Source: Hippasteria phrygiana (lineage: Eukaryota; Echinodermata; Asteroidea; Valvatida; Goniasteridae). From it: a stretch of DNA of 64,000 bases. Below are positions 1 through 64,000 of this stretch, piece by piece (the first letter of the stretch is position 1; each line of letters starts with the position of its first letter). The translations under genes were made by a program, and so were the position numbers. A model generated the notes under the pieces. It did no database searches. It saw only the letters and a program-made list of their open reading frames with translations, and was not told the origin of the DNA. The stretch lies in the NCBI GenBank assembly GCA_037893225.1, contig JAZGUH010000559.1, positions 620,001 to 684,000 of the forward strand, in the 5' to 3' direction.

Positions 1-144
1 TACGTACACAACAGACCATCGCATTTTACATAATTTCTATTTGTCCGAACGGAAATGAATTAAAAATTGCAGGGCAACCTTGAGAAGTGAAGGCCAGCCT
101 AAGTTAACAAAAATTATTTCTGGCATTCATAAAGTACACCAATA

Positions 145-546
145 GGGTCATTCCATGTAAAATCACCCACATTTGTTTTGTATTTATTTATTTAAACCAG
201 ACTCCCTTTCAAATTGGCTAAAATGGGGTATGGGGTAATTGAGGCTGAAAAAGCTGAAATTTCAAGTTTTAGCACCATCGAACAAAAGGTTTTTGAGCTA
301 CGACACACCCTTTTTGGGCGATTTTGGCAATATTTAAATGACCATATCTCTGTAACCAGTGGGCCAAATATGTTGATATTGGTGTCTTTGGAAAGGTAAT
401 TACATAAGCAATCCAAATTTGCCATTATTTTGTATGTAGGAGCAACTTGAAGTTTGATGACCTTTTGACCTTTACTTTGACCTCCTTTGAGCCAATTTGA
501 AGAGGGTCGGGTTTGACCCATTGGGTGATCTGACACGGAATGACCC
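145..546. mobile_element. MITE with GGGTCATTCC termini
   Basis: A non-coding element of about 400 bp begins GGGTCATTCC and ends with the inverse, GGAATGACCC. It is flanked on both sides by AATA, or by CAATAG if the inverted repeat is taken as one base shorter, which fits a target duplication. The same terminal motif bounds a larger element at 9616-10912. The small ORFs on both strands show no family features. The superfamily was not assigned. Confidence 0.6.
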
Positions 547-550
547 AATA

Positions 551-882
551 GTGATTTACAAGTATCTTAGGGGGGGAAGCAAAAGTTTAGCAAACATGTT
601 AGGCATCATACTTTTTTCAAAAAAGTGGCACTTCTATTTTCTTTCTATTTTGTAGTGCCTGCCACTGCCAGCCAAAATTTTCAAAGACTGACATTTACTT
701 TTTATGGCTGAATAAAGCATTGCTAGCCACACCTTTGCATTCACATACAACGAATGTTTTGTGCACAGCCTTAGATGGGCAAGCAATGTTTTGCTACCGA
801 TGATGTCACAGATAGACAAGGGTACATGTAGTCTTGGTTCCAAGATGTCCTTAGCGGTGTGACATAGCGCGCACGGATCAGA
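551..882. other. unique non-coding stretch, nothing recognised
   Basis: No gene, RNA or repeat structure was recognised here. The short minus-strand ORF shows no domain or codon-like pattern. Confidence 0.4.
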
Positions 883-1080
883 GCCATACACGGCCCTCTA
901 CACACTCACGCCAAGGCCAAATCGCTAATGACGTCTTGGCCCTTTCGTAGGGAACTGCGCGCGACCTGTATGCATATTTAACAGGCAGGTCAAAAGAATA
1001 ATGGCGCTTGCACACTGGAAGAAATCATTATTTAGTAATTAGCTGGCTAGTCAGGTAACGTACATACGTATGTATGCGTA

Positions 1081-1424
1081 CATTAAATTAGAACAGAGAT
1101 GTTTTCTCTTTTGCCCTGTCCCGTTGTAATATATGAAGCACTGTATACTCAGTGCTTTCCGAGAGCCTGTGTGAAAAAATTCACAGGCTTACTCAGGCGG
1201 GATTCGAACCCACGACTTCCTGCTTACTAGTGCAGACATCTTAACCACTCGACCACCGAGCTTGCCTGGGTCGGCTGGCTGATTCGAATCCAATGCAGCA
1301 GCGAGTACCGCGTAATCAGTCAGAAGATGGAATGTTTGCATCGGGGGATGATGTAAATTAGAACAGAGATGTTTTCTCTTTTGCCCTGTCCCGACGTAAT
1401 ATATGAAGCACTGTATACTCAGCT
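1081..1424. repeat. 73-bp direct repeat flanking a tRNA-like segment
   Basis: A 73-bp sequence starting near TTAGAACAGAGATG and ending ATGAAGCACTGTATACTCAG lies at about 1081-1153 and again at about 1352-1424 with only a couple of changes. The copies bracket the tRNA-like SINE. They could be a duplicated SINE part or the ends of a small composite insertion. Confidence 0.5.
1193..1268 (-). mobile_element. tRNA-derived SINE head (Leu/Ser-like)
   Basis: Read on the minus strand this holds an A-box-like TGGTCGAGTGGTTAAG and a perfect B box, GGTTCGAATCC, at tRNA-like spacing. An anticodon-type stem-loop lies between them. The acceptor stem does not pair, so it is probably a SINE head or tRNA pseudogene. 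A hairpin of AGCCTGTG / CACAGGCT arms (1164-1190) sits directly after it. Confidence 0.6.
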
Positions 1425-1650
1425 GCGTACCTCAAGCTGTATGGTGCGGGGAAACTAGACCAGTTAGTGAGTCAGCGATTATACAATGCATGCAATGTAG
1501 GTCACGCGATTATATGCACTCTACGTCACGTGACCATGTAAATGCGCACACAGTTCTTTTTGCGATTTCACGAGCAGAACTATGAAAGGGCCAAGACGTC
1601 CTTGGCGATTTGGCCTTGGTGTGCGTGTGTAGAGGGCGCTGTACGGCTCA

Positions 1651-2244
1651 TGTTGTAGGTGGGAACATGCCCCATTTTTTCTATCCCAAATCTCAACAAA
1701 TTACTAACGATATACATCAATATCTTTATTTGTTTAAATACATTTTGTTTCAGAAATGGCCTTTCTTTTTCATTTTGCTCGGGGGTGAGATTTGAAGAAA
1801 ATGAAAAATTTACGGAAGATTCAAAGGCATTTTCTACCAAAAGATAAGAGTTCAAAATTGCACAAAATAGGGTCATCAGAATTAAAAGAAGACTGTTTCA
1901 GGTTGCAGAATGCAGAGGTCATTTTGGAACGATAAAAACAATTTCAGGACCAACAAAAATCTTCCGGAAATCTGGAACACGTCTCACCCAAAAAAAAAAC
2001 GAAATCAGGAAAGAAATCCAGAGAAATCTCACCCCTTTCATTTCTGTGAACGATACATCCTAACCACCTTCGGACTTTCTCCCGGGACCCTGCTGATTGA
2101 ATCTAATCAAATCCAACAATGGCAAAGTATAAATCCTGCTGAATCTGACAGAAATCAAGAGCTACATGTACAACATAAAGGTCTTTTGGTCCATGGTCTA
2201 GTGACCTGTTTATACACCCCTAACCCTAACCCCCTAGGGGCCTA
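1651..2244. other. non-coding, nothing recognised
   Basis: AT-rich sequence with only short ORFs of random appearance. A short telomere-like CCCTAACCCTAACCCC run occurs near 2217-2232 but is too short to be a telomere array. Confidence 0.4.
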
Positions 2245-2462
2245 TTGCTAGGAACCATCCTCAATCCTCCAAAATCCTCCTGTGCTTCAATCACCATTCA
2301 TCCTCAATTCTCAAAAATTCTTTGCTTCAATCACCATTCAATCACCATTCCTCCTCAATCCTCCTCAATCCTCCGTGCTTCAATCACCATTCCCCCTCAA
2401 TCCTCCTCAATCCTCCAAAAACCACCATGAGGATTTTGGAGGATTGAGGAGGGTTAGGGCTA
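2245..2462. repeat. CCTCAATCC minisatellite with inverted ends
   Basis: Units of the form TCCTCAATCC and CTTCAATCACCATTC are tandemly repeated. The right end (GGATTTTGGAGGATTGAGG, about 2430-2449) is the inverse of the left end, so the whole block can fold back. The translated ORFs are products of the repeat. Confidence 0.7.
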
Positions 2463-2617
2463 AGGTTTATTAGTAGATTATTCCTAGAATTTATTTCCTT
2501 GCACACACCTACTTATTTAGTGAATCAGCCCAAGCTAGTGCAGGATGCACATTATATAATCTTTAGTATTGTTACAATAGCCTTTGTAAGTTTTATGCCT
2601 GACTAGTCACCACAGGG

Positions 2618-2744
2618 CTAGTATAGAGTACCGAAGTGATGACGTCAATCAATGCAATGTTTGGAACCAGAATACATTCTAAACTGCATGTGTTTGGAAC
2701 CATTGCCGCGGCAACTGACATCAGACTTCGGTACTCTATACTAG
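2618..2744. repeat. 20-bp perfect inverted repeat (small foldback)
   Basis: CTAGTATAGAGTACCGAAGT at 2618-2637 recurs exactly inverted at 2725-2744, leaving a loop of about 87 bases. Size and form fit a small MITE or foldback repeat. Confidence 0.65.
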
Positions 2745-3255
2745 AGAGTATCTTGTACTCACTCTGGCTGTGGAACTGAGGACTACAGCACGTGTTCACA
2801 TACTCTTATCAGACATATACTTTTGCAGTTTGCATACTTAATACATGTACCTACCTATTTAAGTAATTGTTTAGAAGTATTTAGGTTATCATAGTTATAG
2901 ACGTTAACACTTGGGTTAAACTTAGGAATTACATGTACATTAGAGACACTTAAATACACTCCATCGTGCTGCTGGAAGTTTGGTGTTGGCAGTAGTATAC
3001 AGCCACCCATAGCCAGCACACACGCCGTACAAAGCCAGTACACCGCTAGAGACAGCGAAAATCCATTTGAAAATTTTGCATTTTCTGTTCTGCAATTTTG
3101 TTAATTCGTTTTTTCCCCCCCGTTTTTCTGAAATTTGAAGCCTTTTGAATAGAATTAGACATCATCTCCCCGTTGAGTAAAATCACTATAACACAAAAAC
3201 TTGAAAGCATCCCCATATAGGCCCCAGGCCTACATATATGATGAGTTGTCTTGTG
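2745..3255. other. non-coding, nothing recognised
   Basis: AT-rich sequence without a recognisable gene or repeat structure. Confidence 0.4.
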
Positions 3256-4763
3256 TACCGTAATTTCCGGAATATAGGCCGCGGCTTATACGTTGATTCT
3301 CACGCTGAAAAATTTCCTTGCGGCTTATACTCCGGGCGGCTTATATGGCAACGTTTGAAGAATAAAATCAGTCACAGAAGCCGCGCCTCAGCCCGGCCCG
3401 GGCCACGAGTGCAGGCGGCGCGCGCTCCGGGCACCGGGCCACAGGCAGTCATGTTTCCGTTGGTTGCCGTTTACGTTCGCTCTACTCACTTGTTGGAAAT
3501 AGAGGAACCCAGTCCAGAGGGACCGTACAGACTTGCAAATGTACCGTAAGTACCGTTCACACCTCACAAATCGTGTGGTGCGTCTGTTCGTTTTTGTCCG
3601 TTTCATCGTTGTGTATGGTTAATGCCTTTTCACTAGTTCGTCGAATGAGGGCGCTGTCCACATGTTGTTGAGGTCAGATGTCGTTAATGCCTTTTCACTA
3701 GTTCGTCGAATGAGGGCGCTGTCCACATAGAAACCGCACTTCCATGGACAGTACGTCGCTGGTATTACGCAAAGTCTTTTGTTTTAACCAGAGCCAGAGC
3801 CTGTTTATTTATTTACATATTTAAGGCTGCAGATCGGCAGTGGGACTGGGGAATAGCTGGAGCCCAAGCCAAGGTTTGGAAAAGGGCCCGGTACTCGTAT
3901 ACCAGTGGGATTATTGCTTTGTCCGTTTGCCGACTCTCAATAATTGCGTTTTCAATAAGAATATCTTATTAGCGGGAACCAGACACTTACATAATTAAAT
4001 TACATAAATAAATTACATTTTCATAACTCTTTCACATCGAAAAAAACAATGTTTCTATTTTTCAAAATTAACTACATGTATTAGTTCATCATCCCCGTCC
4101 GCGTAACTTTTGCTGGCCGCTTGGAAAAAGTTGCCATTTTCTTTTTTATCCCCCCCCACCCCCCGCGCCCCGTCCAAAAAAAAAAAGAACCAGAAGAACT
4201 GCCACGCGGCCCACAGCCAGGACACTCATCCAGCCCGCCAAAATTGGCAATTTTGAGGACATATGAAAGTTTATTGGGCTCCGTGCGCGTCGAATGAGGG
4301 CGCTGTCCAAATAGCAACCGCACTTCCATGGGCAGTACGTCGCTGGTATTACGCACCGCGCTCCTCGTTCATTTGATACTCGTATACCAGTGGGATTGCT
4401 TGTCTGTTTGCCGACTCTCGATAATTGCGTTTTCAATAAGAATATCATAGCGGGAACCAGACACTTAAATTGAAGTCAGGTAAGACGGCGTCGATATTGA
4501 CCCGCCAACTCGCCTTTTCTTTCCGCTGAGATGAGGGGGTAGTTAAGTTGTGCACGGAGCCTAGTGACACTCGTTCGCAAGCCGCTTACACATTTTTTAC
4601 ATACTAGCGCTTCAGCATGCAGCACGACTTTTGTGGTTGGACGTTGTAAGCGCCGCGGCTAATACGCCGGTGCGCTTAATACGCCAACTTTAAATCTTAA
4701 ATAGCAGATTTTTGCGTGCTGCGGCTTATACTCCGCGCGGCCTATATTCCGGAAATTACGGTA
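3256..4763. mobile_element. TACCGTAATT terminal-repeat element, copy 1
   Basis: The block begins TACCGTAATTTCCGGAATAT and ends with the inverse. Both ends carry repeated subterminal GCGGCTTATACTCC-type motifs. It has no intact coding sequence. A 47-bp internal segment containing CACTAGTTCGTCGAATGAGG is duplicated (about 3619-3666 and 3683-3729). A second, shorter copy lies at 12319-13379. It is a non-autonomous DNA transposon; the superfamily was not assigned. Confidence 0.65.
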
Positions 4764-5319
4764 GTCATGCACCCAATCATTTCGTTCCTCCCAAAAAGAA
4801 ATTTCCAGAAGTGAACAATTAATAAAGAACCCAAAGTTATAAACCTGACAGTCCGGTTGATTCTGAATGATTTTGGACGGACAGCGGGCAAGAGATGAAG
4901 TAAAATCTTCGCAGCGTGAATTAAATGTTGACAGGAGTAGCACACGCACGCACGCGCACGTAAATCACATCTAGTAACAGGAGGTTTCGCCCCTATGTCG
5001 GCTTGGCATGATTTGGGCCATGAATCCGACCGCTGGTTCATTGCGCCTGTTCCCACATCAAGGTATTTATTCTGCCGCAGCATACCAGCGGAATCGATAC
5101 ACTTTCTCACCGTTGGTGGTGCCATTTAACCTCTTTGTTTTGTTCTCACCCTTAGGCAAAATAAGACCTGTATTTGCAAGGCGTAGGCCCCTACAAGTAA
5201 AAAAATTGCCAACGAGCAGGGGAGGGGGGTTTCGACCCAAACCCCCCCCCCCCTCTCCCTGGATCCGTGCCTGCCACCGTTGGATATCACTGGATTTAGT
5301 ATGCCTAGGGTTAACGTAC
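4764..5319. other. probable ACSS1 intron or flank, no exon recognised
   Basis: This lies downstream (on the minus strand) of the last recognised ACSS1 exon and starts with its GT donor. I see no continuation of the acetyl-CoA synthetase reading frame between here and position 1. One C-tract occurs near 5242-5252. Confidence 0.5.
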
Positions 5320-5472
5320 CTGATGTGTTAGTGTTGCATAGAGCAGATAGCCTGCTTGTGAGTGGCACAGACCCTTGGGCGTGCCTGTAGAGCCAGAGGT
5401 ATATAACATAAAGAGCAGGTCCTCCGAGTCCATGATCTCTGGCTGGCATTCTGTGGATTCTTTAGACATGGC
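5320..5472 (-). CDS. ACSS1: ACSS1 exon (AMP-binding P-loop exon)
   Basis: A 153-bp exon, phase 0 on both sides. It is preceded by TTTGCAG and followed by GTACGT. It encodes [19 protein letters not shown], the ATP/AMP-binding loop of the adenylate-forming enzyme superfamily, and then [13 protein letters not shown]. It is the last exon recognised before the left edge. Confidence 0.9.
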
Positions 5473-5701
5473 CTGCAAACAATGATTAATGACGGGATAA
5501 AAAGAGTGATAATTCAATTTGTACTCAATAATGACCAAGATGGAATCAGTCTAGCCCAGGCTTTCAAGCAGACCCAGGTGAAAAAATAGGATCATATGAT
5601 AAAAAATTTCATAAAAACAGGACAAACGTAGGACTTAGGACAAAATCGGGATAAGCGTTGTAGTTTTGCGGGCTATTAGGAGTAGTTTTCATTGATACTC
5701 A

Positions 5702-5737
<36 letters not shown>

Positions 5738-8700
5738 CTCTGTTTAGGGAGAGTGCCCCAGAAGTCACCAGCCCATAATGCCGTATAAGCCAGGTATCCA
5801 GCCATAACTGTTTACAGGTGAAGGTTTCTCCTTGGGTGTAATGACCAACCTCTTCTAGTGGAATGTCAATCTTTGACATGGGCACATGGTTCCCCGTCCT
5901 TGTTGCTACAAAGACACGCTGAATGTCTGGGCATTGGCTGACGGCATCGTCCACAGTCTTCTTGAGTTGAATCAGCTTGCCACCCCTCACTGCCTGGTCA
6001 GAGGTAATTATCGTCTCTACACCAGCTATGATGAGGGAGGAAAGCACTAGGAGTTCAAATACTTCGTCTTTTGATATGGTTGTGTTTTTGTCTTTTGGTA
6101 GTGCAACCATGAACAAGTTTGGGCAGGACTGTAGTCAAAGGTAGAATACAACACTTGCTTTTGCTGTGACTTTCAACAAGCACGAATTCGTGCAGGAGCC
6201 GCGTCGTCCACCTATCAATCAGTAAAGCATAGTAAATGTTGTAGCGCCCTCTTTTGCTGAGCCGTGTCGCGAAAACGAATTTGGCACAGGAAGAACGACG
6301 CTAAGCGCTTATAGAGCCCGGTCTACGATGCGACGCGGCGAAAAAAGAATGGATTTTGGGGTTAGTATTTTATAGCAAATACTGTAACACTGACCTGTTC
6401 AGAACTTTTTTGTGCATTGATGCTGGGAAAACAGAACAAAATGCTGTTCTTGAAGACTGGTTCCCTTACCATACTCCAGACAGCATAATAATTCAGGTAG
6501 TTCTATTTTATGATGTTTGCAAATGTTGTACAGTGGAATGCCGCTATAACAAACATCACCTGATCCACAGATTTTGTTTGGTATAGCGTTAAATCGGTAT
6601 AGCGATTTTCAGTCTCCGGTCCGCCACATGCCCATTTCTATACACGGCATCTGTTCTTTGAATTAGTGCCCTCTTGCATCGTATTTGAAGTGCACCCTCT
6701 TGATTGTAATTGAAGGTTTTATTCAATTGTACTATATATTTCACCTAATTTTGCCGCCTGGAAATGTAATATTCTGCACCAGTTTATTTTTTAGGGCCTC
6801 GCTAGCAAGCGGGGGAGGCTCTTAAGTAAAGGGGGCCGGGCTAATGCAAGGACCATAAACGTACAGTTGCGGTTTTCACGCATTAGCGGCACCCTCTTTT
6901 GACCATTGTCGGTGTAGTAGCATTTCTACAAAACCACTGTCTATTCACCCTGCACGCCCTGGCGGTTACTTTGAACATGTGCCAGCCATTGAATCATGTA
7001 ATTACATGTTCATACTTTCTAAGCTTACCAAATTCTAAAGCAACAGTTGGCTTTCCTTTCTATTTCTTGAGGAAATATTAGCCACCTGTCACTCTTCAAC
7101 ATAAAGCTGTGGCCATTTGGGAATTACAAACAGCCCAAATACCCGGTACATTTTTAAAAATCCGTTGCCTTTTTTTTTTTTTTTAACAACAATGTTCGGT
7201 AAGTTTTGTACACAATTTGCATGGGAGCCAAGGATGGTGTTTGGTATAGCCGAATGTTCGGTGTAGCAGTGTTCGGTATAGCGGGGTTCCACTGTATACC
7301 TTTAACTCTTGCTGTCAACTGTGACCTATTGCCATTCATCATAGTGTCTGTTGAATACCATGTGACATCCCAATCTGCATAATGTGTTTTGTTTGTTGAA
7401 ATGCAGTACACAAATGCACGTCAAATGCAAATGTGATTCAACTACGGGAACTGATCGGTACAATGTACATTCATGCACGTAAACACGATGAGAAACATTG
7501 TTCATCAAGACAACTCAGGTCAGAGATAAGCAAATACTCAGTTAAGACTTGTGTATGTTGCGTGCTGTTATATTAAAGAGGAACTAAAACGGCAATTTTT
7601 TTTTGACTTTTTGGACTTTTCCGACAGTTTAAATACTCTTTTAACTGATGGAGATTACTTTGCAAACGAGAGGAATTTTTTTATTAAAAAAAAAGGGTTG
7701 TTATTCTGAACCATTTATCCTGTTTCGCGAAAGCTCATTATGTATGTTAAATATATGTATGTGACCCCGTGACGTACACGTGTAGAGTCGGTTGATGCTA
7801 CAGCCAAACACTATGCATGTACGTACGTGGAGTTGATGCTGCTGAAGAGTTTTTGTCGACCTAACTCCTCCGTTTTCCCGTCTATTTTGTCTAATTTTGA
7901 TATTATTTCAGTATGAGCATGGTTCTGAGATAATCATTATGCCTCGATCGTGTGTAGTTGGGGGTTGCACGAGGAACAGTGACAAAAACCCTGACCTAAC
8001 CTTACTGCGATTCCCAGTGCTGAATGGAGCTCAAAGGCGACAGTGGGTCCGCTTTGTAGACAATACAATATCTGATTTTGGGCTGTCGAAATGGTCGAAA
8101 ATATGTGCAGAACATTTCGCCAAAGACTGTATAGATGATAGTGTTAGTATGAAAACTCAGCTGGGTTTGAAGGCTGGAGCCATTCCAACTCTAGGCACCG
8201 AGCATTCCAATCGTGCCCCGGACTCACGCGCACCACCGCGACGACGTTGCCTGCGGTTGCCGTCTTGAGCAGCCAGAGCCCCGGCCGTCTCCCTGTCCAC
8301 GCTCGCTTGACTCAACATGCATTGTACACGCACGGTACCGCATGCGCTGCATGCGATTGAGTTTGGTACCTTATAACAGAAATTGTGTGTATGGTTATGA
8401 GAAGGTGCGGGTCCTTATGAGGGCTGCATAAGCAAAGTCGCATCAGCTCACACACAACTCACCGCGCAGGTTCCAATAAAAGCCGACTGCAAACAAAGGA
8501 AAGTATGACTAATAACTAGCTTTTCAGCAAGAACAAGCCTACAACCCCAATTCTTAATGTGTCTCACAAAGATGTCAACACTTTAAAATATGTTTATCGT
8601 AGTGTTACTCCTGAATCATGAGCAAAAAGCACAGCAAGTAATACTAGCCTTAGACAAAAAAATACGTACAGACTCTACGTAAAACATTGTCGTATAATAC

Positions 8701-11700
8701 AGTGACGTCATATGTTTCTACACGTATACGTCAATACTCGCGCGATACGGCACGCAGTTGACCTCGGCCTTTTCTGAATCGAGTCAAAGTGGCTCAGAAA
8801 GAAAAGGCTCAAAAACATTTTTTTTGATTTTTCAGAATCATGAAACTTGTTACATTAGTTTTGGGGAGGCATAAACTATCAGATAAGTCATAAAAGTCAA
8901 AAACAAAATTGCCGTTTTAGTTCCTCTTTAAGCTACATGTATATTACACATGCTGTACACATGTGCAAAGTCTAAGAATTTGTAAATGGTGATAAATAAG
9001 TCAAGTGTTGGACTGACATGACCCCAACTCTTCAGTGGTACACCGTACTGCATTGCAAATTGGGTCAATCAATAACATCATATGGCACTGTTTATAGAAG
9101 TTGAATGACACCGTATATCTTGTGTTTTACCACACAATTCATTCAGCTAAAATCAACGATCTCAAGCAATGCTCACCATCTATAATCCGGCTTGCTAAGG
9201 CATCCGCACTGAATCCAGCAAACACTACACTGCAACAGAAGACGACATGTATTCTAACAATTCCCACTTTCAATAATTGACACTTTATTATTTATTTTTT
9301 TATCTGACTGCATTTTCCAAAATAAGTTCGTTTGAAATAATATCTGCAGTACAATTTCGAAATAGAATCTCTGATCAAAACAAAAGAAAGTTTAGGATGG
9401 CCAGATTTGAATCTTCAGAGGCCGGGAAAGGGGGCAGGGGGGGGGGGGGGGGGGGGGGCTGTTGATAAAAACTGCACCACTACCAATCCTCCGGAAAAAT
9501 AATTGTGTGAAATGCTGTCGTCTTCGAGAAAATTATATCTGAAGATCTCTAAGAACACTGTGGCTTTTTTATTTCAACATTCAAAATAAGCCCATACATG
9601 TATGAATGTGTACATGGGTCATTCCACCAGGTTGGGACACAATAAAAGTAGTCAGTATATTTAATTATTTGTAGAGTTCTGGACAGTTTCTTTTCTTCAA
9701 GCGCCTCGGAATATGTCTACATAGATAGATGGCGCTTTACAAATGCTTGTATTATTATTATTATTATTGGGACACAGTGTTTTTTTTTACCAAATCAATA
9801 AAACCATCATTACATTTAATTCAGTTATTTCATGTGACATCCGTCTTTGGGTGTGAGATTATTTGAGAAAGTTTCAATCATGTAAGTTATATTTTAACAA
9901 AAATATGATAAAAAGTGTGTTTTTTTGTATGTAAAATAGACGTAACATGGACACCATGTCCAACATTTATATTTTTGTGGTTTTTCAACACTTTAATAAA
10001 TAAATATGGAAAATTTAGTATGTACAATAATTAAAAGACACACTATGCAACAATGAAACACCTTTTTACGGCAGTCAGTGTCCAAATATAGCAGAAATAG
10101 CAAGAATTTGAAGAATCGGTGCAGACGTAACAAGGACACCGTGATAGACCATGACCATACATATATTTCTGCTGTTGTGCTGCATTTGGGTATTGAATAT
10201 CATAACAAATGTTTTTTACGTTGCAGTTTGTGTTTTGTAATTAGTATACAGAGTGAGTTTGCATAATTATTTATATAAATGTTGAAAATGTTACAAAATG
10301 GAAATGTGCATTTTCATGTCACACCATGTCAGTGCTAAATGTTACGTCCAGACTGCCTTAATTTTTCGTCATTAAATAAATAATTATGCAACTTACTATA
10401 TGTACTAACTAAAAGACACTCAATGCTACCAGAAAACACTTTTTGTTATGGTTGCCAGTGTCCAAATAGCTCAGAAACAGCAAGAACAAAAAAAAACATG
10501 AATGTGTGGACGTAACAGTGGACACAGTGTCCATGTTACGTCCACTCTCACGTCTGTTCTTGCTGTCTCTGCTATATTTGGACACTGACTACCATAAAAA
10601 AGTGTTCTTGTGTTGCATAGTACATCTCTTAATTAGTACACATGGTGAATTTCCCATATTTACATTTAAAGTGTTGAAAAAACACAAAAATGGAAATATG
10701 GACGTGTCCATGTTACGTCAAACTGGTTATGTCAAACTGACACATTTTTCTATCATATTTTTGGTAAAATATAATTTACATGATTTAAAACTTTCTAAAA
10801 TATTTCCCACCCAAAGACTGATGTTACATGAAATAACTGAATCAAATGTAATAGTACTTTTAAAGATATGGATAAATGTCACACACTGTGTCCCAACCTG
10901 GTGGAATGACCCACACACATGTACACGTATATAATCACCACTGCTACCAATGATATCATAGATTACAAGGGATTATCAACAATTTTGCATAGTCAGCAGC
11001 CTTTTTGGCTGTAAACATCTCCCCCTTCGGCCTTTCACAAACATTACACCCCCTCCTTTCACAAACAATGCTCAGCGAGCCAGAGCCAAGCCCACTGCAG
11101 TTTACCTCCACAAATAAACTTTGGCGGCTGACATTTAAAGTAGATAGAGTGTGACAGACGAACAACAAAATAAGTGAAAGTCAATGTCGCAATTGACTGA
11201 TCAGTCGCTAAAGCGCTAAAATGAAAAACCCTTTCACTGGCTACATTATGCCAACACTACACCTGAACGTTTTGTAACGAGGAAGATGTACTGCTGGAGA
11301 GCTGGCATAATTACACTGGGACAAACACTGAAGGTAAGGGTGTAATTAAAAACAAAATGGCATGGTAGAAAAGTTTGATATATATTTGAACACAAAGCTA
11401 TGGAGACACTGCTGTGTTCTGCCTTGAATGACATCATGCTTTGGCTCATGAATATGGAAATTTTCATGAGCAGAACTACATGTACTTACAAAAGTGCTTA
11501 CTAAAGTGTTACAGTAAAACTTTGCTGTAACAAATGTGACTTTACATGTACCAAATATTTGGCTATACTGAACATCCCTCATCTCCCAAAATGTAGTACA
11601 TAATGCATTCCACTATTCACTATGATCATTTTTCGTATATCTCATGATGTTCGTTATAGTATAACATGATATACCTGTGGATAGCGCCTATTCGTGCACA

Positions 11701-14700
11701 TGCCATCATCGATGCCACGGCGATAGGAGAGACGGGCATATAGATGGCCACTCGGTCCCCTTTCTTTATCCCGTTGGTCTTCAAGGTATTGGCAATTTGA
11801 TTGGTCATCTCATACAGCTGTCTGCATTTGAATGGATAAGAGGATTGCTTTGATTGGACAACTTGTCTTTGAGGAAATGCACCCAAAAACAACCTGTCCA
11901 AAATAATTTTTGCCATTAAAATGAAACACTGCAAAGTAATTAGCCTTTTAGAGGTATGGCGGACACAATAGGAGGGCGCTATTTGATTTGGGTATAAAAC
12001 ATTTTGAAACCACAAATTCCAGTGAAAGTCAGAATCAGATATTGTTTTAAGTTAAAGTACAATCCATAGTACAATCCATAGATCATGCCTAATGAAATTT
12101 CCTGTGGTTTAACAAAAGGTATACCCAAATCAAATAGCGCCCTCTCCTATTGTGTCCGCCATACCTCTAAAAGGCTAATAAAACGTATAACCCCACCCAA
12201 TCCTAGGGGTGTGCATTTACGGGTAGTACGGCAACCGGGTACCCCAACAAAAAGCCAATCCCAAAAATTAATTCTCGGAAATTGCTGTTCACATTGTTCA
12301 TAAAGGTCCGCACGTTAATACCATAATTTTCGGAATATAGGCCGCGGCTTATACGTTGATTCTCAAGCTGAAAAATGTCCCTGCAGCTTATACTCCGGGC
12401 GGCTTATACGGCAACATTTGAAGAATGAAAAACAGTCACAGAACCGCGCTTCAGCCCGGGCCACGCATGCAGGCGGCGCTCCGGGCCAGGCAGTCATGTT
12501 TTTGTTGATTGCCGTTTACGTTCACTCTAATCACATGTTCGAAATAAAGGAAACCAGTCCAGAGGGACCGAATAGACTTGCAAATGTACCGTAAGTACCG
12601 TTCACACCTCACAAATCTTGTGGTGCATCTGTTCGTTTTTGTCTGTTTTATCGTTGTGTAATCCATGTTGTTTAATATTTCACTAGTCAATTGGTGACTG
12701 TTGAGCTCAGATTAGTGGTTAAAGTTGTCATTTTCTTTTTTATTCCCCCCCCCCCCTCCCCCGCCCCTTCAAAAAACAAAAAAGCAAGAAGAACTGCCGC
12801 ACGGCCCACCCAGCCAGGACACTTATCCAGCCCGTCAAAATTTGTCATTTTGAGGACTTAGGAAAGTTTATTTGTAATGGGCTCCATGCGCATCGAATGA
12901 GGGCGCTGTCCACATAGCAAACGCACTTCCATGGGCAGTACGTCACTGGTATTACGCACCGTGCTCCTCGTTCATTTGATACTCGTATACCAGTGGGATT
13001 GCTTTGTCTGTTTGCCGACTCTCGATAACTGTGTTTTCAATAAGAATATAATAGCGGGAACCAGACACTTAAATTGAAGTCGGGTAAGATGACGTCGATA
13101 TTGACCCCCTAACTCAACTTTTCTTTCTGCTGAGGGGGTAGTTGTGTACGGAGCCCATAGTGACACTCGTTCACGCGCTGCTTACACTTTAGGATTGCAT
13201 GTGTAGTGGAACCATTTACATACTAGCGCTTCAGCATGCAGCACGAGTTGGATGTCATCAGCGCCACGGTGCGGCTTATACGCCGGTGCGGTTTAATACG
13301 CCAACTTTAAATCTTAATTTGCAGATTTTTGCGTGCTGCGGCTTATACTCCGCGCGGCCTATATACCGAAAATTACGGAACTACCACATCAGTGCATCAA
13401 TGCAGCAAGACGCAAATGTGTACAGTGAGCTCTATAGCTTTACGGTGTAAATTGCATTTTCGCAAGCGTCATAAACGTCAATCTGTTTTCTTTGTCTACG
13501 TACCCTGGTTTTCATTTTGAAAATTCCCCACAAATGATATTCAAAAGCTTCATTTTTCATTGTCTGGAAAATTCCTAAGTATTATGTTATTTCGGTCACA
13601 GGTACTCGATTCAATAATCTTGGAACCGGTTCCTGACATTTGCGGTCGGGTACTCGGATACCTGGTTCGGATGCATAGCTCTACCCATTCCTCACCATTG
13701 CTAGGTACAAACAATACAAACTGGTTTTGTTTACTTGTATGTGATTCTTTCCTCCATTCCTGGTTCATCTTTCTCCCATATGAGAGCAACTCGGTCTGGA
13801 TTGGTCTCCTTGTGACGATCAATACAGTTCACTGCCAAAGGGCAAAAGAAAAAATTGCATAAAAGGCTGTGTCCGAGGCGAGCTACATACGGCTACGGCT
13901 GTTCAGCTTGGCATGCTGATGGCAAATTCAGAGCCATAGCCATCAAAATAAACAAATCAGCAATAAGACTGGATAGCCAAAAATTACTTCCATCTTGTGT
14001 AAGCTGGCATGTAAAAACAATATGTGCTTACAACAATTTATATTGCACTAATTTCTGTACAAAGTCACACATGAAGAAATAAAAATGCAAAGCAAGGATT
14101 TAATTTTAAGAATAGTCTCCAAACTAAAAAGACTTTCGGCCACAAAAGAATATGTATACCACATGAGCGGGGACCGATTTCACGAAACTCTTCTTAACTT
14201 ATGACTCATCTTAGGACTTAAGACGTCCTGAGATCGATTTCACTAAACCCTTCTTAAGCAAGACGCATCCGAAATACAGATAAACGAACCGCTAATTATT
14301 GGACGAGGATGACCTTTCGCATGCAACGGCTGTATCATGTTCAATTTGGCACTTTCGCGTAACAGCCGTCGGATGTGTACGCGCATGCAGTAAATTCAAG
14401 ATGATTGATTGGTGATTGTTTTGGATGAAAAATTTGAATGCTGATTCATAAATGCCTCAGTGAGTTTCACTATCCCTTTTGGTCGAGAGCCTGTCACGTG
14501 GGTGTGTTTAAACGGTTGTTTAAACACGGCTGTTAAAAACGGTTGTTAAAAACGGCTGTTAAAAACCCTTTCTAAAACGGCTGTTAAAAACGGTTGTTTA
14601 AACACGGCGCGTCATAACCAGCCGATACGCAACAGGGAGAGCGTAGTAGGTGCGCGCACAATATGTACTGTAAGACAACACTAATGCACGCGTATAAAAC

Positions 14701-17700
14701 GCTGCATTCGTGCGTGTGCGTACGCGCACGCGACAGACAGGCGCGGAGTGCCTTCACGCGCTCACAAGTCCGATACGTACGCATGTGTTTTGTACTGAGC
14801 AAATGGGAGAAAAAGTGGGGAGAAAAAGCTTTGCATTTTGTCCGTTTTACGGGAGGTTTTTGCATTTTTCGTAAGGGTCGTGACCGCTGTTAATAGACCG
14901 AGCCTTTGGCTCGGTCCATTAACAGCGGTCACGCCCCTCCTCGGTTATTATTGACGTGGTAAAGACCGGGTCATCACACTTTTATCCCTTTATTAATATT
15001 ACACTCGCCCGTTATCGGGCTCCAATTCATCTCCAACCCTTGGAATATTTCCTGCCTTTGAACCTATAACTCTTGAGGATTTCCTCGTCATTTAGATTAT
15101 CTAGTGGATTTCTTCTATCTCGGAATATCCTCTCTCTCTCCTAGTTGCCCGCCGAACTTTGTAATCAGCGAGAAGCATAAGCGCCATTGTTGCTTTTGAG
15201 TAAATTGTACGTGTTCGCATATAGATAAGACGACCCCCAGACCGATCTTAAGTTAAGACGAGTTCAGCCGCGTTGCTAAGGAAGCTAGGACGTGTTGAAC
15301 GCGTCCTAACTTTGGTGAAAGCGATCATAGGACGAGTCGCGAGTTAAGACGAGTTACTCTTCCTAAGACGCGTCTTAGCGTTTCGTGAAATCGGCCCCGG
15401 GACTGCCAGGTTCCAAAGACAAAAAGCTCAAATAAAACACATTTTAAAAATCTAAATTGTGTAGGTTTATCATCGAAAATATTTAACCACATACAAACTA
15501 ATGCCGACATACCGATGTACATGTACATGTACATGTACATGTATACATGTATGTGACCTGCCACCACAAAATGAGCTTAAAGTCCCACTATGGCTTTCTG
15601 AGTTACAAGCAGAAACAACCATTTTGCACTGAAAAGTAAATGTTGGGATTTTAACAACTGTATATTTAAAAACCCTAGTATTAAAACTGAATAGATTCTC
15701 AAAATATTTTTTGGAAGGGAATTATTTTTTTTAACTCGGGTTAAAGTGTGCACAGATCACAAACTTTGAGCTTCATTTTCTCAAAACAAGGGGTTAAACG
15801 TGTACATGTACATGATTGGTGACTGTTGCAATTTTCAGCAAATGTTGTATACTACCATTAAAGGTAATGTACATGATTGGTCATTATTGCAATTTTCAGA
15901 AATCGGCTGATTTGGGGGTAAGTATTTTATCGGAAATATCGTTCCATTGACCTGTTCAAAGTCTTGCGTTGTTGGATGGCGAGAAAAACTAGAGAAAAAC
16001 AGAGCTCGTTTTCAACCGTCGGGCGAACGATAGCCTTCAGTCATGTCCGGGGCGCGCCACTCATCGTCCGGGTAGCCACGTGCACCTTGACTAAAGGCTA
16101 CAGGGCAGTTTCAACTGAAAATCGTTGGAAAACAATATAAATTTCCACTTTTCTTGACAACGACAGCACACCTGGTGCCATCATTTCCCAGGATGATTGA
16201 GACTACTATTAACTTACAGTCTAGTAAGGTATTTCCGTAATAATTAAGTAAAACAAAATTTGAGTATTACCAATCGTGTACACTACATTTAAGACTCTGA
16301 TATTAACTCTAAAAGGTTGTATGGAAGGGGCTAGGAATGAGATACCATAACACACAATATATCAAATTAAAGCTCTTAACCTGTACTTTCAGGATATTCC
16401 ATCATCTTGATTTTTAAATTTTGCTACTTTACGCTCTGCCACTACCACAGAGCAAAATAGATATTGCACACTGTGGCACAGATAAAAAGGACTGCATGGG
16501 CGTGGTGAACCAGGGCGACGTGGCATCAAGTGTTGTCAGATGCGGGAACTGGATTGGGTGATTTAAGTTTGCTTGAACTACATGTTTGTAAACGGCATTC
16601 AAGTTCCTATATTTGAGAGGGTGTACATGTATGCCAATTGCCACACAATGACATTTCAGTTTACTTCTCCGAAAGCAATAAAGCTTGACTGAATGAAAGT
16701 TCCAATTTTGTACACAGTTTTTCTTTTTGCCATTTTGCCTGCTCTATATTGTAATTTTCTGGGCGTCTACAGCCAACTTAAGTTCAGGGTCTGTGAAGAC
16801 GGCAATCGGATGTTTATGACTATGCGCTCTACCGTATCAACCCGTAGAGGCAGGTGTAATACGCTGCACCTGTCTGCATGCAATGGACAATAGATCTGGA
16901 AACTCCCTGCATTATGCTCCATAGAGTTATGACGTAGATGGACCGTCTGTTTACGTACTTTTGGCAGGGTATTTGAACAGGTTGCAGGGGGCAACAAATT
17001 GTTTGGTACATAAAAGAGGGATTTCTGGAGGTAGAACAACACAGGTCTTTTTGAAATTGGAGGACTGGAATTCACACGATATCTGGAATAGCCTATACAT
17101 GTGTAATTGGTTGAACTGGCTGCTATGCATTTTGCTCCATAAAAATCATAAATGATAGTATGACAAATGTAATTGCTGCAACATAGTAATGGTAAGTACA
17201 TCTAACTCACTCTGATGATTACTACTGCACTTATATTAACCCTAACCCCCCCCCTTAATTTTTTCCCCCTATGGCCCTGCTAAATCCAGCAATTTCCAAC
17301 AAAACTAAAATGAGAAGCCTGCTAAAGAAGCCTGCTTTTCAGGATAAAATTGCTAACGTAATGTCACACGATGTTACACGAACGGCCATTCTGGTTGAAT
17401 TTAACACGTGCGTGTTGTGCGACCACCTTGCGCATTCATACGGGCGCGTTAGATCACGGGCCGTTCGGGATTTATGTGCACATGCGTAGTAGAAATACCG
17501 AACTGGCTTATTATACACGTATTCGTCTTTCTAATGATCTTTCCAATCATAGCAATTTAGGGTGAATGGTTTTCCCGCCTTCCTCTGGCAATGCTTCCCT
17601 TGAATCTTACAAAAGCCAACATACATGTAAAGCAAATTCTGTATTTGAAAACACTGCATTTGTTGGATTCATCAGGCTGTCTAAAGAAAAAGGGGTTAGA

Positions 17701-20700
17701 GTTACAACATTTCCTTAGATTTATAGTCCTAAAATTTTCACAAAAAATAGTTGTAAAAGATTAACCCTAACCCCCAAGGCACTTTTACTAGGAGGCTTCC
17801 TCAACCTGTCAAAATCCAACACCGTGCAATTTATACATGTATGGCACATTCTTTGGACTTGGACAAATTGGGGCATCGTAGCTCTGTGTAAAGTAATGGT
17901 GCCAAACCCCTGCAGTACTGAACCCACCAAAGCTTGACAAAACCTGCTGTTGGAGTTTGCAAGGCTTGGGGTAGTTAGGGTTTTAACCCTAACCCTGCCA
18001 GACGCAGCACAGTGCATCTGTGCTGACAGCTCCACTTTGCTGGACTCTGTACACAAGTCAATCTGACAAAGTATGCAATCCGATGCGTCTGGGCAGGGTT
18101 CTAGCAAACATGCCCTGGAGGGTTTTAATGTACCAAAGAAACCATTTCTTCCACACATGGTGAAAACAGATGGTCACTTCAGCTTAGTCCAAAAGTCATG
18201 TTTTTCCTTTATAAATGACTGAATTATATTTGGTGAAAACAGTGGTTGCAGGATACTGCATTTTCTTCAAAAAAAAAGTGTAATTGCAGCTGTATTTTTC
18301 AAATTCCAGACTTCCCACTTTTTTTTTTATACATATTTTGTACATTACATGTCTAATCAAGTCAATTACAAGTCAAATCACAGCTATTTAAAAAAGGTTA
18401 CAAATACAAACTACAGTGCAAAGGAATGCAGTTTATTTGAATAGCTTGTGAAGTTGACTTGAGGCTGAGACCGGACTTGTAACTTAGACCATTAGACTCA
18501 ACACCACTTTTTTTTTAAAGCTGCTGTGTTTATGCTATTGGGCGTATCACCCTGAAAAACAAATTTTCAAATTGAATTGCTCATTTACAATGTATTAGCC
18601 GAAGGCAAGTGTCCAGGCCCCAATTAAGGTGGTTTTAAACATACTTGTTTAAAACTAGCCCAGCACATATTTATTCCCATTTCCCAAAACAACTCGAAAA
18701 TTATAAATTTCCAATGATTTTGTTCAAATATTTTTACCTTGTTTTGTAAAACACTCCTTTGCTATTTAATGGTACGTGCCTCACACTAGTTGTGCTAAAA
18801 ATGTCTTTATATTGAAATTGATGCATGCGTGACGCGTACTGCGCGATGTGGCGTGATGTGGCGCAGAATGCAGCAGTGCCGGGTGTAGTGTGAATTTATG
18901 GACTCTAAATGTGACCCGCTCCAGAAAAAGGTGATATAAGTCGCGCTATACATTTACGTGTAATGGCCCCTTCAAGTTGAGAGGTGAAATTTTCGTCAAA
19001 ATTCATATTTTTTGTTTTTTGTCTTTAATGACATCTTAAACATCTAAAGTTTCAGGTTTGGTGCACAACAATGTTCATTTCAGTGAATAAAGTAAAAAAA
19101 ATAACTTTTTAGAGTGCATTGTTTTATTGCATTGTATTAGAATTAGCTATTTCAAAGCCTGTTTTCTCTGTTGTGCAATTTAAACTCCATAGAACTAACT
19201 AATATGCAAAAAACGCGATATCTCCAGAAAGGAAATGGCTTTGGAGCTCTATCATATGTACCAAATGAAAGCTTACTTTGCGGGCTTTCCAAACATATAT
19301 AAAACTAATTTTTCATATTTTGCGAGATAATATACCTTTTTCCAGAGCAGGTCACAAATACGGACTTATCAGTAGTGTTGCGCTTGCATAATTAGGTGAG
19401 CGACTGGTGGCACGAGTGTTCCGATATTAAAAAAAGGGACCAGATTTCATCATGTGACACTGGAAAAAGTGTTTAAAACCAGTTGGTACCCGTTTAAAAC
19501 CACCCATGTGACAGGCTCTCGACCAATAGAAATGGGAAAAACCATCTAGGGTATTTATGAATAAATTTCAAATTTTGACTTGAGAGCAAGACGCTCCTAT
19601 ACATGTGTAATTCATACAGAATTTACGTATCAATCTTCGTGCGTGGTACCTTATAAAACTATAGTTTAGGAAAACTATAGGATGTCGATTGCTGAAAAAA
19701 ATCTGTCATTTTGTAGTTTTAGTAGGGTAAATGTAGTGTACACGATTGGTAATCCTACAAATTTTTGTTTACTGAATTATTACGAAATACCTTACTAGAA
19801 GGTAAGTTAATAGCAGTGTCAATCATCCTGTGAAATTATGGCACCAGGTGTGCTGTCGTTGTTAAGAAAAATGGAAATATATATCGTTTTCCAACGATTT
19901 CCAGCTGGAAATCGTTGGAAAACTGCCCTGTAGCCTTTAGTCAAGGCACACGTGGCTACCCGGACGAGTGGCGCGCCCCGGACATGCTGGCATTCGGGGC
20001 GAGTCACGCGCCCAGATAGCCACGCGCGCCTTGACTAAAGGCTATCATCCGCCCGACGGTTGAAAACGAGCGCCGTTTTTCTCTTGTTTTTTTCACTACC
20101 CAACAACGCAAAATTTTGAACAGGTCAGTGGAACGATATTTCCTATAAAATACTAACCCCCAAATCCGCCCATTTCTGAAAATTGCAACAATGACCAATC
20201 ATGTACAATACCTTTAATCTTCCCTCTCTGTGCCATCTTAAACGTTCATCAACAGAGGACGCAATTTTACAGGCGGTCGCCGTGCACGACGCCACGGCGC
20301 ACGCAGTGATCGCCTGTAAATTGAGCCCTCTGTTTTTGATAAACATTCAAGACGTGCGGACAAGGTATTACTCCGCTTGTTTGTGAAGTCGGTGTCGCGT
20401 GGAGACTACACAATCGCCCAATATCATGGCATCCTAAGTTCTAAGTTCTAGGGCTATGCTGTACCTGTAAGGGAGCATTTCAATAAGGCTGATAGGGGGT
20501 ATCAACACCGGTAACGCTGTTTTTCTTAGCGTTACCACATTCTGTACCACTCACATGGCTGATGAATGGAAAGCCATCTGGCGGGAATAATAAAATATTC
20601 ATGAGGTCAAACCATGAGTGTGGAGCTCATTAACACTGAAGGCGGCTTATCAGAGATGTACAGTTTGAATAGGCCATACCCTCCTGTTCTCAGGGCCAAA

Positions 20701-23700
20701 ATCTACCCAGCTGCTGTACAGATCAAAATCTATCAAATGTCAGATTGAAACACACACAAACTGTGAGAGTTGGTGTTCAGAGATTTTGATAGGCTGTGAT
20801 AGTTTAAGTTTAATGGTCAAATAGGCAAGTGCCAGACCATGTATGAAGAACCTGAGCAGTGGTGGTCTGGTATTGTTGAAACATATTGAATGGGGATTAA
20901 GGTATTAGGAGTTGGCCATTTAAAACCCTAACCCTGCCAGACCCAGCACAGTGCATCTGTGCTGACAGCTCCACTTTGCTGGACTCTGCACACAAGTCAA
21001 TGTGACAAAGCATGCAATCTGATGCATCTGGCAGGGTTCTAGCCAAAATACCCTGGATGGTTAGGGTTAAGTGGCAAGTTTTGGAGGAGACATCTTTTTA
21101 GTGTCTGGGAGATTAAGATTCTTATCATCACTAATCCTATTAGGAGTATGATAAGTGATGCTGCCTGAATGAATCCACTTTATATTTTTGCAACTGATCA
21201 TGATATAAGTTGATATAGACATTACATAATAACATGTATGAAATGTTGTTTCTTTACTTTTTTGAACGGTAAAAATCCATGAAGAAATGACAGAACAATT
21301 ATTATATAGTCTGTTGTGATTCTGTTTGCAGGTTGCCCGCATATGTGCGCAATGATATTATAGGTGTTAGATAAAGTCGAGTTGCCGATGAGGGAACATT
21401 AATTAAACCATTGCTATGACGTCGCACTATTGTTCAAAGTGTTGATTCAGAACCACGAATCTGTTATACTGGTCAAAAAGTGTGGATTCGGAACTACGAA
21501 TCTTTAGTAAAGTGTTATTCATTTCCTCTACCCTAATCCAGAGCTTGATTACGTAAGAGCCTCGAAAAACTCCTTTATGTAAATTACATCTCTTAATGGC
21601 CACGATACGAGATATGCATTTCTTTTCATCTTCACTTAACTGGATAGTTAATGACAATACATGTACTTCTGTTGACGCAATGGTTTAAGTCAGAGAATAC
21701 ACTCACAAGTGTGGATTCGTAATTTACGAATTCACTCGGCGCTTCGCGCCTCGTGAATTCTTAAATTACGAATCCACACTTTCTCGTGTATTCTCCTTAA
21801 CAGAAGTGCCTGAAACCACGGAGGAAATTTCAGGCAATATTTTTGTAAAAATAAAAAAATAAAAAAAATAAAAAAATACATGTACATGATGAAAATCAAA
21901 ACGACATCATGAGTTTGGGATCACCGGGATGGGGCCTGCCGGGAATGAGGTCGTAAACCCCGCTTTCCGTATTACATCGCTCAAGTTTTAATTTAAACCA
22001 CACACAGAAGAAAATGTTAAGTCAATCACTGGAAAATAAAATTAATGAAAAAAATACTCAATGTATTTGTATTCAATAAGGGGGTGGGGAAATCAGGTAC
22101 AAAAAGTAATTCAAGTTGCTGACAAAGGTTCCATTTTCTTGAAAGACATCTGGTATAACGAAAATCACCAAGATTTCTGAAAAAAGGGAAAATTTTTGGG
22201 TAGGTAGTCAACCGAAACCAGAATTGGAAACATTCCTTCCTCATTGTGTACATCAAAGGAATTAGCTGAAAGGCCAGGCAGGGGATTAGGTTCCTGTAAT
22301 TGGATCCTTTGTGAAGCATTCCCAGCCAGAAGATCACCAGCAAACCACAAGCTCCTCATGAAAAATGCTGTGACGAAACTGCCTCTGTGCATTAACCTGT
22401 ACATAATGACTTTGTTGAGCGCAATCTTAAAAGCGTGCATTTTTTTTTAAATGCGCGCTGCGCAATTTTTGAACACTAAAATTGAGTTTGCTTGCGTAAA
22501 TTAAAAATTTGCGCATTATAAGATGGAGCGCAATTTTTGAAAATCACGCAATCTTTATTATTTAAACAGTAAACAGGGTTGCACACGAACTGTAAGTTCT
22601 TAATTTCTTGTGACAAATAAAGCGCTTGAAAAGGGATGCTAGGATCCGGGGCTGGGATACAATTCAAGCCTGAGGTTTGGCAAAAGTATGGAAAACCAGT
22701 AGAAAAGTGTAAAACAAAAACAGAATAACAAAACTTCGTAAAAATGCTAGAAAATATTTAAAACAGTGCTCAATCTATTAGGAACAAGCAAATAAATTGT
22801 AAAGTTCGGACACGTACGTGAGGGGTGCACCATCATGATCATGTGACAACAATCTCCCACTACTGACCTTATAAGTTATTTCATAGTAAAATAAAATAAT
22901 CTTATATTATCCAGTAGTCTCTCAGTTGCTGTGTGAAGAATGCAAATTATAGATTGCTTCTTAATCTGCCATTTTCTTTTAAATGTTGGGAAGTTAGCCG
23001 ATCAGAGGTCAAGATAATTTCCCAATGAAAAAAACACCTCCGAAAATATATCCCCCCCCCCCAGACAGCGCCTTAATATCATGCGAAGGCAACTTGTCAA
23101 GCCAATCATGACCCAACTTCATAAAGATAGAAGCACAGAATCTCAGGTGATGATAACAGATGATAAATTGAAGGTCAATTCAACAGATGACATCACCCAG
23201 TGTTGTAGTCGAGACCTTTATGTCCGAGACCGAGACCGAGACCAAGGCTTTCGAGACCGAGACCGAGACTGAGACCAAGGCTTTCGAGACCGAGACCGAA
23301 ACCGAGACCAAGGCTTCCGAGACCGAGACCAACACTTCCGAGACCGAGACTTTTGCAGGCCGAGACCGAGACCGAGACCGAGACCACAACTTCCGAGACC
23401 GAGACCGAGACCGAGACATAGACCAAAAATGAAAAAAAAATATGGTCTTTAATAAAGCTGATTTCCCTGATCGGGTGTGTGCCCTGCTTTAAATAAAAAA
23501 ATAAAAAAAACACGTGGATGATTATTTGTGCTAACTCGTACGAAAGGTGAACATTGGGGATCATCTCATAAATATATACATGTATATGAAGTCGGCTTTA
23601 TCAAGGGCCACTATCTTTAATTATGCAAGTAAATATAAAATTAAGTGTTTAACAAAGACTCACAGCGTACACACATAAATTCAAGGATTCCACAAATTTG

Positions 23701-25677
23701 AGTTATTTATTTCATCTCTGGTAAATACATGTAGTTGGGGCTTTGAGACCTATGGCACTGTGACAGACTAAGTTCTCCAAATATTATTTGCATAAAAATA
23801 AAACTGACAAGAATTGCTGCTTGTCCTAAATGGAAAATGACTGTGGCTTTTCCAACAAGTTGTGTACATGTATTCAAAACACTGAAGAAAAATCAAATTA
23901 AAATGTGGAATACAGTTTTCCTATTTTTTTTTTACCGAATAACAATTATTTGATTTCATCGGAAGTTCAAATCCAGCTATAAACAGTCACGCCAACAAAA
24001 AGTGATGAGTGAGGTGCCGCACGAAATGCCCTCCAAATGACTGGGTATAGTTTGCAGGATTCAGTGACCACTGGGTTTTTACAAAAACTCACTCCAGAGC
24101 TGTAATGTGGGTACCAGTAGTCCAGTACATGTACTCCGAATAAACAAGCCGCATACATGTACTGGCCGGTTTCCTTTCCAGCTTCAATCTAATTCTTCTC
24201 CATGAAAACTTGCACATACATTGTACAACATCGTTTATGTTTGGAATAAAGATTAGATTTGTGTGGCGCATCGCACATATTTTTGGTGTGGTCTCGACGG
24301 CTCTCGGGGGTAAAACCCGAGACCATGGCATCCGAGACCGAGACCGAGACCTGAGCATTCGAGACCGAGACCAGCCCTCCCGAGACCGAGACTTTGTTAG
24401 GATGAGACCGAGACCGAGACCGAGACCTAAAAAAAAGGTCTCGAGACGGTCTCGAGACCGAGACCAGGTCTCGAGACCTACAACACTGACATCACCACAA
24501 CTGAAAGATATGCGACAAAGTATATGCAATAAAATTCACATTGTAAACTTTATTCGCTTATATAGCCTTCACAAACAATGTCAACATATTTGCAAATCAA
24601 ATAAATAAATGCTACACACACATTGTAATATCATACGAATTTGCAAATATTCACGACATCGTGTAGCTCAAGAGCTGGAAAACTCAAAACTTAAAGTTGA
24701 AAGTTTGAACCCTCTCCTTTTCACGAAATTTTTGAAAGTAGTTGCAGGACTGGGAGACAGTTCCAACCCCTTCAAGAACGCTATAATTTTTTTCTCCTTT
24801 TTCTCTTCTTACTGTCACTGAGTGTCAGGCTTGTTGTAGAGGAGTGGGATACAAAATGCCCTCTGAGAGAACTCGTCAAAATCGTCTACTGCTGATTATG
24901 GAACGGCCGCCATGTGTCTGACGGCTGACGCCGATGTAAAATTCATGTCTACCATGTAGTTCGTGTCAGATATCGTGCCTAAATTGTTGTCCGAAGCGCG
25001 CATTTCAAATTTGCGCGCGCATAATTTAACTAAAAAAATCCCCGCGCGCATTTAAAAAAAATTGCGCACGCAAATTAAAAAAATTGCGTCTTTAAAAATT
25101 GCGCTCAACAACTTCATTATCTCGGCCAGCTTCGCTTAACTGCACAAAAACAGCGTTACCGCTACTGATGCCCCTAGTATCGGTATTATATTAATGAAAT
25201 GCTCCCTAAACTAGTATAGTAGCAGAGCGATTGGAAATTTGTGTTCTAGTCCTCACCAGATACGTTAATCTTTCCACCGAGAAACCAGGCACTTTTCCCC
25301 TCGGCCCAGTCAACTTCCGAGACCTTGCCGAAGTCCTCGTACCAGCGTAGTCTCGACCGGGCAAACGTCCCCCAAAACTTGTCGGGTTCCCGCACTGAAA
25401 ATCGATAGAGTTCCTGGTGATTCTCGAAAGTGTGCCCCATCTTCTCGAAAACCTCCAGTTCCGGTATATTTACCGAGGATATTTGTCTCGACCGATGCAT
25501 GGGCGAGGTGGACACACATCTTGAAAACTGTGATTGTCTCAGGTTAGGAAGCAATCCTGAAATCGAAGTGGTTCGAGAAAAAGTTTTCTTCAGCAAACAG
25601 CATCCCCACAACCCCGCCATGATTGATTGTACGACAGGCTGTTGAATTTGTAAAGCGGTCAAATGCAACAGCGCCAT
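5320..25677 (-). CDS. ACSS1: mitochondrial acetyl-CoA synthetase (ACSS1 type), 5' six exons
   Basis: Acetyl-CoA synthetase activates acetate with ATP to acetyl-AMP and then forms acetyl-CoA. Six exons were found on the minus strand: 25677-25257, 13831-13735, 11821-11675, 9229-9177, 6025-5850 and 5472-5320. All introns have GT/AG borders and the phases match at every junction (349 codons in all). The N-terminal stretch is rich in Arg and Ser and poor in acidic residues, as expected of a mitochondrial transit peptide. The joined reading contains [37 protein letters not shown] and the AMP-binding loop [11 protein letters not shown]. These are family hallmarks and the transit peptide favours ACSS1 over cytosolic ACSS2. 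Roughly the C-terminal half of the usual 650-700 residue enzyme is missing, presumably left of the window. Most intron sequence is transposon-derived. Confidence 0.9.
5473..5849. other. ACSS1 intron with (AAT)n microsatellite
   Basis: The intron between two adjacent ACSS1 exons. It contains a perfect AAT trinucleotide run at about 5702-5738. No other feature was seen. Confidence 0.7.
5850..6025 (-). CDS. ACSS1: ACSS1 exon
   Basis: A 176-bp exon with acceptor CATCATAG and donor GTTGGT. It encodes [21 protein letters not shown] and the following segment up to IPLEE, the usual position of an acetyl-CoA synthetase core segment. It ends in phase 0, matching the next exon. Confidence 0.88.
6290..6500. 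repeat. TTAGTATTTTATAGCAAATA repeat fragment
   Basis: The stretch with GGGGTTAGTATTTTATAGC and CTGACCTGTTCA resembles pieces of the TTAA-flanked repeats at 15862-16288 and 19728-20217 and of the sequence near 63740-63850. It is a degraded copy of a dispersed family. Confidence 0.45.
6531..7294. mobile_element. Tc1/mariner-type MITE, TA target
   Basis: The element opens CAGTGGAATGCCGCTATAAC and closes with GGTATAGCGGGGTTCCACTG, an imperfect inverse. It is flanked by TA on both sides (6529-6530 and 7295-7296). Internal subterminal copies of GGTATAGC occur at each end. There is no transposase ORF, so it is non-autonomous. It lies in an ACSS1 intron. Confidence 0.7.
7577..8927. mobile_element. 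Kolobok-type DNA transposon, internally deleted
   Basis: The termini are near-perfect inverted repeats of about 35-40 bp starting AGAGGAACTAAAACGGCAA. They are flanked on both sides by TTAA (7573-7576 and 8928-8931). A THAP-domain reading frame lies inside. TTAA targets together with a THAP transposase are the defining features of the Kolobok superfamily. At 1351 bp it is much shorter than complete elements and lacks the catalytic region, so it must depend on a helper. Confidence 0.72.
7939..8268 (+). pseudogene. THAP zinc-finger N-terminus of a Kolobok-like transposase
   Basis: About 109 residues starting [10 protein letters not shown]. The THAP signature is visible: Cys5 and Cys10, a central Trp (RRQWVRF), then ICAEHF with the second Cys and His, and AGAIPTL in place of the usual AVPTIF. 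THAP domains bind DNA through a C2CH zinc module. The frame stops soon after the domain, so only the DNA-binding part survives. A possible splice acceptor (TTATTTCAG) ends at about 7911. It lies within the TIRs of 7577-8927, so it belongs to the transposon and not to a host THAP gene. A domesticated product cannot be excluded. Confidence 0.75.
9177..9229 (-). CDS. ACSS1: ACSS1 exon (53 bp)
   Basis: A short exon between TTGCAG and GTGAGC. It encodes [17 protein letters not shown], a highly conserved acetyl-CoA synthetase segment. It enters in phase 2 and leaves in phase 1, matching its neighbours. It is too small to appear as an ORF. Confidence 0.88.
9429..9458. repeat. poly-G tract
   Basis: About 30 bases of almost uninterrupted G, one of at least eight long G or C runs in the window. 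It could form G-quadruplex structures and may be collapsed or misjudged in length. Confidence 0.8.
9616..10912. mobile_element. GGGTCATTCC element, 1.3 kb
   Basis: The termini GGGTCATTCCACCAGGTTGG and its inverse lie at 9616 and 10912. The interior is a large imperfect foldback: GTAACATGGACACC-type and GTCCATGTTACGTC-type segments recur in opposite orientations. The ORFs inside have no recognisable domain. The terminal motif is shared with the MITE at 145-546. It lies in an ACSS1 intron. No clear target duplication was seen. Confidence 0.6.
10913..11674. other. ACSS1 intron, nothing recognised
   Basis: Intronic sequence with short random ORFs only. Confidence 0.5.
11675..11821 (-). CDS. ACSS1: ACSS1 exon
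   Basis: A 147-bp exon between AAATGCAG and GTATAT. It encodes [35 protein letters not shown] and ACARIGAIH, the conserved N-terminal-domain block of acetyl-CoA synthetases. The phases match the exons on either side. Confidence 0.9.
11939..12179. mobile_element. 241-bp foldback MITE
   Basis: The first about 85 bases (ATTAGCCTTTTAGAGGTATG onward) recur inverted at the end (about 12100-12179), so the whole insert can form one long hairpin. AAAGTA lies on the left and AAAACG on the right; a target duplication is not clear. It sits 120 bp upstream of an ACSS1 exon. Confidence 0.7.
12319..13379. mobile_element. TACCGTAATT terminal-repeat element, copy 2
   Basis: A shorter, diverged copy of the element at 3256-4763 in the same orientation. 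It has the same terminal CGGAATATAGGCCGCGGCTT and CGCGCGGCCTATATACCGAA blocks and the same internal GAATGAGGGCGCTGTCCACA segment. It is non-coding and lies in an ACSS1 intron. Confidence 0.65.
13735..13831 (-). CDS. ACSS1: ACSS1 exon (97 bp)
   Basis: An exon between TTTGGCAG and GTAAAC. It encodes [20 protein letters not shown] and then [11 protein letters not shown], the segment expected between the N-terminal exon and the exon at 11821. The phase entering is 1 and leaving is 2, both consistent. No ATG-initiated ORF covers this frame. Confidence 0.9.
13832..14168. other. ACSS1 intron, nothing recognised
   Basis: Start of the large (11.4 kb) intron between exon 1 and exon 2. No feature was seen in this part. 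Confidence 0.5.
14169..15398. mobile_element. GGGGCCGATTTCACGAAAC element
   Basis: The left end GGGGACCGATTTCACGAAAC and the right end are inverted copies of each other. Both are followed by repeated CTTAAG / AAGACG-type subterminal motifs. The interior has tandem AAACGGTTGTTTAAACACGG-type units at about 14505-14610 and a strong palindrome at 14880-14932. It is a non-autonomous DNA transposon; the superfamily was not assigned. Confidence 0.6.
14880..14932. repeat. perfect palindromic hairpin
   Basis: GTGACCGCTGTTAATAGACC pairs with GGTCCATTAACAGCGGTCAC around a GAGCCTTTGGCTC core, so that almost every base can pair. It lies inside the element at 14169-15398. Confidence 0.75.
15517..15552. 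repeat. ACATGT microsatellite
   Basis: Tandem ACATGT units. The same hexamer is scattered through the whole host part of the window. Confidence 0.8.
15862..16288. mobile_element. TTAA-flanked MITE, copy A
   Basis: The ends GGTAATGTACATGATTGGT and ACCAATCGTGTACACTAC are imperfect inverted repeats, with TTAA immediately outside both (15858-15861, 16289-16292). It is non-coding. An inverted second copy lies at 19728-20217 and fragments occur near 6290 and 63740. The TTAA target suggests a piggyBac- or Kolobok-mobilised family. Confidence 0.6.
16293..17985. other. ACSS1 intron, nothing coding recognised
   Basis: Intronic sequence with random short ORFs. Telomere-like TTAACCCTAACCCC runs occur near 17237 and 17761, apparently ends of small repeats. 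Confidence 0.45.
17990..18107. mobile_element. ACCCTGCCAGA foldback MITE, copy 1
   Basis: A block of about 115 bp with inverted ends (ACCCTGCCAGACGCA and TGCGTCTGGGCAGGGT). The same block lies at 20933-21045 with about 93% identity by eye. CCCTAA precedes both copies. Confidence 0.55.
18108..19727. other. ACSS1 intron, dispersed repeat pieces only
   Basis: No gene. The sequence GGTCGAGAGCCTGTCAC at about 14481 recurs inverted at about 19510, so part of a dispersed family is present. Nothing else was recognised. Confidence 0.4.
19728..20217. mobile_element. TTAA-flanked MITE, copy B (inverted)
   Basis: An inverted, slightly longer copy of 15862-16288. It shares the CTTTAGTCAAGG, TGGAAATCG and GGTGCCAT-type blocks and the terminal CCAATCATGTACA motif. 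TTAA is present on the right side (20214-20217), while the left side is TAAA. Confidence 0.6.
20933..21045. mobile_element. ACCCTGCCAGA foldback MITE, copy 2
   Basis: The second copy of the block at 17990-18107, in the same orientation and with the same inverted ends. Confidence 0.55.
21404..21792. repeat. 389-bp repeat ending in a long hairpin, copy 1
   Basis: It is near-identical to 28677-29062. The right end is a large stem: GTGTGGATTCGTAATTTACG pairs with the inverse ending in AATCCACAC around a GGCGCTTCGCGCC core. Two further GTGTGGATTCG / GATTCGGAACTACGAATC motifs lie near the left end. There are no terminal inverted repeats over the whole unit. The one-sided hairpin recalls Helitron 3' ends, but the CTRR end was not confirmed. 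Confidence 0.65.
23198..24488. mobile_element. hAT-type element with GAGACC arrays at both ends
   Basis: It starts CAGTGTTGTAGTCGAGACC and ends GGTCTCGAGACCTACAACACTG. A perfect 8-bp target duplication, ACATCACC, lies outside (23190-23197 and 24489-24496). An 8-bp duplication and CAG...CTG ends are hAT features. Arrays of GAGACC/GAGACCGAGACC fill about 23205-23425 and 24290-24480. The 870 bp between them is non-coding. A related 662-bp copy is at 56545-57206. Confidence 0.75.
24497..25256. other. start of the ACSS1 first intron
   Basis: Non-coding. It contains AT/GC-alternating TTGCGCGCGCA-type sequence that forms the right subterminal part of the candidate element 20472-25206. Confidence 0.45.
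25257..25677 (-). CDS. ACSS1: ACSS1 exon 1 with mitochondrial transit peptide
   Basis: A coding exon of 421 nt ending TCTG before the donor GTGAGG. Two in-frame starts are possible, at 25677 (AAGATGG context) and 25620; the second gives a peptide beginning [16 protein letters not shown]. Both give an N-terminus rich in Arg and Ser and without acidic residues for about 60 residues. The segments [20 protein letters not shown] and [11 protein letters not shown] follow, typical of the acetyl-CoA synthetase N-terminal domain. Confidence 0.9.
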
Positions 25678-25892
25678 CTTGTGTCAGGTCCTGCCGCGTG
25701 TAGAGCCACCTGTCGTGATAATTAATTGAAGAGATAACTAAATTGTAACAGTAAACAGAGTTGTTAATCCAGTCAGCACAAGTCACTTCACAATTCTGGT
25801 CTCAAGCCATGTAACAAGCTATTCAAACACAAAAGTATTCGAGTTCCTGTTTGTGTTCCTTCCTCCATGCTTTGATTGAGCAGACTTGTGAT

Positions 25893-26038
25893 CAGTGGCG
25901 TATCCAACGTTGGGGGGGGGGGGGGGGGGGGGGGGGGGGTGTCAAGGGGAATTTGAGGCGTCATTAAAAAAAAGTACTTTTAAGACGGTTTAGACGTTGT
26001 TTGCCCTCCCTGGGCACAAAAAGCTGGATACGCTATTG
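25893..26038. mobile_element. hAT MITE with G-tract, 146 bp
   Basis: It begins CAGTGGCGTATCCA and ends TGGATACGCTATTG. A perfect 8-bp target duplication, CTTGTGAT, flanks it (25885-25892 and 26039-26046). A run of more than 25 G follows the left end. The same ends are seen at 57955-58237. Confidence 0.78.
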
Positions 26039-26046
26039 CTTGTGAT

Positions 26047-26960
26047 TGACTTGTGACTGACTCGATTATAACTCCGACACTAAACGCTGCCATAGGCATG
26101 TAACATAACAGACATTCCTTGGCCTTTATGGTAGATTTCATGTCAAAGTCATTCACATGGACGTATAGTAGTCCGTTTTTTGTTTTCCTTTGTTTTAAAG
26201 GCGTGTGGGAATATACGTGTGATATACTTTTCATTATTAACCACTTTCGTACTAGTTTCCATACTATACTAAAATAAACACTGAATTATTGAACTCTAAA
26301 GAACATGCTTCAGTGGTTTTAATAGTTTTAGTAAAATTGGATGGATCGGTTGACTTTTTTTTTGTCCACCTCATTTTTTTTCACTGGTAAAAAATGTAAA
26401 AAAATCTAGGCGACCCCCAAAAAGGAAACGGGCGGGGACGCTGAACATGTTTTTTGTTTTACTTCGCCTAATTCGCGTTCTAGTATTAATTGGTCGATAG
26501 ACTCAGTGCCTTGGAGCCGCTACAAAATTGTAATGGTTGGAAAGATCATGCACCCCTCGTTCTGTTCGATTTTTTTTCCATTAAAACTTTAACAGAAAAA
26601 GTGTTGTAGGGCCTCCCCCTCCCCTCCACTCTTGGATCTTCCATGTTATTGGTCTTAACCCCCCCCCCCCCTCCCCCCGCCAAAAAAAAAACCGAGGATG
26701 GGTGTCTGATGGGGGCTATACACATTTCTTGCCACACAGGGATCTCCGCTCGTGACAGTGACTTTTTGGAAAACGACTTCATGCGTAATTCGAAAAGAAA
26801 GACCACAATTACTCTTCACGGACAGACGTCTAGTGTTCTTTTATTTTTCGATGACGGCCTAATAACTTGGCATCAGGATTGAGTATCATTGTTTTGTATT
26901 CGCGGGCATTGCTTTTGTATTCATATATTATGCTACAACATCTAATTCATCTAACTTTAA
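26047..26960. other. intergenic, nothing recognised
   Basis: Between the ACSS1 first exon and the zinc-finger gene. It contains a C-tract near 26660-26680 and random ORFs; no promoter element could be assigned. Confidence 0.4.
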
Positions 26961-26961
26961 A

Positions 26962-27090
26962 AGTGAACAAAGAAAACTGACATGAGCAGGATTCGAACCT
27001 GCGACCTCCGGAACTTACAGGCGCTCTACCAACTGAGTTATCTTGCCCTATATTGGGGGGTCTCCCAATTTGTCAGTATAACTTTCATTT
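26962..27090 (-). mobile_element. tRNA-derived SINE, copy 1
   Basis: On the minus strand it has an A-box-like ATAACTCAGTTGGTAGAGCG and B box GGTTCGAATCC, preceded by ACTGACAAATTGGGA and followed by TCTTTGTTCACTTT. The same unit occurs at 50974-51140, 52925-53130 and 58380-58545. The acceptor stem does not pair, which argues against a working tRNA gene. Confidence 0.7.
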
Positions 27091-27195
27091 GAAAATGTTC
27101 CCCAAGTTGAATCAGGCTGACATTTATGGGTTTTGTCTGTTCATTGGCAGAGTTTGATTCTCGGCGAGAACTAGAAAGTTCACTCGGGCTAAGCC

Positions 27196-27831
27196 ATGGA
27201 GGATCTCAACAACAATGAGGACTACGCATTTGTACCGGACTTCTTAATGCCCGACCTGTTCACCTCCAAGGACCTCCTCTCACCGGACGAACAATCAGTG
27301 CCTGTCTTTGACCAAGGATTCACCGGCTTTAAGGATCAATTCTCGGCCGCCGAAGTCTGGCATGAAAGTCAGGAAAACTTCGGCCAAGTTCACAACTCTC
27401 AGGTTGAGCATCACGATACCGGATACAACTACGATGGCGCCCTCAACCATCCAACGCAACGGACCTACCATCCGACCATTGAGGGCGCTCGTCCCTTGAA
27501 CGAAGACGCAACCAATCTCGAGCTCCCATCTTCTTCCCTTGTTGTTCCGTCAACATCCCTTGCGCGGCCAACCCTGCCCTGCCCCGTCTGCTACAGGACT
27601 TTTAAGCACAAACTGAGCCTGACCAATCACCAGAGGTCGCACGCGATCAAGCAGCCCCACTTGTGTACGATCTGTGGAGAGACGTTCAAGTACAAGACCA
27701 ACTTCAAAAGGCACAGGAGAGTACATGCTAAGGAGATGAAGATGTGCAGATACTGCGGGACGAACATGGACAGTGACTACGATCTGGTGCATCATGAAAA
27801 AGAGCATAGGCGCCAGCAAAAACAGCTTTAA
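27196..27831 (+). CDS. three-finger C2H2 zinc-finger protein
   Basis: A 211-residue protein, probably a nuclear DNA-binding regulator. Residues 1-70 are acidic and aromatic (for example DFLMPDLFTSKDLLSPDE), as in activation regions. Fingers lie at about 129-149 (CPVCYRTFKHKLSLTNHQRSH), 157-177 (CTICGETFKYKTNFKRHRRV then H) and 184-204 (CRYCG...HHEKEH). The linkers are not the TGEKP type. The upstream sequence ends TCTGTTCATTGGCAG at about 27150, a good splice acceptor, so an untranslated 5' exon is likely. The stop overlaps AATAAA and a second AATAAA lies at 27863. No named orthologue was recognised. Confidence 0.8.
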   Translation: MEDLNNNEDYAFVPDFLMPDLFTSKDLLSPDEQSVPVFDQGFTGFKDQFSAAEVWHESQENFGQVHNSQVEHHDTGYNYDGALNHPTQRTYHPTIEGARPLNEDATNLELPSSSLVVPSTSLARPTLPCPVCYRTFKHKLSLTNHQRSHAIKQPHLCTICGETFKYKTNFKRHRRVHAKEMKMCRYCGTNMDSDYDLVHHEKEHRRQQKQL

Positions 27832-27862
27832 TAAACACTCTTGGGAATGCCCAACTTTTCTT

Positions 27863-27868
27863 AATAAA
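27863..27868 (+). terminator. polyadenylation signal AATAAA
   Basis: AATAAA about 32 bases after the stop codon of the zinc-finger gene. Another AATAAA overlaps the stop itself. Confidence 0.6.
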
Positions 27869-28088
27869 TACCCTCCTACCATTTAAAAGGTCAAAAATCA
27901 GTCAAAGTTTCCTTCCACCTCCCCTGCTATACTTTTACACGGACATGATCAGATTACATGTGGTTTTGTACTACGGCAGGAGGGTAAAAAACAATCACCT
28001 TGACTGATTTTGACCCATACAACAACATGGCTCAGAATGTATGTTTGCATAGGAGGGGGTGGAGTCGCCATTACAACACTATAGACTA

Positions 28089-28416
28089 TAGTAGATTCAA
28101 CCTGACATACCCGCTCTCTTTTTTGGACTATACCTGGATTGTATAAATAAGGGCATCACTACAGTAAAAATCAATAGTATTGGATAGGCCGATCACAATA
28201 AGATTTGACTGAACTTGTTTCATCCCACACAGGCCATTGTACTACCCTCAGCTGTCTTTAGTAAGAGGATTTCCGACTCAATGATTTGTTAATAAGTTAA
28301 GAGACTCTTTTATTTGCCCGTCAATGTACGTTGGGGCTCCTACCTCAACAGAAATGGTACGGGGGGGGGGGGGGGGGGGGGGGGGCATGTGAGGTCATGT
28401 GAGGTTGAATCTACTA
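28089..28416. mobile_element. MITE with GTAGATTCAACCT ends
   Basis: TATAGTAGATTCAACCTGACA at the left is mirrored by the inverse ending GGTTGAATCTACTATA at the right. TA may be the target duplication. A G-run of about 27 bases lies near the right end. It is non-coding. Confidence 0.6.
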
Positions 28417-28676
28417 TAAAACCACTCTTTAAGTAAAAGGCCATGACTACCATCGGGAGCCATTGAAATCCCAAATAGAAACATATATAGGCTCACGAAT
28501 GCTAGGAACGTTAGACATGCCTGTAAATTTGATATTAGTCGGTCGACAGGTGCTTAATATAAGGAAACAGTTTGAAAATATGTAGGCCTAGTACTTCTTG
28601 TGGAGTTAAATTAAATGTTTCAAAAAGGATTGAATTCCGAGACTTCCTTTTCTTCATTAAAGTGATCATCGGTTGT

Positions 28677-29062
28677 TAAACCATTGCTATGACGTCACAC
28701 TATTGTTCAAAGTGTTGATTCGGAACCACGAATCTCTTATACTGGTCAAAAAGTGTGGATTCGGAACTACGAATCTTTAGTAAAGTGTTATTCATTTCCT
28801 CAACCCCAATCCAGAGCTTGATTATGTAAGAGCCTCGAAAAACTCCTTTATGTAAATTACATCTCTTAATGGCCACGATACGAGATATACATTTCTTTTC
28901 ATCTTCACTCAACTGGATAGTTAATGACAAATGTACTTCTGTTGACGCAATGGTTCAAGTCAGAGAATACACTCGCAAGTGTGGATTCGTAATTTACGAA
29001 TTCACTCGGCGCTTTGCGCCTCGTGAATTCTTAAATTACGAATCCACACTTTCTCGTGTATT
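28677..29062. repeat. 389-bp repeat ending in a long hairpin, copy 2
   Basis: A direct copy of 21404-21792 with a few substitutions, including CTTCGCGCC to CTTTGCGCC in the hairpin loop. The flanking sequences differ, so it is a mobile repeat and not a segmental duplication. Confidence 0.65.
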
Positions 29063-29124
29063 ACGTTTGAAGTATGCTGCTTTTTTATTTAGCTTGCCAC
29101 TTTTAAGTCACTGCTATGTCATGG

Positions 29125-29324
29125 GTAGTCTTGGTTCAATACGACAGTGATCGATAATGGACCGTGTAGCGTCGCGTTATTCGTTCCATGCAGTGCGCCC
29201 TCTGACGGTACGATTAGACCAACCCATGAGTTGGTCTAATCGTACCGTCAGAGGGCGCACTGCATGGAACAAATAAACGCGACGCTACGGTCCATTATCG
29301 ATCACTGTCGTCTTGAACCAAGAC
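29125..29324. mobile_element. 200-bp foldback element with 10-bp target duplication
   Basis: Two arms of about 95 bp form a nearly perfect hairpin (outer GTCTTGGTTCAA, inner GATTAGACCAACCCATGAGT). TATGTCATGG flanks it directly (29115-29124 and 29325-29334). A 9-11 bp duplication points to Mutator-type mobilisation. Confidence 0.72.
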
Positions 29325-29353
29325 TATGTCATGGACGGATCCGGATTCAACGG

Positions 29354-29387
<34 letters not shown>

Positions 29388-30499
29388 GGGTTAGGAAATT
29401 TTCAAAGTGAATCTCAACAACTTTTAATGGCATGTGATTTTGTATGACTGTGTGAGCTGTGCACTCATCAGTGTTTATATTGCTTATACCTTTTTGAACA
29501 ACGTCCTCCCCTCCAATTTTGTTTAAATCGGGGTCCCGATTTGGGGGGATTTATTAAAAAATCTAAATTGTGTCATCACTGAAGTCACGCATCGGAAAGA
29601 CTTCTTTATTCAGAGGCGATATCAATAAAAAAAGCCACACTTTCCAGGAGAAAAAAAAGGAAATGTCGGACACAATATGCTCTTTGATTTATCTAGAGTT
29701 TGTAACTGACCGAGTGCAGAAATTCCCAACATAAAATCTCACCGAAATGTGAAAAATGGGACATTGGCAAGGAAATTGGGATAAGCAGCATAATTTACTC
29801 CCTCCCCGCGAATTAGCCGTCTGACGGATGTTTTGTCGCATTACTTGAGGAATGCAATAATTAGTAGAGGGCGCTGGTCCAGCAAGCCAACGGAACAAGC
29901 TCAAAGGCCGAGTTAGTTCGGGCGGTCTGTTCTTAACAAGAGTTCCCTGTTCTTGCGCCCGAACGGCGGGAACGCGACCCGTGAACATTGCACTCAGAAC
30001 AAGATCACGCACCACCTACCACTCAGTCGGGGTTTACAAGAACATGACGTAATTTGACGCGACGTAGAAGACGACCAAAGATGGCGGATGATTTGACGAA
30101 GCATGAAAGTCGGCGTAATGTTGCCTAAAACTGCCTTCCAAAAGTTTTGAAAAATAAAGCTTTTTCTGAACAAACTAGGGGAAAATGCAGTCTAAATATT
30201 GTGCTTCCGTTAAATAATTTTGCGTCTGAAATACAGGTTTTTTAAATGAATGCTTGAATAACGTACAAGGCCTATGGGCGCAGCCATTACATCTTGCGTG
30301 GTTACCAGCGATAGATGGCGCTCTTGGCTATCAGACGTTCTTTGGCGTTCGAGCGGCCGGTTGTTCTTGAGCAAACAAGAACAACTCGGCAGCCTGTGAA
30401 ATTGTTGAAATCGAGATAAGTCATGCCATTGGTGTTTATGGAGGTCTTCAGATACGATTTTCGCGACGACAGCATTTCAGAAAACTATTTCTCAGAGGG
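29325..30499. other. host DNA left of the virus-like element
   Basis: Contains a G-run of about 33 bases near 29357-29388 and otherwise unremarkable non-coding sequence. TGTTCTTG/CAAGAACA motifs recur near 29930-29960 and 30360-30385. No gene recognised. Confidence 0.45.
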
Positions 30500-30504
30500 A
30501 TTGG
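30500..30504. repeat. target-site duplication ATTGG, left
   Basis: ATTGG directly before AGTAGTAGGG; the matching copy is at 46740-46744. Confidence 0.75.
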
Positions 30505-30905
30505 AGTAGTAGGGGATGGCCGATATCGGATCACTTTCAAAATTGCTGTATATACCCACACCAAATTTCTGTAAAAATTTGAAGAAAAAAAACCCTAAAA
30601 TCTCAAAACCCCAAATTTCTCTCTCTCTCCCTCTCTCTCTCTCGATTTCTCTCAAATTTCGCCGTATCTATCCACACCAAATTTTTATAAAAATAAAAAA
30701 AAAATTGGAAAAATATAGCGTTCTAAGACTCTTCTGATTTTTAACAAATTTCGTTGTATATACCCACAGCAAATTTTTGTAAAAATCGATAAAATCGAAC
30801 TATTTTTCCTACAGCCCCACCTGTATCATCATCATCTTAAAATTCTCGTGCAAAAAAAAAACCCAAAACCCCCAAACCTCTCTCTCTCTCTATATTTTAG
30901 CTATC
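30505..30905. repeat. left subterminal region with iterons
   Basis: About 400 bp of AT-rich sequence. The iteron GTATATACCCACACCAAATT occurs three times with small changes (near 30548, 30663 and 30755), and CT-rich microsatellites lie near 30619-30645 and 30881-30892. Related GTATATCTATCC/CAAAATTT motifs occur in the right end. Such iterons could be replication or integration sites; this is inference. Confidence 0.6.
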
Positions 30906-30960
30906 AAAAAAAATTAAATATTTTTTAATATTTTAAATAAAATAAACATCTATTATAAAG

Positions 30961-33900
30961 ATGGAAAACAGAATGATACCAGCGATAGGCTACACACGTT
31001 GGCCAAAATACTGCTTGAAAAAATACATCGACAAATACACCATTACGTTGGGCCCACCAACCGGACGCGATGGCGCATATATCAGACGAGACTTTCTATC
31101 GGCCATAAAAAAGAACGAGGGGATGTATAAAAATTTACGATCTAAGTCTAAAGAATCGTTAGAACATTTAATCGCGGATAAGCATATTCCGCTGGGCGAT
31201 CCTACTGGAAGAAGGGGTCAGCACATTAAAAAAGATTTAGAATCCGCCATACGACGATACTATAAAAAACCCGACGAAGAACTCGTCCCCCTGATTTTTA
31301 ACGAAACAGCTCCGAGACCATTCAGAAATTATTTACGTAATTACGAGATGAATATCGACAGAATTCTCGTAGATCCTCTAGCATTTTTTAATGAAAACGA
31401 GCAAAAAATTGTAGACGAATTGAAAGAAACACTAAACGAATTTAGAAGCTTTAAATTTCAACTCGCATTAAAAGCGGCGTTGAGAAAATATAATCTTGCG
31501 AACGATACTTTTGTCGAAGACACGAGCATGTTTTTTGGGTTTCAATCGACCGCATTAAACGAAGACGAAATAGAAAACCAAGTACGAGAACAGATAGAGT
31601 TCATAATCGAAAAAATAGAAAAATTTCAAACAAACGGAAGCGGCTGGGTCGTTTATGATTTAAAGGCGCTCTACATCAACGTTTCTAGATATCAGCCGAT
31701 AAGAGGCAGTTCCTACATTAAATTGCCCGAACACATAGCCCTTAAACTCGCAGTTGTAAACGTTAAAAATAAAGACCAACGATGTATCAGATGGGCGTTG
31801 AGAGCCGCCCTATCAAAATTTAAGCCCTCAGTCAAAGAATCGATTAAAAACAACCCCAACTATAAAATTAATTACTGTAGAACCACGATCTACGAAGAAG
31901 ATGATGGATTAGATTTTAAGAACGTAGCGTTTCCAACCCCCATCACGGATATTGACAAGATCGAAAAACAGAACAGTCTCGCCATTAACGTTTTTGGTTA
32001 CGAAAATAAAATTTTCCCGCTGAGAATAACTACTCAACGAAAACCGGTCATCAATCTACTGCTGTTTTCTCAAGGAGATAATAATCATTATTGTTGGATA
32101 AAAAACCTCGACCGTTTGTTGTCTAAAGAAACTAAACACGGCCACCACATCTATTTTTGTATGAGATGCCTACAACATTTTAGTAGACAAGATATTTCAG
32201 ACAGACACGAGATAGATTGTAGGGGCGTTAGCCAAACCCCGGCTTTAGCTGTATTACCCGACTCAACCAACAACGTTCTAAAATTCAAAAACTTTAAAAA
32301 TAAACAACCGGCGCCTTTTACTATATACGCCGACTTTGAAAGTATCTTAGTACCGCTACGCTCTACGCGAGTAGAACCAACGGACGAAGACGCGCGCACT
32401 AAAAAGACTCACGAACACGAAGCTTGCGGTTACGCTTATATTATAATCGGGCCCGACGGACGAGTCTTAGGCGATCCTCAAATTTATAGAGGAGCGAACG
32501 CGACATCACATTTCTTAAATCGTTTACTAGCCGAAAAAGACAAAATCAACGAAATATTCTCAAATCTTAAACCCATGATTTTTACGACCGAAGACGAGTT
32601 AGCTCATAACGACGCTAAAAATTGCTGGATTTGCGAGTACCCCCTTCAATACAAAATCAACACTTGCGAATGTACGCATCCGATAGATATAAATTTAGAT
32701 CATCTCGGTAAACAAACTAACGAAGAACTATTAGAAATAATCGCGGATAAACACATCGAGTTGGACGAACCAACGGGGGAAAAAGGTCGGTATATTAAAG
32801 TGGACTATATATCCGCTATAGAAAACAAGTTTTTAAAGGGGGACGAGCTCGAAGGGAAATGTCCAACAAAATTCTGCTATAGATGCGTCAAAAAGATTTG
32901 CGCGTTTAGAAAAGTAAGAGACCATTGTCACATCACCGGCAAGTATAGAGGAGCCGCACACATGTGCTGTAACTTAAAATTGCGAATCGTACCTAACAAA
33001 ACGACAATACCGGTCATCTTTCACAACTTAGAAAATTACGACGCCCATTTGATTATGCAGAGTATTTCGGAAACCGACGGAAAACTAAAGTGTATAGCTA
33101 AAACGTCCGAAAAATATATTTCATTTTCAATAGGTCAACTCAGATTTTTAGATTCATTTAATTTCTTATCCACGTCGTTGGAACGATTGGTAGCCGCTTG
33201 TCCGATAGACGCGTTTAAGTATATCGATAAAGCCACCGTCGGATATGCGACGAAGTCGACGATAGACCCGGAGCCGCGGGGTAAAGCGACGAAGACGACG
33301 ATAGACCTGGATGAAGACGAAGACGAAGTTAACGATTACAACGTAATCGGAAAACTGATAACCTACTTGGCAGAGTCTAACAGCCCCCTATCACCTTTGG
33401 GCGACGGTTACTTGGCAGAGTCTTCACCTTTGGACGAAGACGACGAAGCGTCACCCATCAGCCTCGATAAACGAGATCTTTTAATTAAAAAGGGTGTATA
33501 TCCCTACGAGTATATGAATAGCTTTGAACGATTTAACGAAACTGAACTTCCAGCTAAACATTATTTTTATAGCGGTCTAACGGATAAACACATAAGCGAC
33601 TCTGACTATGAACACGCTAAAAAAGTATGGCGGACCTTCGGCATCAAAAACTTGGGTGAATATCACGACCTCTACGTATTGACCGATGTACTATTACTAT
33701 CCAGCGTATTCGAGAATTTTAGAAAAATCTGTATAGCAAATTATAAGTTGGATCCGTGCCATTATTTTACATCACCCGGCCTAAGTTGGGACGCTTTATT
33801 AAAACACTCTAAAGCCAAATTAGAACTCTTGACCAATATAGATCAGCATTTATTTGTAGAGAAAGGAACCAGAGGGGGGATATCTAGCGTGGGCTCACTT

Positions 33901-35140
33901 CGCTACGCCGAGGCCAACAACTCATACCTAAAAGATTACGATCCGAGCAAACCCAACTCGTATATTTCGTATCTAGACGCCAACAACCTCTACGGATGGG
34001 CCATGAGTCAACCATTACCGATCTCAGACTTTAGGTGGATCGACGAAAAGAAATTAGGTTTGTTTACCGCCGAATATATATCGTCTCTAGCCGACGACTC
34101 TCTTTGGGGCTATATTCTTGAAGTGGATTTAGACTATCCAACCGAACTGCACGACTTACACAACGGTTATCCTTTAGCGCCCGTAAACCGAGTCATACCT
34201 TTAGAATCGATGAGTCCTTATCAGCTAGACTCGATGGAAAAAACAGACTCTAAACCGTCGAACGAAACTAAGTTGGTAGCGACGGGTGGACCGAGAAAGA
34301 ATTACGTACTTCATTATAGAAATCTAAAATTTTACCTCGCTCACGGTTTAGAACTAACTAAAGTACGTAGGGTTTTAAAGTTTACTCAAACGCCTTGGAT
34401 GAAAGCGAATGGATACTCACTTGTGTAGAGCCCACGAAGAAGATAAAATTCGTCGTCTGGTGGCTAAGCCCAATTACAACGGTAGGACAATTTTTGAACG
34501 CTGTAATCTATTAATGATAAACATGTATAAAACTCGAGTTGTTTTAAACAAACCCGTCTATTGCGGTATGAGTATTTTAGACTTATCGAAGCTTTTAATG
34601 TACGAATTTTATTACGATAAACTAAAAGTAAAATATGAAGACAAAGTCGATTTGATTTATACCGATACGGACTCGTTGCTCTTACGTATTGAAACTGAAG
34701 ACTTGTACAACGACATGGAAAAAGACAAAGACTCGTACGATTTTAGCAACTACGAGAAAGACCACTTTTTATACGACGATTCAAACAAGAAAATAATAGG
34801 CAAGTTCAAGGACGAATGCGGCGGAAAACCTATCAAAGAAGTGGTTTGCATCAGATCAAAAATGTACTCTATTTTCATGGACGATAAGAAGAACATTAAG
34901 AAATCAAAAGGAGTCAAAAAGTACGTCGTTTCCAACGCGATAACTCATCAAGATTATAAAGACTGCCTGTTTAACTCTAGAGTTTATCGACACGATATGA
35001 ACACGTTGAGGAGCGACAAACATATCGTGAACTCTTTAACTCAAAATAAGGTATCGCTCAATCCTAGAGACGACAAACGGTATATCTTAGACGATGGAAT
35101 TCATACTCTGATGCACGATCATTATCGAACAAACGTTTAA
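30961..35140 (+). pseudogene. polB: family B DNA polymerase, left copy, disrupted
   Basis: The left-arm copy of the polymerase. The first open part (30961-34428, 1155 codons) holds SAP-like repeats, a C2H2-like finger, the exonuclease motif YADFES (about residue 456), the endonuclease-VII-like DHCHITGKYRG segment and motif A (DANNLYGWAM, about 1004). Compared with the right copy, 116 bp are missing after 34402, at a GAAA microhomology. This removes 38 codons including the motif B region and shifts the frame to an early stop. The rest, including motif C (YTDTDSL), stays open from 34409 to 35140. Full polymerase activity is therefore not expected from this copy. It differs from the right copy by scattered substitutions and one cluster near 31690-31900. 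Confidence 0.88.
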
Positions 35141-35310
35141 AAAATCGTTATACAGGCTGCCTAGCTACGCTCGTAGGGCGTACGACCGATTAAAAAAATA
35201 CGTCGTATAGGAATACACCAGAAATTCAAAAAATCATCAGATTTCAAAAGGGAAACCCCCTTTATGATAAAAAATGAGAAAAAAAAATAAAATAATTATA
35301 TATATAAATC
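35141..35310. promoter_or_regulatory. intergenic region with TATA-like sequence
   Basis: It contains the element-specific repeat CTAGCTACGCTCGTAGGGCG (35161-35180) and, directly before the next start codon, TATATATATAAATC. The same arrangement precedes the death-domain gene in the right arm, so both genes share one promoter sequence. Confidence 0.55.
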
Positions 35311-35814
35311 ATGTGCAAGTGGTTAAACATCGGAAAGCTAACTACGTGCGAAAAAGATGGAGACCCGTGGTGTCTCGATCATTTCGGCAGACGAGATCTA
35401 ACGCCCAAACCGTGTTTAATTTGTGGCTGCGGAACTAAATCAACTACGCAACTTTGTACGAATCATTCTTTAAAAGAAAGACAGCGACTAGAACGCATCG
35501 AAAAGCTGGCTAAAACCAAGTATAAAAGAGTTATAAAAGAACTCTACTTTAAATTTAACCCCGAAAAATGTCGATGTTCTTGGTTACTTTGTAGTAGCTC
35601 AAAACGCTGTAATAAGCCAACTGCTAAGTCTGACCCTATATATTGCACTTTGCACGCGGATCGTTTAAAAAAACTCGGTAGAGCCTTAACCCCCTGCGGC
35701 CGCTGTGGTCGTGGTACTTTTTCTAAAAATGGTAATTGCACCAAGTGTAATAAAATTGAACACTGTGGTTTTAAAGCTTATTCAAAACAGATATACGAAT
35801 ATCGAAATATTTAG
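35311..35814 (+). CDS. Cys-rich zinc-binding protein (167 aa), unknown function
   Basis: I do not recognise a named family. Three C..C..C-x2-H modules are visible: Cys2, Cys13 and Cys21-x2-His24; Cys35/38/40 with Cys49-x2-His52; and a Cys87-100 cluster with Cys112-x2-His115. A zinc-ribbon-like CGRCGRGTFSKNGNCTKC follows (about 129-146). A basic helix (about 54-80) separates the second and third. This suggests nucleic-acid or protein binding. The first residues (MCKWLNIGK) are identical to those of the death-domain protein because the inverted arm runs through the start codon. It stands between polymerase and PCNA on the same strand. The stop codon lies inside another copy of the short CTCGTAGGGTGTAC repeat. 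Confidence 0.75.
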   Translation: MCKWLNIGKLTTCEKDGDPWCLDHFGRRDLTPKPCLICGCGTKSTTQLCTNHSLKERQRLERIEKLAKTKYKRVIKELYFKFNPEKCRCSWLLCSSSKRCNKPTAKSDPIYCTLHADRLKKLGRALTPCGRCGRGTFSKNGNCTKCNKIEHCGFKAYSKQIYEYRNI

Positions 35815-35838
35815 CGTAGCTACACTCGTAGGGTGTAC
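35812..35838. repeat. element-specific short repeat
   Basis: GCGTAGCTACACTCGTAGGG and following GTGTAC. It overlaps the stop of the Cys-rich gene. Other copies are at about 35161, 41689, 41906, 42041 and 44981, and a decayed one at 32350. Confidence 0.7.
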
Positions 35839-35897
35839 TAGTATACGACTAGACCTACAAAAATTAAAATTAAAAAGTATAAACGTATAAACGTAAA

Positions 35898-36656
35898 ATG
35901 AGCTGCGAAATATTTAACGTGACCATAATGAACGGTTATATTCTAAAGTCTGTTATAGATATGCTGAGTTCTTTTATGCAAAAAACTCAATTTAGGATAG
36001 ATAATACCGGTTTATATCACGTATACTACGACGAAAATACAAACGTTTTCGTAGATATAGTATTTCCTAGACATCAATTCTTCAAATTTGATTATACAAA
36101 AAATAAACCAACGTGTTTCTTTCTAAATTTAAAGCATTTACAAAAAATTACAAAAAGTATAAAACGTAAAGAATCTGTAGATTTGAAAATGACAGCGGAT
36201 AACTTAATTATCACTGTTTATAACGATTACACCAGTTCTAAAGTATATAAAATCGTTATAGGATTGATAGAAGAATGCGAAAAAACTCAAATACCTAGCA
36301 AAGACCACTACTTTGAAGCTAAGGTTATAGAAAGCGTTTGTTTTTCTAAAATCAAATATATGATAAACATGAGTAAATCGTTAGACTTGCGCGTACATAA
36401 AAATTATTTATCTATCTATTGCAAAGAAGGTCAGTTGTATAGTTCTTCTTTAAATATTGGAATTAAAGATGACTTTCCGTTATACGATTGTGCGTTCGAT
36501 AGCAAAAATATCGGGGTAATATTAAAAATATGTAATTTAGAAAAGCAGATTCAAATATTTGCCCCAAAAGATGAAGACGATCCTCTTAAAATTGCTATAT
36601 TAGCCGGTAATTTAGGAGTCGTAACTTTGTATATAAAAAGACTAGCTATTTCGTAG
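35898..36656 (+). CDS. PCNA-like sliding clamp protein
   Basis: A 252-residue protein, the usual length of PCNA. Support is the overall pattern: an N-terminal F..TIMNGYILKSVIDMLSS helix, an FRIDNTGLYHVYYDE strand pair, LKHLQKITKSIKRKESVDLK, and the C-terminal DDPLKIAILAGNLGVVTLYI, which corresponds to the PCNA PL-I..LG..T.Y motif. Clamps encircle DNA and hold polymerases. In poxviruses a PCNA-like fold also serves in late transcription (VLTF-1), so a transcription role with the neighbouring VLTF3 is possible. The gene ends tail-to-tail with VLTF3, overlapping it by 11 bp. Homology is remote and judged by pattern only. Confidence 0.78.
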   Translation: MSCEIFNVTIMNGYILKSVIDMLSSFMQKTQFRIDNTGLYHVYYDENTNVFVDIVFPRHQFFKFDYTKNKPTCFFLNLKHLQKITKSIKRKESVDLKMTADNLIITVYNDYTSSKVYKIVIGLIEECEKTQIPSKDHYFEAKVIESVCFSKIKYMINMSKSLDLRVHKNYLSIYCKEGQLYSSSLNIGIKDDFPLYDCAFDSKNIGVILKICNLEKQIQIFAPKDEDDPLKIAILAGNLGVVTLYIKRLAIS

Positions 36657-37157
36657 GAATCCATTTCCAACCTAGGTACTCGAAAGCTTTCATCATAGCT
36701 TCTTCGTGTTCCTCTTCTTTTATTTTTGTTTTTAAAATGTAAAAATCGCTCTTTTTACACTTGTAAGAATTTTTTTGTAATAATTTGTATAATTTATAAT
36801 TTACGTTCAACGAATTTATCCTAACGTTATTATTATTACAATATCGTAAAGCTTCTTCTAATTTATCAAAATCTACCAATAAAACGTCGAGATATTTACT
36901 TATGTCCGGACATTTTATTCCGGTGATTAGATTATAAATTAAATTTATATCGTCGTAAAAACTTCCCAGATTGTTTTCTGACAAAAACATATAAACTTGA
37001 TCTTTAGTGATGCAATTTTTATCTCGCATATTCGCCGATAATTTGTGATGTTTTATTTCGTTATTTATAATTTTTACGACGTTAAATATTTTCGTTTGAT
37101 CTACGTTTTGATCTCCTTGAAATGTTTTAATAGCGTCTCTAAAATGACCCTTTCTAG

Positions 37158-39651
37158 TGTCACAGGTTGTCCCAACGTTTAATGGGTTCCTGCTAGGTTC
37201 GTAGTTTTGTTAAAGGAACTTTGCTCAGAAATAAATCCACACGGACAGCAAGTTATTACGTTGATCCTCTTTCTCGGGATAAAATGTTGTAATTCAATAT
37301 TCATCACCCCAAGGTCATCACAAAAAATATACAGTGCATACAACAATAGAATTGAGGATAAGAAATAAATCAAATGGTGCAGTTCAGTTCAGTTCAGAAG
37401 CCAAATCAGTGAGTAATCCCAATTGAATGAATGTCTTGAATCGCTAAACAATAATTAAAATTTGACTACATCCATGAGCAATAAACTCAATCCGAAAAAT
37501 GTAAAATAAAGAAGTACCTTGAATCGAATAGGCACAGGAATTACTAAATAAACAAGGGTTCATCCAGTTAGGATTAGCACTGATATGGTACACGATAATT
37601 CAATTAGAAACAAAATGGCAAATACATCATATTATAAATACAGGTTATGGATCTTAGCTGGGTTTTCTGGCGCTTGCATCAGAACTTGGGTGTGGCTTGA
37701 TGGACTTGACTGAGGCTTGACACGGGGGTGGCTCCGAGTCCGAAGATCAGGGTTCAGGCACACAAACCGAGTTCCGATGATATCACGAACAGGGGAATGG
37801 GACAGGTGTGTGGGGAGGCGAACCGGGTCGGCTCCCCAAAGCATGACCTATATGGAAAGTACTCTCTGTATCAGCAGAGCACAATGGTGAGGGTGAGAAT
37901 GGCTATCATTAGAAACGACTTTAGGGAAAGTACAACGTTCCTAATAGTGTAAACGGGCACTCAATCTGAACAGCCTTCTCACCAGAGGTCTTAATCGCTT
38001 TCTGAATTATCGAGGATCAACATATTTGTATACAGAACTAAAAATCTAAAAGCAATATCTCTAACTAAAATATGAAACGCTTAAAAGAATGCTTACAAAA
38101 AAAGGAAAGAGGTCAAACTGCATATCCTTTTGGGATGTTCGCCCAGAACACATTTTCAGTGGAATGATACTTTCAGCTAACTATACATTGATCGAAAGTT
38201 CACCCAGAACATGATAACCACAATCAGTACTCCGCACAGTGGTAAATACCATAAAATGCTAATCAAAACATCAGGGAATAATTGACTTAGCGGAAAAAAA
38301 CAATTGTGTTGGCCTATAGCGCATTGCGGTAGCCTTACTCAAGGTCATCCTGGGGCAAGTTCCATGTGGTTTGTACACACTCGCTGTACACAATTAATAG
38401 TCAGCAGGATGTCACGGGACATAACAGAAAAGGAAGGTAATGTGTAGGCCTATACACACGCAATTTGGAAGACAATCAAAATATTGGAAATCTCGTGAAC
38501 AAGACCAGTTAATTTACGGAAAAACGTGCATGTATGAATTATTGTTCATGTCATACGAATGATCAAAGTTTTAGGCCACGAGGTATCATATAAAAAAGTA
38601 TGCAACAAGAATATTCAAAGTAATCGGAAATCAACCAAGAGGAAAATATAATTGTACACGGACTGAGAGTATAGTGACCGATTTAAGTGAATACTGCAGT
38701 CATGACAGAATGGTAATCGGCAATCACAAATGGATCTTCCAATACTATCGGGAAATCAATGATATACAAAACCGAACATGATAATTTCGGTCAATAAATA
38801 ACAGCAAAAGTGACATCGATCAAGAGTCGACCAAATATCAGCAATATAATACAAGTAAATACAGGGTACAAGGCAAAAAAGGTTAATAGCTGAAGGCAAA
38901 CGAATGCTGACTCAATATACTCATATTGGGGTTGTTCCACCCATCTTGAGATTGTCTCAAACCGAGTCAACATAATTCAAAATACAAAGTGTCCTGCACA
39001 TAAGTCAAATGGTAATAGGAAATACAAACTTCTTTTATACAATGAAAATAGGCTTACCTGTATCAGCAGAGCACAATGGTGAGGGTGAGAATGGCTATCA
39101 TTAGAAACGACTTTAGGGAAAGTACAACGTTCCCAATAGTGTAAACGGGCACTCAATCTGAACAGCCTTCTCACCAGAGGTCTTAATCGCTTTCTGAGGA
39201 GAATCCGGCGATCGGGGGGGAATATTATTCCTTGACCACGCGCTCTGCCCATTTCGGTGGAACAATCTCATTGGTCAAAATTATGAAACCAGGCAGATAT
39301 TCCACCTTGGGATGGAGAGTGGCCAATCAGAAAGTTACTGACTACACGTGTTAGACATGGTCATAAAATGGCAGACAGCCATAACAGTTTTAGCCAGTGG
39401 CATAAAATGTAGCCATGTTGGCTGGGTTCTCTGGCCACATCCCCATCTGGTCAATTACTTATCTGTGTTGAGACAAAGGGGTCGTCTTAGCCACATATGG
39501 ACTTGGTCAACTTAGGGGTAAAATCTGCTACTGGGTGCTAATTAAATTTACTGGAACATAGAGGTGGACCATGCTTCGAAATCGTGGGAACTTTTCCTGT
39601 CGGACCAAGTGTTAAAATGGCAGTAAGGGGGAATTTTAACAGGGGCTGACA
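37158..39651. mobile_element. 2494-bp insert, probable solo LTR
   Basis: It begins TGTCACAGGTTGTCC and ends GGGGCTGACA, with CTAG on both sides (37154-37157, 39652-39655; CTAGT if one base is allowed). TG...CA ends with a 4-5 bp duplication fit an LTR. It has no coding frame and no second LTR, so a solo LTR is the best guess. A non-autonomous DNA element with short TGTCA/TGACA ends is the alternative. Its composition is like the host DNA and unlike the surrounding element. Confidence 0.65.
37866..39197. repeat. 140-bp direct repeat inside the insert
   Basis: The 140-bp block at 37866-38005 (CTGTATCAGCAGAGCACAAT onward) recurs at 39058-39197 with one visible change. The spacing is 1192 bp. 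It is an internal duplication within the LTR-like insert. Confidence 0.8.
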
Positions 39652-40189
39652 CTAGTATACGTATATTTATTGGATAAATTCGCTCTATCTACGTCTTTAA
39701 AACTAGGGCAGAAATCTATAATATTCTGTTCGGTCTTGCATACTGAACAATACGTCCCATCCTCGTCTCTTATAAAGTTCGTATTTCCACATTCGCAGTA
39801 GATGGGCTGAGTTTTTAATAACGCCAAGTCGATATCTATATATTTCGACGCAATCAGTAAATAGTCTCGTTTTATTTTTTGTCTTTTGTCCGAATCGTTT
39901 TTATAACTGAGAGACTTTTTATAACCGCTGTTTTTCCACCGATCGAAAATTTCGCAAGTTTGCCAAATGAAACAAAATTGTTGATGACTCGATAAACTGT
40001 TTAGAATTTTTAAATTTAAATTAGCGATATCTATGGTAGCATCGATCTCCATCATTTAAAGAGCGCGATAATTCAATTAACAACTTTTTTATAACGTTAA
40101 ACGATAAAGTCTTCGCCAGAATCGTTTGGCTCGTAAAGTTTAAACGTTGACTCTTTTATATTATAGCACGAAAAAAAAGAGCGATATAG

Positions 40190-40920
40190 TAGATTCTTTG
40201 ATCTATAGATGACCTATAGATGAACTATAGATGAACTGTAGATGAGCTATAGATGAACTGTAGATAACTGATAGATGACCTATAGATGAACTATAGATGA
40301 ACTGTAGATGAGCTGTAGATGAACTGTAGATAACTGATAGATAACTGATAGATAACTGATAGATAACTGATAGATAACTGATACATGAACTGTAGATGAA
40401 TTATAGATAACTGATAGATAACTGATAGATGACTTATAGATAACTGATAGATAACTGATAGATAACTGATAGATGAACTGTAGATGAATTATAGATAACT
40501 GATAGATAACTGATAGATGACTTATAGATGACCTATAGATGAATTATAGATGAATTATAGATAACTGATAGATGACTGATAGATAACTGATAGATAACTG
40601 ATAGATAACTGATAGATGACTTATAGATGACTTATAGATGAACTGTAGATGAACTATAGATGAATTATAGATGAATTATAGATAACTGATAGATAACTGA
40701 TAGATGACTTATAGATGACTTATAGATGAACTGTAGATGAACTGTAGATGAATTATAGATAACTGATAGATAACTGATAGATAACTGATAGATGACTGAT
40801 AGATAACTGATAGATAACTGATAGATAACTGATAGATGACTTATAGATGACTTATAGATAACTGATAGATGACTTATAGATGACTTATAGATGAACTGTA
40901 GATGAACTATAGATGAACTT
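40190..40920. repeat. 11-bp minisatellite array
   Basis: About 65 tandem units of 11 bp with a few variants: GATAACTGATA, GATGACTTATA, GATGAACTGTA, GATGAATTATA, GATGACCTATA. The variants form mixed blocks such as runs of GATAACTGATA. The array lies between the 3' end of the death-domain gene and the 5' region of VLTF3, within the central unique part of the element. Confidence 0.9.
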
Positions 40921-40937
40921 ATACTCGGTTTTTATTT

Positions 40938-41831
40938 TCAAAAGACATCGTTATACGCTATAGCTAAATCCGATCTGCCTATCTGGTGCATGATGCGCCG
41001 AAATATAGTATTTATATCGTCGTAACCTCTATGGTCTGAATAAAATTTATAACAGGTCATAAAAGCTTTTTCGGTCGTTTTTTTATAATCGGCATCTATT
41101 TGTTCTACGCAATTATAGTTCATTCCAGCGTATGTACAAAATTGTCTCCAATCTATACCTAATTCATCGGCTAGTTTCGTTAAAGTATCCATTATACCTC
41201 GTTTATCTTTACTTATTAAATAAGTCGGTGTCAACGGACCCATATATCCATATTTTACGTCGTCAGCGATATTTCTAGATCTAGTTTCGAAGAATTTCAA
41301 CTTGTAAGTATATAGAGTTAGTCCGGAGCTGATCAAGATCTTCTTGAGATCTTGTTTATAGTCTTTATCGAAACACGCCTTGAGATACCAAATATACGTT
41401 ATCATTCTAACTTTTGTATAATGATCATATTTAGACGACTTGATGTACTCTAAGAATTCTACATTTATTCCCATAAAGATCGCGACCTTTTCCATATGTT
41501 GTATAACGGCTTTAGTCGCAATTTCGTCCAATAAGAAAAATATATTTTTTTCGTGGTCCGCTATAATTTTTGGCATTTTTATATTCTCGTCGTATAGTAT
41601 ACACTTGTTCGCTACGTCTACAAAAATATCGTAATATTCGTCCGTTACGTTTAAATTAGTTGGTCTCGTTGCGCTACTAGTCTTTAAAGTACTCGCGTAG
41701 CTACGTTCGTAGAATGTATCGAAAGAGGTTACGTTACTTAAAGAACGATCTACACGATCCAAAGGTGTCGCAAAAAATCCAGTATTGAAATCGCACGTAG
41801 TTGGCTTTCCGATGTTTAACCACTTGCACAT
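40938..41831 (-). CDS. tandem death-domain protein
   Basis: A 297-residue protein. Residues about 213-293 form a death domain: MDTLTKLADELGIDWRQFC, then CVEQIDADYK, a helix with FMTCYKFYSDH, and the hallmark IFRRIMHQIGRSDLA. Residues about 103-172 (AVIQHMEKVAIFMGINVEFL ... DLKKILISSGL) look like a second, weaker death-fold domain. Death domains form homotypic complexes in apoptosis and innate immune signalling. A viral copy would be expected to bind or block host adaptors; this is inference. The N-terminus MCKWLNIGK is shared with the Cys-rich protein. The segment YERSYAST (about 41-48) is encoded by the short element-specific repeat. No signal peptide or membrane segment is visible. Confidence 0.8.
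   Translation of the reverse strand: MCKWLNIGKPTTCDFNTGFFATPLDRVDRSLSNVTSFDTFYERSYASTLKTSSATRPTNLNVTDEYYDIFVDVANKCILYDENIKMPKIIADHEKNIFFLLDEIATKAVIQHMEKVAIFMGINVEFLEYIKSSKYDHYTKVRMITYIWYLKACFDKDYKQDLKKILISSGLTLYTYKLKFFETRSRNIADDVKYGYMGPLTPTYLISKDKRGIMDTLTKLADELGIDWRQFCTYAGMNYNCVEQIDADYKKTTEKAFMTCYKFYSDHRGYDDINTIFRRIMHQIGRSDLAIAYNDVF
41689..41717. repeat. element-specific short repeat inside the death-domain gene
   Basis: GTACTCGCGTAGCTACGTTCG, read in frame on the minus strand as part of YERSYAST. Confidence 0.7.
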
Positions 41832-42096
41832 GATTTATATATATAATGTTTTTTTTTTTTTTCTCATTTTTTATCGTAAAGGGGGTTTCCCTTTTGAAAT
41901 CTGTTGTACTCGCGCAGCTATACTCGTAGAGTGTATTCCTTTCCGACGTATTTTTTTATCGTAAAGGGGGTTTCCCTTTTGAAATCTGATGATTTTTGAA
42001 TTTCTGGTGTATTCCTATACGACGTATTTTTTTACTCGGTCGTACGCCCTACGAGCGTAGCTTCGCGAGTAGCTAGGCAGCCTGTATAACGATTTT
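41832..42096. promoter_or_regulatory. intergenic region with TATA-like sequence, right arm
   Basis: Read on the minus strand, TATATATATAAATC directly precedes the start codon of the death-domain gene. Two copies of the short repeat (41906-41935 and 42041-42072) and a duplicated GTAAAGGGGGTTTCCC block are present. Confidence 0.55.
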
Positions 42097-45000
42097 TTAA
42101 ACATTTGTTCGATAATGATCGTGCATCAGAGTATGAATTCCATCATCTAAGATATACCGTTTGTCGTCTCTAGGATTGAGCGATACCTTATTTTGAGTTA
42201 AAGAGTTCACGATATGTTTGTCGCTCCTCAACGTGTTCATATCGTGTCGATAAACTCTAGAGTTAAAGAGGCAGTCTTTATAATCTTGATGAGTTATCGC
42301 GTTGGAAACGACGTACTTTTTGACTCCTTTTGATTTCTTAATGTTCTTCTTATCGTCCATGAAAATAGAGTACATTTTTGATCTGATGCAAACCACTTCT
42401 TTGATAGGTTTTCCGCCGCATTCGTCCTTGAACTTGCCTATTATTTTCTTGTTTGAATCGTCGTATAAAAAGTGGTCTTTCTCGTAGTTGCTAAAATCGT
42501 ACGAGTCTTTATCCTTTTTCATGTCTTTGTACAAGTCTTCAGTTTCAATACGTAAGAGCAACGAGTCCGTATCGGTATAAATCAAATCGACTTTGTCTTC
42601 ATATTTTACTTTTAGTTTATCGTAATAAAATTCGTACATTAAAAGCTTCGATAAGTCTAAAATACTCATACCGCAATAGACGGGTTTGTTTAACACAACT
42701 CGAGTTTTATACATGTTTATCATTAATAGATTACAGCGTTCAAAAATTGTCCTACCGTTGTAATTGGGCTTAGCCACCAGACGACGAATTCTATCTTCTT
42801 CGTGGGCTCTACACAAGTGAGTATCCATTCGCTTTCTAACGTCTTCCATAGTTTTGCCAAATACCGAGTTGTTCATCAATTTAAAAAAGTCTTTTTCAAA
42901 ATCGGATTTAGCTTCTTTTCTGAGTTGGGTATTTTTATCGATGTAAGATTTCATCCAAGGCGTTTGAGTAAACTTTAAAACCCTATGTACTTTAGTTAGT
43001 TCTAAACCGTGAGCGAGGTAAAATTTTAGATTTCTATAATGAAGTACGTAATTCTTTCTCGGTCCACCCGTCGCTACCAACTTAGTTTCGTTCGACGGTT
43101 TAGAGTCTGTTTTTTCCATCGAGTCTAGCTGATAAGGACTCATCGATTCTAAAGGTATGACTCGGTTTACGGGCGCTAAAGGATAACCGTTGTGTAAGTC
43201 GTGCAGTTCGGTTGGATAGTCTAAATCCACTTCAAGAATATAGCCCCAAAGAGAGTCGTCGGCTAGAGACGATATATATTCGGCGGTAAACAAACCTAAT
43301 TTCTTTTCGTCGATCCACCTAAAGTCTGAGATCGGTAATGGTTGACTCATGGCCCATCCGTAGAGGTTGTTGGCGTCTAGATACGAAATATACGAGTTGG
43401 GTTTGCTCGGATCGTAATCTTTTAGGTATGAGTTGTTGGCCTCGGCGTAGCGAAGTGAGCCCACGCTAGATATTCCCCCTCTGGTCCCTTTCTCTACAAA
43501 TAAATGCTGATCTATATTGGTCAAGAGTTCTAATTTGGCTTTAGAGTGTTTTAATAAAGCGTCCCAACTTAGGCCGGGTGATGTAAAATAATGGCACGGA
43601 TCTAATCCGTAATTTGCTATACAGATTGTTCTAAAATTCTCGAATACGCTGGATAGTAATAGTACATCGGTCAATACGTAGAGGTCGTGATATTCACCCA
43701 AGTTTTTGATGCCGAAGGTCCGCCATACTTTTTTAGCGTGTTCATAGTCAGAGTCGCTTATGTGTTTATCCGTTAGACCGCTGTAAAAAGATTCTTTCGG
43801 CGGTAGAGTAGTTTCGCTAAATCGTTCAAAGCTGTCCATATACTCGTACGGATATACACCCTTTTTAATTAGAAGATCTCGTTTATCGTGGCCGATGGGT
43901 GGCGCTTCGTCGTCTTCGTCCAAAGGTGAAGACTCTGCCAAGTAACCATCGCCCAAAGGTGATAGGGGACTGTTAGACTCTGCCAAGTAGGTTATCAGTT
44001 TTCCGATTACGTTGTAATCGTTAACTTCGTCTTCGTCTTCATCCGGGTCTATCGTCGTCTTCGTCGCTTTATCCCGCGGCTCTGGGTCTATCGTCGACTT
44101 CGTCGCATAGCCGACGGTGGCTTTATCGATATACTTAAACGCGTCTATCGGACAAGCGGCTACCAATCGTTCCAACGACGTGGATAAGAAATTAAATGAA
44201 TCTAAAAATCTGAGTTGACCTATCGAAAATGAAATATATTTTTCGGACGTTTTAGCTATACACTTTAGTTTTCCGTCGGTTTCCGAAATACTCTGCATAA
44301 TCAAATGGGCGTCGTAATTTTCTAAGTTGTGAAAGATGACCGGTATTGTCGTTTTGTTAGGTACGATTCGCAATTTTAAGTTACAGCACATGTGCGCGGC
44401 TCCTCTATACTTACCGGTGATGTGACAATGGTCTCTTACTTTTCTAAACGCGCAAATCTTTTTGACGCATCTATAGCAGAATTTTGTCGGATATTTCCCT
44501 TCGAGCTCGTCCTCCTTTAAAAACTTGTTTTCTATAGCGGATATATAGTCCGCTTTAATATACCGACCTTTTTCCCCCGTTGGTTCGTCCAACTCGATGT
44601 GTTTATCCGCGATTATTTCTAATAGTTCTTCGTTAGTTTTTTTACCGAGATGATCTAAATTTATATCTATCGGATGCGTACATTCGCAAGTGTTGGTTTT
44701 GTATTGAAGGGGGTACTCGCAAATCCAGCAATTTTTAGCGTCGTTATGAGCTAACTCGTCTTCGGTCGTAAAAATCATGGGTTTAGGATTTGAGAATATT
44801 TCGTTGATTTTGTCTTTTTCGGCTAGTAAACGATTTAAGAAATGTGATGTCGCGTTCGCTCCTCTATAAATTTGAGGATCGCCTAAGACTCGTCCGTCGG
44901 GCCCGATTATGATATATGCATAACCGCAAGCTTTATGTTCGTGAGTCTTTTTAGTGCGCGGGGGTTCTTGTGGCACTTGCGTACTCGCGTAGCTACACTC

Positions 45001-46407
45001 GTAGGGTGTAGAGGGTACTAAGATACTTTCAAAGTCGGCGTATATAGTAAAAGGCGCCGGTTGTTTATTTTTAAAGTTTTTAAATTTTAGAACGTTGTTG
45101 GTTGAGTCGGGTAATACCGCTAAAGCCGGGGTTTGGCTAACGCCCCTACAATCTATCTCGTGTCTGTCTAAAATATCTTGTCTACTAAAATGTTGTAGGC
45201 ACCACGTACAAAAATATTTGCGTCCGTTGTGTTTAGTTTCGTTGGATAGTAAACGGCTTAGGTTTTTTATCCAACAATAATGATTATTGTCTCCTTTAGA
45301 AAACAGCAGTAGATTGATGACCGGTTTTCGTTGAGTAGTTATTCTCAGCGGGAAAATTTTATTTTCATAACCAAAAACGTTAATGGCGAGACTGTTCTGT
45401 TTTTCGATCTTGTCAATATCTGTGATGGGGGTTGGAAACGCTACGTTCTTAAAATCTAATCCATCATCTTCTTTGAAGATGGAATTCCTTTCGTAGTGAA
45501 TAGTATAGTTGGGGTTGTTTTTAATCGATTCTTTGACAGAGGGAGTAAATAATCCTAAGGCGGCTCTCAACGCCCATCTGATACACTCCTGATCTTCGTT
45601 TTTAACGTTGACGACTGCCTTTTTATGGATTATGTGAGGGGGTAGTGGAATGTAAGAAGAACCTCTTATCGGTTGGTAATTAGAAACGTTGATATAGAGC
45701 GCCTTTAAATCGTAAACGACCCAACCGCTTCCGTTTGTTTGAAATTTTTCTATTTTTTCGATTATGAACTCTATCTGTTCTCGTACTTGGTTTTCTATTC
45801 CGTCTTCGTTTAATGCGGTCGATTGAAACCCAAAAAACATGCTCGTGTCTTCAACAAAAGTATCGTTCGCAAGATTATATTTTCTCAACGCCGCTTTTAA
45901 TGCGAGTTGAAATTTAAAGCTTCTAAATTCGTTTAGTGCGCCTTTCAATGTTTCTACAATTTTTTGCTCGTTTTCATTAAAAAATGCTAGAGGATCTACG
46001 AGAATTCTGTCGATATTCATCTCGTAATTACGTAAATAATTTTTGAATGGTCTCGGAGCCGTTTCGTTAAAAATCAAGGGGACGAGTTCTTCGTCGGGTT
46101 TTTTATAGTATCGTCGTATGGCGGATTCTAAATCTTTTTTAATGTGTTGACCCCTTCTTCCAGTAGGATCGCCCAGCGGAATATGCTTATCCGCGATTAA
46201 ATGTTCTAACGATTCTTTAGACTTAGATCGTAAATTTTTATAAAGTGCTTCGTTCTTTTTTATGGCCGATAGAAAGTCTCGTCTGATATATGCGCCATCG
46301 CGTCCAGTTGGTGGGCCCAACGTAATGGTGTATTTGTCGATGTATTTTTTCAAGCAGTATTTTGGCCAACGTGTGTAGCCTATCGCTGGTATCATTCTGT
46401 TTTCCAT
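42097..46407 (-). CDS. polB: family B DNA polymerase, right copy, intact (1436 aa)
   Basis: A replicative polymerase of the large PolB family found in Polinton/adinto-like elements and in many animal genomes. Order of parts: two SAP/HeH-like repeats (about 22-50 and 70-97, with PTGRDGAYIRRD and PTGRRGQHIKKD); a C2H2-like finger (about 397-418); the exonuclease motif YADFES (about 457); a third SAP-like repeat (about 598-626); an endonuclease-VII-like zinc segment CYRCVKK...DHCHITGKYRGAA (about 642-672); Exo II HNLENYDAHL (about 692); Exo III YHDLYVLTDV (about 905); motif A DANNLYGWAM (about 1009); motif B with NNSVFGK (about 1175); and motif C YTDTDSL (about 1277). No frameshift or stop is present. 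The start follows TATTATAAAG. The segment YECSYAST just after the Exo I motif is encoded by the short repeat. Confidence 0.92.
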   Translation of the reverse strand: MENRMIPAIGYTRWPKYCLKKYIDKYTITLGPPTGRDGAYIRRDFLSAIKKNEALYKNLRSKSKESLEHLIADKHIPLGDPTGRRGQHIKKDLESAIRRYYKKPDEELVPLIFNETAPRPFKNYLRNYEMNIDRILVDPLAFFNENEQKIVETLKGALNEFRSFKFQLALKAALRKYNLANDTFVEDTSMFFGFQSTALNEDGIENQVREQIEFIIEKIEKFQTNGSGWVVYDLKALYINVSNYQPIRGSSYIPLPPHIIHKKAVVNVKNEDQECIRWALRAALGLFTPSVKESIKNNPNYTIHYERNSIFKEDDGLDFKNVAFPTPITDIDKIEKQNSLAINVFGYENKIFPLRITTQRKPVINLLLFSKGDNNHYCWIKNLSRLLSNETKHNGRKYFCTWCLQHFSRQDILDRHEIDCRGVSQTPALAVLPDSTNNVLKFKNFKNKQPAPFTIYADFESILVPSTPYECSYASTQVPQEPPRTKKTHEHKACGYAYIIIGPDGRVLGDPQIYRGANATSHFLNRLLAEKDKINEIFSNPKPMIFTTEDELAHNDAKNCWICEYPLQYKTNTCECTHPIDINLDHLGKKTNEELLEIIADKHIELDEPTGEKGRYIKADYISAIENKFLKEDELEGKYPTKFCYRCVKKICAFRKVRDHCHITGKYRGAAHMCCNLKLRIVPNKTTIPVIFHNLENYDAHLIMQSISETDGKLKCIAKTSEKYISFSIGQLRFLDSFNFLSTSLERLVAACPIDAFKYIDKATVGYATKSTIDPEPRDKATKTTIDPDEDEDEVNDYNVIGKLITYLAESNSPLSPLGDGYLAESSPLDEDDEAPPIGHDKRDLLIKKGVYPYEYMDSFERFSETTLPPKESFYSGLTDKHISDSDYEHAKKVWRTFGIKNLGEYHDLYVLTDVLLLSSVFENFRTICIANYGLDPCHYFTSPGLSWDALLKHSKAKLELLTNIDQHLFVEKGTRGGISSVGSLRYAEANNSYLKDYDPSKPNSYISYLDANNLYGWAMSQPLPISDFRWIDEKKLGLFTAEYISSLADDSLWGYILEVDLDYPTELHDLHNGYPLAPVNRVIPLESMSPYQLDSMEKTDSKPSNETKLVATGGPRKNYVLHYRNLKFYLAHGLELTKVHRVLKFTQTPWMKSYIDKNTQLRKEAKSDFEKDFFKLMNNSVFGKTMEDVRKRMDTHLCRAHEEDRIRRLVAKPNYNGRTIFERCNLLMINMYKTRVVLNKPVYCGMSILDLSKLLMYEFYYDKLKVKYEDKVDLIYTDTDSLLLRIETEDLYKDMKKDKDSYDFSNYEKDHFLYDDSNKKIIGKFKDECGGKPIKEVVCIRSKMYSIFMDDKKNIKKSKGVKKYVVSNAITHQDYKDCLFNSRVYRHDMNTLRSDKHIVNSLTQNKVSLNPRDDKRYILDDGIHTLMHDHYRTNV
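44981..45010. repeat. element-specific short repeat inside polB
   Basis: GTACTCGCGTAGCTACACTC and following GTAGGGTGTA. It is read in frame within the right polymerase as YECSYAST. The left polymerase has a shorter, altered remnant at the same place (about 32350-32372). Confidence 0.7.
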
Positions 46408-46462
46408 CTTTATAATAGATGTTTATTTTATTTAAAATATTAAAAAATATTTAATTTTTTTT

Positions 46463-46739
46463 GCCCCAAGAATTTAGAGTGAGATTTTTTGTAGCTCAGG
46501 AGGCCCATAAGAACGTAGTTCGGGGGGGGTAAACGACAAAAAAACTCTCTTATTTTCTAGATTTTCTAGATGTATAGATATACACCAACATCTTGCTTAA
46601 TTTTAGATGATTTTTAGATGATTTTTAGATGATTTTGGAATTCCAAATCCCTCTAAATTTTGGTGTATATCTATCCAGCAAAATTTGAGAGATTTACATT
46701 TTTAAAAAGGTGGGGTAATATTCTCCTTTCCCTACTACT
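46463..46739. repeat. right subterminal region
   Basis: About 275 bp outside the right arm. It includes triple TTAGATGATTTT (about 46605-46633) and TGTATATCTATCCAGCAAAA, related to the left-end iterons. It ends CCCTACTACT. Confidence 0.6.
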
Positions 46740-46744
46740 ATTGG
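46740..46744. repeat. target-site duplication ATTGG, right
   Basis: ATTGG directly after CCCTACTACT; it matches 30500-30504. Confidence 0.75.
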
Positions 46745-47071
46745 TACTTCAACCATCTTTATAAACAGTTTCTTTGTTCACTTTGAAAATCTTTATAAAC
46801 AGTACACTTTCAGACTGAAACTAATCAATTTGGTTTTTTGATCATAACCAAATTGCTTTATCATACCGCATCAAGCGGTTGGCAGCTGGACAAGTTGCCC
46901 CGTGGCTATTTTTGTTGTTGCCATATTTTTAAATTTTTGAACCGTACTTACAAAAATATTATGCAACTATATGATTAAATATATGGTTTTTCATTCACAA
47001 AATTTTGTGTGGGCTGTAAGTACAGCATCACTTCCTTTTTAATTATTTGGTTTAACAGAGTACTATTTGTA
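46745..47071. other. host DNA between the element and CSKMT
   Basis: The 3' flank of CSKMT. AT-rich, nothing else recognised. Confidence 0.5.
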
Positions 47072-47739
47072 CTATTTGCTCAATTTGATAACATACAAAA
47101 AATACTCTGTACCAAATGCACAGCCAATATCTTGAAAAGTCATGGAAGCCTGATTTCTGTCGACATCAGTTAATCGAAGAGCCTCTTCAAGAAACGTGAG
47201 TCTCACGTCAGGATCCTCATCTGAAAACTGCAGGAATGTTCCCTGTGGCACCAACACCCGAACAGTCTCACTGAATGATGCCAGTGCAAGACTGCAATTG
47301 TTACTGTGCAGCATTGCATCAAATGTGCCCTTCTCAAACACTAAGTCAAACTGGTTGCTTCTGAAGGGAAGTCTGCTCGCATCACCCACCACAAACTGGA
47401 CAGACTGCTTCTCGGATGGGTGGGTTTTTTTGGACATTGACCGTGCCTGTTCGACTGCATCCAAGGCAAAATCTGTGCTGACTATGCTCATGGTATCACT
47501 CTTGTCTTTCAGTAGGCAACTTGAAAGAGTTGAAGTTCCGCAGCCAAGTTCAAGGACGTTTGTTACTTGAAAGATTTGTTTGTTGGTCTTTCCTGGGTGG
47601 GTGTAATTTTCAAGCCACTGATTGGCTACATCGTGAGAGAAGAACCAATCAAATGGTTGATCACTGACTGCCTTCTTCCTCGCATAGAAATCGTCCCAAT
47701 ATGTCTTCTTGCCCATATCACCTCTGTGATAATCTTGTG
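47072..47739 (-). CDS. CSKMT: citrate synthase-lysine N-methyltransferase (METTL12 type), last exon
   Basis: A class I S-adenosylmethionine methyltransferase of 214 residues from the ATG at 47716. In mammals CSKMT trimethylates a lysine of mitochondrial citrate synthase. Visible motifs: KTYWDDFYARK and FDWFFSHD at the N-terminus, motif I VLELGCGTSTL (about 54-64), ST-DFALDAV (about 81-89), VVGDASRLP, FDLVFEKGTFDAML (about 124-137) and the family hallmark QFSDEDPDVRL (about 164-174). The reading frame continues upstream of the ATG to a strong acceptor (TTTTACAAACAG, exon start 47739). An upstream exon with the mitochondrial presequence is therefore likely. I did not find it. Confidence 0.85.
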
Positions 47740-48206
47740 CTGTTTGTAAAACAAAAACGACGCTTACAATAGCATGCAGTCAAGGAAGTCCTCTGTACCC
47801 AGGTACTAAGGTGCATTCACTGCAGTGCATGCAGTGAGAATACCGCACTGGCCACTGGCAGTTGTTGGAAACTACAGTCGGTGTAACAGTTCCGGATCAT
47901 TGACAGTTCACTTAAATTAACCAGTTCGCGCCAAGGTTATTTTTGCCAAAAATTTCTATTTTCCAAAAAGGCAAAATATAGCAGCCAACTTCTGATATAC
48001 AGCCAAACGCCACAAATACTGATTTGCAAGAGTCGATTCAACAGTATTTGTACAATATTTCTTGCCGAAACCTCATATATTTCAATACTCCGGGTGCGCC
48101 CACACACACACACACAAAGTCCGAGAAGTCTGTGGATGTGGACCGTGTGTTGAACTTGAACTTGGCCGCTGCGCATAGCCGCCTGTTCTACAATTTACGC
48201 TCCGGT
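47740..48206. other. upstream of the CSKMT exon, nothing recognised
   Basis: Intron or promoter region. A short AC repeat lies near 48100-48117. Confidence 0.45.
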
Positions 48207-48620
48207 GAGTTTGTATATGCCGGCAATCGTGGACCTAGGACAAAAGAATTCGAGCGCAGACAAAGGGGTCCACGTTTGACCTAACGTCCACGATTGAAAA
48301 TCGTGTACAAAACCAATGGGAGGCCTTCCGAAAAAGTTAGAGTATTATAAACAAAAGAGGAACAATGGGAGGTCCACGATTGCACCCGTTTACATGACTG
48401 TGTGTGTGTGTGAGTTTGTATATGCCGGCAATCGTGGACCTAGGACAAAAGAATTCGGGCGTAGACAAAGGGGTCCACGTTTGACCTAACGTCCACGATT
48501 GAAAATCGTGTACAAAACCAATGGGAGGCCTTCCGAAAAAGTTAGAGTATAAACAAAAGAGGAACAATGGGAGGTCCACGATTGCACCCGTTTACATGAC
48601 TGTGTGTGTGTGTGTGTACA
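48207..48620. repeat. 205-bp tandem duplication with TCCACGATT motifs
   Basis: The unit starting GAGTTTGTATATGCCGGCAA is present twice in tandem (48207-48411 and 48412-48611). Each ends in a (TG)n run. Within a unit GTCCACGATT and its inverse AATCGTGGAC recur about four times. The ORFs here are by-products. Confidence 0.8.
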
Positions 48621-49446
48621 AAACAAATGAGGGATTAGTGTGTTGAGACGTCACCCGGAGGTGTTTTTACCCGTCAGCCATGCCTGTGTATAAAAACAGC
48701 CAGATCGTGTAAACACGTCCTCCAAAGCGAACTGGTTAAATAAGAATTAATCCAAGTGCAACAACATTTGTTTGTTAAGAATCTTTTTACACGAATTTCA
48801 ATGGCCATCATTTTGCAATAGTCGGAAAAGGAATTTTGAAGATCGCTTCATTACCGGTATTACCCATAATGCAGTTCATCAAAATTTAAAATTATCTTGT
48901 AGTTGGCCTCTCAGACGTGAAATGCCAGTCAAAATTCTTGTTTCCCCCCGGCATAGTCAACATTCATCGTTTTTTATTGACTTTACTAAGTTTTCTTGAT
49001 AGAAAATAATCTCATATGTCACAGATTAAAATATTTTGGCAAGTGAATTTACTGACTTGCCGTCGTATTCGCCGAAAGATTTTCATGCACGTTTTAAACA
49101 GTTGCGGATCACCACCGTTTGCATAGGTAGAAACACGGCGAAGTTAAAAAAGAATTGCTGCCATCTGGTAAATAAAAAACAAAAAGCCCCTCCTTCTTCC
49201 TCAAAAAAAACCGGACGTTAAACATGTTTTGTTTTTTTACTTAACTTGGCCTAGCTGTTATAGTGTTAATCCTTGTTTAAATTTGTTTTTTTTTAAGCTG
49301 ATGATTGTTAATGTTTGGGACGCACGGACTCTCAGGCCCAATGCATATATGCAGGCTGTTCTTTAGCGCAACAAGGCAACACGCGTGAAGTGGTCAGCGT
49401 ACTTGATCCGGAACTGTTGTAAGCGATCCGGAACTGTCGTGTTCAA
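48621..49446. other. intergenic, nothing recognised
   Basis: No gene or clear repeat. Confidence 0.4.
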
Positions 49447-49448
49447 TA

Positions 49449-49908
49449 AACCTTTTCGACATTCTCAAAGCATCATGGGAACTGCATCAGCCCTAACTGA
49501 CATTAGAAATCAAGTACATTAGAACGGACGTGATTGATCGCATTGGTCACATGTTCGTTGTCATGATTGCAAAAAAACCTCTTCTGATTGGCTAAGTAAT
49601 AATGTGACATTATTAGCTGTTCTAATTCCAGAAATTTGCATTCATCAGTAACTGGTACCCTGAGAGGGATTCCCCAATTATTTCCTTTATTTGTATTACT
49701 GTATTGCCATTTAAAATTGATTTTTCTGGTTATTTTCCTTATGTTCCATGCAAAGATATGTGAAAAGGGTATCGCTCAACTCATGACAGATATTTAGCAT
49801 AAAATCAATTAATATTTGGACTGGTTCACAGTGCCATAGGTTTGTGTATAAATTACATGGTTTGTTTGGCCTCCAAACCCACAATGCATTGAGAATGTCG
49901 AAAAGGTT
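49449..49908. mobile_element. TA-flanked MITE with AACCTTTTCGACATTCTCAA ends
   Basis: A perfect 20-bp terminal inverted repeat (AACCTTTTCGACATTCTCAA and inverse), with TA outside both ends. It is 460 bp and non-coding. It is of Tc1/mariner type by target. Confidence 0.7.
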
Positions 49909-49910
49909 TA

Positions 49911-50493
49911 TCCTGTAGGCTGTAGTGCTGTATAAAAACTGGGATTTATTTCCCTGTAAATTAAGTCTATGTAGACATATTTGGTTTTAAGATGAAGAGG
50001 AGGTATTTTACTACAAGGTGATGTCACTCTGCTCGGACACAGCATGGAGGAAGGATCAGAAACTTTGAACACCAGAGCGGGCGTACAGCGGTTTGTACGA
50101 AAAGTGATCCGGAACTGTCGCAGTCACTATTCCATGGAGGAAGGAATATTAAAAAATTATATGGCTTACTTGTCAAACACCTTGTCATATTTTCAAATAC
50201 TCCGCATAGATGTAACCGTAGCCCACCGGGATACAACCGTTTACATACTTCATGCATGTCACGGCCAACGAGGCCAAAGCCAATCATTTTCCGTAGACGC
50301 ACATTCCTGATTATGGGCGCAGCCATTTTGTTTATTGTTTTTATCGCCAGAACTCTTGAGGGCGCACTTCATTGTTTTCATCAGTTCTGGGCTTTTTGTC
50401 AAAGGCGTTGGCTGCACTTTGAATTTGATGATTCGACTTTCGTTACGTTTAGCTTTGCGACTTCGATTTCGTCTGCAGCTATTCCCAACTCCA
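49911..50493. other. intergenic, nothing recognised
   Basis: ORFs on both strands look random; GATCCGGAACTGTCG recurs at about 49425 and 50107. Confidence 0.4.
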
Positions 50494-50730
50494 TTCAGTA
50501 GCGTAGGGAAGGAGGGTGCAGCAACAGTGCCGGAACACTTTGAAAGGGGGGGGGGGGGGGGGGGGGGGGGGAAGCAGCGCCGGTGCCGGACGGCTGCTGA
50601 CCTTTTCTACGTCTTTCTTTATGCGGAACTGCCAAAAGTTGGGGGGGGGGGGAGATTTCCCCCAAGTGGGAAATCCCCCCCCCCCCCCCCCCTCCCCAGC
50701 CCTTCCCCTCGTTCCGCCGCCGTTAGGGTG
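50494..50730. repeat. G/C-tract repeat, copy 1
   Basis: Begins CAGTAGCGTAGGGAAGG and carries three long G or C runs. The run GGAACACTTTGAAAGGGGG, a GCGGAACTGCCAAAAGT block and GTGGGAAATCCCC follow. The same blocks are found inverted at about 62090-62350. The long ORFs are poly-Gly or poly-Pro artefacts. Confidence 0.55.
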
Positions 50731-50973
50731 CAAAGTGGCAAATTTCCACGGGAATGAAAAAAGAAAAACAAAACACGATAACAATTTGTTCAAAAGGGAC
50801 GAAAATTATATTCTGCCACAGGCAAACAAAACGCTGGCTTTGCGCCTAACTCCACTGCTAATCTGAAGACTTAAATACTTAAATAAAGCTCTGGATCTGG
50901 GGTTCAGAAAAAAATATTTTGTTGTACATGTAGCTACAAAAAGCCCCAAATCTAGCCACATCTGAAGACATTT

Positions 50974-51140
50974 TCAAAGTAAAAAAGAAACTGACAGGAG
51001 CGGGATTCGAACCTGCGACCTCCAGGTTACCGTACCGGCGCTCTACCAACTCAGCTATCTTGCTCTATGTTGGTGGTTTCCCAAATTGTCAGTATCTTTG
51101 TTCGGGTGGGCGCTAGTCAGAAGTCATAAACCCAGAATAC
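50974..51140 (-). mobile_element. tRNA-derived SINE, copy 2
   Basis: Minus strand: A box ATAGCTGAGTTGGTAGAGCG and B box GGTTCGAATCC; the body continues with GACAATTTGGGAAACCACC on the 5' side. Confidence 0.7.
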
Positions 51141-52924
51141 CGCATAGCCAAGGACCACACCCAATTTTACGATACAACCTGAAGACGTGCAATTACGAGA
51201 AGCCAAAGCCAGAGTCTTTAAGGTTTGAGCCACTGAGCCGACCGAAGAGCGACCAAGTTATAGGCCTATGTGTAATTAATCACAGATAAGTGGAGAAACC
51301 CACAAAACGTGAAGTCAATTTGTAGGCCTACTTTGGGCAGAAAAATGTAACGAAGAATGAATTTGACAATATTCCCAACTCTCCCCCCCCCCCCTGTAAT
51401 TGGGTGCACCTGGCGCATGTCCGAAGGGAAGAAACACGAAGTGTAAAAAGGAACGCTCGTGTAGATGGTTGGAAAATGGGAAGGGGTACCCCCCCCCCCC
51501 CCCTTTTAATCTGTTTGACCCACTCCCGATGTCAGTAGACTGATGATGCCACGATACATCGGTTCAACATCTCCTGTCCCATGGATCAAATCTTGATAAA
51601 ACTGATGCGCGCAAAGGTATTTCGAAAATGCAGTATCATTTTTAGAAAATGTGACAAAATGAGATAGATTACCCGAAAGTTTTTGTCATCAGGCAAGATT
51701 GGACCGTTTGTACGGAAGTTTTTCCGTAAACTGATAAACGTAAGTATATAGGGCCAAAATGCGTGACAAAAACAGGAACTGATGAGTCTGGAAACGTAGG
51801 TCTAGCAGGAGTATAGGCCCTAAAGGGTGAATGAGGGGGAACAACAAGGACCGGTAATTACGTTGGGAACAACGTGAGGAATCTTTCCATGTATACAATT
51901 TTAAAATCATTCTTTATTTCAAAACGTCAGGTTTGAAAGATTTTACGGCTAACGACCTGCTTTGCAATTTAAGTTGGAAAAAACCATCACTTGGATAGAA
52001 AAATATCCCGACTATACCAGCATCAAGATTCCGAAGTCACTCCAGGGACTTGCCTCTGTACAGCTGTGAGCGAAGTTTAGTGAACGCGTGCTGTAAACGT
52101 TGAACTGGCAAGTTAAAAAACGTTATGTCCATGGACGAATCCTTTGACTGCGGGCGGGTTTTTTTGCTCGAGACACAGCGGTTATCATCCCGCTCTATCA
52201 TCGTTCCCCCTCCTGTCACTTCCACGGCCCCACACGGCCGCTTTGTCTCCGGAGCTGCTCAAGGTCCGATTATCACCCAACAATCGCTATCATCTTACCT
52301 TCTTCATCGCGTCTCATCCCCCCGTTGTCTTCGGGCAAAGTTTCAAAGTGGCGCGCGCTCGCTCGATCGCCGGGCTGTTCAGCTAAAGGTTGGGTGTGGG
52401 CGAACTTGAATTATTTCTGATGAGAGATAACCCGCGGGCTGTGATTGGGAAATCGCTCTACCTACAGACAACCATCAGGCCCCAAGCTGTATAATCTGAT
52501 ACATGAAATAAAAATCCTGCAAAGCTAATCCCTTCAGATTTGATATTATTTTTAAAGAACCCGCATAATATCGCCCTTTTATGAACAAAGTGACATGAGT
52601 GCATGATCTGCGAATGAGGCCCAGTTGGGTTTTGTTGGGCGTGTTGTTATTTCATTACAGTTACACCTGTGGCTCAGAGTTGAACTTAAACTAATGTGCA
52701 AACAAGTCTGAAATAGTTTATTTATTATATACATTTCTTTATTTACAGAGGTATATTTATCCAGGTCTTCCACGGGGCCCTTACAGCAAAAACATGAACA
52801 CAATGGATAGCAAATACAGAGGGAAAATAAAAACATTAATAATCAAATGAAATATAAATAAAAATAATAAAACTACTATCAAAAAAATCATCAAATAACA
52901 CCTATGAAGATTTGAATGAGTTTC
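51141..52924. other. intergenic, nothing coding recognised
   Basis: C-tracts near 51385 and 51490. Small ORFs on both strands lack domain features. Confidence 0.4.
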
Positions 52925-53205
52925 GAAAGTGAGTAAAGCAAACTGGCAGGGGCATTATTTAAACCTACGACCTTCAGAATACCGTATTGGTGCTCTACCA
53001 ACTGAGCTATCTTGCCCGGTGTTGGCGGCGTCCCAAATTGTGAGTGTCTCTGTTGTGGGGGGGGGGGGGGTGGCTCGTCAGAAGTCACAAACCCACAATG
53101 CCGAATCCCCAGGATCACTTTACGATACAACCTGGGAAGAGACATTATGGGGATCACTTAATTCGCCAAACAAACCACCAGGGAAACTGACCAGGTAATC
53201 TGAAT
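52925..53205 (-). mobile_element. tRNA-derived SINE, copy 3
   Basis: Minus strand: ATAGCTCAGTTGGTAGAGC and a decayed B box (GGTTTAAATAA). The body with GACAATTTGGGACGCC-like sequence, a G-run and GTTTGTGACTTCTGACGAG matches copy 2. Confidence 0.65.
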
Positions 53206-56200
53206 GAATTTTGAAAGTGAACAAAGAATACAAGCTTCCTTGCATCCCAGCGATGGTTCCAGTGTGCAACAGTCCGCCAGACGTCACCGTTGGCCGCCCC
53301 AAGACAACGGGAAGCAACAATTTTCTTTGCATTTTCTTCTGTTTTATTTTGCCCCTAATCATTCTAAGGTCTTTTGGTGAAGACAAGACTTTTTGCACAA
53401 ACTGAACCTCCCAATACAGCACTTTGTTATCCTAATGGTAGATATGGGTACTGAATTTCAGATAGGTATCCGTAATTTAAAAGCGAACATAATAATAAAA
53501 AAAGCATTGTCTTAAAATTCCACAATTAATGCAGCCATCCAATTGGCAACAATTTAACACGACTCTACAATTTGTTGGAACGACGATTTACCAAAATAAA
53601 TACGTTTTGTTATGGAAGTTTAGCCCAAATACAAGGCTAAAAGCCACTCTAATAAAGGGCTACAACAGAGGTGGTAGGGTTGGCCACATTTTAGGTTGCC
53701 AGCCCTACCGCCCTTACGGTTTTCCTGGCTCCAGATCTAAATAGAGGATACTGTACTGCTAGAGCATACAGCCCGAAACGTTGATCCCATTTATCCACAG
53801 CTACCTCACACAGACTTTTCATATAGTGTTATCATAACGCTGTTATTTTTTCACCAGCCATTTGCTATTGGTAAGTTGCTCATGGTTCTGCGTGCGTGTC
53901 ATATTTTTTGGGTCAAGTTGGGGCTATGTTGCAGGTGATCGATATTCAGGCAAGAATTTTCTTACTAAAATGTAGGCAAGAAGAAGAATGCAATCGAGCG
54001 ACAGGCCCTTGAGACGAAAAAATATAGAAATGACTTATTTTGTTGTCACTAATTGATAGCCGTCTTTATAATGTCACGCGTGCGTCATGAAAAAACTACC
54101 CCCAGGGCTTCTGCTACTCCGATTTAATTTCGAAATCAAATTGAACTCCCCCTCACAAAGTTTCTCAACAAACTTTTTAAAAAAGTGCTGATCGTGGACA
54201 ACGAAACGCAGACCTTCCTCCTACTTGCCTTTTCTCAGCTCGATTCTTGCAGTAAGAGTTGTGTCATATTCACTGGGGTCGATTGCAGGTGTTCGGAAGC
54301 TACCCCTCATTTGCCGTATCCGCCCCAGTCTGGGCTGGATGGGGGGAGGTGGGGGGATAAAAGTACGAGGCCGGTGTCAGTGAACTCCAAAATGTAGACC
54401 CCCTTCTTGCACTAGTCCCCCGGATCTAGGGGATGCAATGGGGGCTAACTCGCGACTTTGCCGCACGAGGTTTGTTTAAAGGAACTACCCCGGGTTGCCA
54501 TGGGATTTTGTTATGACTTGAATACATATAGAACAGTGTTGTTTCCATGCTGATTCTATGATTCTCCGCCTCCCTAGTAGCAATTCTGCAGAGTGGTATC
54601 AACATTTTGATTTAGTTTGCATATTCATGAGCTAAAGCATGATGTCATCAAAGGTGCAGCAGTGTCTCCATAATTGTATTAAAACATGCACAAACTTGTC
54701 TACACTTTCTTGAAGTAAGATTGCAAGTTTGACTTTGATTGTCATGCTAAACAGCTTTGGTGACTAATTTCGTCAAGTTTTGTTGGTGGCATGGGCGGCG
54801 ATTCCGGGGGGGGGGGGGGAGGACACGCCCCCAATGTTTTGGGAGGAGGGGACGGCTATGGCAGTGTGCCCCGCCCCCCCCCCCCCCCAATAATTTCCCT
54901 TTGTCATATACATTTTATGGGTCATTGGTTTTGCATTCACCAGTACCGTATGCACCAGAATACACGAAGTTCAACACATTTAAAAAAATATGACACCGAG
55001 TATTGTTAGCTGTGTGCTTTCACCTCCGTCCCGGTCCCAAACCTTGACGAGAAATCGCCGCCGCTAGTTGGTGATTTCAAAAGCACTCTTCAGAACGGTG
55101 TTTCTATTTTATTTGACTCTGATGGCGGATTGAGCTCAAACTTTCACAGGTTTGCTATGAACACTGCCTGCATGCCTGCAACTGTGTATCATAACTTTAA
55201 AGGCACACACCACCCTGAAATCCCCCAAATTGCATCTCTCTGGTTAGTCACCTATACTATTTTAAAATTGTAATCCCTGAGTGTGAACATTTGTTACCAC
55301 AATGTGTAATATTGACGGATAAATACATGTGGGGAAAAACGAAAGCGTTGGCATCCGGAAATTTAGACTGGCGCACATAGTGCAGACTGTACGCATGCAA
55401 AGCGCTATACAGACCAAGGGTACTACTCTGAATTTTCCAATTACGCCGGTCCGACAATTCTGAAGCAAACTGGCGTCCTCGAAATGATTTTCGTCAATGC
55501 TTTTCAGACAAACGGCGCGGATTGAAGAGATGTCCCTTGACATTATTATATTCTGCTTTTGTATGATCTTTCCAACCATGGCAATTTTATGACGAACGAT
55601 TTTTGTGGCCCAACTTGGTGTCTCTAAGGCATGTTCCCTTTAAAGTACGTCAAACTGTTCACATACATAATTATGTGTATTGCGTAACAACACAAAGCAA
55701 TGATACCGTTCCCAACGGCACACCCCATGGCTGAGTCCAGCGCAGACGGTCTTTCCCGTTTTCAAAGCCAATGGGGATTTAGTAACTATAGGCAGGATCT
55801 TTTTGTGATTATCATTTCACATCTGTACTAGTCAAAGAGAAAGTGAAAATGGGGTTCATTATTGAGATGAAAGATTAAGGAGGAAAAAAATGGTCATACT
55901 AATGAGGTATAGTTGAATTAGAATTTTAGATGGTTGGTCGAAGAAAGCTTGATTCAGAAAAAAACTACTCCCACACAGTGAATATTATGCCATAATTGCA
56001 AGTTAATAAACTATGACTACATGTGCACGTAAAATAACGCCACGTCTTTGTTCTATTTTTCATTCCTCGTATAATTGGCCAGACAACTTGGTTATTAAAA
56101 TAATTTTAAAACAGCACGACCTCGAGAAGATAATTAGAATTTGTAATTTCACAATTTGTCATCCCCGCCATACATTTTTCATCCAGGGATGCACGGAGCT

Positions 56201-56544
56201 TAATCCACAGTGAAATACGAGTGAGAATAATATATCCTTCTTTATAAAGTAGCCTAGTGCCATGAAGATGATAAAAAAAGGACGTTGTATTTGTATGAAA
56301 CATCACGAACTGATGAACCACTCACTGTAAACCAGTTGACATTTAACAATTGTTGACTGCTGTGATGTGGGATATGACGTTTTTAACACCCGAGGGACGC
56401 ATAGCACCCGAGGCGAAGCCGAGGGTGCTATGCGTCCCAGTCAACAATTGATTTGTTATATCGCCAAACCCAGTTTAACTTGCCTTGCTCGGTTGAAATT
56501 AACTCGAACAAATCACGCAATAAAAAAGCTGATCGTCTGCTAAT
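53206..56544. other. intergenic, nothing coding recognised
   Basis: Contains G and C tracts near 54808 and 54873. A segment between about 55196 and 55640 is bounded by CTTTAAAGG-type ends and may be an old MITE. A palindromic block (GCACCCGAGG / CCGAGGGTGC) lies near 56400-56430. No gene recognised. Confidence 0.4.
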
Positions 56545-57206
56545 CAGTGTTGTAGTCGAGACCCCGAAGTCCGAGACCGAGACCAAGACCGAGACCTGAT
56601 GGTCCGAGACCAAGACCGAGACCGAGACCGAGAACTGGAAGACCGAGACCGAGACCGAGACCTAATGGCCCGAGACCGAGACCGAGACCTCGAGACCTTT
56701 GTATGTCATTTACATAATAAAAGAATGCAAAAATATCACAAATTTCCATATGCATTATGTGCAAAGGAGTATACATGTACATGTCGTTCCCAACTTCCCA
56801 TACATGAAGCTAATGCGCTACATGTACGTTTGGGCACGCGTACACGGCAAAGAAACGATGTTGTCATCATGTCATGTACTGCACGTTTATAAATCTTTAG
56901 TCGAGTAGAGCGTACAGGTACTGTAATCGATTCTGTAAACAAGAAGTTGTCATATACTGCACAATTATACATCTCGAGTCGAGTCGAGCGTGCTGTAATC
57001 GATTCTGCACATGTGCTGTTTGTATACAATATTAATGGTCTCGATACCGAGACCAGCAAAATACCGAGACCACGGGGTACCGAGCCGAGACCGAGACCGA
57101 GACCAAGACCACAGGGTACCGAGACCGAGACCAAGACCGAGACCAGGAAAAACTGGTCTCGAGACCGGTCTCGAGACCGAGACCGGTCTCGAGACCTACA
57201 ACACTG
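56545..57206. mobile_element. hAT-type element with GAGACC arrays, copy 2
   Basis: The ends CAGTGTTGTAGTCGAGACC and GGTCTCGAGACCTACAACACTG are the same as at 23198-24488. GAGACC arrays lie at both ends. The flanks (CTGCTAAT and GTGCTAAT) match at 7 of 8 bases but are offset by two bases from the right end, so the duplication is imperfect. Confidence 0.65.
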
Positions 57207-57954
57207 CTGTGCTAATCCGCTGCTCCAACTATAGTTTACTGTTGTCTAACTGCACTATCGTCAACAGCGTGGGTACCAATGATACAGCTCAATAGCTGAC
57301 TGATATCATTCTTGGAGCGTGCCAGTCGTTTTTATAGACCGGACACGTGATCGTTCTAGGCCAATCAAAATACAGTAGGCTATCCAAGACGGAGATATAA
57401 CAATGTTTATTATCTTGAACTCAAAATCTTCAATAGAACGTCAGTCTTTTGACGCATTAGGTTATGGGTCATTTTCAATTTTCTGAACTCGATGCAATAA
57501 TTCAGCTGGAACGTTTTACTGTTAAAGGTTTGATATCGCTTTGACAAAGCGGACGAAAAAATTACAGACAGTGTTCATGCTTTGTGTGGTCCAACACATA
57601 ATAACTAACCCTTGACAGTTGGAGCGAAATCCGTCATCCGAGTGAGGAGAAAATAGTCAAAAACCTTTATATTTTATGTGATTTTTGTGCACAATCGTAT
57701 TTCCTTATTTCTATTGCTAAAAACAAAAATAAGCCATCGTGGCGTTTTTGGATGTCTTCAGATACAGTTTTCTCGAAAATAACGGGAACCGGTATTATGT
57801 TAATAAACAGTACGTATAGCCTCGACACTGTAACTAGTAATCTTTGTAGTTACCAAAGCTATATAAAACATTTGAAATCAATGCAGATTGCACTTGAGCA
57901 AAACATTTTCCGATTTTACACTAAAAAAGTTATACTCAAGTCGGGTATTTGATG
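57207..57954. other. intergenic, nothing recognised
   Basis: No gene or repeat structure identified. Confidence 0.4.
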
Positions 57955-58237
57955 CAGTGGGGTATCCAGCGGGGGGGGGGGGGGGGGGGGGGGGACGCAA
58001 CTGCCCTCGCGTCATTTTGTATTTTTGCATTTTGCATTTTGCTCCAAGAAATGAAAAGGCCACATCTTCGTAACCGGTACCTTTCCCCACCATCCCCTGC
58101 TTTAAAATATATTTCTAGCAAACGGAAATTTGAGACCAGCTTTTTAAACATTTCGGGCGCAAAAAAGAAGGTTACGTTTTCATTGTGTTTTTTTAATGTT
58201 GCCCCAATCTCTGACCCAAAATCTGGATACGCCATTG
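57955..58237. mobile_element. hAT MITE with G-tract, copy 2
   Basis: Starts CAGTGGGGTATCCAGCG followed by about 24 G and ends CTGGATACGCCATTG. These are the same ends as 25893-26038. TTTGATG occurs on both sides but two bases away on the right, so the target duplication is uncertain. Confidence 0.6.
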
Positions 58238-58379
58238 ACTTTGATGTAACTGGCATTAATGAATTATAATTTTGTTTCATCTCGAGCGCCTGAACTATCA
58301 GCGTTTAATTATACTTCTGTGCGTAGAATCGGACGCTATATGTGGTGCGTTTCTTCCGTCTGTTTTACTTACTGTGTCT

Positions 58380-58600
58380 TCTGACTAGCGCCCACCGAAC
58401 AAAGACACTGACATTTTGGGAAACCGCCAACACGGGGCACTCAGTTGGCAGATCGCCGGTACGGTGTTCCGGAGGTCGCAGGTTCGAATCCCGCTCCTGC
58501 CAGTCTTCTTTGTTCACTTTACAAATGCATTCAAATTACTTAGTCAGTTTTCCTTGTTGTTTGTTTGACGGTTTTACTGGCTTATTCGAACACGCACGTG
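58380..58600 (+). mobile_element. tRNA-derived SINE, copy 4
   Basis: Plus strand: CACTCAGTTGGCAGATCGCC (decayed A box), GGAGGTCGCAGGTTCGAATC and CCGCTCCTGCCAG, then TCTTTGTTCACTTTAC. It is preceded by GACATTTTGGGAAACCGCC as in the other copies. Confidence 0.7.
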
Positions 58601-61600
58601 GTAAAACAACTAAAAGAAGGGTTCGTGTAGTCGTTCTGAATGCCTACCGGTATACGTCGTGCGTGTAGATATAATTGTTTATGTAAATATAATCCAAAGG
58701 TCGTGGTGGTCATATTCCATTTTTGTTCTTCTTCACATTTTTTATTTTTGGCATTTATGCCTAACGTATGAAATAGTGTCATACCAAGGCGAACTCCCTC
58801 CTTTTTGCTTTCACGGGGAAATATCGGACCCTCCCCCCCCCCCCCCCCCCCCCCCGCAAATATCCTGGATCCGCCCCTGTTCAGATGAAGTACCCGTACG
58901 GTAGTTCAGACCAGTTTGCCGCTCTTAGAAGCTTCTCAATCTAATTACCAATCAGTCTTATGTGCGGGACGGGGCAGAAAATACCAGAGAAATGGACCGA
59001 CCGGGAATCAGAAATGTAGTACGTACGTTCACCACCAACACAAACCTGTGTTTGTAAAAAGGGAAAGTAATCCACAGTTATATTGGTTTGTAACAAAACA
59101 TTCCAAATACATCCCGACACGGCTCTGAGGATTCCCGGTCGCTCCCAAGCGGTGCCCGGCATACAAAAAAACTGATGGATTCTCGCGTGGATTGGGGTAC
59201 AAAGAGACGGTGGGGGAGAAGACGATTTGCTTGATCGGTGAGTAGGTCATCAGTTGATTAACAGGTGCCTGTATCTATAGCCGTATACCTGTCATGCGTC
59301 TCCCTCCTAGCCCCCGTGAGTTGTCACCGGCCGCTTCCTGCATGCCTGAAAGCCATTGCCAAGATTGGAGTGCGCACCTTGGAGCCTTCCCGGTCTTTTC
59401 TTTGCCTGGGACAACCTTGCGCAATTACTGCGGCGGAGCGCCCGGGGACAGCGCTCGGCTACGGGCAATCTTCATTTTGCTTTTCATCTCCGCCAGATGA
59501 AAGTGACGGCGACTTCCTGACCTTGACAATATCATTCGGGCATCGTACCCGGGGATATCTGCGGGACATCTCCGGGTTATTTGCCTTGTCGCCTGGACCC
59601 CTCGCGCCAGCGAGATTTCCCCTCCTCGGAGAAGTAACAAACTCATCAAAGGCAAGCAGCACTCACCAGAGGCCATCGAGTGCAAGCGCAGCGCTGCTGC
59701 GGCAAAAAATCCACCTTTGACGGCTCGCTCCCGTGCATGCCGCGCTGCGCTACAATTCACATCAGGTTCTATTCAAATCAAATCTCTAGCATGAGGCCGG
59801 TACCCGACAGAGTTCTGCTTTCCTCGTGATTTTTTGCTTCATGTTTTTTCTCCCTAAGTTTTAAAAATGTATTTAGCATATTGCTCTCTATTTGCGTCAT
59901 CTTATCCATGCCTGGCAATGATCAAGTGCTCAACAGGTAATGCATAAAAACACAATCTGTTTGCGACTCCGGTCCAGACATATCTCTCTATGCCGTATCC
60001 TGTGTTTCTGAATTTTAAAGAGCATTACACGGACTCAAACTGGAAACTCCTTCGGGTCACTGACCGGGAACCGATAAACTTCACTCCGAGCGAAAAAAAA
60101 CACAGCAAGCAAGTGTGGCTAAGGAAATGTTTACTGTTGTGAGTCGGTGTTGGCGGTTCGGCATACAGTGAGTCTTCTAAATACAAGCCTGTGGGCCATC
60201 TCTAGACGTCCTAAGCACATCCCAAGAGAGAGGAAAAGTGGGGGAATTCTGAAGAGATACATCAACTATAAGCGCCAGGAATTTCTTTTTTTAATAAATC
60301 GTGCTGACTCCGCAGTATACACATACGTCGTTTGCGCGATTTGTGTACACTGTAATAACTGTCGTATTTTTACGCTGATGGGGGAAAAGGGTTGTTTGCA
60401 TAATACAAAATTAAGATGAAGCTTTGGACTCCCGGGATATGATGAGCAACTTTACCAATACAGAGGCGATGTGTACGAATTACACATACTTTGAGATCGC
60501 ATGCCTCCTGGACGTAATTCCCGCAGTGATTTTGTTTACTTGTACGGCAATGACATTCAAATTATCTCCTGTATAACTAAACGCCGGAAACGCTCTAAGT
60601 CTTCCAACCAGGAAAAACAGATGATGACAGACAAATGCATGAGTTCACGATACTTTTTTTGTACAAACACACAACAAACATCTGTGTCTATTTTGCATTC
60701 GACTTTTATTTACAGAGTCAAATTCTGTATCGTGATGAAGTTCAGAGAGACAGAAGGAAAGGATAAAAATGGCACGGCCGTGCCCGGGGACTGGCGTATT
60801 TTCCCTGACACTTGCATGTGGCGTCATAAGGCTTTGCGAACGGGGAGGGCATATCGGCATAAAATGCAGGCATCTATAAAGACGCCCTCGAGCGGCCTCG
60901 CACGCCTGCATGTTGAATCGGAGTCAAAGTCTGTGCGAGTATTGACCCCGGCCCAACAAATCCGGCTGTGTGTTCATCGTATGGTACCGTATATATTGGG
61001 GAGGGAACTGAGACGAGGAGAAAGCCAGAAAACATACATGATGACATTTATTCACTTTCTTTTCTTTGGGCTAACCTTTCTGCTTGGTTGGACATCAATG
61101 TATCCACTGGCCGTAAGTAAACTTGATAATGCCGTAATGGAAATGCCGCAGCCTTTTGTTCGGCAGTGGTTGGAAGTGAGAGAAGGGGGGGGGGGGGGGG
61201 GGGGGTGGAGGTGGTTGGGAATTGTTCGGAGGAGCGGATGGGGTAGATCTAAGTTGATCTGGCAGCTTTGGTTCGGCACTGAATTATGCACAACTGCGCC
61301 TAACCCGGGGGCTTTTAGTCTTCAGCTTAGCTTAAGTACGGTATACCAGCAGTGTCTTAATTAAGGGGATTTATTTGTATGTGTTAATCTGTAAAAATCA
61401 TTTGCGCTTCCCCATTGAGTGGTTTTCTGTTGTTATCAGTGACGGGAATTATTAGTTATCGATTATCGACAGAGACGGGTGTGCGTGGGTGCCCCGCGGT
61501 AGGACATTATGTTTTTGTCGTCTTTTTCTAAAGAAAAGAACCAGTAAAGTACCGGTATGTATTTGATATGCGCATTATGTCATGTGCGAACTTCTTATGA

Positions 61601-62059
61601 TGGGGTTATTGGAAGTTACTTCGCAACGGGTAGGCCTACTTGGCCGCAGCCGACCATATCCCAGCTTTTCAATCCCCCCCCCCCCCCCCCGGTTGTCACG
61701 TTTTCTGTTAGTTGATTTTGGGCCTATGATTATCAAGATGTCACTCCGTTGTTTAATATGTCTGCGATTCACTTCGCGGTTAATTTCGATTCTATCTAAA
61801 TAAATCGGTTTGACTGCAGACGACTGAATTCTGTTGATCTGACTTCGGGGAAGTCAAGCAAAACGCGATCAAGATTATGCTGTGCCTAAAGGTTTCTGAT
61901 CTTGTTCACACTTCGGAAGAAAATTACACAGATTTTGTTTGAGATAATTATGCCTATGGCAAATGCAGTGTCATTTTCAGGGTTTGTAAATTTGTTGTTT
62001 CGCTCGGATTAGAAATTTCGCTCGGATTAGAAATGGCATCTTAACGCAAGCCATCATCG
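58601..62059. other. intergenic, no gene supported
   Basis: Contains C or G tracts near 58830-58855, 61187-61205 and 61673-61690 and a GC-rich stretch at about 59290-59720. No domain, splice pattern or conserved motif was found in the ORFs, including the 287-codon one at 60501-61364. Confidence 0.4.
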
Positions 62060-62402
62060 CAATCTCAGTGAAAGAAGGGGGTAAAAAAAGGTGGGGGGGG
62101 GGGGGGGACGTATTTGGAACAGTTTATGCATTGGGTGAGTATTTACCGGCCATAAAAGTCTGAAATGTTTGGAGCAATAATTATGGTTGCCGCCGCTCGC
62201 GGCGGAACAGGGCCCCCACTTTTTCCACTTGGGGGAAATCCCCTCCCTCCACTTTTGGCAGTTCTGCATAAAGAAAAACATAGAAAAGGGCAGCTGCAGC
62301 CACCCCCCCCCCCCCCCCCCCCCACTTTCAAAAGTGTTCCGCCGCACCTTGCCGCAGTGAAACATATTCGGGCCCGTTTCCAAGACTATTCTCTTCCACG
62401 GT
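62060..62402. repeat. G/C-tract repeat, copy 2 (inverted)
   Basis: Shares GGGGGAAATCCCCTCCC, ACTTTTGGCAGTTCTGCATA and CCACTTTCAAAAGTGTTCC with 50494-50730 in the opposite orientation. It has two long tracts. Confidence 0.55.
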
Positions 62403-63690
62403 AGGGGCACAGCCGGTCACGTGACTTCTTGAAGAATCAATAGATGCTTGGCCACCTCCCCAAAGACAAATCTTAGGTGCCCCGCTGTCTCAAATGCAAG
62501 GCTCTCAAATATGATCAGATCAATGTACACAATTTTTGGACTATTTTCCAACCCTGCATCCTAGCTAGCTGAATAGGGATTCAATTAATTTGGAAAAATT
62601 AGTGACTGCGTGTCTGCATGTCTATCTTATCAAAATTTACAAAACCTTTTTTGGGGAAGGTAGAAGTCAGGATGGTTTCAATGACAAGTGCTCATCTCAA
62701 TAAAATTTAATTCAATTAAGTTCTGCAGCCTTTCTCTTATGGGATCCTCCGTCGTATACGAAGATTTTAAATAAATTAATTAATCAATCAATAAATAACT
62801 GAGCATCCTAACCAAAGACCCAACTCAGGAAACAATAAGCCGCTGAAGAATGGCATTTCCAGAAGATCTGACTCAAGATGTTGAATTATTATGAGCCGAC
62901 AGGTGCGGGACATACGGCCTCATGCATGATGCACGCTAAACACCGCCCAAGCTTACTCATTAATTGCCCCACCAAAATATTGATCAGGTTGATAATAACA
63001 TCAGCCAGTTCACCGAGAGGCCCATGTGCAACGCGGACAGTGAAGAGATCTCCGGCTGTCGGCTGGTTAGAGGGGGTGGTTCCTCACGGAGATGTCTTCA
63101 TTTATTATTGAGTAAAAGAGAGCAGAGTACGTACGCTGGTTTTGGCTGCAGTGCTTTATACAGAGATTTAGGCACATAACCACCGTGTGGTACCGGTAGT
63201 AGGTGAACGGAGCAAGCTGAGATTTGATTGTACATTACTCCAATGTATGCATTTTCATAAAGACCGGCTCCATATGCTTGTCCAACAGCGGTTATCACCT
63301 CTTGAAGTTAGACTGGAAGTAATAAGGAAAAACAAATCCACAGCACCTTTAAAGACAAGTTAACTTCACAGTTTTGCAGGAGAGATTTTATACACACAAC
63401 TTGAAGTGGAAAAGTCTAGGTTTGAATTTTCGTTATAGGAAAAAAAGAAGACATTACTCATTAACATTAACACCAGCAAACACACTAAAGATATCGGATT
63501 AAAGAAAAGTAGCGAAGTAGGTTTGCGGGTAAACATCATGGAAAGGTACTCTTTTGAGAAAGTTTTGGCTCTAAAATGAGCCGGTGATGGTGAGAGTATG
63601 ACCTCGATGTGTGGAACAGTGTGCTCTGTTCGTCCTGAAGAGACTGCAAACCTTACGGTACTTCCCCACTTTGTGTCACTCCACCATAAA
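62403..63690. other. intergenic, nothing recognised
   Basis: No gene or repeat structure identified. Confidence 0.4.
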
Positions 63691-63699
63691 GCTTCAAAC

Positions 63700-63860
63700 A
63701 ACACTTAAAGGTAGTATACAACAGTTGCTTTGCTATCATTTTCGGAAATGAATGGATTTGGGGGTTAGTATTTTATAGCAAATACTGCGACACTGACCTG
63801 TTTAAAGTTTTGTGTGCATAGATGCTTGGAAAAACAGAGAAAACGGCTTGGAACAATGTT
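63700..63860. repeat. fragment of the TTAGTATTTTAT repeat family
   Basis: TTAAAGGTAGTATACAACAG, GGGGGTTAGTATTTTATAGC and CACTGACCTGTTTAAAG match the left half of the MITE at 15862-16288. Confidence 0.5.
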
Positions 63861-64000
63861 AGTCTTATAGTTCCCTGACCCAACTTCGAAAAAGAAAAAA
63901 CGCAACAAATTTATAAACGTCAAGGAATTTAGGTCGGGGAACTAGACTATTTCCTACGATGGTGATATCCAGCACGATATAGGAGGAAATGGTACGTCCC

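What the first reader, a model, noticed from the sequence alone, without database searches (positions are those of the whole stretch)
30505..46739. Complete 16-kb virus-like element with PolB, PCNA-like clamp, VLTF3 and death-domain genes but no capsid or integrase
Both ends are defined: AGTAGTAGGG termini and a perfect ATTGG duplication. Polinton/Maverick elements have 5'-AG ends and 5-6 bp duplications, and carry PolB with integrase, ATPase, protease and capsid genes. Here only PolB is shared. The clamp and VLTF3 belong to large nucleocytoplasmic DNA viruses. The combination, arranged between two polymerase arms, is not one I know. It could be a capsid-less satellite that uses a Polinton integrase in trans, or a rearranged endogenous virus of a new group.
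Basis: partly seen in the sequence, partly recalled or inferred. Interest (0 to 1): 0.93.

Follow-up and report, generated by a model that had tools for sequence, protein, structure and literature searches.

The report
Capsid-less satellite of Polinton viruses
A virus-like jumping element, present at dozens of places in this genome, looks as if it was made from two left halves of a Polinton virus joined head to head; it lacks the shell and insertion genes of its relatives but keeps a DNA polymerase and carries genes resembling those of giant viruses, so it probably lives as a parasite of the Polintons around it.

Summary
Confirmed and extended. The element at 30505-46739 is real: AGTAGTAGGG ends, ATTGG duplication, two inverted PolB arms. 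Its family has 58 close places in the same 944-Mb genome. Of 17 end pairs enclosing the clamp gene, 11 are 13.2-13.9 kb apart; this copy is longer through a 2.5-kb transposon inside VLTF3. Thirteen of 14 end pairs read at base level (two are Polintons) show a perfect 5-bp target duplication. Between ~4.9-kb inverted arms, each with a PolB gene, lie a cysteine-rich gene (CKWLN), a PCNA-like clamp, VLTF3, in 23 of 58 copies RPB5, and a death-domain gene. Clamp and VLTF3 show strong purifying selection. No capsid, ATPase or integrase was found in the copies read. The genome also holds Polintons with a putative capsid gene (1056 first-look places, 104 scored), ATPase and integrase; those read share terminal motif and 5-bp duplications and carry PolB-CKWLN or PolB-death-domain on their left side. 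Both arms thus look like Polinton left ends: a copy-back architecture turned lineage. Best reading: a satellite with its own polymerase, inserted by Polinton proteins in trans. Helper dependence is inferred; the capsid label rests on position and recall.

The parts
30500..30504 (.). target-site duplication ATTGG, left
   Evidence: sequence
30505..30904 (+). left outermost end (L subtype), AGTAGTAGGGG...
   Evidence: 39 other matches, 91-98% identical (40 of 135 candidates scored)
30905..35351 (+). left long arm of the inverted repeat
30961..35140 (+). PolB, left copy, broken into frames 30961-34428 and 34409-35140 by a deletion of about 112 nt relative to the right arm
35311..35814 (+). CKWLN gene (167 aa, cysteine-rich), shared with the Polinton on C433
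35898..36656 (+). PCNA-like clamp (252 aa)
   Evidence: Pfam PCNA_N 5.9e-8; PDB clamps 3.6e-8; pN/pS 0.144 in 30 copies
36646..37157 (-). VLTF3, C-terminal part of the interrupted gene
   Evidence: Pfam Pox_VLTF3 4.8e-18
37158..39651 (.). passenger transposon insertion, 2494 bp, TGTCA...TGACA ends, CTAG duplication, internal 140-bp direct repeat; no match in the 29 other loci compared
39652..40055 (-). VLTF3, N-terminal part with zinc-type cysteines
40204..40923 (.). 11-bp tandem array, about 65 copies; related array beside the ATPase gene of the C433 Polinton
40938..41831 (-). death-domain gene (297 aa); its first residues are the CKWLN leader
   Evidence: Pfam Death 1.1e-4
41791..46463 (-). 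right long arm of the inverted repeat
42097..46407 (-). PolB, right copy, open frame of 1436 aa (exonuclease and polymerase motifs seen by eye, names recalled)
46464..46739 (-). right outermost end (R subtype); its inner 200 bp are 75-81% identical to a second group of ends, which includes those of the C433 Polinton
46740..46744 (.). target-site duplication ATTGG, right
   Evidence: sequence

Best explanation
The element is a non-autonomous satellite lineage derived from Polintons (Mavericks). A Polinton genome lost its capsid/ATPase/integrase half and acquired a second, inverted left end, so that both ends now carry a Polinton left side with PolB (copy-back or symmetric architecture). It holds in its centre a PCNA-like clamp, a giant-virus-type VLTF3 and, in 23 of 58 copies, RPB5. 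Shown: architecture, ends, 5-bp duplications, copy number, selection on the genes, and Polintons of the same genome with the same left-side gene order. Inferred: it replicates as a linear DNA by its own protein-primed PolB (helped by its clamp), which keeps the two arms alike; a Polinton integrase acts on its ends in trans; Polinton capsids may package it, since it has two copies of the end that in adenovirus carries the packaging signal; VLTF3 and RPB5 adjust transcription of late genes.
For: Copies: 58 PCNA places at 92-100% identity, 55 of them without stops. Ends and size: 16 end pairs with the clamp inside span about 12.3-16.7 kb, one more 39 kb. Duplications: 13 of 14 end pairs with a perfect 5-bp duplication, two Polintons among them. 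No MCP, ATPase or integrase match in the window copy, the whole C199 copy and the right parts of C869, C515, C529, C378. Helper candidates: C433 element with putative MCP, A32-type ATPase (2.4e-5), rve integrase piece (6.8e-6), ~290-bp repeats, AGTAGTATGTAAAGGAG ends; C204 element with ends AGTAGTAGGGAAAGGAG, MCP/ATPase pieces, PolB 82-85% identical over its N-terminal part; 1056 first-look places for the putative MCP, the 104 scored all 96-100% identical. Arms like Polinton left sides: PolB-CKWLN as in C433, PolB-death domain as in C257, the latter with a putative MCP 5.9 kb further on. Arms alike within a copy (0-0.31% in five copies, 1.08% in the window, over 481-648 positions of PolB) against 1.2-15.2% between copies. 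Selection: pN/pS PCNA 0.144, VLTF3 0.103, PolB 0.357, death domain 0.466, RPB5 0.130 from 4 sequences.
Against: No direct evidence of mobilisation in trans, of packaging, or of transcription. The MCP label has no profile, PDB or viral-contig support; the rve match of the integrase piece is below Pfam's cut-off and the second piece is not significant (0.11). Only 104 of 1056 putative MCP places were scored, so '0 of 58 PCNA copies have an MCP within 25 kb' is an incomplete test. The outer terminus of C257 was not identified in the stretch read. The closest Polinton PolB read is still 15-18% different at DNA level, so the present helper is not identified. Selection counts favour intact copies (30 best hits; open frames only). 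In C869 the host flanks are themselves a 2.76-kb inverted repeat, so arm identity there may have another cause. Over their whole length the window's own arms are only about 95-97% identical.
Confidence: 0.7

Rival explanations
1. Autonomous capsid-less transposon: it inserts itself with an unrecognised enzyme, such as the endonuclease-VII-like zinc region of its PolB or the cysteine-rich CKWLN protein, and needs no helper.
For: PolB has a weak Endonuclease_7 match (0.034 in Pfam; 0.0013 in PHROGs) and many listed relatives carry PF02945; the family has many copies; CKWLN has no known match.
Against: Related PolB and CKWLN occur in a Polinton that also carries an integrase; ends and 5-bp duplications match those of the Polintons read, which an rve integrase explains; CKWLN is under weak constraint, pN/pS 0.605.
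Confidence: 0.13
2. Satellite of a giant virus, like a virophage or transpoviron: VLTF3, RPB5 and PCNA adapt it to a cytoplasmic virus factory, and the helper is a nucleocytovirus rather than a Polinton.
For: VLTF3 is 38-60% identical to the 120 listed VLTF3 proteins; the one that names a giant virus is Marseillevirus LCMAC102 at 51%; RPB5 at 34 places; virophages, Polinton-like viruses and giant viruses are known to interact (PMC12945077 and PMC11464507, abstract starts in listings).
Against: No NCLDV capsid found in the genome, though the control search rang nowhere; ends and left-side genes are Polinton-like; VLTF3 also occurs in adintovirus-like elements of Amoebidium that have capsid genes (PMC11244446, passages), so it does not prove a giant-virus helper; origin of PCNA and RPB5 not resolved.
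Confidence: 0.1
3. Degenerate Polinton fragments multiplied by segmental duplication, or an assembly artefact of inverted reads.
For: Pairs with equal scores on one contig (C210, C607) look like duplications; C869 has palindromic host flanks.
Against: Different target sites with perfect 5-bp duplications in 13 of 14 end pairs; strong purifying selection; the same gene order at dozens of places.
Confidence: 0.03

Closest known systems
Polinton/Maverick elements and adintoviruses
   Same: PolB of a related family, AG...CT ends, terminal inverted repeats, short target duplication; CKWLN and death-domain genes shared with Polintons of the same genome
   Different: no capsid, packaging ATPase or integrase found; inverted repeats about 4.9 kb with a PolB gene each, against about 290 bp in C433 and 200 bp in C204; PCNA, VLTF3 and RPB5 in the centre; target duplication 5 bp where 6 bp is the textbook figure (recalled)
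Defective symmetric (copy-back) genomes of adenoviruses (recalled); adenovirus left-end packaging domain in PMC5033970 (passages)
   Same: both ends derive from the left end of a protein-primed linear genome; structural genes lost; terminal origins kept
   Different: integrated at dozens of places with target duplications and with selected genes of its own: a heritable lineage, not a transient by-product
Transpovirons and virophages (PMC3671162, passages; PMC11464507, abstract start; details recalled)
   Same: small satellites associated with larger DNA viruses; transpovirons are linear plasmids
   Different: PolB and ends of Polinton type; no evidence of a giant-virus helper; virophages encode capsids
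Adintovirus-like elements with VLTF3 in Amoebidium (PMC11244446, passages)
   Same: PolB closest to adintovirus together with VLTF3
   Different: complete ones are about 30 kb, and minor and major capsid genes are reported

Membership tests
[quoted passage not shown]
   open 1436-aa PolB; 5178 relatives among 8000 scored candidates, many of the 120 listed with PF03175. Pfam itself gave no PF03175 match for this protein; protein priming not tested.
Polinton/Maverick | RVE-family integrase | tested here: not met
   no tblastn match with the two C433 integrase pieces in the window element, C199 copy or four right parts; no rve in the eight frames scanned
Polinton/Maverick | major capsid protein and A32/FtsK ATPase | tested here: not met
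   no tblastn match; arms and known genes fill copies of 13.2-13.9 kb
Polinton/Maverick | cysteine protease | not tested
   no protease recognised among the C433 frames scanned, so there was no local query
Polinton/Maverick | AG...CT ends with terminal inverted repeats of hundreds of bp | tested here: met
   AGTAGTA ends in the 14 pairs read; repeats are far longer, about 4.9 kb in C199
Polinton/Maverick | 6-bp target-site duplication (recalled) | tested here: not met
   5 bp in 13 of 14 pairs, also in the two Polintons of this genome
Copy-back defective genome of a protein-primed virus | both ends derive from the same end of the parent | tested here: met
   PolB-CKWLN (C433) and PolB-death domain (C257, outer terminus not identified) are Polinton left-side orders; ORF446, ORF142 and ORF329 of the right side give no match
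Copy-back defective genome of a protein-primed virus | replication and packaging by a helper | not testable with these tools
   needs particles or transcripts
Virophage | own capsid protein and growth in a giant-virus factory | tested here: not met
   no Polinton-type capsid match in the copies read; virophage capsids not searched separately; factory growth not testable
Nucleocytoviricota | capsid PF04451 with core genes | tested here: inconclusive
   VLTF3 present; PF04451 gave no match in the genome but the control rang nowhere

The most novel reading that the evidence does not exclude
A third party in the Polinton / giant-virus / host web: an inherited satellite family that is packaged in Polinton capsids, carries captured giant-virus replication and transcription genes (PCNA, VLTF3, RPB5) and a death-domain adaptor, and either parasitises or defends its animal host against large DNA viruses. 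It would show that 'symmetric' defective genomes can found stable, selected lineages.
Probability: 0.2. Interest if true: 0.93.

Novelty: new variant of a known kind. Interest (0 to 1): 0.83.

Why it matters
Polintons are placed near the root of many eukaryotic DNA viruses, yet no self-sustaining satellite of them came up in my searches. This family gives a natural pair: many Polinton capsid-gene places and dozens of capsid-less followers with the same kind of ends in one genome. It makes testable whether Polintons act in trans and form particles in animals, how satellites of protein-primed viruses arise, and why such an element keeps giant-virus-type transcription genes under strong selection.

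Tried and rejected
Structure prediction of the death-domain protein and the clamp from single sequences gave mean pLDDT 39.7 and 31.7, useless for fold searches, so none was run; six C-terminal helices in the first would fit a death fold but prove nothing. Scans of viral contigs with PolB, the putative MCP, PCNA, RPB5 and VLTF3 found no relative; single-sequence queries reach close relatives only. PCNA: none of 233 word-sharing candidates reached 1e-3 in the large protein database. The VLTF3 tree placed the protein on a long branch (1.15) with weak support next to unnamed proteins; of the 120 listed hits one names a giant virus (P0024), another (P0030) is named as archaeal. PHROGs and NCBIfam added little. 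I first read the RPB5-bearing copies C860 and C272 as holding exchangeable cargo; the genome search showed RPB5 beside the clamp in 23 of 58 copies and at 11 places without a close clamp, so a deletion variant or a clamp-less sub-family is simpler. Host species not identified: a search for an animal marker family did not complete; 'animal' rests on named PolB relatives and the death domain. The adintovirus paper PMC8502044 is not held; one search failed on a bad term and was not repeated, so the 6-bp figure is recalled. Literature: nine Polinton searches (one search was on adenovirus) listed nothing that, by title, abstract start or passages seen, describes such an element; I saw only listings, apart from passages of PMC11071296, PMC4028283, PMC3671162, PMC6431247, PMC11244446, PMC2836005 and PMC5033970. 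The library holds open-licence papers only.
Full report
What is there. The element spans 30505-46739. Its ends read AGTAGTAGGGG and CCCTACTACT and are flanked by ATTGG on both sides. Two long inverted arms (about 30905-35351 and 41791-46463; main segments 93-98% complementary) each carry a PolB gene; the left one is broken by a deletion of about 112 nt, the right one is open over 1436 codons. Between them lie a cysteine-rich gene beginning MCKWLN (called CKWLN here), a PCNA-like clamp (PCNA_N 5.9e-8; PDB clamps 3.6e-8), VLTF3 (Pox_VLTF3 4.8e-18), an 11-bp tandem array and a death-domain gene (Death 1.1e-4, just over the cut-off; best PDB match 0.5, not significant). VLTF3 is split by a 2,494-bp insertion with a CTAG duplication; in the copy on contig C199 it is one open frame of 303 aa. 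Without the insertion and its duplication the element is about 13.7 kb, a usual size of the family.

The family. The assembly of the window (G000, 944 Mb, 1285 contigs) holds 118 matches to the clamp; 58 places are 92-100% identical, 55 of them without a stop (counted). VLTF3 lies within 8 kb of 57 of the 58, RPB5 within 8 kb of 23, and a death-domain gene within 10 kb of 42. Paired ends with the clamp inside: C199, C693, C229 (13.3-13.5 kb), C261, C869, C883, C20, C276, C529, C331, C174, C814, C850, C607 (about 12.3-16.7 kb), C515 (13.7 kb) and the window copy: 16 in all, plus C182 at 39 kb; 11 of the 17 are 13.2-13.9 kb. Only 40 of 159 and 40 of 135 candidate ends were scored, so these are lower bounds. 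I read ten end pairs at base level: nine have a perfect 5-bp duplication, each at its own site (eight of the ten hold the clamp, C860 and C272 are clamp-less sisters). With the window (ATTGG), C199 (GGGGG, a simple run) and two Polintons (GAAGC, ACTAT) this makes 13 of 14. The exception, C869, sits in host DNA that is itself an inverted repeat of 2,762 bp at 99.8%.

Genes under selection. Pooled pN/pS: clamp 0.144 (30 of 30 loci, which are the 30 best hits), VLTF3 0.103 (16 same-length open frames of 30 loci), CKWLN 0.605 (16 of 30); PolB 0.357 (6 frames, two from the C199 copy, one of these cut short by a frameshift), death domain 0.466 (10 frames, one from a Polinton), RPB5 0.130 (4 frames). 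These counts use open frames and so lean towards constraint, but values near 0.1 in clamp and VLTF3 suggest that the proteins matter for the element's spread.

What is missing. With the proteins of a Polinton of the same genome as queries, tblastn finds no capsid, ATPase or integrase and no ORF446, ORF142 or ORF329 of its right side in the window element, in both halves of the C199 copy, or in the right parts of C869, C515, C529 and C378. Copies of 13.2-13.9 kb are filled by two arms of about 4.9 kb and the centre. None of the 58 clamp copies has a scored putative MCP within 25 kb, but only 104 of 1056 first-look MCP places were scored.

The relatives with capsid genes. On C433 (15.7 kb; L033/L034) I found PolB 69-77% identical in DNA, CKWLN 78% identical, two integrase pieces (rve 6.8e-6, below Pfam's cut-off, and 0.11; IS481 7.7e-5 for the first), a 398-aa putative MCP, an A32-type ATPase (2.4e-5, above the cut-off), an 11-bp array related to that of the window, inverted repeats of about 290 bp, ends AGTAGTATGTAAAGGAG and duplication GAAGC. 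On C204 (13.2 kb, decayed; L035/L036) the ends are AGTAGTAGGGAAAGGAG, the duplication ACTAT, PolB 82-85% identical over its N-terminal part, and MCP and ATPase pieces are present. The MCP label is recalled from the look of Polinton capsids and rests otherwise on position beside the ATPase: Pfam, NCBIfam, PDB and viral contigs gave nothing. On C257 the gene after PolB is the death-domain gene (296 aa), in the place where C433 has CKWLN, and a putative MCP lies 5.9 kb further on; the outer terminus of C257 was not identified in the stretch read. Six of 46 death-domain places without a close clamp have a scored MCP within 12 kb.

How it most likely arose and works. In C433 PolB and the next gene sit only on the left side. 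In the element both sides look like such left sides: PolB-CKWLN on one, PolB-death domain on the other, in inverted orientation, with the right-side genes gone. This is the architecture of copy-back or symmetric defective genomes of protein-primed linear viruses (recalled for adenovirus, whose packaging domain lies at the left end: PMC5033970, passages). Arms are almost identical within a copy (0-0.31% in C199, C869, C515, C378, C261; 1.08% in the window, over 481-648 positions of PolB) and differ by 1.2-15.2% between copies; over the whole arm C199 is 99.9% identical, the window about 95-97%. That is expected if each new copy passes through a linear replicating form whose ends are renewed from one another; the window copy, with two end subtypes, is a mosaic. 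I infer replication by its own PolB with its clamp, and insertion by a Polinton integrase acting on ends of the same kind. Packaging in Polinton capsids is possible but unsupported. VLTF3 is 38-60% identical to the 120 VLTF3 proteins listed; the one naming a giant virus is Marseillevirus LCMAC102 at 51%. RPB5 is clear by profile and PDB (9.1e-20, 2.9e-18), its origin unresolved.

An older branch. On C261:2316000-2325999 (L037) a copy about 72% identical in the clamp has arms that reach through CKWLN into the first 182 nt of the clamp gene, and no death-domain match was found in the stretch read. So the arm boundary moves, and the death-domain side may be a later exchange with a Polinton left side.

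Novelty. PolB with VLTF3 is reported in adintovirus-like elements of Amoebidium that have capsid genes (PMC11244446, passages found by term search). Nine Polinton searches of the paper library listed, by title and abstract start, no capsid-less Polinton satellite with duplicated left ends; subscription papers are not covered. I rate it a new variant of a known kind.

Noticed in passing
37158-39651: Passenger transposon of 2494 bp in VLTF3, ends TGTCA...TGACA, duplication CTAG, with a 140-bp direct repeat inside and no frame of 100 aa or more from ATG.
   Followed up: partly
G000, many contigs: 1056 first-look places for a putative Polinton capsid gene, the 104 scored all 96-100% identical: a very large, apparently young burst.
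   Followed up: partly
L043, L045 (C860, C272): Clamp-less sister elements with the same kind of arms that carry RPB5 (two copies in C272, identical in protein); RPB5 is also within 8 kb of the clamp in 23 of 58 copies.
   Followed up: partly
L066 and L038 (C869): A copy whose host flanks are a 2762-bp inverted repeat at 99.8%; real palindrome or assembly artefact not decided.
   Followed up: partly
L037 (C261:2316000-2325999): Older branch, clamp 72% identical, arms extending through CKWLN into the clamp gene.
   Followed up: partly
G000:C182:1358534-1397935: Paired element ends 39 kb apart around a clamp copy: nested insertion or a larger form, not read.
   Followed up: no
L044 (C529:803500-807000): A 12.0-kb end pair (C529:798430-810417) whose centre keeps CKWLN and the death-domain gene but only a short clamp remnant: a deletion derivative.
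   Followed up: partly
47072-47716: Methyltransferase-like open frame of 214 aa right of the element, probably a host gene (by eye, not searched).
   Followed up: no
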